IMG/VR virus record: IMGVR_UViG_3300024264_000093
Location: 1 to 34,987 of that record
DNA length: 34,987 nucleotides
Source of the DNA: a virus
Direction: 5' to 3' (one strand)
Shown here: piece after piece, positions 1-34,987 of the stretch
Position numbering within the stretch: the first letter of the stretch is position 1
How the letters are laid out: each line of letters begins with the position of its first letter
Translations under genes and position numbers: made by a program
The notes under the pieces: generated by a model
Told to the model about the DNA's origin: nothing
What the model saw: only the letters and a program-made list of their open reading frames with translations
Databases searched by the model: none

Positions 1-110
1 TATCTGGTTCATCGCCATTCGGATTGTAAATACATTTATATTGTTTGGGGCAGTTTTTTTCTATCATCATTTCAAAAGTTTTATTGCCACCTTGATATAT
101 ACACGCTTGC
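1..110. repeat. Terminal direct repeat, left copy (contig overlap)
   Basis: These bases match 34878-34987 at 107 of 110 positions. The repeat shows that the sequence closes on itself as a circle or is circularly permuted, with a unit length of about 34,877 bp. The three mismatches (98, 104 and 110) are all at third codon positions of the minus-strand gene that crosses the junction. A true packaged terminal repeat is possible, but a 110-base assembly overlap inside a coding gene is the simpler reading. Confidence 0.9.
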
Positions 111-703
111 TGTCCAGTAATTTGAGACTTAACTCTTTTCTTTAATCTACAAGTCGTATATTTTCTTTCTTGTACTTTGCCCTGCCATATTTTTTGTTGC
201 CTAGTGTAATCTTTACTTTTGTACTCGTATGCAAACGCTTTTACAGTTACAACCAAGACACCTAACATTAAACCAATGCCAATAAGCGAATACCCAACCC
301 ATTTTATAATCTCCCATATTTCTTCTTGTTGTTGCCTAGCTTTGATTCTTTGCTGCCTATGTGCTTCTTTAGCTTTGTTTATTCTTTCTGCTCTTTCAGC
401 TAGTATTTGATCCCAGGTTGTGGGTCCAAACCTCATGTTGATTATGAACTTTAATTCTTCACGCTTTTCTTCTAGGAGTTTTCTATTAATAAAATCATTT
501 GCTGACTTTTCTACTGAACCAAACTGTTCAGCAATAGACATACCTTTTCCCTGGTTCTTATTCATTTGTTCTTCACCAAGAAAGAACCCATCAATTTGTT
601 TGGCTATGCCTGATATGTCTTGTACTGTGCTGATGTTGCTTTTAATAAACTCTACTGATTTTTGTACTAGAGCAATACCAGTTAGAATTTCTGCAACTAC
701 CAT
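1..703 (-). CDS. Single-TM membrane protein of the lysis cassette, 5' part (split by contig ends)
   Basis: The reading frame opens at ATG 703 (protein starts MVVAEILTG) and runs off the left edge. It resumes through the terminal repeat and ends at 34837, giving 247 residues when circularised. Residues 1-130 are hydrophilic and helical, with a charged Arg/Glu/Gln-rich stretch at about 100-130. One strong membrane segment lies at about 132-157, and a C-terminal tail carries four cysteines (185, 201, 218, 224) that could form disulfides in the periplasm. The start is one base after the stop of the preceding small TM gene, so translation is likely coupled. I do not recognise the family. Its position in a run of membrane proteins with holin and endolysin suggests a role in lysis or the host envelope, which is inference. 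Confidence 0.85.
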   Translation of the reverse strand, partial: MVVAEILTGIALVQKSVEFIKSNISTVQDISGIAKQIDGFFLGEEQMNKNQGKGMSIAEQFGSVEKSANDFINRKLLEEKREELKFIINMRFGPTTWDQILAERAERINKAKEAHRQQRIKARQQQEEIWEIIKWVGYSLIGIGLMLGVLVVTVKAFAYEYKSKDYTRQQKIWQGKVQERKYTTCRLKKRVKSQITGQQACIYQGGNKTFEMMIEKNCPKQYKCIYNPNGDEPD

Positions 704-704
704 G

Positions 705-866
705 CTACCTCACTAATAAACCTATAAGCAAAACAATAGCAGTGCCACTTGTACCAATCATAATATGTTCGATACGTTTTATTCTAAGGATGGTCTCTTT
801 CCATCTTTCAGAACAAACTGCTTCATGCGTGTCTATTTGTGCTTTTACTTCACTAGCTTTTACCAT
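705..866 (-). CDS. 53-residue one-TM protein, holin-like candidate
   Basis: This short frame starts at ATG 866, directly abutting the TAA of the gene above it (867-869), and ends one base before the next start at 703. It encodes 53 residues. A charged N-terminal half (MVKASEVKAQIDTHEAVCSE, then Arg/Lys-rich) is followed by a hydrophobic segment at about residues 36-52 and a final Arg. The soluble helix followed by a C-terminal TM resembles the XhlA-type haemolysin/holin accessory layout, but the match is only architectural. The tight junctions on both sides strongly support that it is translated. Confidence 0.75.
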   Translation of the reverse strand: MVKASEVKAQIDTHEAVCSERWKETILRIKRIEHIMIGTSGTAIVLLIGLLVR

Positions 867-1415
867 TTACACCTCATCAGGAAAATCTGTTATTGGACTG
901 TTACCAGTAGGATTATCATCACTATCAGTTGGCACAACAAACAATGCTTTAAAAGCATCTAAATCTGCACAATTATTTATTGCAGTTTCTATTGTGCCAC
1001 TAGCTGTTCTAACTGCTGACCTATATGTGCTTATTGCAGATGGTATTGCTACATCACTTTCAGACTTTCTTGTTACATACCAATCAGTAGAAGCTAGTAA
1101 ACTATTTGCAGTTGTTTTAGTATTTGCAACCCATATAGATTTAAGACCTAATGTAACAACTTGATTGCCATCTGCATCTAAAACAGCATCACCATCATCA
1201 TCAACTTCATTAATATCTGTTAGACTTCTTGGAACATCTTTTGCCCAATAAAATCTATCATCATAACTAGTATCAGGGTCATCTTGCCACGTTACACCCC
1301 ATTGCTCTTTATCTTCATCTGACCAAGCTGATGCCCAATTATAAGGGTGTTTATAGTTCCCATCTGACCAACTCTTACCAACTTTTAGTGTTATTCCATT
1401 GTGTAACCAAGCCAT
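867..1415 (-). CDS. Tail assembly chaperone-like protein (Phage_tail_APC-type C-terminus)
   Basis: The product has 182 residues and is preceded by a clear AGGAGA ribosome site. The N-terminal half is Trp- and Asp-rich, with repeated WxD elements. The C-terminal half contains LLASTDWYVTRKSE followed by an 'IxTYRSAVRT' segment, the pattern of the short phage tail assembly chaperones (PF16778 type: Leu-Leu-x-x-[ST]-Asp-Trp, then Tyr-Arg-x-x-[LV]-Arg). A smaller relative with the same signature lies at 4970-5260. It directly follows the large tail protein gene, which fits a chaperone or cap for that fibre. The N-terminal part could itself be virion-associated. Confidence 0.65.
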   Translation of the reverse strand: MAWLHNGITLKVGKSWSDGNYKHPYNWASAWSDEDKEQWGVTWQDDPDTSYDDRFYWAKDVPRSLTDINEVDDDGDAVLDADGNQVVTLGLKSIWVANTKTTANSLLASTDWYVTRKSESDVAIPSAISTYRSAVRTASGTIETAINNCADLDAFKALFVVPTDSDDNPTGNSPITDFPDEV

Positions 1416-1424
1416 TATTTTCTC

Positions 1425-3842
1425 CTATCTTGCATTAGCATATTTAAAAGGTGCTTCGGCAAAAGCCATATAGATGTATGTGCCACCTGATGCATTGCAT
1501 TGTGATGCAGATGCCCTAAGTTTAAATCCGTTTGACAATGTATCTTGAACCCTAAATGTTTCTCCAGTTGCTTCAGCATTAGAGAGGTTAGGATAAAGAC
1601 TAACATTCATAGGATTAAACTCTCTCCTTGTTGTGTCTTGTATAACCCATTCACCACCAGTTGAACTGTCTGTACGTTTCCACATTATAAAAGCAGGTCT
1701 AAATCCAGTATAAACAAACGTACCATCTGCACTACCATTTCCAGTATAACTGCCAATCTTTGAGTAGCCATCTACTGAGTGGAAAGCGTATGCTATGTAA
1801 GGCTCTATTCCATTAGAGTGTAAATTTGGAGCAACAGTGCATGGGCGAAAGGTTGTAGCTGTAAACGCTTGAGGGCTTCTATTAAGTTCATTATCCTGAG
1901 CAGCTGCATCATCTAAGTATAGAGAGTGGGCATTACCATCTATATTGTAGCCGACCATCCAATGGTAACCACCAGTATTTCTCCTTTTCAAAAAAACTAT
2001 CTCTGGGGCTTTACTTAATCCGTGTCCTATTGTATTGGTTGTGGCGTTATTATTACCTGTATAACTAACAATGCTAAACCCTGCATCTGTGTTTGCTTGT
2101 ACTGTACTTGTTATAGAACCATCTGTATTGCTTGAGGTTGTGCCACCATTTGCAAGCCAGTTCCACGCTACAAATGTTAAAGAACTTTGATTAAAAGCAG
2201 AGCCTAATGAAAATCCATTAGAATCAAAAGATGTCACTCCTGATGCAGTAGCTTCAGCATTAGTTGAGTTTGATGATAGATATTTTGTAACACCTCGTGA
2301 ACTGTCAAACAATCCGTGTATGCCTGTACCATTTCGGTTCTTTAACCACACCCAATCTGACTGAAAACCTACATCAGTTATAGATTGTGTTCCACCATTT
2401 CCACTATAAATAACTGTATTAAAATAATCATCAGCTTGTGTATCAGCATTAGGACTGATGGTTGGTTCTGGTAGGTTAGATGTGCATAATGCTAGAAAGC
2501 CTGATGGTGGTGCATAAGCAAAGTCACCTATGCCATTGCCATCTGCATTTCCTCCTGCTGATATTGCTCCTAAAAATGTACTATCTTGTCCAAAGTTTAC
2601 GACATAAGTTGTACCACTTTGACCAGAAAGAATAGGGCTGAATGTTCCACTTATTGAAGAATATGCAGTACCTTGACTAGAGTTATTTTTATAAAAAGTT
2701 AGAGTTCCTGCATCTAAGTCTAATGCAACACCAATTATATCTCCATTTGTCCAAGTCGCACCATATGAACTACCACTTCCATTATTATATTTCAGAGCAG
2801 TTGCTGAATACCCATAACCATCAGAATTACTTCCAAAAAAGTTTTCATTAGTAAATGTATTGTCAACAATTCCAACAATAGATGAACCACCAGTTGAAGA
2901 TGTTGACCTAATTTCCCAATACCATTTTCCAGAAGAAACACCAAAAGTGGAAGATGATGCTTTATTTGTAGCACTACAACTAAAACCCAAATTTCCTTCA
3001 GATAAAGTTACATTAGCACTTTTTGCAACACTATTTAATGTGCACCAATTTAGCTCTGGACTATCAGGCATATCACAATCAGAAGCAACGATACCACTAG
3101 ATGTAAAATGATTTGTATTGCCACTTGTATCAGCACCTATTGTTGATGTTGATGCAGTACCAGTTCCAGTTTGATTAAACTGTAATCTAAAACCATTAGT
3201 GCCATATGAGCCAGTATATTTTTTGGCTATCCATACACCATTTTTAGTTTCTCCGAATGAAGTTGGTGTTAGAGCTTGACCATCAACAAAATTAAATTCT
3301 CCAATATAACCATCAAAAAATCTTCCTGCACTTCCTAAGTTCAAAGCACCAATCATTTGTTTATTACTGCCACCAATATCAAAATCAGTATTTTGTGATG
3401 GGAAAGTTCCAGAAATAGTTATTTGTTCACCATTGACATATAGCTTTATTCTATTGGTATCTGTTCCTTGTGTCGTATCAAAAACAGCAACCAAATGATA
3501 CCAAGCAGAAACATCTCGGCTTAATTGACTAGTATTTTTTACTGATTGTCCATTTGCACCTATTTGAAAATAATATTGCCCACTAGATGTTTTAAAATTT
3601 AAATCACAGTTTGTCGTTCCACTTACATTTTGACCACACCAAATAAGAGAATCAGAGCCAGTTTTTAGATTACCTAACTTTACCCAAGTTGATACAGTAA
3701 ATGTTCTGGTAGATGTTGATGAAGTTGATGGTGTCCAATAAAGATGATTGCTACTGCCACTATCTAACCTCAATGACTGTGTAGCAACATTATTATAGAA
3801 ACCTGCTTGTTGATTTGATAGCCAAGATTCAGAACTGAACAT
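1425..3842 (-). CDS. Large receptor-binding tail protein with laminin-G-like, SPRY and DUF7483-like repeats
   Basis: The product has 805 residues and lies in the tail module. Residues about 30-220 look like a laminin-G/concanavalin lectin fold (segments FTVSTWVKLG, WYHLVAVFD, RIKLYVNGEQI, FDGYIGEFNFVDGQ). Residues about 283-430 match a SPRY domain (GKWYWEIRS, WTNGDIIGVALDLDAGTLTF). The remainder has three related beta-rich units of the marine-phage DUF7483 type, for example 'GFQSDWVWLKNRNGTG..LFDSSRG', 'LSKAPEIVFLKRR' and 'GFRPAFIMWKR'. Such proteins probably bind host-surface glycans or proteins; that role is inferred from domain type and position. The ribosome site is weak, and the start lies 5 bases past the previous stop, suggesting coupling. 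Confidence 0.85.
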   Translation of the reverse strand: MFSSESWLSNQQAGFYNNVATQSLRLDSGSSNHLYWTPSTSSTSTRTFTVSTWVKLGNLKTGSDSLIWCGQNVSGTTNCDLNFKTSSGQYYFQIGANGQSVKNTSQLSRDVSAWYHLVAVFDTTQGTDTNRIKLYVNGEQITISGTFPSQNTDFDIGGSNKQMIGALNLGSAGRFFDGYIGEFNFVDGQALTPTSFGETKNGVWIAKKYTGSYGTNGFRLQFNQTGTGTASTSTIGADTSGNTNHFTSSGIVASDCDMPDSPELNWCTLNSVAKSANVTLSEGNLGFSCSATNKASSSTFGVSSGKWYWEIRSTSSTGGSSIVGIVDNTFTNENFFGSNSDGYGYSATALKYNNGSGSSYGATWTNGDIIGVALDLDAGTLTFYKNNSSQGTAYSSISGTFSPILSGQSGTTYVVNFGQDSTFLGAISAGGNADGNGIGDFAYAPPSGFLALCTSNLPEPTISPNADTQADDYFNTVIYSGNGGTQSITDVGFQSDWVWLKNRNGTGIHGLFDSSRGVTKYLSSNSTNAEATASGVTSFDSNGFSLGSAFNQSSLTFVAWNWLANGGTTSSNTDGSITSTVQANTDAGFSIVSYTGNNNATTNTIGHGLSKAPEIVFLKRRNTGGYHWMVGYNIDGNAHSLYLDDAAAQDNELNRSPQAFTATTFRPCTVAPNLHSNGIEPYIAYAFHSVDGYSKIGSYTGNGSADGTFVYTGFRPAFIMWKRTDSSTGGEWVIQDTTRREFNPMNVSLYPNLSNAEATGETFRVQDTLSNGFKLRASASQCNASGGTYIYMAFAEAPFKYANAR

Positions 3843-3847
3843 ATAAA

Positions 3848-4288
3848 TTATCCAAAATTTAGTGCAGGAACACCTATTAAAATAGAATTGTCTGCTTTGA
3901 TTATATATGGCACTACATCATAATCATTGTTGCCACTTGATAAAGTTAAACCTGCTGATTCTGCTGTTTCATAATCTGTTCCAAGCGATACTGTACCTGC
4001 TGAACCACTTGATGGTTGTATTATTATCATTACGCCAGTCTGTCCAACATTTCCTGCTTCTGTACTTGGGTTTGCTAAAGAATTAGAACCAGATGCTAAA
4101 GTAATTAAAAAATTATTGTATGTATCAAAATTCAGAACACCACTTACTGAAGCTAGTGTTCCAGTAAAAGTATTTGCTTTTTGAGCAACTGCGAGACTTA
4201 AAGCACCATCTTTAATAGTCAGTGAATCAATAGAAACCCCTGCATCTACAACTTTTTCTGATATTGTTCCTACTGTTAATGTACTCAT
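3848..4288 (-). CDS. Short tail fibre protein, 'TVGTISEK' N-terminal type
   Basis: The 146-residue product begins MSTLTVGTISEKVVDAGVSI and continues with 'DSLTIKDGAL', an N-terminal adaptor pattern I associate with many marine phage fibres that carry varied C-terminal domains. The rest is Gly/Ser/Thr-rich beta structure with no cysteines. A good AGGAGT site precedes ATG 4288. It sits among four other fibre-type genes. The N-terminal module differs from the 'IKVN..GDDSG' module of the two genes transcribed just before it, so the array uses at least two docking modules. The exact function is not known. Confidence 0.65.
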   Translation of the reverse strand: MSTLTVGTISEKVVDAGVSIDSLTIKDGALSLAVAQKANTFTGTLASVSGVLNFDTYNNFLITLASGSNSLANPSTEAGNVGQTGVMIIIQPSSGSAGTVSLGTDYETAESAGLTLSSGNNDYDVVPYIIKADNSILIGVPALNFG

Positions 4289-4297
4289 TTTTGACTC

Positions 4298-4960
4298 CTA
4301 ACCTACTAAAAAACCACTAAAAAATGACATTGGTGGAAAATAATCTGTTCCTGCATCAGCAGAATACAAAGCCATAGTTTGACTTGCAGTCATATAATAA
4401 TTCCAAGATGCACCTATAGTTTCGTCATTAGTATCAGCATCTTGAGTGTATGCTTGGATAAGATGATACGCAGTATTATTATAATTTATAGCAGTATCAT
4501 TTAAACCTGCATAAATTAATGCTGTACCACTTCCATTCTTTACATAAAAGCTAAACTGAAAGGCATAAACCCCTGTAATTGGTGCAGTAAATTTACCAGT
4601 ACTTGTGCTATAATGACTTCCTATATTATGCTTTGTGCCATCTAAAACAATAATACTTCCTGACGATACATTATCAACCCAAGAACTAGAAGTTCCAAAA
4701 GCGAAGAATGATGGGTGTGCTGATTTGGTAATTATCCCTTCACTTGATATAGCCATAGCATCTGTATCTGATGCTGAACCAACTGTTCCTGCATCTGGAA
4801 TTATTAGATTTCCTGCAAGAGTTGTATTTTGACTTGAATTAACAGTTAAAGCAGTTGTATTTGCCGTCTTTATTATAACTTGGTCATTAGTAGATAAATC
4901 TAATCCACTGTCATTATCTCCAGTAGAGTTTACAACACTATTTACTTTTATTTCTGACAT
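4298..4960 (-). CDS. Tail fibre protein with C-terminal C1q/TNF-like domain
   Basis: The 220-residue product has the N-terminal module MSEIKVNSVVNSTGDNDSG.. (about residues 1-50), shared with the 5262-5981 protein. The C-terminal half reads as a C1q-like jelly roll: a 'HPSFFAFGTS' start, then 'GTKHNIGSHYSTSTGKFTAP', 'TGVYAFQFSFYV' and a terminal 'SFFSGFLVG'. That is the usual order of C1q strands (N-x-G-x-x-Y-x-x-x-x-G-x-F-x-x-P-x-x-G-x-Y-x-F). C1q domains form trimers, consistent with a fibre tip that binds receptors. An AGGAGT ribosome site precedes the start. Confidence 0.8.
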   Translation of the reverse strand: MSEIKVNSVVNSTGDNDSGLDLSTNDQVIIKTANTTALTVNSSQNTTLAGNLIIPDAGTVGSASDTDAMAISSEGIITKSAHPSFFAFGTSSSWVDNVSSGSIIVLDGTKHNIGSHYSTSTGKFTAPITGVYAFQFSFYVKNGSGTALIYAGLNDTAINYNNTAYHLIQAYTQDADTNDETIGASWNYYMTASQTMALYSADAGTDYFPPMSFFSGFLVG

Positions 4961-4969
4961 TCTAAACTC

Positions 4970-5260
4970 CTATTCTGGCTTTGTTGGAAATGCAAAACCA
5001 TCATCATTTAATGATTGATAAGTATCTGTTATATCCCTCAATGATTGCCTATAAGTTCTCATTGCATCACTCATTGTAACATCTGAGTTAGCTAACCAAT
5101 CTGTGTCTTTTAATAAAGCATCTCTTTGGTGTCTTAAATCAACTAAATCTCTATCAGCTTTACCATCTGCCCAAGCACTATTTCTTGCATCATACTCTTT
5201 TTGTTCTGCATCAGTCATTTCAACTAACTGACCATCAACCATTTTGTTTCCGTTTGGCAT
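4970..5260 (-). CDS. Tail assembly chaperone (Phage_tail_APC-like)
   Basis: The 96-residue protein ends with the typical signature of short phage tail assembly chaperones: 'LRHQRDALLKDTDWLANSD' followed by 'MRTYRQSLRDITDTY'. The N-terminus is hydrophilic and includes a Glu/Asp/Lys helix. A GAGAG ribosome site precedes ATG 5260, and the gene starts 1 base after the stop of the fibre gene at 5262-5981. This family accompanies tail fibres in many phages and is thought to help fold or cap them. The larger relative at 867-1415 suggests duplication followed by specialisation. Confidence 0.8.
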   Translation of the reverse strand: MPNGNKMVDGQLVEMTDAEQKEYDARNSAWADGKADRDLVDLRHQRDALLKDTDWLANSDVTMSDAMRTYRQSLRDITDTYQSLNDDGFAFPTKPE

Positions 5261-5261
5261 A

Positions 5262-5981
5262 TTAATCTCTCAATCCATATAATTTAAAATTAGCATAATT
5301 TATATTTCCAGTGTTCATCACAAATCTAATACCATTAACAACATTTGCTCTATTAGCAGGTATTACAGAACCACTAAAACTACTAGCATCGTGAGTTGGA
5401 GTAATACTATGTTTAGTTGAAGACCCATTACAAGAGAAAGGAGCTTGGGTGTTGTTTGCATTATGAAATACTACACTAATAGTAGTTCCCTCCCCATCTT
5501 CTCCACCCATTAAGCCACCCGTCGCATGAAATAAAAAAGTATCTGAATTATTGTTTACATGTGATGAACCATCAAGTAAAGTAGTTGCATTTCCATAAAT
5601 ACTACCAGTTTGAAGCACACCACCAACAAAAACTTGACTTTTTAAAGTTCTAGTATCTGCATCACCCTCAAAATATCCTACTAAATAGTAGTTATCATAT
5701 GTAGAATTTATGTAGGTAGATGAAATATCATGTGCAGATACTGAACTAGAACTGGTTACAGTGTATAATAAATCCATACCTGCACCAGTAATATTCCCAG
5801 TAACTCCAAGAGTTCCTGCAATAGTTTGATTGCCTGCTAGTGCAACATTCTGCGAACTATCTACTGTTATCGCTGTAGTATTGGCAGTTTTTAAAATTAT
5901 TTGGTCATTCGTTGATAGGTCTATTCCACTATCATCTCCTGCTAAATTCTGGATATTATTGACTTTTATTGTTGAACTCAT
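5262..5981 (-). CDS. Tail fibre protein sharing the 'IKVN' docking module
   Basis: The 239-residue product starts MSSTIKVNNIQNLAGDDSGI. Its first 50-60 residues parallel the N-terminus of the 4298-4960 protein (SG[IL]DLSTNDQ, then K-T-A-N-T-T-A-[IL]-T-V). The C-terminal 170 residues are beta-rich, beginning 'MDLLYTVTSSSSVSAHDI', and end 'NYANFKLYGLRD', a common finish in marine phage fibres with a sheet-rich binding domain. It overlaps the fibre adaptor gene at 5978-7444 by 4 bases (ATGA). I infer that it docks on a shared partner through the conserved N-terminus and supplies host recognition. Confidence 0.75.
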   Translation of the reverse strand: MSSTIKVNNIQNLAGDDSGIDLSTNDQIILKTANTTAITVDSSQNVALAGNQTIAGTLGVTGNITGAGMDLLYTVTSSSSVSAHDISSTYINSTYDNYYLVGYFEGDADTRTLKSQVFVGGVLQTGSIYGNATTLLDGSSHVNNNSDTFLFHATGGLMGGEDGEGTTISVVFHNANNTQAPFSCNGSSTKHSITPTHDASSFSGSVIPANRANVVNGIRFVMNTGNINYANFKLYGLRD

Positions 5982-7444
5982 GCTATCACCAAATTTCCAC
6001 TTAGGGTTAAAGTTACACCAGATGCTATTGAAAGACTAACAAAACAACCACAATTATCACCAGATGCAATAGTTGTATTTGTATTTAGTTCTTGCTCGTG
6101 GGTTCTAAAAATATCGCCTTTACCATTTGTCGTATCGCCAGTGTTTCCATTTTCACCTTGAAAAAACCCTGCTCCACCAGCAGCTGCTGCTTCCAAAGAA
6201 ACATGACCTGTACTATTGTCGTAAGTCATTACAAAATCATCTTGACCTGCTCCGACTGTTTGATCTGCGTCAAATTCAAAATTACCAACTAAAACATTAC
6301 CTGTGCCATTTGGATCTATGGTTATGTCACCATTAGATGTGCTGACAATATTATTTCCGTTTACATCTAAGTTGCCACCTAGTTGTGGAGTAGTGTCAGA
6401 AACTACATCTGTTATACCTGAAGTGATAGCAACCCAGGCAGAACCTGTGTAATACTTTAATACATTGCTTGTTGCGTTAAAATACAAATCACCTGCTGTT
6501 AAAGCATCACCATCATTGTCTACAGTTGGGTCACTTGATTTAGCACCTAAGTATATATCATCAAAGTTATCTAAAGCAGTTTCTGCCGCTGCTTGTGCTG
6601 TTTCTGCTGCAGTTTGAGCAGTCTCTGCATCAGCTTTTGCACTTTCTGCTGCTTCTTTAGCTGTCTCAGCATCATCTTTGTGCGACTCTGCAGTAGTTGC
6701 ACTACCTGCTGCAGCACTAGCTGATGTAGATGCTTCACCTGCTTTTGTTGTTGCTGTTGTTGCAGATGATGCTGCACTTACTGCATCTACCAGTAATTCA
6801 AAATGATCTGTGTCTGTTAGGCTATCTCCAACAACAGACGTTGCCACACATATGTAAACATTGTTTAGTTGTGCAGTAGTAGTTGATTTTATTATATCTC
6901 TTACAGCATACGCTTCTGTTGTTACTGTTGCATCTGTGCCTTTATAAGTACCTAACTCCTGCGTAACTGAAATCTCTCCAGAACTATCAAAAGCAAGTAT
7001 TTTGTTTGCTCTATCTGTTGCACCAACTGTAAATTCAGTAGATGTCATAGTATTAGTTCTTGATAACTTAATACTTCTGTCTAACTCTTCTTGTTGTTGT
7101 TGTGCAATAAATGTAAGCCTATCTAGTGCATCTTCGTGGCTTTCTGCTGGAAATGGATCGTTAGCTGTATAATCTGTAGACTGCGTTTGTGCCATGTTAC
7201 GTCTAATAACAACAGTAACTCCACTAGCAGGAGCCGTACCAAACACAACATTACCACCATTTGCATTACCTGCATTTGTTACTGAATAATTAGTTGTAAG
7301 TGACTGTACTGTTTCTGTACCAGCAGCCGATCTAAGTATTACAGTTAAGTCAGCATCAGCAAATATTTTAAAGCCATAAGCAAAGGTAGTGGTACTGCCG
7401 TTGCCACTATAACTGTTTTTTGTGGTTGTGCTACTAACTGTCAT
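5978..7444 (-). CDS. Tail fibre adaptor with T7 gp17-type N-terminal domain
   Basis: The 488-residue product starts at ATG 7444, preceded by TTGGAGAC. An upstream in-frame GTG at 7483 lacks a good ribosome site and would add 13 unlikely residues. Residues 1 to about 145 match the T7 tail fibre N-terminal domain (Phage_T7_tail): 'TTTFAYGFKIF', 'VVIRRNMAQTQSTDY' and 'FPAESHEDALDRLT', followed by a Gln-rich helix. Next comes an Ala/Glu/Lys/Thr coiled-coil stalk at about 215-285, then a beta region that includes 'GDLYFNATSNVLKYYTGSAW', a common fibre element. The family attaches fibres to the tail tube at the adaptor/nozzle interface. The following genes probably contribute distal parts. Confidence 0.9.
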   Translation of the reverse strand: MTVSSTTTKNSYSGNGSTTTFAYGFKIFADADLTVILRSAAGTETVQSLTTNYSVTNAGNANGGNVVFGTAPASGVTVVIRRNMAQTQSTDYTANDPFPAESHEDALDRLTFIAQQQQEELDRSIKLSRTNTMTSTEFTVGATDRANKILAFDSSGEISVTQELGTYKGTDATVTTEAYAVRDIIKSTTTAQLNNVYICVATSVVGDSLTDTDHFELLVDAVSAASSATTATTKAGEASTSASAAAGSATTAESHKDDAETAKEAAESAKADAETAQTAAETAQAAAETALDNFDDIYLGAKSSDPTVDNDGDALTAGDLYFNATSNVLKYYTGSAWVAITSGITDVVSDTTPQLGGNLDVNGNNIVSTSNGDITIDPNGTGNVLVGNFEFDADQTVGAGQDDFVMTYDNSTGHVSLEAAAAGGAGFFQGENGNTGDTTNGKGDIFRTHEQELNTNTTIASGDNCGCFVSLSIASGVTLTLSGNLVIA

Positions 7445-7522
7445 AATAAGTCTCCAATAGCAGAAAATGGAGTACAAGTCCACTTTCTCGTTAATAATAT
7501 CGTATTTTGTAAATTAATCAAA

Positions 7523-10057
7523 TTAAAACCTTTGTGCATATTGTGATGGTGGAAAATAATATTCTTGATCGTAATCTTTTTGATAACGTCTTTCCATCTT
7601 TGTTAGATAACCAGGGTCCATAGTTTCCATTAACCCATGTAAAACCATATAATCAGCAGCAACTCTTGTATAAAATAAATTAGAAAATGGTGTATTTCTC
7701 ATAGCAAATTTTACTGCATCTTTGGCTGCATCATCACCTCTAACAAACTTTTGAAACAATGATGTAAGATCATCAGCTACGCCAAAAGCAGGACCAGCCA
7801 ATGTTTTTGTAAATGACTGACCATACCTATTAAATTCACCAAACATAAAATCACCAAATATTCCCATCCCACCACCTTGGACCATTGACGCTGTAATGAC
7901 TTTTGCTGATTTCATATAATCATCACTAAAAATTGTTTTAGGCTCTTTACCTTTTAAAATATCTTTAGCTGACATTGCTACATAACCCATAGCACTCATA
8001 CCTGCTATCATCTTCATAGTGCCTGTAAAACCACTTGTGTAATACTGTCTTGTTAAACCTTTAGTAATCATAGTTATAGGAAAACCTTTAAGCATCATAA
8101 TCATTCTTATAACTTCGCCACCAATAGTTCCCTTAGCATAGCCTTGATTCATGATGGCTCTTTCTTTTGCTCCAGGAGTAGGAATAGCTGTATCTGCACC
8201 ATCTGTGTAAAGAGTACCTATCTTGGTTCTTAGCTCATCTCTTGTGCTTGCACGCATGTTATCTGTAATATCCATTGTGCCTGTTTTGTCACGAATATAC
8301 AAATCAAGTGCATTTGTTGGTATGTCATCTGCTAAATCAGGAAACAAATATTCCCTGCCATCTTTAGCTTTCATATCAACATCTTTAAATAATTTTAATT
8401 CTTTTTCATTAATGTCATATTTTTCTAAAAAATTTTTAAATGATGAGTCAATATCTTTCCATTGTTTTTTTACCGAGGCTGCACCATCAAAAGCCAAAAC
8501 TCTTGCAACACCGACTTTCTGTGCATGATTCCAATATCTCATACCATTTAATTTAAAAAACAATGCGTGCATTTTAGATATAAAACCAGGACCAAAATCT
8601 TCAGGACCATGCCTAGATAAAACATTACCTGTCATACCTTCGACACCTACAAGAAGTCTAATAGCAAATTCTTTTCGTTCAGGTCCACGCAAACCTTCAA
8701 ATATGTCTTTTAAAGCTGTACCAAAATTATTAAAAAAACCTCTTTCAGTATTAGATGCCAAGAAAGCTGCTTTTGAGGCAACATCAGTTATAGAAGCAAC
8801 AGTAGCTCCCCCTAAATAAGCTGTCTCCTGTATCATCCTAAACCCTGAAGCTACGCTTTGAAAATCAGCACCAAAAAAAACACCCTCACTAATACCTACA
8901 GCATTAAGTGAATTATCTAGTTGTGCAAATTCTTTCATTGCAGCGTTTCTTTGCCACTTGCTTGTTTTCATAGTAGGGTCTGACGCAGCTTTTGCATCAA
9001 TATCGTCTAAAATTCTTTCTATCATCATTTTAGGATTTGTGCCTAGATTTTCCATTAAAGCTATAGATCTGCCATCATGCGTTAATCCATCTATTATAGT
9101 TTCAAATAAATTTCTTCTATTATATTTTTCTGAATATTGAAAAGCAGCTTCACCATCTTTAAAATGCAAAACTCTCGATTGACTTAAACTTTTTGCTAAA
9201 TTTGATTGCCCAGTAAAAGATGTGATAGGATCTCTTTTCCCATTAATAGTGTATTCACCATCACTTCTTTTGTGTATTCCTGAAATTAAACTATTATAAG
9301 TTTCTTTTAAAAATTCTTCTTGTGCATCTTTACCATCTTTTCTTGGAACAACATCTTTGTAAGTTGATTCATCTAACAATGGCGTAATGTCATCTCTCCA
9401 TTTTTCATAACCAGCGTCACTCATTAATTTTGCATCATGTGACTGTCTTGTTATATAATTTTCTAATTTATTAATATAAGCACCAGCTCTATTTTTTCTT
9501 GATAAAGTATAGTCTTGAACTCTTCTAATAATTTTAGCAATTAATTTTGCTTCATTCGATACATTTGGCTCTTCACCTTCTTTCGGATGCAAAGCCATGT
9601 GTACTTCTTTATCGTATATCCCTTTTTTTGCAGCTTCTGTTAAATCGTTTTTTTCTAAACCAATTAATAATTGACTCTGCAAATCTGCTATTGCAGTCCT
9701 ACTTTCTGCATCTATACTAAGCATGTTGTGCATTTTAGCATTGCCTACCATAATACCACGCAAAACCTTATAAGGATTTTGTTCAGTTGTGCGTATTGTG
9801 TTTATTAATTTAGCGTGAATTTTTGCATTTCTTAAAGCGTTATTTCTCCTTCTTGCTGCGATAATTTTAGCTGTCTTTGCCATTTCAAGAGCTTCTTCAA
9901 TTACTGCATCTAAATCAGATTGACTTTTTATTTTTAAATTATTTCTCTTAATAACGCCTTCAATGTTGTCTAAAATAGACTCAGCTTCTTTACCTGGTAA
10001 TTTCATACCTTTTGCTTCAGCAGCAGCTAATACTTCATCTAAACATTTTCTTGCCAT
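7523..10057 (-). CDS. Large internal virion (ejection) protein
   Basis: The 844-residue, mostly helical protein occupies the position of the T7 gp16-type ejection protein, after two other putative ejection proteins. The N-terminal third is Lys/Ala/Asp-rich helix. Glycine-rich moderately hydrophobic segments occur near residues 650-700 ('GTMKMIAGMSAMGYVAMSAK') and 700-770. The C-terminus reads 'YMVLHGLMETMDPGYLTKME' and ends 'YYFPPSQYAQRF'. I recall this end from internal proteins of many podoviruses of alphaproteobacteria. I see no lysozyme or transglycosylase signature. It probably leaves the capsid with the DNA to form a conduit across the envelope; the role is inferred from order, size and composition. 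Confidence 0.7.
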   Translation of the reverse strand: MARKCLDEVLAAAEAKGMKLPGKEAESILDNIEGVIKRNNLKIKSQSDLDAVIEEALEMAKTAKIIAARRRNNALRNAKIHAKLINTIRTTEQNPYKVLRGIMVGNAKMHNMLSIDAESRTAIADLQSQLLIGLEKNDLTEAAKKGIYDKEVHMALHPKEGEEPNVSNEAKLIAKIIRRVQDYTLSRKNRAGAYINKLENYITRQSHDAKLMSDAGYEKWRDDITPLLDESTYKDVVPRKDGKDAQEEFLKETYNSLISGIHKRSDGEYTINGKRDPITSFTGQSNLAKSLSQSRVLHFKDGEAAFQYSEKYNRRNLFETIIDGLTHDGRSIALMENLGTNPKMMIERILDDIDAKAASDPTMKTSKWQRNAAMKEFAQLDNSLNAVGISEGVFFGADFQSVASGFRMIQETAYLGGATVASITDVASKAAFLASNTERGFFNNFGTALKDIFEGLRGPERKEFAIRLLVGVEGMTGNVLSRHGPEDFGPGFISKMHALFFKLNGMRYWNHAQKVGVARVLAFDGAASVKKQWKDIDSSFKNFLEKYDINEKELKLFKDVDMKAKDGREYLFPDLADDIPTNALDLYIRDKTGTMDITDNMRASTRDELRTKIGTLYTDGADTAIPTPGAKERAIMNQGYAKGTIGGEVIRMIMMLKGFPITMITKGLTRQYYTSGFTGTMKMIAGMSAMGYVAMSAKDILKGKEPKTIFSDDYMKSAKVITASMVQGGGMGIFGDFMFGEFNRYGQSFTKTLAGPAFGVADDLTSLFQKFVRGDDAAKDAVKFAMRNTPFSNLFYTRVAADYMVLHGLMETMDPGYLTKMERRYQKDYDQEYYFPPSQYAQRF

Positions 10058-10061
10058 TACA

Positions 10062-11786
10062 CTACCTTACTAAACATCTTGCAGCAGCTTCTGCTGCTGA
10101 TTGAAATGATGTTTCTGCTCGTTGCACATCTTCATTAGCTATTTTAATATTTTCTGCATCTGTGTCTGTAATTAAATTAGATTTTTTATAATGCTCAATT
10201 TCATCTAACAACTGTTGTTCTTCTATGTCTAATTCTTTTAACTCCAGTTCACGAGCCACTGGATCAGGACCTGAAAATATATCTCGACCTTCTGCTTCTA
10301 TAGCTTCGTCTAACCTTTTCATAGCTTCCATTTGCTCAGTCATAGCTTCATCAAATAAAGTAGGCTCCAATCCATCAGTATCAACCCTACCTAACATTTG
10401 TTCATAATAAGCATTAAACTGATCGTTTTGTTTAATCTGTGCCATAAAATCTGTATCGCTTACACCTTTGTAATTTATATTATTTTCATCTGCGTAAGCC
10501 TTAAGCTCTTGTGCTTGTTGATATGCAATTACAGCATCTTCGTCATTAAAACTGTATCTTTGTTGCCCATCTATATCATCACGCAACGCAGATATAAACT
10601 CACCTTCTGTTGGCTCGTTTGCAAAATAACCTTCTTCAGTTGCGTCTCTTGCTAAAACATCTATGCCTTGTCCATCATTTTTTTTATAAAATGATGCTCC
10701 AGCTTTAATGTTTTCATCAAATTCTTTAATCATTCTGTCTTTAGAATTTATACCCTTTTCTCTTACCCAAGTAGAAAACCTTTTAGGTTGTTTAATTTTT
10801 GGACTAATAATGTCAGGGAACTTAACGCCTTTTGCTTTTATGTTTAATTTAAATTCATTGTCTATATCATCTAAAGTTCTTAGCATAGACTTTTCGTCTG
10901 CAAAGTTTACAAATTCAGGCTCTCTGTTTTTTGGGTCATATTTTCTTGGTTTTAAATTTCCATCAGCATCTAAAATAGATTGAACTTGAACTGGTTTACC
11001 ACTGGCTTTTTGTGCAATACTTGCTTTTAAAGCTGCTTCTAATGTTTCTTTTCTAGCTCTTTGTAACCTATCTGAAAATTTACCACCAACAACATGTAAC
11101 CCACCACCTAAAATACCACCGATAGTAACATTTAAAAAACTATCTAATAAAGTATAATCCTTATCTTGTTCTAGCTCTGCTGTACTTAATATAATTGGCT
11201 CTACTAAAGCAGCACCTGCAATACCCTCACCAGCACCTGCGAAAAACCTTTTACCTGTTTTCCCTGTTTGAAAAGCACTTTCTTTAGCAATTCTACCTAA
11301 AGTTACAGATTCTTTAGTTTTAGCTGCACGCCTAGCGTTTACAAATGTTCTGACTGCTGCACCTGGTATAAAAGACGCTGCTACATTTAGAGGGTCTAAC
11401 ATACTACCAATGAGTGCTGTTCCAAATCTAGCTGCCCCCATACCAAATCCACCTCTTGCACGAGATAGTATTTCTTGCCTTTCTGCTCTTTCATCAAATC
11501 TATTAGCAATAAACATTGCTGCTGTCTTAGTTAACCCTGACTCTGGGTAATTTAATCCATCTCTGTAATACTCGCTATTTTTCCATGTTTCTTTGTCTAT
11601 AGTTTCACCAGACTTTTGATGCACTCTTAACATTACATTTCTCATACCAGACATAAATGGGTTGTAATAAAAAGTTTCTTCAAGCGTAGTGCTTAAAACA
11701 TCTAAGTTAGATGAGACAGAGTAATTTAAAAAATCATCTCTTGCTATGCTGTCATCTTGTGTTTCTGGTAAATATAAGCCTGACAT
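10062..11786 (-). CDS. Internal virion (ejection) protein with Gly/Ala membrane-active segments
   Basis: The 574-residue product has small-residue-rich, weakly hydrophobic stretches at about 110-150 (GGFGMGAARFGTALIGSMLD, then ASFIPGAAV) and 180-235 (AGAGEGIAGAALVEPIIL, GGILGGGLHVVGG). Charged helices fill the rest, including an acidic Glu/Gln-rich region near 440-560. This mix suggests a protein that inserts into membranes during DNA ejection, like the T7 core proteins. It lies two bases before the 11788 gene and four bases before the large ejection gene. No enzyme motif is visible and the family name is unknown to me. Confidence 0.6.
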   Translation of the reverse strand: MSGLYLPETQDDSIARDDFLNYSVSSNLDVLSTTLEETFYYNPFMSGMRNVMLRVHQKSGETIDKETWKNSEYYRDGLNYPESGLTKTAAMFIANRFDERAERQEILSRARGGFGMGAARFGTALIGSMLDPLNVAASFIPGAAVRTFVNARRAAKTKESVTLGRIAKESAFQTGKTGKRFFAGAGEGIAGAALVEPIILSTAELEQDKDYTLLDSFLNVTIGGILGGGLHVVGGKFSDRLQRARKETLEAALKASIAQKASGKPVQVQSILDADGNLKPRKYDPKNREPEFVNFADEKSMLRTLDDIDNEFKLNIKAKGVKFPDIISPKIKQPKRFSTWVREKGINSKDRMIKEFDENIKAGASFYKKNDGQGIDVLARDATEEGYFANEPTEGEFISALRDDIDGQQRYSFNDEDAVIAYQQAQELKAYADENNINYKGVSDTDFMAQIKQNDQFNAYYEQMLGRVDTDGLEPTLFDEAMTEQMEAMKRLDEAIEAEGRDIFSGPDPVARELELKELDIEEQQLLDEIEHYKKSNLITDTDAENIKIANEDVQRAETSFQSAAEAAARCLVR

Positions 11787-11787
11787 G

Positions 11788-14037
11788 TTATCTTTTACCC
11801 AAATTTATCAGTTTTTGCTGACTTTCTTGATATTTTTCTTTTGCTTTGTTTATTCTTAATTCCTTTAATTGCTCAGAATTAAGACCTTGTACTTCCTCTT
11901 TTGTTACACCAAATATTTCTATATCTCTTTTTTCTTTAGCTGTTTGCTCTGCCAGTGTACCTTTGTTTATAAGTTGGTCCCAAGTATATTCAATCCTATT
12001 ACCTGTTTCTTTGCTTATAACTTGTGACCCATTTGCATTTGCGTTCACTAAAAACACACCAGTTTCACTTTCATTTGTAATCCAACGTAACCCAGTACCA
12101 GCTTGACCTATATAAGTATTAAATGATCTTGCACCTGGTGGTAACTTAACTATTTTTTCTAAAGACTTTTTATCAGAAATTACAGAAGTAAGTGCTCTAT
12201 GAACCTTGTCTTGATCTGTTTTCATTACCTTATCATTAGGTATTCTATATGCACCATAATTTACTGTCCTTATATCATAACTGCTATTAATTATTGACAT
12301 AGCTTGATTTACAGCTTCACTATTAGTCACACTTGGGTTTGTCGCTTTTATATATATAGCTGTTTTTGCGATTGCCATTTCAACGGCATCAACACTATCA
12401 GACCTACCATTGCCTGATAAAATACTTCCATATTGCGACTGACCAACTGCACTCTCTCTAAAATTATTAAACTCACGATTAACCTCTTGTGTGATCGATT
12501 TTTGGTCTGCTGACTCAACTCTTTTATCAATAAATTCTTTAGGGGACTTCTTTGCTGAAAGAAATGTATTGTTTATAGATAATGTTGGATTTATCATTGT
12601 TAGGTTTTCGTATTGAGTAAAACCATTTTTCATCATTTGTGGAATTAAATATTTTTCGTGACCTTGTTCTCTGGCTTCTTCTACTAATTTTTTTAAAAAA
12701 TTAGAAGCTTCTGCTGGTTCCATAGAATCGTATTCACTGTAGATACTTTTAATTTCTTCAGTAGAATATATTTTAATATCTTTATCAGCAAACCCCATTC
12801 TTTTTTGCATGGATACTAACTTTTCTGTTGTAACATCTAACCCTGTTGTCACTTCTCCAAACTCTTGTTTTAGTTTTGTTTTAATATATAAAACAGGATC
12901 ACCAGTTCTTGCAGTAGCTATTGATGAAAATTTTTCTTTCATTTTAATTAATATCTGCACTTCTTCGTATGCTTTGTCACCCTTCGCTGACTTTGCCCTT
13001 GCTTCCTGATTCATTATAGCCGTCTGCATACTTTCAACAGACTGAAACTCATATGGCTTTACTCTTTCAGCTGCACCTTTTTCTATCAACAAGTTTAATT
13101 TTAAAGGTAAAAATAATTTTTTTCCTGGCTCACCTAAAGCATGGTATTTTTTTTCTAACTCGTTGATTAATTCATCTGAATTTTCTGCACCTAATATAAT
13201 TTTTGCTTCAGTAGACTTGTAACTTATATCTAATTCTGATGAGCGACCATCAGTTATCTCATTAATTCTTCCTTGTATTTTAGATGAAAAAGTATCTCTT
13301 TCACTAGCACTGTAACCTTTATATATTTTACTTTCTGGGTTTATCACCTCTTTTTGCATAACTTGTAATTCTTCTAATGTTTTTCCTTCATCACTTATGT
13401 CTACTAACAAACCACGCTTATCAGCTTCTTTGAGTGCTTCTTCAGCAGTCTTGTATTTAAGAAAAGGTGTGTAACCATTAGCAAGGTTAATTTTTTCTTG
13501 CTCTTCCAATTTTTGTTTTAGCTTTAATATTGCTCCTGGTTCTTTTGTAACAACCAACTCATCTATAATTGTGCTTATGTGATTCTGTGCGTTCTGTGCT
13601 CTAACTTTAGTCCCTTTTGCAAAAGAACTTTGTCTGCCTTCTTCTTTACCATTAGCTGCAATTATTTCTAAACTATTATCAAACTTTTGTTGAAAATCTT
13701 TTCTTAATTTAAATTTATTTTTTGCAATATTTAATTCTATGTTTTTAAACTGTCTAAATTTGTCATCATATTCTGCAACACTTAAACTTCCATTTGTTCT
13801 ATTAAACTCAGATATTTTTTCTTTATATTCTAAACTAGCTTTAGTGATTGCATCATCTGCAACCGACTGTGCTTCTGCATCAAAAAAATCTGTAGCTATT
13901 CTATCTGCTTCTTTACCAAATGCTGCAAGCTGTTGACCAACGCCAGTAAAAGCACCTGATGTAGCTCTTGGACCTAAAGAACCACCAGCTGTAATTCCTG
14001 TTGCTCCAACGCCTTTGTTATATAATGGTATCTTCAT
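11788..14037 (-). CDS. Long coiled-coil internal virion protein (T7 gp15-like position)
   Basis: The 749-residue product begins MKIPLYNKGVGATG, with an N-terminal Gly/Ala/Thr-rich stretch followed by long charged helices. Lys, Glu, Asn and Gln are abundant, with heptad-like segments at about 50-130, 160-300 and 690-749. There is no signal peptide and no clear membrane segment. It lies between the small gp14-like protein and the two other ejection proteins, the usual place for the gp15-like core component. The assignment rests on order, size and composition only. Confidence 0.6.
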   Translation of the reverse strand: MKIPLYNKGVGATGITAGGSLGPRATSGAFTGVGQQLAAFGKEADRIATDFFDAEAQSVADDAITKASLEYKEKISEFNRTNGSLSVAEYDDKFRQFKNIELNIAKNKFKLRKDFQQKFDNSLEIIAANGKEEGRQSSFAKGTKVRAQNAQNHISTIIDELVVTKEPGAILKLKQKLEEQEKINLANGYTPFLKYKTAEEALKEADKRGLLVDISDEGKTLEELQVMQKEVINPESKIYKGYSASERDTFSSKIQGRINEITDGRSSELDISYKSTEAKIILGAENSDELINELEKKYHALGEPGKKLFLPLKLNLLIEKGAAERVKPYEFQSVESMQTAIMNQEARAKSAKGDKAYEEVQILIKMKEKFSSIATARTGDPVLYIKTKLKQEFGEVTTGLDVTTEKLVSMQKRMGFADKDIKIYSTEEIKSIYSEYDSMEPAEASNFLKKLVEEAREQGHEKYLIPQMMKNGFTQYENLTMINPTLSINNTFLSAKKSPKEFIDKRVESADQKSITQEVNREFNNFRESAVGQSQYGSILSGNGRSDSVDAVEMAIAKTAIYIKATNPSVTNSEAVNQAMSIINSSYDIRTVNYGAYRIPNDKVMKTDQDKVHRALTSVISDKKSLEKIVKLPPGARSFNTYIGQAGTGLRWITNESETGVFLVNANANGSQVISKETGNRIEYTWDQLINKGTLAEQTAKEKRDIEIFGVTKEEVQGLNSEQLKELRINKAKEKYQESQQKLINLGKR

Positions 14038-14057
14038 TTAATCACCTACATTTATTC

Positions 14058-14540
14058 TTACGTTATATAACTTTTTTTACCAAGTCCTGTTCCACTAGAG
14101 CCACCACCTCCACCAGCAGACATTTTTGCTGCATCTTCTCCTGCTTCTAGTAAAGTCATATATGCAGCAGTTTTGTATTGTTGTGACCTAGCACTTGCAC
14201 TTGCTCTTGCCATAGCAGCTTCATTAATCTTAGATGCTTCTTCTATAGACCCAGCATAACGTATATTTACTGCATCCATTTCTGTGTTAAAAAATGTGTC
14301 AGCCAAGGATTGCAAGGCACTTCCTGACATTTGCACACCTGATTTGGCTACGGCAACTCTTTGCATACCAACTAATCTATCTGATTGTTTTCTAAGGTTT
14401 TTTTCTTTTTGCCTAGTTGCACGCTGTATTAATACTTGTTCATTTTCAGCTACTTTAGCATTGTATTCGCCCATCTGCCTTGCAGCTTTAGCAGATGCCA
14501 TATTGCCTTTATAACCAAGAACTGCTTTTAATATTGCCAT
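14058..14540 (-). CDS. Small internal virion protein (T7 gp14-like)
   Basis: The 160-residue product is rich in Ala, Gln, Lys and Arg, with almost continuous helix from residue 13 to 140 (AKAARQMGEYNAKVAENEQ; 'RKQSDRLVGMQRVAVAKSGV'). It ends in a Gly/Ser linker (GGGGGSSGTG). The segment 'VAKSGVQMSGSALQSLADTF' is typical of short podovirus internal proteins encoded just before the large ejection proteins. The start at 14540 shares a base with the stop of the GNAT-like gene. In T7 the equivalent, gp14, forms the outer-membrane part of the ejection channel. That function is carried over here by position and composition only. Confidence 0.65.
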   Translation of the reverse strand: MAILKAVLGYKGNMASAKAARQMGEYNAKVAENEQVLIQRATRQKEKNLRKQSDRLVGMQRVAVAKSGVQMSGSALQSLADTFFNTEMDAVNIRYAGSIEEASKINEAAMARASASARSQQYKTAAYMTLLEAGEDAAKMSAGGGGGSSGTGLGKKSYIT

Positions 14541-14962
14541 TACGCTACCCTTGCAAAACGATAATAGTCCGAACCATCAGGACCATATTTCTTCATTAAA
14601 CCTTCGTTCTCAAACCCTAGCCACTCTACATATCTTATAGCTTGCTGGTCATTTGTGTGTACACTTGCCTGTATACGCTTTAAACTTGCATCATCCTGCA
14701 CATGATCTAACAATAAACTAGAGTATTTTGCAGCAGCAAATGGTTTCTTGTAAGCTATGCTTGACATAACAAACCATGCTTCACCTACGTTTTCCCACAA
14801 TCCATATACACCACCAATCATAAATACCTTACTTCCCTGCAATGCTGTGTATGCACTAATGCAACTTTCTTTCATCATAGCTGCTTTTGAGCTTTCTGGA
14901 AAATGAAAATTAGTCTCTATCATTTCCAAGTCCTCTTTTTCAAACTTTTTAATACTAAGCAT
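14540..14962 (-). CDS. GNAT-fold protein of the T7 gp13 (internal virion protein A) type
   Basis: The 140-residue frame starts at ATG 14962; the codon before it is TTG. It overlaps the tail nozzle gene by 8 bases. The pattern resembles a GNAT acetyltransferase: 'FMIGGVYGLWENVGEAWFVM' as the central hairpin, a helix 'YSSLLLDHVQDDASLKRIQA' and the late motif 'AIRYVEWLGFENEGLMKKYG'. T7 gp13 and its relatives have this fold and are needed for assembly of internal proteins, although some are not known to be catalytic. The canonical Q/RxxGxG/A CoA loop is not evident, so activity is doubtful. Its place between the nozzle and gp14-like genes matches T7 gene 13. Confidence 0.7.
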   Translation of the reverse strand: MLSIKKFEKEDLEMIETNFHFPESSKAAMMKESCISAYTALQGSKVFMIGGVYGLWENVGEAWFVMSSIAYKKPFAAAKYSSLLLDHVQDDASLKRIQASVHTNDQQAIRYVEWLGFENEGLMKKYGPDGSDYYRFARVA

Positions 14963-17363
14963 CAAATGTATTAGACCTTCTCATAATAGCTAATATTGTC
15001 ATTGGCAATGGCTGTGTTTGCCTTATAACAATCTTTGCATCATTGTCATACCCTGACGGAAAGGATATTTCCTTATCTCCATTAAACAAAGGTACAGCTT
15101 CATCCATGTTCATACTACTATCTCTAAACGGCAATCTGTCTAAGTTATTTGTATCAGGACCTAACTCTGCACCAACTGTCTGAAAGAATCTAGCTGTAAC
15201 ACCATGTATTCTTTTTATCTTGCCTTGTGCAATGCCATCTTCTGCACCAGCTTCCATACGCAATGTTTCTAGTGATGATGTATAACCATATCCAATATGA
15301 ACCTTAGTTGAGCTTCTATCTAATGTAATTGCACCACCACTGACTGTTTTATCAGCGTGTGCAGCACCATCTGCTAAAATAGTTACTGTTACACCCTCAA
15401 GATGATTTAAGCCTGTAATAGACGTTGTAGCACTGCCACTATATGTCAAACCACTATCTACAAAAAAAGCATCTGTTACATCATCATTAAAATATAATGA
15501 CTTTAGAAAAACAATATGCCTTACAGTAGTGCTGTTAATAGTTCTTTTTACACTCAAGTAAACTTGGTCTTCTGCACCACTAGGTATAGCTGTAATACTT
15601 TCTACTACACCACTACCACCTAAACTGTGTTCATGCCAACCTACTGTTGCGTTTGCTCTGTCATAAGTTAATCCAATTAGTCTGCCGTCACTGTGAACAA
15701 ACCATAATAATAACTCAGGCTCCTGTTGCCAAACCATGTCAGTCAAGCCACCTCTAGCTAAATGGTCAGCTAACACAGTTAAATCAACACCTAACAATCC
15801 ATCTGTATCTAAGTCAAAGGTTATCTCTTTTACTTTTTCAGCACCTTTTTGTATTAATATCGTACTGTTACCTGCTCTTAATGGCTTTACATTACCTGTG
15901 CCGAATGTAGTTTCTCTTAATACGTTAACATTAGTAGGTGTAACTGGCTCTGACCCTGCACCACCTGATAACGTAAACTCAGCACTGGTAGTCAATAACT
16001 GTAAGAATCTAGCTGGTAATAAATGTCTTATGACGTTAACTTGGTCTGATGCTATCGTAACATTAATTGCTGCATCATCTGCTGTGCCTGGTGTATGATT
16101 CTCAAAATCAGCAGAAACACTACCAAATATAGTTTGTGGCTGACTTGTTGTACTTGCAAAATACAATCGTTCTTCGTAAAAACCTATAGCTCTAGGAAAT
16201 CCAGTAGTTGTACTAAAGCTGCCTAACGACCATTTTGCAGTAGCATTACTTGATCCTACTGTATTGTGTGGAAGTACTGATACGCCACCATCATCTTCTT
16301 TAACTGTTGCCGTTACTGTTGTTGCGTTTGTGTAGCCTGTAATCTTGACATAACCTGTATCATCATGCCTATATTCCCAATTCAAACTGCCATAAGTTTC
16401 TGTGCCTGACGTGTGCACTGGTGGCGTGTTACCTGATGTTTGCGTAGATCCAGTCGTATGCTTATAAACATGACCATTATACCTTACAAAAGCATTATTA
16501 GCGTAACTTGTACTAGCTGCCCACTCGTCATAATGTATTTCTAAAACCTCACGAAACCTTATCAATCTGCCTACATCTGTACTTGCAAATAAATCAGCAC
16601 TTGCTGTAATTGTTACAGAGCCAGTATCTGCTGACGCATATAAAGTTGTTGCAGTAATATTCTCATCTAAATAAGGACCATCAACAAAATCAATATCTGT
16701 TAATGTCCATGATGTATGACTTGTTCTTGTTAACTTTGCAGGTTCATGGCTATTATGTGATAAAAACAAAACATCTGCTGACTGTGCAAAGTTAATCGTA
16801 GATAACTGTGATGTAGTATATGGCGTGGTTATTTCTATTACTTTACCAGCAGTACCTGCACTGCCATATGTTGTAAACGCAGAACTGTTAATACCACTTA
16901 GCTCAAATGTATTAGTTGTAACACTTGCAACTGTAAACTCTCTGTTGTTTACTTCTGTCATACCCACAACGCCAGAAATAAAAACTCTATCTCCATTACT
17001 CATACCATGTGAATTAGATGTTACAACTGCTGGATTTGCTTTTGTTATTGCAGATATTGCTGTAGTTGCTGCTGTGACTAAGCCACCATCTTTATATATT
17101 CTAACGTAAAGATTACCAAACTCTAAGACATAGGCTTGCGTATCACTAAACTCAAAGTTAATTAATCTTACCTGACCACCATCTTTTGTGGTTCCTGCGT
17201 AATATGTACCAGGTCTTCTTGTCACTCCACCTTGAGGGAAGACAATCATATTGTTTAAATCTTTTACGGCTTCATTATATTTCTGTAAGTCTATTCTACC
17301 TTCAAGCCTAGGAGATATTTCACCTGCTCTGAAGTTGGTGATAATAGACGATACTCTAGCCAT
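14955..17363 (-). CDS. Tail tubular protein B / nozzle (T7 gp12-like)
   Basis: The 802-residue protein starts MARVSSIITNFRAGEISPRL and continues 'EGRIDLQKYNEAVKDLNNMI', 'FPQGGVTRRPGTYYAG'. This is the characteristic opening of the podovirus nozzle (tail tubular B) family. The body is beta-rich with many Thr/Ser/Val strands, and the end contains the 'RFFQTVGAELG' and 'DRLPFRDSS' elements seen in that family. It would form the distal tail tube below the adaptor encoded immediately upstream. Only one base separates the two genes, so they are probably translated together. Confidence 0.85.
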   Translation of the reverse strand: MARVSSIITNFRAGEISPRLEGRIDLQKYNEAVKDLNNMIVFPQGGVTRRPGTYYAGTTKDGGQVRLINFEFSDTQAYVLEFGNLYVRIYKDGGLVTAATTAISAITKANPAVVTSNSHGMSNGDRVFISGVVGMTEVNNREFTVASVTTNTFELSGINSSAFTTYGSAGTAGKVIEITTPYTTSQLSTINFAQSADVLFLSHNSHEPAKLTRTSHTSWTLTDIDFVDGPYLDENITATTLYASADTGSVTITASADLFASTDVGRLIRFREVLEIHYDEWAASTSYANNAFVRYNGHVYKHTTGSTQTSGNTPPVHTSGTETYGSLNWEYRHDDTGYVKITGYTNATTVTATVKEDDGGVSVLPHNTVGSSNATAKWSLGSFSTTTGFPRAIGFYEERLYFASTTSQPQTIFGSVSADFENHTPGTADDAAINVTIASDQVNVIRHLLPARFLQLLTTSAEFTLSGGAGSEPVTPTNVNVLRETTFGTGNVKPLRAGNSTILIQKGAEKVKEITFDLDTDGLLGVDLTVLADHLARGGLTDMVWQQEPELLLWFVHSDGRLIGLTYDRANATVGWHEHSLGGSGVVESITAIPSGAEDQVYLSVKRTINSTTVRHIVFLKSLYFNDDVTDAFFVDSGLTYSGSATTSITGLNHLEGVTVTILADGAAHADKTVSGGAITLDRSSTKVHIGYGYTSSLETLRMEAGAEDGIAQGKIKRIHGVTARFFQTVGAELGPDTNNLDRLPFRDSSMNMDEAVPLFNGDKEISFPSGYDNDAKIVIRQTQPLPMTILAIMRRSNTFDA

Positions 17364-17364
17364 A

Positions 17365-17961
17365 TTAGAACCTTGCGTTAGTGTAAGTATCTGCCTGTAA
17401 TTGCTCTGGATAACCCTCTAGTGCATCCATACTTCTAGCTTCACTTAGCCTTGCTTGATATAAAGAATACATAGATTGAGCTAAAGCATTACTACCAGTA
17501 ATTGCATAAGCTGTTTCTGATGCAAGTCTGTGTGCAATCGTACTACTTAACAAAGGGTCAAACTGCTCTGTGTCTGTTACTCTACCTATATAAATAATAG
17601 AACAAGTGCCTTCATTAGATAACACTTTTCTGCCCTCTATTTTAAACATTACATTACTGTCATACGCAGCAATATCATTGTTTACGTTAGAGTTCCAAAA
17701 AGAAATAACCCTTAAACAATAAGGGTCTGTGGGTAAAGTAAATTGACTGGAAAATCCAAATGCAGGTGCATCAGTATCTTTAGCTAATGATGATCTTGAT
17801 ATAGCTACATTCCAAGTATGTGCCCTTAGAACTGCATCTCTTACTGTTTCAAATCTTCTGTTACAAAGTCGTGCTTCTTTTGAGTTTTCAGTTAATGCAG
17901 TAATTGTTGCTGCACCAAGTAAATCCATAGCTTCGTTACAAATATCTACAACTGACGGCAT
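17365..17961 (-). CDS. Tail tubular protein A / adaptor (T7 gp11-like)
   Basis: The 198-residue protein has the conserved features of the podovirus gp11 adaptor: N-terminal 'ICNEAMDLLGAATITALTEN', the helix 'EARLCNRRFETVRDAVLRAH' followed by 'TWNVAISRSSLA', and 'FTLPTDPYCLRVISF' in the middle. The C-terminal helix pair contains 'HRLASETAYAITGS'. It would form the ring joining the portal to the nozzle. A CTAGGAG ribosome site precedes ATG 17961. The length is typical for the family. Confidence 0.88.
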   Translation of the reverse strand: MPSVVDICNEAMDLLGAATITALTENSKEARLCNRRFETVRDAVLRAHTWNVAISRSSLAKDTDAPAFGFSSQFTLPTDPYCLRVISFWNSNVNNDIAAYDSNVMFKIEGRKVLSNEGTCSIIYIGRVTDTEQFDPLLSSTIAHRLASETAYAITGSNALAQSMYSLYQARLSEARSMDALEGYPEQLQADTYTNARF

Positions 17962-17979
17962 CCCAAACTCCTAGAAATA

Positions 17980-18001
17980 GGAAGCAGCGTTAACTGCTCC
18001 C
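17980..18001 (-). promoter_or_regulatory. Stem-loop between decoration and adaptor genes
   Basis: On the minus strand GGGAGCAG-TTAACG-CTGCTTCC folds into an 8-bp stem with one G-U pair and a six-base loop. It lies just after the decoration gene stop and just before the adaptor's ribosome site. No T-run follows, so a simple rho-independent terminator is unlikely. It may be a partial attenuator or mRNA-processing site that keeps capsid messages more abundant than tail messages (inference). The same loop, TTAACG, caps the stem at 25998-26023. Confidence 0.5.
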
Positions 18002-18010
18002 CATGTTTTG

Positions 18011-18490
18011 TTAGTTTACAACGTAGTCAATGATGAAAGACATGCTTCCAGCAGTACCACCTGTTGCATTAAATGTTACTGCAACATAGTAGAACCCACC
18101 TGGGTCAACAGTCTCTCCAGCCATTTCGTAGACTTTTAAACCATTTGTTGTAATGTCTGCTGCTTCAAAGCGTACATCTGTCATTGCACCAGCATCAGCA
18201 ACTGATGTAGCGAAATAATCTTCGTCTACAACTGTTCCTGTTGTTTGATACAGACCTACGTTAAAAGTACAACTTCCACCAAAAGTGTCTGTTGCAATAT
18301 TAATTGCAGGAATAGATGCGTTACTTGGAATCTGTGCAAGCATGACAATATCATTGTCAGTACTGTCACCAGCAACCAATTCTAATGTTCCCTGTGCAAC
18401 ACGCTTTACGCCATGGTACAAAGATGCAGGGTTAATTACAGGAGGACTAGCTTCAAAGTTAGCTACCAGATCTGAATTTTTAGTAGTCAT
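18011..18490 (-). CDS. Head decoration-like protein
   Basis: The 159-residue product is acidic, beta-rich and free of long helices. It has Gly/Thr/Asp turns such as 'DTFGGSCTFNVGLYQTTG' and 'VDPGGFYYVAVTFNATGG'. It follows the major capsid gene by 12 bases. A small beta protein in this place is typical of capsid decoration or cement proteins in marine podoviruses. No specific family is recognised, so this is inferred from position and fold character. The start at 18490 has a GGGAGAT site upstream. Confidence 0.6.
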   Translation of the reverse strand: MTTKNSDLVANFEASPPVINPASLYHGVKRVAQGTLELVAGDSTDNDIVMLAQIPSNASIPAINIATDTFGGSCTFNVGLYQTTGTVVDEDYFATSVADAGAMTDVRFEAADITTNGLKVYEMAGETVDPGGFYYVAVTFNATGGTAGSMSFIIDYVVN

Positions 18491-18502
18491 AATCTATCTC
18501 CC

Positions 18503-19366
18503 TTACGCTGATTCATCACAATCGATTTGCACAATCTTAGATTCTTCCATGCGTGTAGCTCCAACGCTCATGCAATAATAAACCTGAGTAGCATAACCTT
18601 TGTCTGCTCTCTCGTCTATTCTAGCTGATACGTCTTTACCTATGCCTAGAGCAATCCCATCCTCTGCCCATGCGAAACATGAACGGATGTTTGATGCAAG
18701 CGATAGTCTGTTTGTTACAATAAACTTGAAACCCATGAATGTATCTACATCACCCTGAACAAGAGCCTTAACTGTATTAAAGTCAGAACTTGTTACTGAT
18801 GTTGTATTTAATAGAGCTTCAATCTGATTTGGACCAACTGCAATATATCTTGGTATTGATGGGTCAACGTCAGCTAAATCTAAAATCTTTTTAGCTTGAA
18901 TTAACTTAGCAACAGACATATCTGCACTACCATTTGCAATCTGATTACCAGAAGCAAACGCTGTAGATGTTGAACCTGTTTCGCCTGTAAAAGCTGTTCC
19001 AAGTGCAGCAGAAATGATAACATCATCCATAGCTCTACCCATTGCAGCAGCAGCTGCTTGTGCATAACTTGATGTTGGATCAATTAACATTCTGACTTTA
19101 TCTTGGTCATCAATTAAATCGGCATATTCATAGTCAGCTAAACTCACTCTACGTCTTGCGTGAGGTGTGTCTATCTGTGGAGTGTCGGCATGTCGACTGC
19201 TACGCAACTGAGCTGTAGCAACACCTACCTGATCGAAAAAAGCATTTTTCCCTGTGATATTCTCCACACGAACTGTGTCTCTTAGACGGCTTCCCATCTG
19301 TTGAGACAGCATCTGTACGTTAGCAGAATACTGTTGGACAAATGCTGTAGTTACTGATGTTGACAT
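18503..19366 (-). CDS. Major capsid protein (HK97-fold)
   Basis: The 287-residue product begins MSTSVTTAFVQQYSANVQML. It has the organisation of the podovirus HK97-fold capsid family (Phage_capsid_2 type): an N-terminal arm with 'VENITGKNAFFDQVG', the 'DTPHARRRVSLADYEYADLI' strand and helix, a long helix 'SSYAQAAAAAMGRAMDDVII' and a C-terminal domain with 'YIAVGPNQIEALL' and 'FKFIVTNRL'. Its position after the scaffold and before the adaptor/nozzle genes is canonical. A strong TAGGAGACTTAA ribosome site is present. Codon use looks more even than in the early genes, as expected for a highly expressed product. Confidence 0.9.
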   Translation of the reverse strand: MSTSVTTAFVQQYSANVQMLSQQMGSRLRDTVRVENITGKNAFFDQVGVATAQLRSSRHADTPQIDTPHARRRVSLADYEYADLIDDQDKVRMLIDPTSSYAQAAAAAMGRAMDDVIISAALGTAFTGETGSTSTAFASGNQIANGSADMSVAKLIQAKKILDLADVDPSIPRYIAVGPNQIEALLNTTSVTSSDFNTVKALVQGDVDTFMGFKFIVTNRLSLASNIRSCFAWAEDGIALGIGKDVSARIDERADKGYATQVYYCMSVGATRMEESKIVQIDCDESA

Positions 19367-19411
19367 TTAAGTCTCCTAAGTAAAAGTTACATTTGATTTA
19401 TTTACAGTGTG

Positions 19412-19630
19412 CTACCCTTTACGGACACTCCTAGAATTTTTAGCCGACTTTAGGCTATCGTCTATCCGATTGTCTTGAGGACTTGTTGCCAAGCTACCCT
19501 GCATAACCCATTCGTAATATATATCAGCAAGTTTGTTAGGATGCAACAAATCTCTTTGCGTTCCAAACTCAACTGCAAGCCGTAGACATTCCAAACGAAT
19601 TTCTTGTGTAGGCGTTATTTCATTATCCAT
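19412..19630 (-). CDS. Small hypothetical protein between scaffold and capsid
   Basis: The 72-residue product starts MDNEITPTQEIRLECLRLAV. It has a helical N-terminal half ('NKLADIYYEWVMQG') and a basic, Ser-rich tail. It overlaps the scaffold stop by 8 bases, indicating coupled translation. Similar small genes sit between scaffold and capsid in related podoviruses, but their role is unknown to me. A minor capsid or assembly role is possible from context only. Confidence 0.6.
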   Translation of the reverse strand: MDNEITPTQEIRLECLRLAVEFGTQRDLLHPNKLADIYYEWVMQGSLATSPQDNRIDDSLKSAKNSRSVRKG

Positions 19631-20468
19631 GAATAAATCCCATCAATTCTTGCATACGTTCAACAGCACGTTGTCTTCCTATAGGGTCTTTCCTGTTCCA
19701 GTAGGCGTGTGTTTTATCGTTCATTATAGTATCAACTTCTTGTTGTGCCATTTGTGGTGTATAGGCTCTATTAGTAGCGTTATCACTAACAGTATCTTCA
19801 CTTGTTACAGTAGATTTAAAATCTCCCATAGCAGCAAAAGCCTTAATAAAAGCAGGATGATTACCTATTAATGTACCATCATCTAGTTTCATTTGTAATA
19901 AATCAGAGCCACCAAACTGTTCAACAATTTCTTTTGCAGCCGTAACCTTTTGTTCAAAAGCTGCTCCCCACTCTTTTTGTAGTTCTGCTGCTGTTTGTTC
20001 AGCTTGTTGTTCTGCTTGTTCTGCTAGACCTTCGCTTGTTTGTGTGACTGTGCTTTTGTAATAATCTAACACACCTTGTGCTTGTTGAGGTGTAAGTCTT
20101 AGATTATGTGCAATATCTGCATACGCACTAGCAACTTCTTCAGTTATAATATTCCCATCAACAGGTAATTCGTAACCTTGTGGTGTTTCTGGTCTGCCTA
20201 ACTTACTGTAAATGTTATCTAAATCTTCTTCTGTAGGATTCTTTGGCAACGGAACCTTGTCGCTACCTATTAATCTCTGTGCATTTACATAACTCCTGGC
20301 TAAATTACCAACATCTTTTATTGGCGATAGACTAGGATGCTCCCTTAATTCTTCTGGTATCATTTCCATGAAACTGTTACCAGACCCACCTTGTGCAACT
20401 TCAGCTGGAGTCTCCATAACTGTAGGTTGTACTGGTTCGGCTACCTGTTCAGCAACTTGTTCTGACAT
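19623..20468 (-). CDS. Capsid scaffolding protein
   Basis: The 281-residue product is acidic, Gln/Glu/Ala-rich and helical. It starts MSEQVAEQVAEPVQPTVMET, a disordered acidic head. Next come the segments 'SPIKDVGNLARSYVNAQRLI' and 'NPTEEDLDNIYSKLGRPETP', which are widespread in podovirus scaffolds. A long coiled coil follows at about 125-170, ending with a C-terminal helix that holds basic residues (RQRAVERMQELMGF) as expected for capsid contact. The position between portal and capsid genes agrees. The start follows a GAGGAGTAAAT site. Confidence 0.85.
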   Translation of the reverse strand: MSEQVAEQVAEPVQPTVMETPAEVAQGGSGNSFMEMIPEELREHPSLSPIKDVGNLARSYVNAQRLIGSDKVPLPKNPTEEDLDNIYSKLGRPETPQGYELPVDGNIITEEVASAYADIAHNLRLTPQQAQGVLDYYKSTVTQTSEGLAEQAEQQAEQTAAELQKEWGAAFEQKVTAAKEIVEQFGGSDLLQMKLDDGTLIGNHPAFIKAFAAMGDFKSTVTSEDTVSDNATNRAYTPQMAQQEVDTIMNDKTHAYWNRKDPIGRQRAVERMQELMGFIHG

Positions 20469-20470
20469 AT

Positions 20471-20674
20471 TTACTCCTCTTTCATCATGTTATATATGTG
20501 TAGTATGACTGCCCTTTTACCTTCTTCAAAGGCTGTAGCGTTGGCATCTCCTGCTACATAACTTGAAGCACGCCAGTTACAGCGTATCTCCAAATCTTCT
20601 AACACCTTTTTACCAGCGTTATCCCCAAAAGCATCTTTATACATTACCTTGAGTTGTGCTATTTGCTCACTCAT
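20471..20674 (-). CDS. Bbp19-like small head-region protein
   Basis: The 67-residue product starts at ATG 20674, within the portal's last codons (ATGAGTGA overlap); the earlier in-frame codon at 20680 is GTG. The sequence pattern 'YKDAFGDNAGKKVLEDLEIR' then 'DANATAFEEGKRAVILHIYN' matches the short Bbp19-type family found next to podovirus portals. These proteins are usually Asp/Gly/Arg-rich helices of 60-100 residues. Their function is unproven. Confidence 0.7.
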   Translation of the reverse strand: MSEQIAQLKVMYKDAFGDNAGKKVLEDLEIRCNWRASSYVAGDANATAFEEGKRAVILHIYNMMKEE

Positions 20675-22259
20675 TTGCACCCACCATTCTTACAGCTTGA
20701 GCAGCCTGACCTACTGTAGCAACATCTTCTTGCTCCATTTGTCTCTCCATCTGCTCTTGTTGCATCATTGCTTTTTGTTCTCTTTCTTCATCAACGACTG
20801 ACTGTGGTTTCAATACTTTCTTTGGCACACCTAGTGCTTCAGTTAAGTAAGTAACTAATCCATCAGGGTCAATGTGATCTCCCACAGGTAACTGTTGTGA
20901 CAATGGCATCAATATTTCTAACGCTCTCATCACACCATTTACAGAGCTAGACTTCTGTGCTCTTGCAAGTGGTGATACATATTCTATGTCTACGTCAATG
21001 CCTTGCAGAATCTCTGGTGGTCTTGCAAGCATGTCAGCACGAAGCATCAAAGCAAACGCCCTGTCAATTAATGGTCTTAGCATCTCATTCATTAATCTAC
21101 CAAGAACAGGACCTATAACTCTCATGCGTTCTTCTTGTCTTTGTATTACTTCTGTTGCTGTCATGTTTGGCGTATTGCCACTAAGTAATTGGTCAACGAA
21201 GAAAGCAGAACGTATTGCTAATCTTCGCTGTTCTTCCATATTTAATCCAATAGGTATATTCGCACCAGTTTGTAATGGTGTTATTGTATCTCTTGAGCCT
21301 GATCTGTAAAAGTTGAGACCTCCAGGCTGGGTCCTAATGGGGAGCAAGAACCCATCATCTGGCACTAATAGTGGAGGATCTATCATTTTTTGTGCTGCTT
21401 GTATGATTGTTTTAGACATTAGATTTATCATCTTTACATCTGGCAACGCAACCATAGCTGGAGATCTACCCATAACTTCCCCAGTTGCCTTGAGAAAGCG
21501 TGGAACAACGTAAGGTAACTCTTGAAAGCCACTCTCTGCCAGTATCATTTTTGTTTCCATGCAGATATACATAGACGCATATGGCATATTCTTATTATTA
21601 GCTTTTGTTGGGTCCCTGTCTTTTCTTGGCATAACTGCATGTAGTATTGTAACATTCTCGTCTGGCTTCTTCTCAAACGTCTTAGCTATAAACGCACCAA
21701 CATTATCAATACCAAACCTTTGCACAGCTTGCCTTGCAGGTATTTCATACTTTCTAAATACAGTATCCACAATACCATATTGATCTTCTGTTACATAAAA
21801 CTCTGATATATGTCTTGTACTAAAACGTAATGTCTTGTCATCCATCTCAACAAACATACACCCAGTACCAAAGACAACTAAGTCAACATACATCTCATGT
21901 ACTTCTGTCTCAAAGTTAGACATAGTAAAAGCACGCATCATTCTTTGCGAGGAATCTTCTAACCACCTCTGCACTTCTTCATCTCTACCTAGTTCTTCGT
22001 CTTTCATTGTCAAATGAAACCAAGGTGTGGCACCTGAAGTAAGCATACCATGTAAACTAGATGATAATAAATCTACTGATTGTAGAGCTGTACCATCAAA
22101 GATAAGCTCCATTCTCTTTTCACCACGACTTCTTTTCTTAACTATGTCTGCTTTTCTTGGCAACATATAGTCAGCTAACTCCTGGTAATGATTATTCCAG
22201 TTGTCTCTTTGACCCTCAACGTGTTGAAACCTAGCAACTATATCCTTGACATTCATCAT
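20667..22259 (-). CDS. Portal (head-to-tail connector) protein
   Basis: The 530-residue product has the hallmark elements of the podovirus head-tail connector family (Head-tail_con): 'NWNNHYQELADYMLPRKADI' near the N-terminus, 'FDGTALQSVDLLSSSLHGML', 'WFHLTMKDEELG', 'GTGCMFVEMDD' and 'RSAFFVDQLL'. The length is typical. It forms the dodecameric DNA gate at one capsid vertex. The C-terminus is a Glu/Gln/Met-rich helix. The gene lies downstream of a 73-residue gene by 4 bases and overlaps the Bbp19-like gene. Confidence 0.93.
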   Translation of the reverse strand: MMNVKDIVARFQHVEGQRDNWNNHYQELADYMLPRKADIVKKRSRGEKRMELIFDGTALQSVDLLSSSLHGMLTSGATPWFHLTMKDEELGRDEEVQRWLEDSSQRMMRAFTMSNFETEVHEMYVDLVVFGTGCMFVEMDDKTLRFSTRHISEFYVTEDQYGIVDTVFRKYEIPARQAVQRFGIDNVGAFIAKTFEKKPDENVTILHAVMPRKDRDPTKANNKNMPYASMYICMETKMILAESGFQELPYVVPRFLKATGEVMGRSPAMVALPDVKMINLMSKTIIQAAQKMIDPPLLVPDDGFLLPIRTQPGGLNFYRSGSRDTITPLQTGANIPIGLNMEEQRRLAIRSAFFVDQLLSGNTPNMTATEVIQRQEERMRVIGPVLGRLMNEMLRPLIDRAFALMLRADMLARPPEILQGIDVDIEYVSPLARAQKSSSVNGVMRALEILMPLSQQLPVGDHIDPDGLVTYLTEALGVPKKVLKPQSVVDEEREQKAMMQQEQMERQMEQEDVATVGQAAQAVRMVGANE

Positions 22260-22263
22260 CAGC

Positions 22264-22485
22264 TTATCCTAACAAAGTTGGTGTACCACCTGATCCACTC
22301 ATACTGGTAGATGTTTCTCCTAAGTTACCAGCAACAATCGTACTGCCACGACCTCTACGTTTTTTTCTTTCTGTTGTTTCAGCTTCAGCAGATAGAGCAG
22401 CAGCCTTTTCATAATCAGCTTTAGCAGGTTCTTCTGGAACTGGTGGTGGTGGTGGAACATATACTTTAGGTTTAAGGAATGACAT
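22264..22485 (-). CDS. Small hypothetical protein with Pro-rich head and RGRGSTI motif
   Basis: The 73-residue product starts MSFLKPKVYVPPPPPVPEEP, has an Ala/Glu helix, then 'RKKRRGRGSTIVAGNLGE', and ends in a Gly/Ser/Thr tail. Short proteins of this design precede the portal gene in many podoviruses and are unassigned. The C-terminal 'RG-G-[SG]-T-I' element recurs in the neighbouring 118-residue protein, suggesting a shared ancestor or shared binding partner. Ribosome site: TAGGAGATAACA. Confidence 0.65.
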   Translation of the reverse strand: MSFLKPKVYVPPPPPVPEEPAKADYEKAAALSAEAETTERKKRRGRGSTIVAGNLGETSTSMSGSGGTPTLLG

Positions 22486-22494
22486 TGTTATCTC

Positions 22495-22851
22495 CTACGT
22501 TACTGATCTTTTTGACGCTGGTCTAGTTGTTACACCATAGCCTTCCATGATTGTACCACCTTGTCCTGATCTTTTACCTCTAGTTGCATACCTAGTTGTA
22601 ATTGTTGGCGTTTCATCTTCAACAACTTCAGGTGTTACTTCAGGAGTTATTTCAGGAGCAGATGGTTGTCTGTAATCATATTTATCTGTACCTGTTATAG
22701 TCTCTTTAACTTCTCTAATAAGTTTTTTTGTTGGTCTTTCTAATGGTTCTACAATATCAGCACCAGCTTTTTCAACTACATTAATTGCTTTTTTTACTGG
22801 TCTTTCTAAAGGCTTAACTATTTTTTTTGCTACTTTTATTACTGCACCCAT
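22495..22851 (-). CDS. Lys-rich hypothetical protein with duplicated PLERPxKK element
   Basis: The 118-residue product has an N-terminal amphipathic, Lys-rich half containing an imperfect tandem repeat: 'IVKPLERPVKKAI' (about residues 11-23) and 'IVEPLERPTKKLI' (about 33-45). A Pro/Glu/Thr linker and the tail 'SGQGGTIMEGYGVTTRPASK' follow. It starts two bases after the stop of the HlyC-like gene. I do not recognise the family. The amphipathic repeats could contact membrane, DNA or capsid. Adjacent to a putative lysine acyltransferase, this is also a candidate substrate (speculation). Confidence 0.6.
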   Translation of the reverse strand: MGAVIKVAKKIVKPLERPVKKAINVVEKAGADIVEPLERPTKKLIREVKETITGTDKYDYRQPSAPEITPEVTPEVVEDETPTITTRYATRGKRSGQGGTIMEGYGVTTRPASKRSVT

Positions 22852-22852
22852 T

Positions 22853-23260
22853 TTAACTTCCTTTCCATGTATGCCATCCTAATTTCTTATTCTCAGGTCG
22901 AAACCAAAAGGCTTTTTGATAACCACTTCTTGCAAAGGCTTTCCTCAAAACTTGAAATCCCATTCTTGTATAACCTTTTTTAGCAATAAAGTCTATAACC
23001 CAAACATTTTTGCCACCACCCTTGTAAGCATCTACAGGAAACTCTGAGTTTTTTACATAGTACTCAACCTGTTTTTCACTAGGAAATCCCCATGTAGCAA
23101 ACACTAACGGCTCCTGTATCACACTTCTAATAATCTTATACTGCATAATTCCCAAAGGTCTTTCAATATATTTCTGTATAAGCTTATCATCCCACCAATT
23201 ATGAAACTCACTTTGTTTTACCATCTCTAAAGCATCTCTATAGTCCTGTGAATATCTCAT
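22853..23260 (-). CDS. HlyC-like toxin-activating lysine-acyltransferase fold protein
   Basis: The 135-residue product aligns by eye with HlyC/ApxC, which transfer fatty acyl chains from acyl-ACP to lysines of RTX toxins. Matching elements in order are S17-E-F-H20 (HlyC Ser20/His23), 'GIMQYKII' (HlyC '..NQYALL'), 'PLVFATWGFPS' (HlyC 'PVAYCSWANLS'), 'KNVWVIDFIAKKG' with Asp90 (HlyC 'RKWFIDWIAPFG') and the C-terminal 'KAFWFRPENKKLGWHTWKGS' (HlyC 'RAIRVDPKTHVGKVSEFHGG'). The H20-D90 distance of 70 residues equals that recalled for the catalytic pair of this family. No RTX toxin is present, so the target would differ. It overlaps the large terminase stop by 4 bases. The comparison is from memory and was not computed. 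Confidence 0.7.
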   Translation of the reverse strand: MRYSQDYRDALEMVKQSEFHNWWDDKLIQKYIERPLGIMQYKIIRSVIQEPLVFATWGFPSEKQVEYYVKNSEFPVDAYKGGGKNVWVIDFIAKKGYTRMGFQVLRKAFARSGYQKAFWFRPENKKLGWHTWKGS

Positions 23261-24543
23261 AACGTAAATGGATTGTACTCATTGACTGCCACAGACTGTG
23301 GTGCTTTTGTCATCTTAGTACGATTCTCCAACCCTAAAGCTAAATACCTAAACGCATCAGCACTGTGACTTGTGAAGTCATGTCTTGGCTGATCCCTAAA
23401 CATCCTTTTCCTGTCATCCCATTCCTGTCTATACTGCCTTAACATCTCAAGACCCTCATTGCATTTCTCTCTATCAAAATAACATTTAGGTATAAGCATC
23501 CTTGCAGCATTAATTCCATCAGCAATCTTCATCTTAGGTATCACCTTAAAACGTATACCCAAACTAAAGGCAGTCTCTAATCTTGATTTCCCACTACCCA
23601 GTTCTCGAACTTCAATATCATGTGGAGCAAGATGATCTCCCCAGTGATAATCTTTTTGTCTAAGGACTTCAGCATAATGGTCCAAGCCAACGCCACTATT
23701 CTCATAATAGTCGATAACATTAACAGCTCCCCCTCTATAAACCTGTGCAAACCAAATAGCCGTACTATCATTAATTCCTAAATCCCAAGCCGTATGTACT
23801 GGCAATGCAGGATCGTAAGGAACCCTGGTAATCTTACCCTCATCATCTAAGTCAGCAAGCAACTTACCATAGTACGCACCGATAATAGCAGCCGTAAATG
23901 AACACTCATACTCCTGCTCATATTGTTCTGGTGTCATCTGCACTCTAGCAGCATCTAATTCTGTTTCTTTTACAAGTTGTGTTTCACTAGCCTTAGCAAT
24001 CTTCCAGTACCATTGGTCAGAACCTTCTTCATCCTGCTCTTTAGCCTGTTGTAGTATATCAAAAAAATGATTATGCCCTGCTGGTGTACCTAAAAAGATA
24101 GCACTACCCTCTCTATCAGATAGTGCTGGTCTTACAACCTCCCCCCATACCCTAGGATTCTGCATACCATACTCATCAAACACACACAAATCTAAGTATA
24201 TACCTCTCAACGCATCAGGATTCTCACCTGACAATAACATTATCCTACCATTATTAGGAAAGTCTGCCCTTAACTCAGTCTCGTTAAACGTAACGCCTGG
24301 TATAACTCCAGCATAATACTTAACATAATCCCAACTAATCCTCTTAGCTTGCGTAAACGTAGGAGCCACTAACGCAACTCTAGGTCTTGGCAAAGGACAA
24401 GTTAATACATGTTTAATCATATGATTGACAGCAAAGACAGTCTTACCAAAACGTCTATGCATAACTAGCACATTCCATCTTTTCAATTTATTGTGCATCT
24501 CAGCCTGTAAGTCTCTAGGCTTATAGGGTATCTTAACTTGCAT
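23257..24543 (-). CDS. terL: Terminase large subunit
   Basis: The 428-residue packaging ATPase and nuclease has a Walker A-like loop 'HRRFGKT' at residues 29-35, a Walker B 'LDLCVFDEYG' with Asp123/Glu124, and motif III 'SAIFLGTPAGHNHF' near 147-160. The RNase H-like nuclease domain starts with 'HTAWDLGINDSTAIW' (Asp254), with a late acidic residue in 'HSADAFRYLALG' near 405. It drives DNA into the prohead and cuts concatemers. It overlaps the small subunit by 11 bases upstream and the HlyC-like gene by 4 bases downstream. Confidence 0.95.
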   Translation of the reverse strand: MQVKIPYKPRDLQAEMHNKLKRWNVLVMHRRFGKTVFAVNHMIKHVLTCPLPRPRVALVAPTFTQAKRISWDYVKYYAGVIPGVTFNETELRADFPNNGRIMLLSGENPDALRGIYLDLCVFDEYGMQNPRVWGEVVRPALSDREGSAIFLGTPAGHNHFFDILQQAKEQDEEGSDQWYWKIAKASETQLVKETELDAARVQMTPEQYEQEYECSFTAAIIGAYYGKLLADLDDEGKITRVPYDPALPVHTAWDLGINDSTAIWFAQVYRGGAVNVIDYYENSGVGLDHYAEVLRQKDYHWGDHLAPHDIEVRELGSGKSRLETAFSLGIRFKVIPKMKIADGINAARMLIPKCYFDREKCNEGLEMLRQYRQEWDDRKRMFRDQPRHDFTSHSADAFRYLALGLENRTKMTKAPQSVAVNEYNPFTL

Positions 24544-24922
24544 CCTCTGAACCAGTCTCCCAAACTATCTTCAATGAACCATCACTAATCTCAACGCCTG
24601 TTCTATTCTTAGCTTCACCAAACCTGTCTGGCAATACCTTTTGCACTTTCCACCTTACATGATGCCCATAGTCTCTTAATAAATTAGGGTCATAGTTCTT
24701 TCGACCATGCAATGCATCACCATACATATCCTCTAGCTCCTCAAGTGCTTTCTCAGCAGCCTGTCTCTGTGCAGTCTTAACATTGGTGTCTAGCTCTGTA
24801 TCTTTGCTCATATAGCGATATAACGTAGCACGACTAACCTTTGCATCTGCACATGCTTTTACAAGGCTGTGTCCGTCTGTTATGGATGATATGATATGGT
24901 CTTGTTTTGCTTTGCTTATCAT
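24533..24922 (-). CDS. terS: Terminase small subunit-like HTH protein
   Basis: The 129-residue product has an N-terminal helix-turn-helix, 'GHSLVKACADAKVSRATLYR', then a helical oligomerisation segment 'AQRQAAEKALEELEDMYGDA' and a C-terminal 'HHVRWKVQKVLPDRFG', the common arrangement of phage small terminases. It is the first gene of the leftward virion operon. No strong ribosome site precedes ATG 24922; the nearest is a distant TAGGTAG. It would bind the packaging initiation site, possibly the GC-rich island just upstream. Confidence 0.82.
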   Translation of the reverse strand: MISKAKQDHIISSITDGHSLVKACADAKVSRATLYRYMSKDTELDTNVKTAQRQAAEKALEELEDMYGDALHGRKNYDPNLLRDYGHHVRWKVQKVLPDRFGEAKNRTGVEISDGSLKIVWETGSEDAS

Positions 24923-24956
24923 GTGTGTGTAGAACTACCTATTAACATATATAAAT

Positions 24957-25006
24957 GGGTGCACGTGCGTGTGGGGTGCATCGCCTGCGAAAACGCCCCC
25001 CATGCA
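24957..25006. other. GC-rich GTGTG/CCCCCC island beside the small terminase
   Basis: The stretch from 'gggtgcacgtgcgtgtgggg' through 'cgaaaacgccccccatgcat' is far richer in G+C than the rest of the genome. It has GGGG and CCCCCC runs and copies of TGCA(T) that could pair across a loop. It lies within 85 bp of the small terminase start. A packaging-site or origin role is inferred from location and composition. Confidence 0.45.
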
Positions 25007-25260
25007 TTCCTTAATTATTGCGTGTGTGCGTGTGTGTGTTTATTCCTTTTTATTATTGTTATTCTTTTATTGTTATTCTTTTTATTACTGTTTGTTTTAT
25101 GGTTTCTTATTTGCCGTATGAGATTGTATCAGCTAAGTGTATATTCAAATGTAAATCATTGCTCCCTTTATATGCTATCAAATAAACTATTTCTTTTATG
25201 ACATCAATAATATTTTTTACATTGCAATAATATTGCCGTTCTTATCCTACCTTGTAACGC

Positions 25261-25290
25261 TTGCCATGCCTTGAGTTATACGCTTATAAA
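25261..25290 (+). promoter_or_regulatory. Candidate rightward promoter P-early 1
   Basis: TTGCCA (25261-25266) and TATAAA (25285-25290) are separated by 18 bases, each one mismatch from the sigma-70 hexamers. They lie about 80 bases upstream of the first rightward gene. The call is based on sequence alone. Confidence 0.45.
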
Positions 25291-25309
25291 AAATATTTGC
25301 TTGTAGGTA

Positions 25310-25338
25310 TTGACATATAGAACAACGTTCATTAAGTT
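25310..25338 (+). promoter_or_regulatory. Candidate rightward promoter P-early 2 (perfect -35)
   Basis: A perfect TTGACA (25310-25315) is followed after 17 bases by TAAGTT (25333-25338), which is weak at the -10. A TATTAT at 25341-25346 is too far for normal spacing. Another isolated TTGACA with a weak -10 stands before the 29384 operon, so the two rightward operons may share an activator-dependent promoter type. Confidence 0.4.
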
Positions 25339-25372
25339 AGTATTATATTTTAATTTAGCAAAGGTTAAAAAC

Positions 25373-25984
25373 ATGAACGTACATATATCTAAAATGACAG
25401 GCAAGCTTGACGGCTTTCAAGCAATATCAACCAACACCATGACAAATCAATTTTGTATTAAACAAAATGCAAGTAATAAAGAAGATAATATTTGCACGAA
25501 ATGTTACAGTCATACAATGCTTAAAAGCTATAGAAAGAACATGCAACCAAGCTTACAACGTAACAGTGATTTATTAAGTACTAAGGTTCTAGAACATAAT
25601 CAACTACCAACGATATTAAACGCTTTCTTTCGTTTCAACGCTCATGGTGAATTAATAAATGAAACTCATTTAATAAACCTTGTAAACATAGCTTTGCATA
25701 ATCCACACTGTAACTTTGCATTATGGACGAAAAGAAACGATATTATTGCGAAATACTTCAAGTATAATGATAAACCTAAAAACTTAATACTTGTTTATAG
25801 TAATTCTAAGATATCTAACATTATGCAAAAATTACCTAAGTACTTTGATAAAACCTTTAACAACGTACTTGAAGATGAACACGTTGAAAAACAGAATTGC
25901 ACTGGTCAACAATGCAAGAATTGCTTGCTATGTTATCAACATAACGAAGTTACAACAATCGTTGAGAAAGTTAAAAAGTATTAA
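25373..25984 (+). CDS. Cys-rich Gp88-like protein (putative metal/Fe-S protein)
   Basis: The 203-residue product starts at ATG 25373 with AAAGG upstream; the longer frame would begin at TTG inside a promoter -35. The N-terminal part contains C28 and 'NICTKCYSHTMLKSYRKNMQ' (C41, C44, then Tyr). The middle holds 'FFRFNAHGELINETHLINLV' and 'NPHCNFALWTKRNDII', and the C-terminus has the cluster C176-x4-C181-x2-C184-x2-C187. This resembles the mycobacteriophage gene product 88 family (CxxCY, then RF..GD[FL] and [FW]xxTK elements), sometimes compared with radical-SAM-like folds. There is no CxxxCxxC, so radical SAM chemistry is not established. As the first early gene it may act on the host. Confidence 0.6.
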   Translation: MNVHISKMTGKLDGFQAISTNTMTNQFCIKQNASNKEDNICTKCYSHTMLKSYRKNMQPSLQRNSDLLSTKVLEHNQLPTILNAFFRFNAHGELINETHLINLVNIALHNPHCNFALWTKRNDIIAKYFKYNDKPKNLILVYSNSKISNIMQKLPKYFDKTFNNVLEDEHVEKQNCTGQQCKNCLLCYQHNEVTTIVEKVKKY

Positions 25985-25997
25985 CGCTTATACTCTT

Positions 25998-26039
25998 ATA
26001 ATACAGGTTAACGCCTGTATTATGGGAGCGTAAACGCTC
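25998..26039 (+). promoter_or_regulatory. Tandem stem-loops before the 55-residue gene
   Basis: The first stem, ATAATACAGG-TTAACG-CCTGTATTAT (25998-26023), is a perfect 10-bp stem with a six-base loop. The second, GAGCG-TAAA-CGCTC (26026-26039), follows after two bases. They are followed by ATAACCTAGCAA and an AAAAGGACG ribosome site. With no T-run, they look like RNA-processing or stability elements rather than intrinsic terminators. Confidence 0.6.
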
Positions 26040-26070
26040 ATAACCTAGCAATAACAAAAGGACGTATAAT

Positions 26071-26238
26071 ATGATTAAAAAATATAAAGCAACAATAGAA
26101 TTGTCTATAATTGTACAAGATGAAAAGACAGAAAAAGCAACACTTGAACAAATAGAAAACAAACTTGATGAACAAGCAAGAGATATAGCAGAAGATCGAG
26201 ATGCAAAAATATCTATTACTAACTTTTACGAGGCATAA
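26071..26238 (+). CDS. 55-residue hypothetical early protein
   Basis: The short frame starts at ATG 26071 after AAAAGGACGTATAAT and ends TAA 26238; the next ATG overlaps by design two bases later. The protein begins MIKKYKATIELSIIVQDEKT and is a charged beta-alpha unit (segment 'EKATLEQIENKLDEQA') without cysteines. No family is recognised. Reality is supported by the ribosome site, the upstream stem-loops and the tight junction with the next gene. Confidence 0.65.
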   Translation: MIKKYKATIELSIIVQDEKTEKATLEQIENKLDEQARDIAEDRDAKISITNFYEA

Positions 26239-26239
26239 C

Positions 26240-26380
26240 ATGACAAGCATAATAAAAGGTTATCTAAAGTTTTTAGGTTTAATAATATCAGCTATCATAA
26301 CAGTCTATATAATTTACTATTCAATATGGTTTTTATGTTTACTCAATGATAATTGCTATCACAATAATTTTAGCATCTAA
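26240..26380 (+). CDS. 46-residue single-TM early protein
   Basis: The frame starts at ATG 26240 with GAGG eight bases upstream, one base after the preceding TAA. It encodes MTSIIKGYLKFLGLIISAII followed by more hydrophobic residues, giving one membrane helix at about residues 10-35 and a polar tail with two cysteines. Tiny membrane proteins in early phage regions often target host envelope functions or superinfection, but nothing specific can be said here. Confidence 0.6.
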   Translation: MTSIIKGYLKFLGLIISAIITVYIIYYSIWFLCLLNDNCYHNNFSI

Positions 26381-26393
26381 AAACAAATAGCAT

Positions 26394-26462
26394 TGTAAAG
26401 GTTAGATTATACTAGCCTTTACATTTACAAGCCTGTTACAGGCTTAAAACGGCACTAATGCC
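26394..26462 (+). promoter_or_regulatory. Three consecutive stem-loops in an intergenic leader
   Basis: The 110-bp gap after the 46-residue gene carries three stems. TGTAAAGGTTAG-ATTATA-CTAGCCTTTACA (26394-26423) is 12 bp with one G-U; AAGCCTG-TTA-CAGGCTT (26429-26445) is a perfect 7 bp; GGCA-CTAA-TGCC (26451-26462) is 4 bp. ATAACTAGCAAAAGAG and a start codon follow. The end of the array mirrors 26026-26060, where a short GC stem with a TAA-containing loop is also followed by ATAAC(C)TAGCAA. Confidence 0.6.
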
Positions 26463-26490
26463 ATAACTAGCAAAAGAGAAAGACAATAAC

Positions 26491-26706
26491 ATGATAAAAC
26501 AAAAAATAGATATTACACCTAGTTGGAAAGCAACAAGCGAAATTATAATTATGGTTTTGCAAAATAAAAAGTTAGATGCAAAAGGATTGCAGAACGCTTT
26601 TGAAATGATACGAGAAATGGGAAGTAAATTTGATCTTGCCAACAATGAATTAAAAAAACTAGCAAAAGAGAAAGGACAACAACATGACAAACAACATGCA
26701 ATATAA
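26491..26706 (+). CDS. 71-residue hypothetical early protein
   Basis: Starting at ATG 26491 after AAAGAGAAAGACAATAAC, the product is hydrophilic and helical (MIKQKIDITPSWKATSEIII, then 'AFEMIREMGSKFDLANNELK'). Its C-terminal 'LAKEKG' codons reproduce the 16-base string CTAGCAAAAGAGAAAG that also lies upstream of this gene, where it serves as the ribosome site. In the coding copy it does the same for the next gene. No family is recognised. Confidence 0.6.
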   Translation: MIKQKIDITPSWKATSEIIIMVLQNKKLDAKGLQNAFEMIREMGSKFDLANNELKKLAKEKGQQHDKQHAI

Positions 26707-26932
26707 AAAAGCTTTAGCTAATGTTTTGTACTATCAAGCGTTAGCTATGAATAAAGCAGAACTTCAACCTGTTTTATTCTTTGAAGAATTAACAACAGAC
26801 TTTTGGACAGTTCAACAATGCCGTATTCAGTACGTCAAAGACCAATTAGAATTTATTGAAGATGGCAACATTGATGATGACATTGAAGAAACTTGGAAAA
26901 AAGTATTTAACAATGAGGAGCAAGTAACATGA
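26684..26932 (+). CDS. 82-residue hypothetical early protein
   Basis: The product starts MTNNMQYKKALANVLYYQAL and is acidic and helical, with 'FEELTTDFWTVQQCRIQYVK' in the middle and the tail 'NNEEQVT'. It overlaps the preceding gene by 23 bases, using a ribosome site inside it (AGAAAGGACAACAAC). A second possible start is Met5 at 26696. Its last eight codons lie inside a perfect 31-bp repeat shared with the next gene. Function unknown. Confidence 0.6.
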   Translation: MTNNMQYKKALANVLYYQALAMNKAELQPVLFFEELTTDFWTVQQCRIQYVKDQLEFIEDGNIDDDIEETWKKVFNNEEQVT

Positions 26933-26937
26933 CAAAA
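26907..26937 (+). repeat. 31-bp direct repeat, copy 1 (gene-junction cassette)
   Basis: TTAACAATGAGGAGCAAGTA plus the next 11 bases are identical to 27077-27107. The repeat covers the last codons of one gene (NNEEQVT), the GAGGAG ribosome site, the ATGA stop/start overlap and the first codons (MTK) of the next gene. The copies are exactly 170 bp apart. Confidence 0.9.
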
Positions 26938-27102
26938 GAACAACAACAAAAAATAATCGATCTTGTTAAAAGAGAAATTGAAATTAACAAAGAGCATCAT
27001 TATTCAACTATCACAGATGGAACGTCAGATCTTTCACAAGGTAGATTAGAATTTGCAGAAAGCCTTTTAGAAATAATTAACAATGAGGAGCAAGTAACAT
27101 GA
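26929..27102 (+). CDS. 57-residue hypothetical early protein bracketed by 31-bp repeats
   Basis: The frame starts at ATG 26929, overlapping the previous stop (ATGA), and ends TGA 27102, again overlapping the next ATG. The product starts MTKEQQQKIIDLVKREIEIN and ends 'LLEIINNEEQVT', the same tail as the preceding 82-residue protein. It is hydrophilic and helical. The repeats at both ends mean recombination could remove or insert this gene with no scar. Function unknown. Confidence 0.65.
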   Translation: MTKEQQQKIIDLVKREIEINKEHHYSTITDGTSDLSQGRLEFAESLLEIINNEEQVT

Positions 27103-27107
27103 CAAAA
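27077..27107 (+). repeat. 31-bp direct repeat, copy 2 (gene-junction cassette)
   Basis: Identical to 26907-26937; it forms the junction between the 57-residue gene and the gene at 27099. Confidence 0.9.
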
Positions 27108-27329
27108 AAAAATGAATGGCAAATAGAAAGAGAAAAGCAACAAGCCAAAAATAAAAAAGCAATGGCAAGCTTAACGTCAGAACAGATGCAAGCAATCAAG
27201 CAAACTCACAAAGCGTTAAGAGATGCTTTAAGTATGCTTACAGATTGCCATGATTTGTACTTGTCAGACATTAACAAGCTGAATGATGCTTTTTGGTCTA
27301 TCAATCATCAATTTAACTTAGAAGATTAA
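27099..27329 (+). CDS. 76-residue hypothetical early protein
   Basis: The product starts MTKKNEWQIEREKQQAKNKK, a strongly charged helix, followed by 'MQAIKQTHKALRDALSMLTD' and an acidic end. It could form a coiled coil. It overlaps the previous stop by four bases, with GAGGAG upstream inside the repeat. No known family is visible. Confidence 0.6.
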   Translation: MTKKNEWQIEREKQQAKNKKAMASLTSEQMQAIKQTHKALRDALSMLTDCHDLYLSDINKLNDAFWSINHQFNLED

Positions 27330-27337
27330 AAATAAAA

Positions 27338-27367
27338 AGGAGTTGCATACATGACAATGCAACTCCT
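27338..27367 (+). promoter_or_regulatory. Stem-loop enclosing the ribosome site of a leader ORF
   Basis: AGGAGTTGCAT (27338-27348) pairs perfectly with ATGCAACTCCT (27357-27367), an 11-bp stem with an 8-base loop (ACATGACA). The left arm includes the AAGGAG ribosome site, and the loop holds an ATG with good spacing to it. The stem would therefore hide the ribosome site of the leader ORF at 27351. It could act as an on/off element before the HTH gene. Confidence 0.6.
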
Positions 27368-27407
27368 CAACCTAGCAAAGGTAAAGGAGAAATTACCATG
27401 CAATTAA
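27351..27407 (+). CDS. Possible 18-residue leader peptide before the XRE regulator
   Basis: ATG 27351 lies eight bases after AAGGAG and opens an 18-codon frame (MTMQLLNLAKVKEKLPCN) that ends at TAA 27405-27407, ten bases into the XRE regulator gene. Such a stop/start overlap would couple translation of the regulator to the leader. The peptide has no obvious attenuation codon run. The frame could be fortuitous, since the CTAGCAAAGGTAAAGGAG block inside it is also the regulator's own ribosome site. Confidence 0.35.
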   Translation: MTMQLLNLAKVKEKLPCN

Positions 27408-27577
27408 CAAAAGAGCAATTCAAAAAGGTCAGAACAGATTTGCAGTATACTCAAAACGAGTTGGCAAAATTACTAGGAGTAACAATAAGAGCTATAAACT
27501 ATTATGAGTCAGGACAGAGACCAATTAGTAAAACAGTTTCTATTTTACTGCATAGAATTTATCAAGATGAGAAATAG
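27398..27577 (+). CDS. XRE/Cro-like HTH regulator (59 residues)
   Basis: The frame starts at ATG 27398 after AAAGGAGAAATTACC. The whole 59-residue product is one helix-turn-helix domain: 'FKKVRTDLQYTQNELAKLLG' (scaffold and first HTH helix), 'VTIRAINYYESGQRPI' (recognition helix and the conserved Y-E-x-G-x-R-x-I turn of the HTH_3 family) and a short C-terminal helix. There is no oligomerisation or cleavage domain, so it is Cro-sized. It is likely a regulator of phage early genes, and possibly the antagonist of the regulator at 29054-29269. Confidence 0.85.
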   Translation: MQLTKEQFKKVRTDLQYTQNELAKLLGVTIRAINYYESGQRPISKTVSILLHRIYQDEK

Positions 27578-27587
27578 GAGAGAGACA

Positions 27588-27725
27588 ATGAACAGATATT
27601 ATGTAGAAGTAGAACACCCTGTAAGCAACAATATTGTATATCTTTATATGTTTGCTTATGATTCTAAACAAATAATCGATATGATTGATGGAGTTATAGT
27701 AAGCATAGAAAAAGTATATGAATAA
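27588..27725 (+). CDS. 45-residue hypothetical early protein
   Basis: The product MNRYYVEVEHPVSNNIVYLY, continuing 25 more residues, starts at ATG 27588 after a strong GGAGAGAGACA site, 10 bases downstream of the regulator stop. A longer in-frame extension to 27504 would lie inside the regulator gene and lacks a ribosome site. The content is a small beta-alpha-beta type fold (alternating hydrophobics, then 'DSKQIIDMIDGVIVSIE'). Family unknown. Confidence 0.6.
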   Translation: MNRYYVEVEHPVSNNIVYLYMFAYDSKQIIDMIDGVIVSIEKVYE

Positions 27726-27730
27726 TTAAA

Positions 27731-27755
27731 TAAAAAAAAGAGAGCCTATCTCTAT
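27731..27755 (-). terminator. Probable intrinsic terminator for the leftward operon
   Basis: On the minus strand AGAGA-TAGGC-TCTCT forms a 5-bp stem followed immediately by a run of T residues (A-run at 27732-27739 on the plus strand). It would stop leftward transcription from the 29269-27940 operon before it enters the plus-strand genes. Confidence 0.5.
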
Positions 27756-27758
27756 TAT

Positions 27759-27796
27759 ATGCACTGATATATCTATGCACTGCTATATCAGTGCAT
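27759..27796. terminator. 13-bp perfect stem in the convergent intergenic region
   Basis: ATGCACTGATATA (27759-27771) pairs perfectly with TATATCAGTGCAT (27784-27796) across a 12-base loop that itself contains a third ATGCACTG. It lies between the ends of convergent operons (27725 and 27940), so bidirectional termination or RNA stabilisation is likely, though no long T-run follows on the plus side. The remaining bases to 27939 are AT-rich with an 8-bp inverted repeat ATAGTTTA/TAAACTAT (27834-27841, 27864-27871) and no gene. Confidence 0.5.
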
Positions 27797-27939
27797 TGAT
27801 ATATTACAAACTCTAATATTTTTATTTAATTTTATAGTTTACATTAATCAAAGCTTAGATACATAAACTATGTTTTGCTTATTGCCATACGGATTTGCTT
27901 AGGACAGCAAAGCTGATTTTACAAAAGAGAAAAATCTTG

Positions 27940-28200
27940 TCAAGAAAATAATTTATCTTGGATATTTTTACTAACATAACCATGCACAAAACGAGTTACA
28001 TCTCTCATACGTCTTTCAGTATCAGATAGCTCTGTATAGTACACCCAATAAGCTTCTAACGTCATTCTTGCCATAGGTTCATTGACATTGGGCAACACTT
28101 TAAAAGCAAGAAGAACTTCTATATATTTTTCTTTTGTTTTGCAAAGACGAGCTTGCTTTTTAAATACTTGGAAATCATTTTTTGCCATTGATACACTCAT
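27940..28200 (-). CDS. Hypothetical protein at the end of the leftward early operon
   Basis: The product is 86 residues if started at ATG 28200 (MSVSMAKNDFQVFKKQARLC). In-frame ATGs also occur at 28215 and 28188, and the latter has GAGTG five bases upstream. The protein is helical and basic ('TKEKYIEVLLAFKVLPNVNE', 'YYTELSDTERRMRDVTRFVH'). It overlaps the DUF6378-like gene's stop. No family is recognised. The terminators at 27731-27796 follow. Confidence 0.6.
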   Translation of the reverse strand: MSVSMAKNDFQVFKKQARLCKTKEKYIEVLLAFKVLPNVNEPMARMTLEAYWVYYTELSDTERRMRDVTRFVHGYVSKNIQDKLFS

Positions 28201-28441
28201 GGTAAGTAAGGGCATAGCCTAAAATATCTTGTATGGAATCTTCATGGTTAGGAGTTTCCATCAACCTAGCTTGTTTAACGGCTATCATACAAAGAGCCAC
28301 TTGCTCAGGTGTAACCTCAGTATTTAACAGGACAGACCATAGACGAGAAATGCGAGTATGATTATCTAAAATAGAACCATAGTCTTGTCCTCTATCTTTC
28401 ACAACATCAGCCGTCTTTTTTAGTAACTCAAATTTATCCAT
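28175..28441 (-). CDS. DUF6378-like phage protein
   Basis: The product is 88 residues from ATG 28441 (MDKFELLKKTADVVKDRGQD), overlapping the previous stop by eight bases. The patterns 'DRGQDYGSILDNHTRISRLW', 'EVTPEQVALCMIAVKQARLM' and 'HEDSIQDILGYALTYHE' match a small all-helical phage family (DUF6378). Its conserved His/Glu/Asp residues are reminiscent of MazG-like nucleotide pyrophosphohydrolases, but activity is unknown. It lies in the resolvase operon, suggesting nucleic acid or nucleotide metabolism. Confidence 0.7.
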   Translation of the reverse strand: MDKFELLKKTADVVKDRGQDYGSILDNHTRISRLWSVLLNTEVTPEQVALCMIAVKQARLMETPNHEDSIQDILGYALTYHECINGKK

Positions 28442-28688
28442 AGTAATCACAACTTTCCTTAGCTTCTTCTATCGTGGCTCTTGTAATAAACACAGGTGTA
28501 AACTTACCAGCATAAGCACCAACTACATTGAAATGAAAATACTCTAACGCTTCTTCTTCTGTCATGCCATCTCTTTTCATAAGCACATCTAAACATATCG
28601 TACTGTCATAGACTGCAACTTCATCTGCATTTGGACAAGGTATTGTTATACCTATAAATGCTCTTTCAAATCCATCAGCTAATAACAT
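28434..28688 (-). CDS. Conserved small phage protein
   Basis: The 84-residue product has the recognisable phage pattern 'MLLADGFERAFIGI', 'VYDSTICLDVLMKRDGMTEE', 'EALEYFHFNVVGAYAGKFTP' and 'VFI'. Proteins with this D-G-M-T-x-E-E-A-x-E-[YF]-x-x-F-N-V-x-G-A-[YW] core are common in phages and of unknown function. A GGGAGAG ribosome site within the resolvase gene's last codons precedes the start, and the genes overlap by 14 bases. Confidence 0.75.
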   Translation of the reverse strand: MLLADGFERAFIGITIPCPNADEVAVYDSTICLDVLMKRDGMTEEEALEYFHFNVVGAYAGKFTPVFITRATIEEAKESCDYYG

Positions 28689-29064
28689 CTCTCTCCCTCA
28701 CTATGTAAAACCATGTTTCTATATCAACCTCACAAACTAAATCATGTCCAGCACTAAAGTTCCTAGACAATACATCAATAGGAATAACACACTTTATTGG
28801 ACAGTTGTTAAACTTGTATATCAATACAGGTGTTAAGTTCAAACGCTTTGCAGCTTCTCTTGTTTGTTGCAACCAAGATTGCTTATAAGTTGTTCCTTTT
28901 TGGTACGCTTTACACTCAATAGACCACCTGGGAATAATTATATCAGCCTGTCCTTTAGCTTGGTATTGGTCTAGGTTTCTCTTGGCATCTATATTTAGAT
29001 TGTCTTTGATTAACTTGCATATCTTTCTTTCAAAAGATGCACCCTTGTTGCGACTATCTGCCAT
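28675..29064 (-). CDS. PD-(D/E)XK nuclease, Holliday-junction-resolvase-like
   Basis: The 129-residue product shows a compact PD-(D/E)XK core: 'NKGASFERKICKLIKDNLNI' with E12, 'QAKGQADIII' with D41, then 'WSIECKAYQKG' with E50-x-K52 and a following helix 'WLQQTREAAKRLNLTPVLIY'. This order and size fit archaeal-type Hjc/phage resolvase-like nucleases or VRR-type endonucleases. It would process recombination or replication branches before packaging. It overlaps the regulator gene by 11 bases. Confidence 0.75.
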   Translation of the reverse strand: MADSRNKGASFERKICKLIKDNLNIDAKRNLDQYQAKGQADIIIPRWSIECKAYQKGTTYKQSWLQQTREAAKRLNLTPVLIYKFNNCPIKCVIPIDVLSRNFSAGHDLVCEVDIETWFYIVRERDVIS

Positions 29065-29269
29065 CTATCATTCTCTCTTGCATTTGTTTTAAGAAATCAT
29101 TTGCTGATACCTGACCAAGCGTGGCTAACTCTATCTTGTTCATTGTATCAGGACTAGGAAATCTTTCAGACTTTAATAACCTACAAATAGCTGAACGAGT
29201 TAATCCTGATTTGATGGCAAACTTATTCTGTGTAAGTTTATTCTGCTTTATGTAATCAATTAATTTCAT
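29054..29269 (-). CDS. CI/Cro-type HTH regulator with leaderless mRNA
   Basis: The 71-residue product begins at ATG 29269 (MKLIDYIKQNKLTQNKFAIK). A longer frame would begin at TTG 29296, inside the promoter. The HTH reads 'LTQNKFAIKSGLTRSAICRL' followed by 'LKSERFPSPDTMNKIE', typical of the lambda-repressor-like fold. There is no C-terminal LexA-like domain. The -10 element ends six bases before the ATG, so the transcript should start at or next to the A of ATG, as for lambda cI from PRM. It is the first gene of the leftward resolvase operon and sits beside dyad operator sequences. Confidence 0.82.
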   Translation of the reverse strand: MKLIDYIKQNKLTQNKFAIKSGLTRSAICRLLKSERFPSPDTMNKIELATLGQVSANDFLKQMQERMIDGR

Positions 29270-29275
29270 ACTGCT

Positions 29276-29304
29276 ATAATATTTAGTTGTTGACAATCTG
29301 TCAA
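29276..29304 (-). promoter_or_regulatory. Strong leftward promoter (TTGACA-17-TATTAT) giving a leaderless transcript
   Basis: On the minus strand the -35 TTGACA (29304-29299) and -10 TATTAT (29281-29276) are separated by exactly 17 bases. Transcription would begin about 29269, the first base of the regulator's start codon. Confidence 0.75.
29290..29304. promoter_or_regulatory. Putative operator dyad TTGACA-ATC-TGTCAA
   Basis: A perfect 6-bp inverted repeat with a 3-base centre overlaps the leftward -35. A third TTGACA half-site lies at 29323-29328. It is likely to be bound by the adjacent HTH regulator or the Cro-like protein at 27398; this is inference from position. Confidence 0.5.
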
Positions 29305-29322
29305 TTATAATTAAATAATATG

Positions 29323-29351
29323 TTGACAGTAAAGATTATAAAGCATAACCT
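29323..29351 (+). promoter_or_regulatory. Candidate rightward promoter for the recombination operon
   Basis: TTGACA (29323-29328) is followed after 17 bases by TAACCT (29346-29351), a poor -10 match. A perfect TATAAT stands at 29306-29311 but with a weak -35 (TTAGTT). The combination suggests a regulated or activator-dependent promoter divergent from the repressor promoter. Confidence 0.45.
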
Positions 29352-29383
29352 AGTAATCAATAGCAAAGAAATGGAGGTTTATT

Positions 29384-29788
29384 ATGAATGAAGATTTATG
29401 TTTATGGTGCAGAGAAGATACATCATTTGGCTCAGGAAAGTTTGTTAATCGCATACCAGCAGACAGACAAGATGGCATTGATGATAAGTACGAAAGTGGT
29501 TTTATGTGTGCTGATTGTCAATGTGTAGAGTGTGATGTTTGCAAAGAAAGTAAGATGGATTATGACATAACAGAAAATGCAAACATTATTTGTCGTGATT
29601 GCGTTGATGACAAAATGCTTTTCTTACATCAAGAAGATATGGTTAAAAAGTTTGGGCATTTATTTAAGATTGATATTAAAAACTTTGAATATGGTGGGGA
29701 ACAATGGGAAAAGTTTATAGATGATTTACGAGGTCTAACTTATGTTGATAGCGTTGAAGATGGTTATTTAGTACAGGAGATAATATAA
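29384..29788 (+). CDS. Cys-rich zinc-binding protein
   Basis: The 134-residue product begins MNEDLCLWCREDTSFGSGKF. Cysteine pairs at 6/9, 42/45, 47/50/53 and 70/73 (CLWC, CADC, CVEC-x2-C, CRDC) indicate two zinc sites, like a zinc ribbon or RING-like fold. The C-terminal part is acidic with 'GYLVQEII' at the end. AATGGAGG precedes the start, and the last base of its stop is the first base of the exonuclease start. It may be a DNA-binding or adaptor protein for the recombination module; no family is recognised. Confidence 0.65.
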   Translation: MNEDLCLWCREDTSFGSGKFVNRIPADRQDGIDDKYESGFMCADCQCVECDVCKESKMDYDITENANIICRDCVDDKMLFLHQEDMVKKFGHLFKIDIKNFEYGGEQWEKFIDDLRGLTYVDSVEDGYLVQEII

Positions 29789-30678
29789 TGGCTGAGATAC
29801 CTGACTACAGAATAAACTTTGGCATGAAACACGAGAGTTCTAGTAATGCAACCATACCTAAAGATGAAATGGTGCTAAAACATTACCTGAGAAAAGAACA
29901 TAAAATGTCTTTTCCTATGGCATCACGACCAATCTCAGGCATCAAAGTACAGACAGGTTCAGACTGTGCTATGGGATTACATAACTTTAGTCCAATCAGA
30001 GGACAACAAGACCCTATGGAAATCAATGAGTCTGTTAGATATGCTCTTACAGAGTACCAAGGCTATACACCTAGAACATGGGACAATGGTAAAGATGCAG
30101 AAGAATACGAGGAGTTTCGTGAGCATCTACCTGAGATGATCAAACATGCAGTTGATGGACTGCACAAATATTTCGAGGGTGTCAATCGTATCGAGGGAGA
30201 ATCAATGAAACAATTCATTGAACCTAAGATAGATGTACCTATAGTTTTATATCAGGATTACTCAGGTGGCGGCAGACAGATTGATTTAAAATGCTCTCTG
30301 CCTATGAGGAACCCACCAAAGAAAGATGGAACTAGGTCTTGGCGTATACCTAAACCTAAGACAGAACCATCTGTGCAACAAGTAATGCAACAAGCAGTCT
30401 ATTGGAAAGCTACAGGAGAGAAACCAGCTTTGTTATTTGTTACGGCATCAGGCTATAACATAGTAGACGAAACGAATTGTGAGCTTATGACAGAAGATAA
30501 TCTGCAAAGAGCTTATGATGATGTAGTACGTTCTTGGTTAGTTACACAGAACTTACTCAAAGCAAGTCGAGGTTCATGGAAAACATTAGCTGGGTTAGTT
30601 CAGCCTGACATGGTGCAACTATCAGCTAGACATGGACCTAAAATAACACAACTAGCAAAACAACTATGGGAGATTTAA
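29788..30678 (+). CDS. PD-(D/E)XK exonuclease (RecB/Cas4/YqaJ-like)
   Basis: The 296-residue product contains, in order, an early Ser/Arg-rich region with 'MASRPISGIKVQTGSDCAMG', a long helix (107-130), 'IEPKIDVPIVLYQDYSGGGR' with D157, 'QIDLKCSLP' with the D166-x-K168 catalytic motif, and the downstream helix 'VQQVMQQAVYWKATG', which supplies the Q-x-x-x-Y of RecB-family nucleases. Together with the annealing protein and SSB-like protein downstream, it makes a lambda Red-like pair: 5' end resection followed by strand annealing. I cannot tell whether it is processive. Confidence 0.78.
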   Translation: MAEIPDYRINFGMKHESSSNATIPKDEMVLKHYLRKEHKMSFPMASRPISGIKVQTGSDCAMGLHNFSPIRGQQDPMEINESVRYALTEYQGYTPRTWDNGKDAEEYEEFREHLPEMIKHAVDGLHKYFEGVNRIEGESMKQFIEPKIDVPIVLYQDYSGGGRQIDLKCSLPMRNPPKKDGTRSWRIPKPKTEPSVQQVMQQAVYWKATGEKPALLFVTASGYNIVDETNCELMTEDNLQRAYDDVVRSWLVTQNLLKASRGSWKTLAGLVQPDMVQLSARHGPKITQLAKQLWEI

Positions 30679-30679
30679 C

Positions 30680-30886
30680 ATGACTAAATTAATTAATGAA
30701 AAACTTAACATAACATTGAGTTTAATATCTGACCTTTATTGGGAGTACGATAGAATGTCTAGTAGCGGACAGTTTACATTAGACAAACTAGCTAAACTTT
30801 ACGGCATAGAAACTAATGCAGAGTTAGAAGAACGTATGTCTAAAATGACAAAAGAAGAAATGAAACAAGAATTGGAGAATTTATAA
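30680..30886 (+). CDS. 68-residue hypothetical protein
   Basis: The product MTKLINEKLNITLSLISDLY, with 48 further residues, is an acidic helical protein with a possible helix-turn-helix-like segment ('GQFTLDKLAKLYGIETNAEL'). It starts one base after the exonuclease stop and shares its stop with the next start (TAATG). The HTH resemblance is weak and no function is assigned. Confidence 0.6.
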   Translation: MTKLINEKLNITLSLISDLYWEYDRMSSSGQFTLDKLAKLYGIETNAELEERMSKMTKEEMKQELENL

Positions 30887-31245
30887 TGACAGATCCAAAA
30901 ACATTAAGACGTAATATTGATCCTAGAACTAGCCATGATAGTGCTTACAAAATACAAGCATCACAGATGGAGAAAATAGTCCTTGGAGTTATAGATTCTT
31001 TTGGAGAAACAGGTTGTATATCAGATCAGGTGCAGTATGCCCTACCACAATACCGATACAGCACGATTACAGCACGCTACAAGGCACTAAAAGATAAAGG
31101 ACTAGTGATTGTAGATGGAAGTGCAGTTAAAGGCGAGAGTGGCAGAAAACAGATGATAATGTGGAGTTCAAGACATTACTTCCATCAGCCTGTAACTGAC
31201 GAAGATATAATACAACACATGGCAGAAGAAAGAGCTGGGATATGA
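30886..31245 (+). CDS. Winged-helix DNA-binding protein
   Basis: In the 119-residue product the central part fits a winged helix: 'QMEKIVLGVIDSFGETGCIS' (helix 1), 'DQVQYALPQYRYSTITARYK' (helices 2-3), 'ALKDKGLVIVDGSAV' and the wing 'GESGRKQMIMWSS'. The T-x-x-x-R-x-x-x-L-x-x-x-G-x-[IV] pattern is common in phage winged-helix proteins. It could regulate this operon or help initiate replication; context favours DNA metabolism. The start overlaps the preceding stop by one base. Confidence 0.7.
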   Translation: MTDPKTLRRNIDPRTSHDSAYKIQASQMEKIVLGVIDSFGETGCISDQVQYALPQYRYSTITARYKALKDKGLVIVDGSAVKGESGRKQMIMWSSRHYFHQPVTDEDIIQHMAEERAGI

Positions 31246-31427
31246 TTAACGAATTAGTCAATAAATGGACAAAAGAGATGACTGATACTGAGCAGTATCA
31301 TGCACAAGCTATAGATCTATTAGAGAAACGTATAGCAAAACTAGAGGATAAGCACAAAGTTGTATCACAACAGAACGAGGTGCTTATGAATTTATTAAGT
31401 AAAACAATGAGAGGGAAAGATGAGTAA
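31242..31427 (+). CDS. 61-residue coiled-coil protein
   Basis: The product MINELVNKWTKEMTDTEQYH and the following 41 residues form a continuous charged helix with Leu/Ile heptads (QAIDLLEKRIAKLEDKHKVV). It overlaps both neighbours (ATGA at its start, 8 bases at its end). It may be a dimerisation or accessory factor for the annealing protein. No family is recognised. Confidence 0.6.
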   Translation: MINELVNKWTKEMTDTEQYHAQAIDLLEKRIAKLEDKHKVVSQQNEVLMNLLSKTMRGKDE

Positions 31428-32091
31428 TCTAGCTAAAACTATGGACACTATCGCAGACTTACACAAGTCGCATGGTGTCAAACAAAAAGGTGGCAAACTT
31501 TATACACAGGTTGTGCATAGAATGGAAGCCTTTAGACGTATACATGGCACAGACTTTGGTCTTGATACTGAGATACTAGTTAATGATGGCAAGAAAGTTG
31601 TTGTCAAAGCTATTATCACAGACAAAGATAATCGCAAGGTAGGTGCTGGTATGGCAGAAGAAATCAGAGGACAGGGCATGGTCAACACTACATCTGCCTT
31701 GGAGAACGCTGAAACCTCTGCAATAGGTAGAGCTTTGGCTAGTCTTGGTCTTGCTGGTGGCGAGTATGCAAGTGCTAATGAACTTGATGCAGTCGAGAGA
31801 AAGACAGAAGCCTTGAAAGAGGAACCTGTCGAAAAACCTAAGATTCAGTTTAAAGATATACGACAAAAAGAAATAACACCTGAAGAAAGGAGAGAAAGAC
31901 ACGAAGAAAAGATACCTGACTTTGATCATTGGTGTCAGCAGAAAAGAACTAAGGATCAATTAGATGCTTATTACAATGATTCACAGTCTACGTTAAACGA
32001 AATCAAAGAACATAATCCTGACTTGTATAAGAAAGCAATACAGGTTTTTGTTAAATATTTAGATAAATTTGAAAGGAAAGAAAATGGCTAA
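31420..32091 (+). CDS. Erf/Rad52-type single-strand annealing protein
   Basis: The 223-residue product has the conserved core of phage annealing proteins: 'VVHRMEAFRRIHGTDFGLDT', then 'KKVVVKAIITDKDNRKVGAG', 'MAEEIRG' and the signature 'NTTSALENAETSAIGRALAS' followed by 'LGLAGGEYASANEL'. The last 90 residues are a charged, helical tail. It would anneal complementary strands after resection by the exonuclease. The exact superfamily (Erf or Rad52/Sak) is not settled by eye. GAGGGAAAG precedes the start. Confidence 0.75.
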   Translation: MSNLAKTMDTIADLHKSHGVKQKGGKLYTQVVHRMEAFRRIHGTDFGLDTEILVNDGKKVVVKAIITDKDNRKVGAGMAEEIRGQGMVNTTSALENAETSAIGRALASLGLAGGEYASANELDAVERKTEALKEEPVEKPKIQFKDIRQKEITPEERRERHEEKIPDFDHWCQQKRTKDQLDAYYNDSQSTLNEIKEHNPDLYKKAIQVFVKYLDKFERKENG

Positions 32092-32422
32092 TAAATATAT
32101 TAAGACTGCAAACATAACCTTGTACCCTAACTCAGAGGGCAAGGCTACACATGGTAACTCTAATTGGAAACCATTTAAAGATGGCTCCCCAGCAGATATA
32201 CATCTTAGAAAAGATGCAAAGTATTCTGTAAAACTATTTGGTAATGATGATGGCACATTTGGTCTGTCAATATCAGAGGTTGTTGTAGGCAACTACACAG
32301 ACAGTATATCAGATGGAGTGTCACAACCTGGAATGAGATCACTTGCACAGACAATAGACCCACCAAAACCTAGTCCTATTGCTGCTTTAAAAGATGAGCT
32401 TGATGATGAAATACCATTCTAA
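32084..32422 (+). CDS. ssb: SSB-like protein with acidic DDEIPF tail
   Basis: The 112-residue product starts at ATG 32084, overlapping the annealase stop, with AAGGAAAG upstream. Beta-strand-rich residues 1-75 ('KYSVKLFGNDDGTFGLSISE') are followed by a Pro/Ser linker and the C-terminal tail 'KDELDDEIPF', closely matching the bacterial SSB tip (DDDIPF) that recruits host replication and recombination proteins. The OB fold is plausible but not proven. Even if it is not an SSB, the tail would mimic one. It fits the neighbouring recombination genes. Confidence 0.6.
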   Translation: MANKYIKTANITLYPNSEGKATHGNSNWKPFKDGSPADIHLRKDAKYSVKLFGNDDGTFGLSISEVVVGNYTDSISDGVSQPGMRSLAQTIDPPKPSPIAALKDELDDEIPF

Positions 32423-32594
32423 ATCATACTATTCCACACAGGAAGCTACCGAACTGATGTTTGGAGATACTCCAAGTAATAGAAAAAGACTTCTTCGTTT
32501 GTTACAGAACGGAGAGGTCAAAGGTAAAAAGTTTGGTAAGAGATGGTTTGTATATTCTAGTGAAATAAAGGGAGAGGATAATGAATTACGATAA
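32403..32594 (+). CDS. Excisionase-like HTH protein (MerR/HTH_17 type)
   Basis: The 63- or 62-residue product starts at ATG 32403 or 32406; the frame extends to 32394. It overlaps the SSB-like gene by about 20 bases. 'YYSTQEATELMFGDTPSNRK' then 'RLLRLLQNGEVKGKKFGKRW' and 'FVYSSEI' fit the helix-turn-helix DNA-binding domains shared by excisionases and small phage regulators (S-T-x-E-A followed by G-x-V-x-G-x-K-x-G-x-x-W). No integrase is present, so a regulatory or replication role is more likely than excision. Confidence 0.7.
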   Translation: MMKYHSKSYYSTQEATELMFGDTPSNRKRLLRLLQNGEVKGKKFGKRWFVYSSEIKGEDNELR

Positions 32595-32934
32595 GGCTGG
32601 TAAAAGTTTTGATTGTTGTGGTTACTGTGGTGTCAAGCTAAAGGAAGTAGGACACCCAAGAAACAAAGTTATACGTTGTCGTGAATGTGTATTTTTAGGT
32701 TTAGGATTGAACACTAGCAAAAACACAAAAGTTACAGATGATGAAGATTGGAGTACACAAGACGATCCAAGAGCCATAAATGAAATACAATACGGCAAAG
32801 TTTCTAGGCAACCAACAGTTATGAATTACGGAGTATCAGACTTATCAGCTATCATGCTTGACTCAGGACCATACAGACACAAACATGGCTCTGCTAGAGA
32901 TGGCACTAGATTTACCTACAAGAAGAAAAAATAA
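32581..32934 (+). CDS. Small zinc-finger protein
   Basis: The 117-residue product contains 'FDCCGYCGVKL' and 'VIRCRECVFLG', giving a C-x2-C...C-x2-C zinc site near residues 12-36. A disordered middle is followed by a basic end ('RHKHGSARDGTRFTYKKKK'). It is the last gene of the rightward operon and overlaps the HTH gene by 14 bases. It may bind nucleic acid. No family is recognised. Confidence 0.65.
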   Translation: MNYDKAGKSFDCCGYCGVKLKEVGHPRNKVIRCRECVFLGLGLNTSKNTKVTDDEDWSTQDDPRAINEIQYGKVSRQPTVMNYGVSDLSAIMLDSGPYRHKHGSARDGTRFTYKKKK

Positions 32935-32962
32935 TTATTTCTTTTTCTTCATAATCTTTTTT

Positions 32963-32995
32963 TGCAAAGCAATAGGCAATGTCTTTTGCTTTGCA
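32963..32995. terminator. 10-bp stem in the second convergent junction
   Basis: TGCAAAGCAA (32963-32972) pairs perfectly with TTGCTTTGCA (32986-32995) across a 13-base loop. It is placed between the ends of the rightward operon (32934) and the leftward lysis cassette (33010), with T-rich sequence on both sides. It is probably a bidirectional terminator. Confidence 0.55.
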
Positions 32996-33009
32996 GTTAG
33001 ACTTTTCTT

Positions 33010-33261
33010 CTAACACTTCCACCTACGTCTAGCGGCTTTACCTCTAGGACCTGTCCAACTCTTAGACCTAGCACAAAAGCTCTTTCTTCTCTTAGCATCT
33101 TTACTTCCAGCTTTGACCTTACCTGTTACAGGTGCTTTTAATTTACTGCCTGTTGCACGATTATACTTAGCTCTGCCTTTTGCAGTTAGTCCACCACCCT
33201 GTTTAACTGATCTTTTTTCTCCACGACCAACAGAAAGATTTACACTTTTCTTCTTAGCCAT
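33010..33261 (-). CDS. Basic conserved phage protein (DUF6321-like)
   Basis: The 83-residue product is very basic. The core 'KQGGGLTAKGRAKYNRATGS' followed by 'KLKAPVTGKVKAGSKDAKRR' and 'KSFCARSKSWTG' matches a conserved family seen in many marine phages (G-G-L-[ST]-x-K-G-R, then R-R-K-S-F-C-A-R). The function is unknown; nucleic-acid binding is plausible. It overlaps the endolysin stop by 8 bases and ends the leftward cassette. The usual 'ARM.G' after 'SFCAR' reads 'ARSKSW' here. Confidence 0.75.
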   Translation of the reverse strand: MAKKKSVNLSVGRGEKRSVKQGGGLTAKGRAKYNRATGSKLKAPVTGKVKAGSKDAKRRKSFCARSKSWTGPRGKAARRRWKC

Positions 33262-33700
33262 TAATCAATCCATGTCTATAGCCGTTAAGCCTGTCGTATG
33301 TAAGCACTTCTTTTCTACCATTCTCTGCATAACTACAATGTACCCAGCCAGTATTACCACCAGTATAACATTCTAATATAAGCTGATCGAATTCTAAGTT
33401 TTCTCTTATCCACACAGCAAGATCATAGTTATCTACATTAGCCACCTCAAAGTCTGCTGCTTGCCCTTTACAATGCTGACTATCTTTGGAACTGCCGATA
33501 GATATTGACAACTCAGGACATCTGTAACCTGACGAAACCATAAAGGAGCCATACTCATTACGGATTGGCTGTAATATATTTTCAGCTAATAGCTTTAGAT
33601 TATACACAGCATCTGCATCAGGTATGTTTGTTATACCTCTACGTTCTGCTGTCTGACTCTTTGTTAACTCAGATATTGTAAAGTTTTTAGATAGTTCCAT
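33254..33700 (-). CDS. M15-family peptidase endolysin
   Basis: The 148-residue product carries the zinc peptidase motifs of the VanX/endolysin M15 family: 'FMVSSGYRCPELS' (SGYR 57-60), 'DSQHCKGQAADFEV' with H76 and D83, and 'GWVHCSY' with H121, the three zinc ligands. The N-terminal 'FTISELTKSQTAERRGI' is the usual lead of this phage family. It should cut peptide cross-links in the host cell wall. No signal peptide is visible, so release depends on the nearby holin candidates. Confidence 0.9.
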   Translation of the reverse strand: MELSKNFTISELTKSQTAERRGITNIPDADAVYNLKLLAENILQPIRNEYGSFMVSSGYRCPELSISIGSSKDSQHCKGQAADFEVANVDNYDLAVWIRENLEFDQLILECYTGGNTGWVHCSYAENGRKEVLTYDRLNGYRHGLING

Positions 33701-33948
33701 TACTTTTTCTTTGCTGTCTTTGCTGCACGCTTGAAGTTCTTAGCTGTAGGTGCACCTTTACTTCCAGGCTTTCTCATCTTTTCCTTAGAACCAGCTGCAA
33801 TTCTTTTTCTTTTAGCGTGAATGTTAGCGTATAAACCTTTTTTCATATCTTTCTCCTGTTTCTTTCTAAGCGTCTTCACATGAAGATAGTAGAAATAATT
33901 ACCAATCTTATTAAAAAATTTAGCTAAACTCAACCAAAACCACATCAT
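33700..33948 (-). CDS. Amphipathic micro-protein fused in frame to a basic phage protein (two possible starts)
   Basis: The full frame (82 residues, ATG 33948) begins MMWFWLSLAKFFNKIGNYFY, an aromatic amphipathic helix, and runs without a stop into a basic part starting at Met35 (MKKGLYANIHAKRKRIAAGS). ATG 33846 has AGGAGAAAGAT before it, so a separate 48-residue protein is likely made from the internal start. The basic part, with 'KMRKPGSKGAPTAKNF', is widespread in marine phages as a stand-alone gene. The first part resembles the 32-residue product of 33945-34043. Both products may be made. Confidence 0.7.
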   Translation of the reverse strand: MMWFWLSLAKFFNKIGNYFYYLHVKTLRKKQEKDMKKGLYANIHAKRKRIAAGSKEKMRKPGSKGAPTAKNFKRAAKTAKKK

Positions 33949-34043
33949 TTTTTTATACTCTTGTTATGCTTGACAGATTTAAACCAAAAATAATCAGATA
34001 TAGCTTTAAAAAATTCGTATAAGTACATGAAAAACTTACTCAT
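33945..34043 (-). CDS. 32-residue amphipathic micro-protein
   Basis: A frame of 33 codons starts at ATG 34043 overlapping the holin stop (ATGA) and ends TGA 33945 overlapping the next ATG (ATGATG). The product MSKFFMYLYEFFKAISDYFW continues 'FKSVKHNKSIKK'. It aligns with the start of the next protein: FF-x-x-I-x-[DN]-YF, then VK. The stop/start overlaps on both ends support translation. It could insert in or lie along the membrane. No family is recognised. Confidence 0.6.
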   Translation of the reverse strand: MSKFFMYLYEFFKAISDYFWFKSVKHNKSIKK

Positions 34044-34435
34044 TTTGTTAATCCTTTTTGCTTTTCATATGTTCTAAGTCCACCCAATCCGAGCATACCC
34101 ATCAATACAGTCATCAAGGAACCCATATCAAACGTAGGTAAATCAGGTATAATTACATCTAAATAAGCACACACAAACATAGTAACAGGTGCTAATACAA
34201 AGTGCCAACACAACGCTACACCACAAGTCCAGCCAATGAAAGGTCTCCATCCAGCAACAAATATAGATTTATGTGTGGCTTCTGCTTTGTTTATATCTAG
34301 CTGACCTTTAGCTAATTCTTGTGCATGATTCTCTGCCATAGTTGCCACCTCATGTGCCAACTTGTTCTTCATGTCTTTGTCTTCTATAAACTTACCGAGT
34401 AAATTACTTACTGGTCCTATTAACGCTGTTAACAT
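34040..34435 (-). CDS. 3TM holin (GTA_holin_3TM-like)
   Basis: The 131-residue product starts at ATG 34435 after AAGGGAGACAATA; the upstream extension to 34480 has no ribosome site. An N-terminal amphipathic helix and a charged helix (residues 20-55) are followed by the signature 'SIFVAGWRPFIGWTCGVALC' and then two further hydrophobic segments (about 77-95 and 105-120). The WRPF-x-GW pattern identifies the 3TM holin family known from gene transfer agents and many phages. It should permeabilise the inner membrane for the M15 endolysin two genes downstream. Confidence 0.85.
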   Translation of the reverse strand: MLTALIGPVSNLLGKFIEDKDMKNKLAHEVATMAENHAQELAKGQLDINKAEATHKSIFVAGWRPFIGWTCGVALCWHFVLAPVTMFVCAYLDVIIPDLPTFDMGSLMTVLMGMLGLGGLRTYEKQKGLTK

Positions 34436-34640
34436 TATTGTCTCCCTTATGTTCGTGACCCATCCATATACCAAATACACCAGTCATTACACCCATAACC
34501 ACAGATACAAATGCAGACTGACTAGCAGTTGGTGCATCTAAATCCATAAACCATTCGGCACATCTCCAGGACATTATTGTACTAGCAAGCATCATAAATC
34601 TTGGTAGTATCTTCCATTTTAAAAATGTTTCTACATTCAT
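34404..34640 (-). CDS. Two-TM small membrane protein (holin-like)
   Basis: The 78-residue product starts MNVETFLKWKILPRFMMLAS. It has hydrophobic segments at about residues 12-30 and 42-62 with an acidic turn between them ('WFMDLDAPTASQSAFVS'), and a charged tail. This pattern is common next to lysis genes in marine phages. It overlaps the 3TM holin gene by 32 bases. It may be a second holin or antiholin (inferred from topology and location). Confidence 0.7.
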   Translation of the reverse strand: MNVETFLKWKILPRFMMLASTIMSWRCAEWFMDLDAPTASQSAFVSVVMGVMTGVFGIWMGHEHKGDNNVNSVNRTSK

Positions 34641-34840
34641 TGTATTAAAATCTCGTTCAAACCAAAGCCTTCTAATAAGACTAAAGTAAAAAATAATAAT
34701 AATATACCACCAGCTATTAGTTTACCACTAAAGTTAGTAGATCCTATCTTAATCGCAACAAACTCATTGCCTAGTATTCTAAGTGACAGCTCAAAAGAAT
34801 TGTTACTTAAATCTAAGTTTATTAATTTCTTTTCTGTCAT
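34637..34840 (-). CDS. One-TM small membrane protein
   Basis: The 67-residue product starts MTEKKLINLDLSNNSFELSL, has a hydrophilic first half and a membrane helix at about 43-60 ('GGILLLFFTLVLLEGFGL'). It overlaps the upstream gene (ATGA) and the downstream gene by four bases, so it belongs to the same translationally coupled cassette. Its family is unknown. Confidence 0.65.
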   Translation of the reverse strand: MTEKKLINLDLSNNSFELSLRILGNEFVAIKIGSTNFSGKLIAGGILLLFFTLVLLEGFGLNEILIQ

Positions 34841-34987
34841 TTGGCTATACTCCTAAGACTTTCCATTACTTTATCAATATCTGGTTCATCGCCATTCGGA
34901 TTGTAAATACATTTATATTGTTTGGGGCAGTTTTTTTCTATCATCATTTCAAAAGTTTTATTGCCACCTTGATAGATACATGCTTGT
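34837..34987 (-). CDS. Single-TM membrane protein of the lysis cassette, 3' part (split by contig ends)
   Basis: This continues the gene that begins at ATG 703. The frame enters from the right edge within the terminal repeat and adds 'IDKVMESLRSIAK' after the repeated part, ending TGA 34837 overlapping the next ATG. The three base differences from the left copy are all silent (CAG/CAA, GCG/GCA and ATA/ATC). It is the same protein as the 1-703 entry. Confidence 0.85.
   Translation of the reverse strand, partial: QACIYQGGNKTFEMMIEKNCPKQYKCIYNPNGDEPDIDKVMESLRSIAK
34878..34987. repeat. Terminal direct repeat, right copy (contig overlap)
   Basis: Matches bases 1-110 except at 34975, 34981 and 34987, which are all silent differences. 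See the left copy. Confidence 0.9.

Follow-up and report, generated by a model that had tools for sequence, protein, structure and literature searches.

The locus described here raises a simple question: what does a divergent promoter region with the geometry of a temperate phage immunity region do in a phage in which no integrase is visible? The original prediction read it as a lambda PRM-like leaderless repressor switch that might time early transcription, mediate a carrier state or confer superinfection immunity. The comparisons made here point to a different answer, which we regard as probable, if well short of certain: a leaderless orphan Cro that probably regulates its own gene and sits at a divergent control region for early transcription, in a lineage that has neither CI nor integrase. 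The promoter elements, their fixed geometry, the divergent promoter, the family and Cro position of the protein, and the lack of an S24 repressor and an integrase were all established by comparison.

The window (the whole stretch of DNA that was analysed) comprises the 34,987 bases of an IMG/VR virus record and represents an HTVC010P-type (pelagiphage-like) podovirus. Phages of this type are among the most abundant marine viruses and, to our knowledge, their gene control is almost unstudied. The phage belongs to this group by its homologous portal/terminase module, synteny and size of about 35 kb; its portal protein shares 55-58% identity with its counterparts in HTVC010P, HTVC024P, Greip and further HTVC010P-type pelagiphages. 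A megablast search against phage records gave no match to the window. When the window is aligned to a 33 kb relative, its two ends map to points separated by about 440 bases, a gap covered by 358 bases of window sequence; since the ends adjoin in this way, the genome is judged close to complete. No polymerase was recognised among the scanned proteins of the phage in a search that was not exhaustive, and its replication was counted as host-dependent. Elsewhere, the window encodes a holin of the gene-transfer-agent type (34040-34480, minus strand; PF11351, E 1e-20), here in a podovirus, and a Gp88-like protein (25310-25984, plus strand; PF17338, E 3e-8) whose gene starts with TTG, 19 bases downstream of a near-consensus promoter.

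Two promoters stand back to back at the locus. The leftward one is the near-consensus TTGACA-17-TATTAT of the original prediction, confirmed at 29304-29276 on the minus strand: the -35 TTGACA (29299..29304) and the -10 TATTAT (29276..29281) are separated by a 17 bp spacer, and a discriminator of six bases, AGCAGT (29270..29275), lies between the -10 and the ATG at 29269, the A of which is the predicted +1. This is one of three sigma-70-like sites matching at 11/12 positions in 24800-34987. Among 45 gene starts checked, only this one has a promoter (at most two mismatches) that ends 10 bases or fewer before the start codon. The gene behind it encodes a Cro-type HTH (XRE) regulator of 71 aa (29054..29269, minus strand), and the second gene of the leftward operon, which overlaps the HTH stop, encodes a PDDEXK or Holliday-junction-resolvase-like protein (28675..29064, minus strand).

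The rightward promoter, on the plus strand, consists of a -35 TTGACA (29323..29328) and a -10 TAACCT (29346..29351) that reads TAATCT, TAATAT, TAGAAT or TAGTAT in relatives. All 38 unique relatives have TAnnnT at spacer 17 after this TTGACA and none has it at spacers 13-16, 18, 19 or 21, which bears out the claim that the third TTGACA serves the divergent operon. The operon begins with a gene for a Cys-rich protein (29384..29788, plus strand) that has a GGAGG ribosome site and is missing from several relatives, such as L005. It continues with an exonuclease-like gene (29788..30678, plus strand), which has weak homology to pelagiphage 'putative nuclease' genes and whose synteny matches HTVC024P and Greip, and with a probable single-strand-annealing protein (31420..32091, plus strand; phrog_11717) that is syntenic with annotated single-strand-annealing proteins.

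What kind of regulator does the leftward gene encode? The 71-aa protein matches HTH_3 at E 1.7e-4 (22 bits, slightly below the cut-off of 23) and the phrog_35 repressor at E 4e-6. Its predicted structure is a five-helix XRE domain (pLDDT 93.6), for which Foldseek returns the YdaS, SinR, C-protein and P22 c2 folds, at E values above 0.01. YdaS (solved structures 8co2 and 8c7k), which is among the best matches in both sequence and fold, was shown to act like Cro (PMC8630535). The protein is thus a small single-domain HTH_3/XRE fold of Cro size; it stops at 71 aa and lacks a C-terminal domain, including the cleavage and dimerisation (S24) domain that marks lambda CI.

Family membership leads to the same assignment. 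A scan of viral contigs with the HTH protein gave 60 loci, and a profile of 21 members added 30 loci from genomes of alphaproteobacteria and, in a few cases, Pseudomonas. The divergent neighbour of the cellular homologues is an HTH protein in 8/8 cases scanned and carries Peptidase_S24 in 7/8. These CI-like neighbours identify the family as the Cro partner of CI/Cro-type switches, and the analogy with lambda CI and PRM is not supported: a protein of Cro size, with no C-terminal domain, has homologues that oppose S24 CI-like repressors. Upstream of the alphaproteobacterial homologues, TTG occurs at -36 to -34 from the ATG in 15 of 17 non-redundant cases (background 9%), which is where a -35 box must sit if the ATG is +1, and a perfect 15-bp palindrome with 5-bp arms is found in 10 of the 17, where 1.0 is expected. 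By this comparison, leaderless start geometry is a lasting property of the whole alphaproteobacterial Cro family. In Parvibaculum and relatives (L203, L205, L206, L208, L210, L213 and L214), a family member lies in frame with the start of sucA, and this 2-oxoglutarate dehydrogenase E1 is apparently fused to a Cro-like N-terminal domain; a 15-bp palindrome, TTGCCTCTATGGCAA, just upstream of the HTH-sucA gene is a possible autoregulatory site.

If the protein is a Cro, its most obvious candidate operator is the 15-bp dyad TTGACA-NNN-TGTCAA at 29290..29304. The perfect TTGACA-ATC-TGTCAA dyad that had been reported to include the -35 was found there as the sole copy of this sequence in the window. 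Its left arm is the -35 of the HTH promoter, and its right arm with two further bases forms a box, TGTCAACA (29288..29295, minus strand), that is near-invariant within the promoter spacer. The window holds 19 perfect 6-3-6 palindromes, so the dyad is not remarkable by itself and was dropped as a statistical argument; it is the only one of the 19 that falls in the intergenic gap of this locus.

Its conservation, in contrast, is far beyond chance. Close relatives were counted as 40 unique 110-base upstreams, leaving out L048, where one extra base lies between -35 and -10 and the -35 sits 36 bases from the ATG. In these 40, ATTGACAG (-36 to -29), which includes the whole -35, is invariant, and the TGTCAACA columns (-26 to -19) are invariant with one exception. 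Conservation of dyad and promoter in relatives had been set beforehand as the test on which the original prediction could fail, and both were found conserved.

These observations make it likely that the dyad is the operator of the HTH protein, a judgement that depends on sequence comparison. What weighs against it is that phages lacking such an HTH gene at this position still retain the right arm. Moreover, in clades without the box at 29323 the reverse complement of TGTCAA serves as the rightward -35, followed at spacer 17 by TA in 15 of the 25 clusters and, in most others, by a plausible -10 at 16-18. Persistence without the HTH gene together with use as a -35 weakens the proof of an operator, and the second fact means that a dyad can arise from two opposed, abutting -35 boxes. 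It could then be nothing but two hexamers for which polymerases compete, with the HTH protein acting elsewhere or not at this region. Of the eight clusters that keep the box although some other gene comes first in the operon, none has a perfect palindrome, and the left-arm variants TTTACA, TAGACA and TTGCCA are changes tolerable in a -35. Within the window clade, however, the rightward promoter uses the box at 29323 (38/38), and yet TGTCAACA is near-invariant over eight bases. The -10 that the right arm would serve varies: the second candidate rightward promoter would pair TTGACA at 29290-29295 with AATAAT at 29314..29319 (plus strand, 18 bp), and the AATAAT columns are less conserved than the TGTCAACA box. 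In two clades, L189 and L194, one arm is altered at its sixth base and the 5-bp arms still pair. Finally, 15-bp palindromes of equal format stand upstream of the cellular homologues, TTGAC-N5-GTCAA here resembling, for example, TTGCC-N5-GGCAA there. Abutting -35 boxes as the whole explanation are for these reasons rather unlikely, though a serious competitor.

As a separate observation, the rightward -10 in clusters without the box at 29323 is often TAnnAC (TACGAC, TAACAC, TAGAAC, TAAGAC, TAGGAC), an unusual pattern that recurs in unrelated clades.

A likely operator and a Cro-type protein leave the question of lysogeny. No Peptidase_S24 repressor was found in the 18 phage records of the group, HTVC028P included; without one there is no CI/Cro pair and hence no bistable switch for lysogenic immunity. 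Nor does the divergent strand supply a partner regulator gene, the rightward operon beginning with the Cys-rich gene or the exonuclease. That no integrase is visible was upheld: neither the record nor 11 relatives gave a PF00589 or PF00239 match to an integrase or resolvase, in a search aimed at these families rather than separately at serine-recombinase accessory domains, transposases or partition genes. The integrase of HTVC028P, detected as the positive control, was the only one among the phage records searched. A terminase scan of 84,980 species genomes, which detects close relatives only, found no related prophage, and HTVC010P-related phages without integrase have been predicted to be lytic (PMC6811365).

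Against this background it is quite improbable that the HTH protein is an immunity or carrier-state repressor that silences the early genes, so that the phage persists without integration or superinfection is blocked. The protein does have the CI/Cro family fold, the control region does resemble temperate immunity regions, and HTVC028P, a related member of the group, carries both an integrase and XRE regulators. However, S24 repressor, integrase and resolvase are lacking from this and the related complete-length records. The temperate immunity switch thus lost support, with no CI/Cro pair and no positive evidence for lysogeny, a carrier state or superinfection immunity. The phage appears to be strictly lytic, and lysogeny is not supported. 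The term orphan here means that no S24 domain was found; it is possible that an unrecognised repressor lies among the many unknown genes. In HTVC028P itself, gp05 (L066 2325-3821) is an HTH protein that heads the rightward operon, between the control region and the nuclease; it is a candidate CI equivalent, and its full-length similarity to phage regulators is weak.

The reading of the gene as an orphan Cro includes a leaderless mRNA, and here the comparisons are most precise. T-12, A-11 and T-7 are unchanged in 40/40 unique upstreams of relatives, and the letters between the -10 and the ATG differ while their number is fixed at six. Among diverged phages, 17 of 29 non-redundant upstream clusters, or 17 of the 24 that have no ribosome site, have TAnnnT precisely six bases upstream of the ATG; other offsets account for 0-2 of the 29, and control starts from the same loci for 1.7% (n=692). 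The 29 clusters share ancestry and are not independent events, so that a binomial value computed over them does not count as a true probability. Still, so sharp a peak, shared by diverged and by unrelated first genes, is difficult to account for unless transcription begins at the ATG. Sister clades (L085-L103) carry a weaker -10 at a distance of five to six bases from the ATG; since this -10 (TGTTACAAG) fits spacer 16 as well as 17, those clades were not counted for the six-base gap.

The start codons agree with this geometry. No Shine-Dalgarno sequence precedes the HTH ATG, and the start is ATG in 160 of 161 family members. Leaderless mRNAs prefer AUG, and the one exception fits for that reason: C72C1 has GTG together with a ribosome-site leader. 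Such leaders are also found in the HTVC010P and HTVC204P versions of the gene. Upstream in-frame starts (TTG at 29296) are unlikely, as clades differ in the length of the spacer upstream of the -10 but not in the -10-to-ATG gap. A leadered mRNA, starting about 28 bases upstream from TTTACT-18-TATAAT and translated without a Shine-Dalgarno, has a 10/12 promoter match to its credit (TTTACT at 29333, TATAAT ending at 29304, minus strand) but is highly improbable, the weakest of the readings weighed here, given that its -10 shows weaker conservation (A as the second base in 35/40, against 40/40 for the -10 nearest the ATG) and missing from diverged clades that retain the -10 six bases before the ATG, and that its transcript too would have no ribosome site. 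A leaderless transcript of the HTH gene, with its predicted start at the ATG, is strongly supported; the geometry claimed for it at the outset held in all 40 close relatives and in 17 of the 29 diverged clusters.

The junction between promoter and ATG is also kept where the first gene is a different one. Three loci, L038, L042 and L053, have a methyltransferase-like gene (193 aa; phrog_757, E 5e-64; 125-703 in L038) between the promoter and the HTH gene, with its ATG exactly six bases past TATTAT. More distant phages, found via the exonuclease, carry behind the junction an HTH gene (43-50% identity) or, in its place, an unrelated zinc-finger-like gene. The latter (MTTIIFTFDDEVECPECGG...), a first gene located upstream of the exonuclease in L170-L178 and L180, shows the same geometry, TAnnnT standing six bases before its ATG. 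It is tempting to speculate that these phages inherit a leaderless cassette, in which a promoter fused to the start codon stays while the first gene (Cro, methyltransferase or zinc-finger protein) is swapped, but we put this forward only tentatively. If it holds, leaderless expression would be selected per se, perhaps because it would permit translation by 70S ribosomes during the first minutes of infection, and the orphan Cro would be merely one cargo. A junction kept through gene change makes the reason for leaderless phage mRNAs testable by gene-swap constructs.

A working model can be outlined for the orphan Cro. Host sigma-70 RNA polymerase would start the HTH mRNA at the A of the ATG, and the leftward operon, headed by Cro, would continue into the resolvase-like nuclease so that both are made. 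The back-to-back promoter would drive the rightward recombination operon (exonuclease and annealing protein) from an mRNA with an ordinary ribosome-binding leader. The most likely target of a Cro dimer is the 15-bp dyad that overlaps the -35 of its own gene; binding there would give negative autoregulation, and the dimer perhaps also binds the copy of TGTCAACA at the rightward -35. Binding could then shut down early transcription or hand it over. The dyad centre lies about 61 bases upstream of the predicted rightward start (29358), a distance that simple occlusion would not span; repression of the rightward operon would therefore need the copy at 29323; activation of this operon by Cro is possible as well. 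The actual transcription start, the binding to the dyad, the direction of regulation and the role in timing are what we infer from the layout.

The two-way promoter region suggests a temperate-phage switch reduced to its lytic half. A conserved region that is CI-less and Cro-only would show the remnant of such a switch after the loss of lysogeny, and it offers exact sites for testing.

Comparison with known systems shows which features are shared. The other HTVC010P-type pelagiphages have the same 35-kb genome, structural gene order and divergent nuclease/annealing operon. HTVC010P and HTVC204P also have an HTH gene at the equivalent place, but theirs is leadered, with a ribosome site, and Greip and HTVC024P lack the gene. 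A literature search found no paper describing leaderless mRNAs in pelagiphages. Such mRNAs are common in some alphaproteobacteria, with 375 in Caulobacter (PMC4117421).

The Cro genes of alphaproteobacterial prophage-like loci (L211-L227) are alike in encoding a homologous HTH protein (33-45% identity) and in having TTG 34-36 bases before the ATG and a 15-bp palindrome upstream. They differ in that they face a CI-like S24 repressor and that their palindrome lies between the -35 and the -10, not on the -35. Lambda cI, as transcribed from PRM, shares with the present gene a leaderless mRNA, divergent promoters and the HTH fold (partly covered in PMC4488713 and PMC8630535), whereas the phage described here has no C-terminal S24 domain, Cro partner, three-operator array or integrase.

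The YdaS/PaaR2 region of prophage CP-933P (E. coli O157:H7) comes close. It has a small XRE Cro analogue, which provides the nearest solved structures, and divergent promoters about 100 bp apart with one regulator leaderless (PMC8630535). There, however, it is the CI analogue, paaR2, that is leaderless, and both partners are present, while the phage studied here has a predicted leaderless Cro side and no CI. In the telomere phage PY54, RACE showed that the mRNAs of both cro and cI lack leaders, and Cro has one operator site to which it binds (PMC4488713), as may be the case for the candidate site read from the sequence here; but PY54 is a temperate plasmid prophage with a CI, and its Cro site is found on the cI promoter side rather than over the cro -35. 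Leaderless mRNAs of phage regulators are therefore already known, from lambda cI, from PY54 cI and cro, and from paaR2. What is new is the predicted CI-less, Cro-only arrangement, with a junction between promoter and start codon that is conserved through gene replacement.
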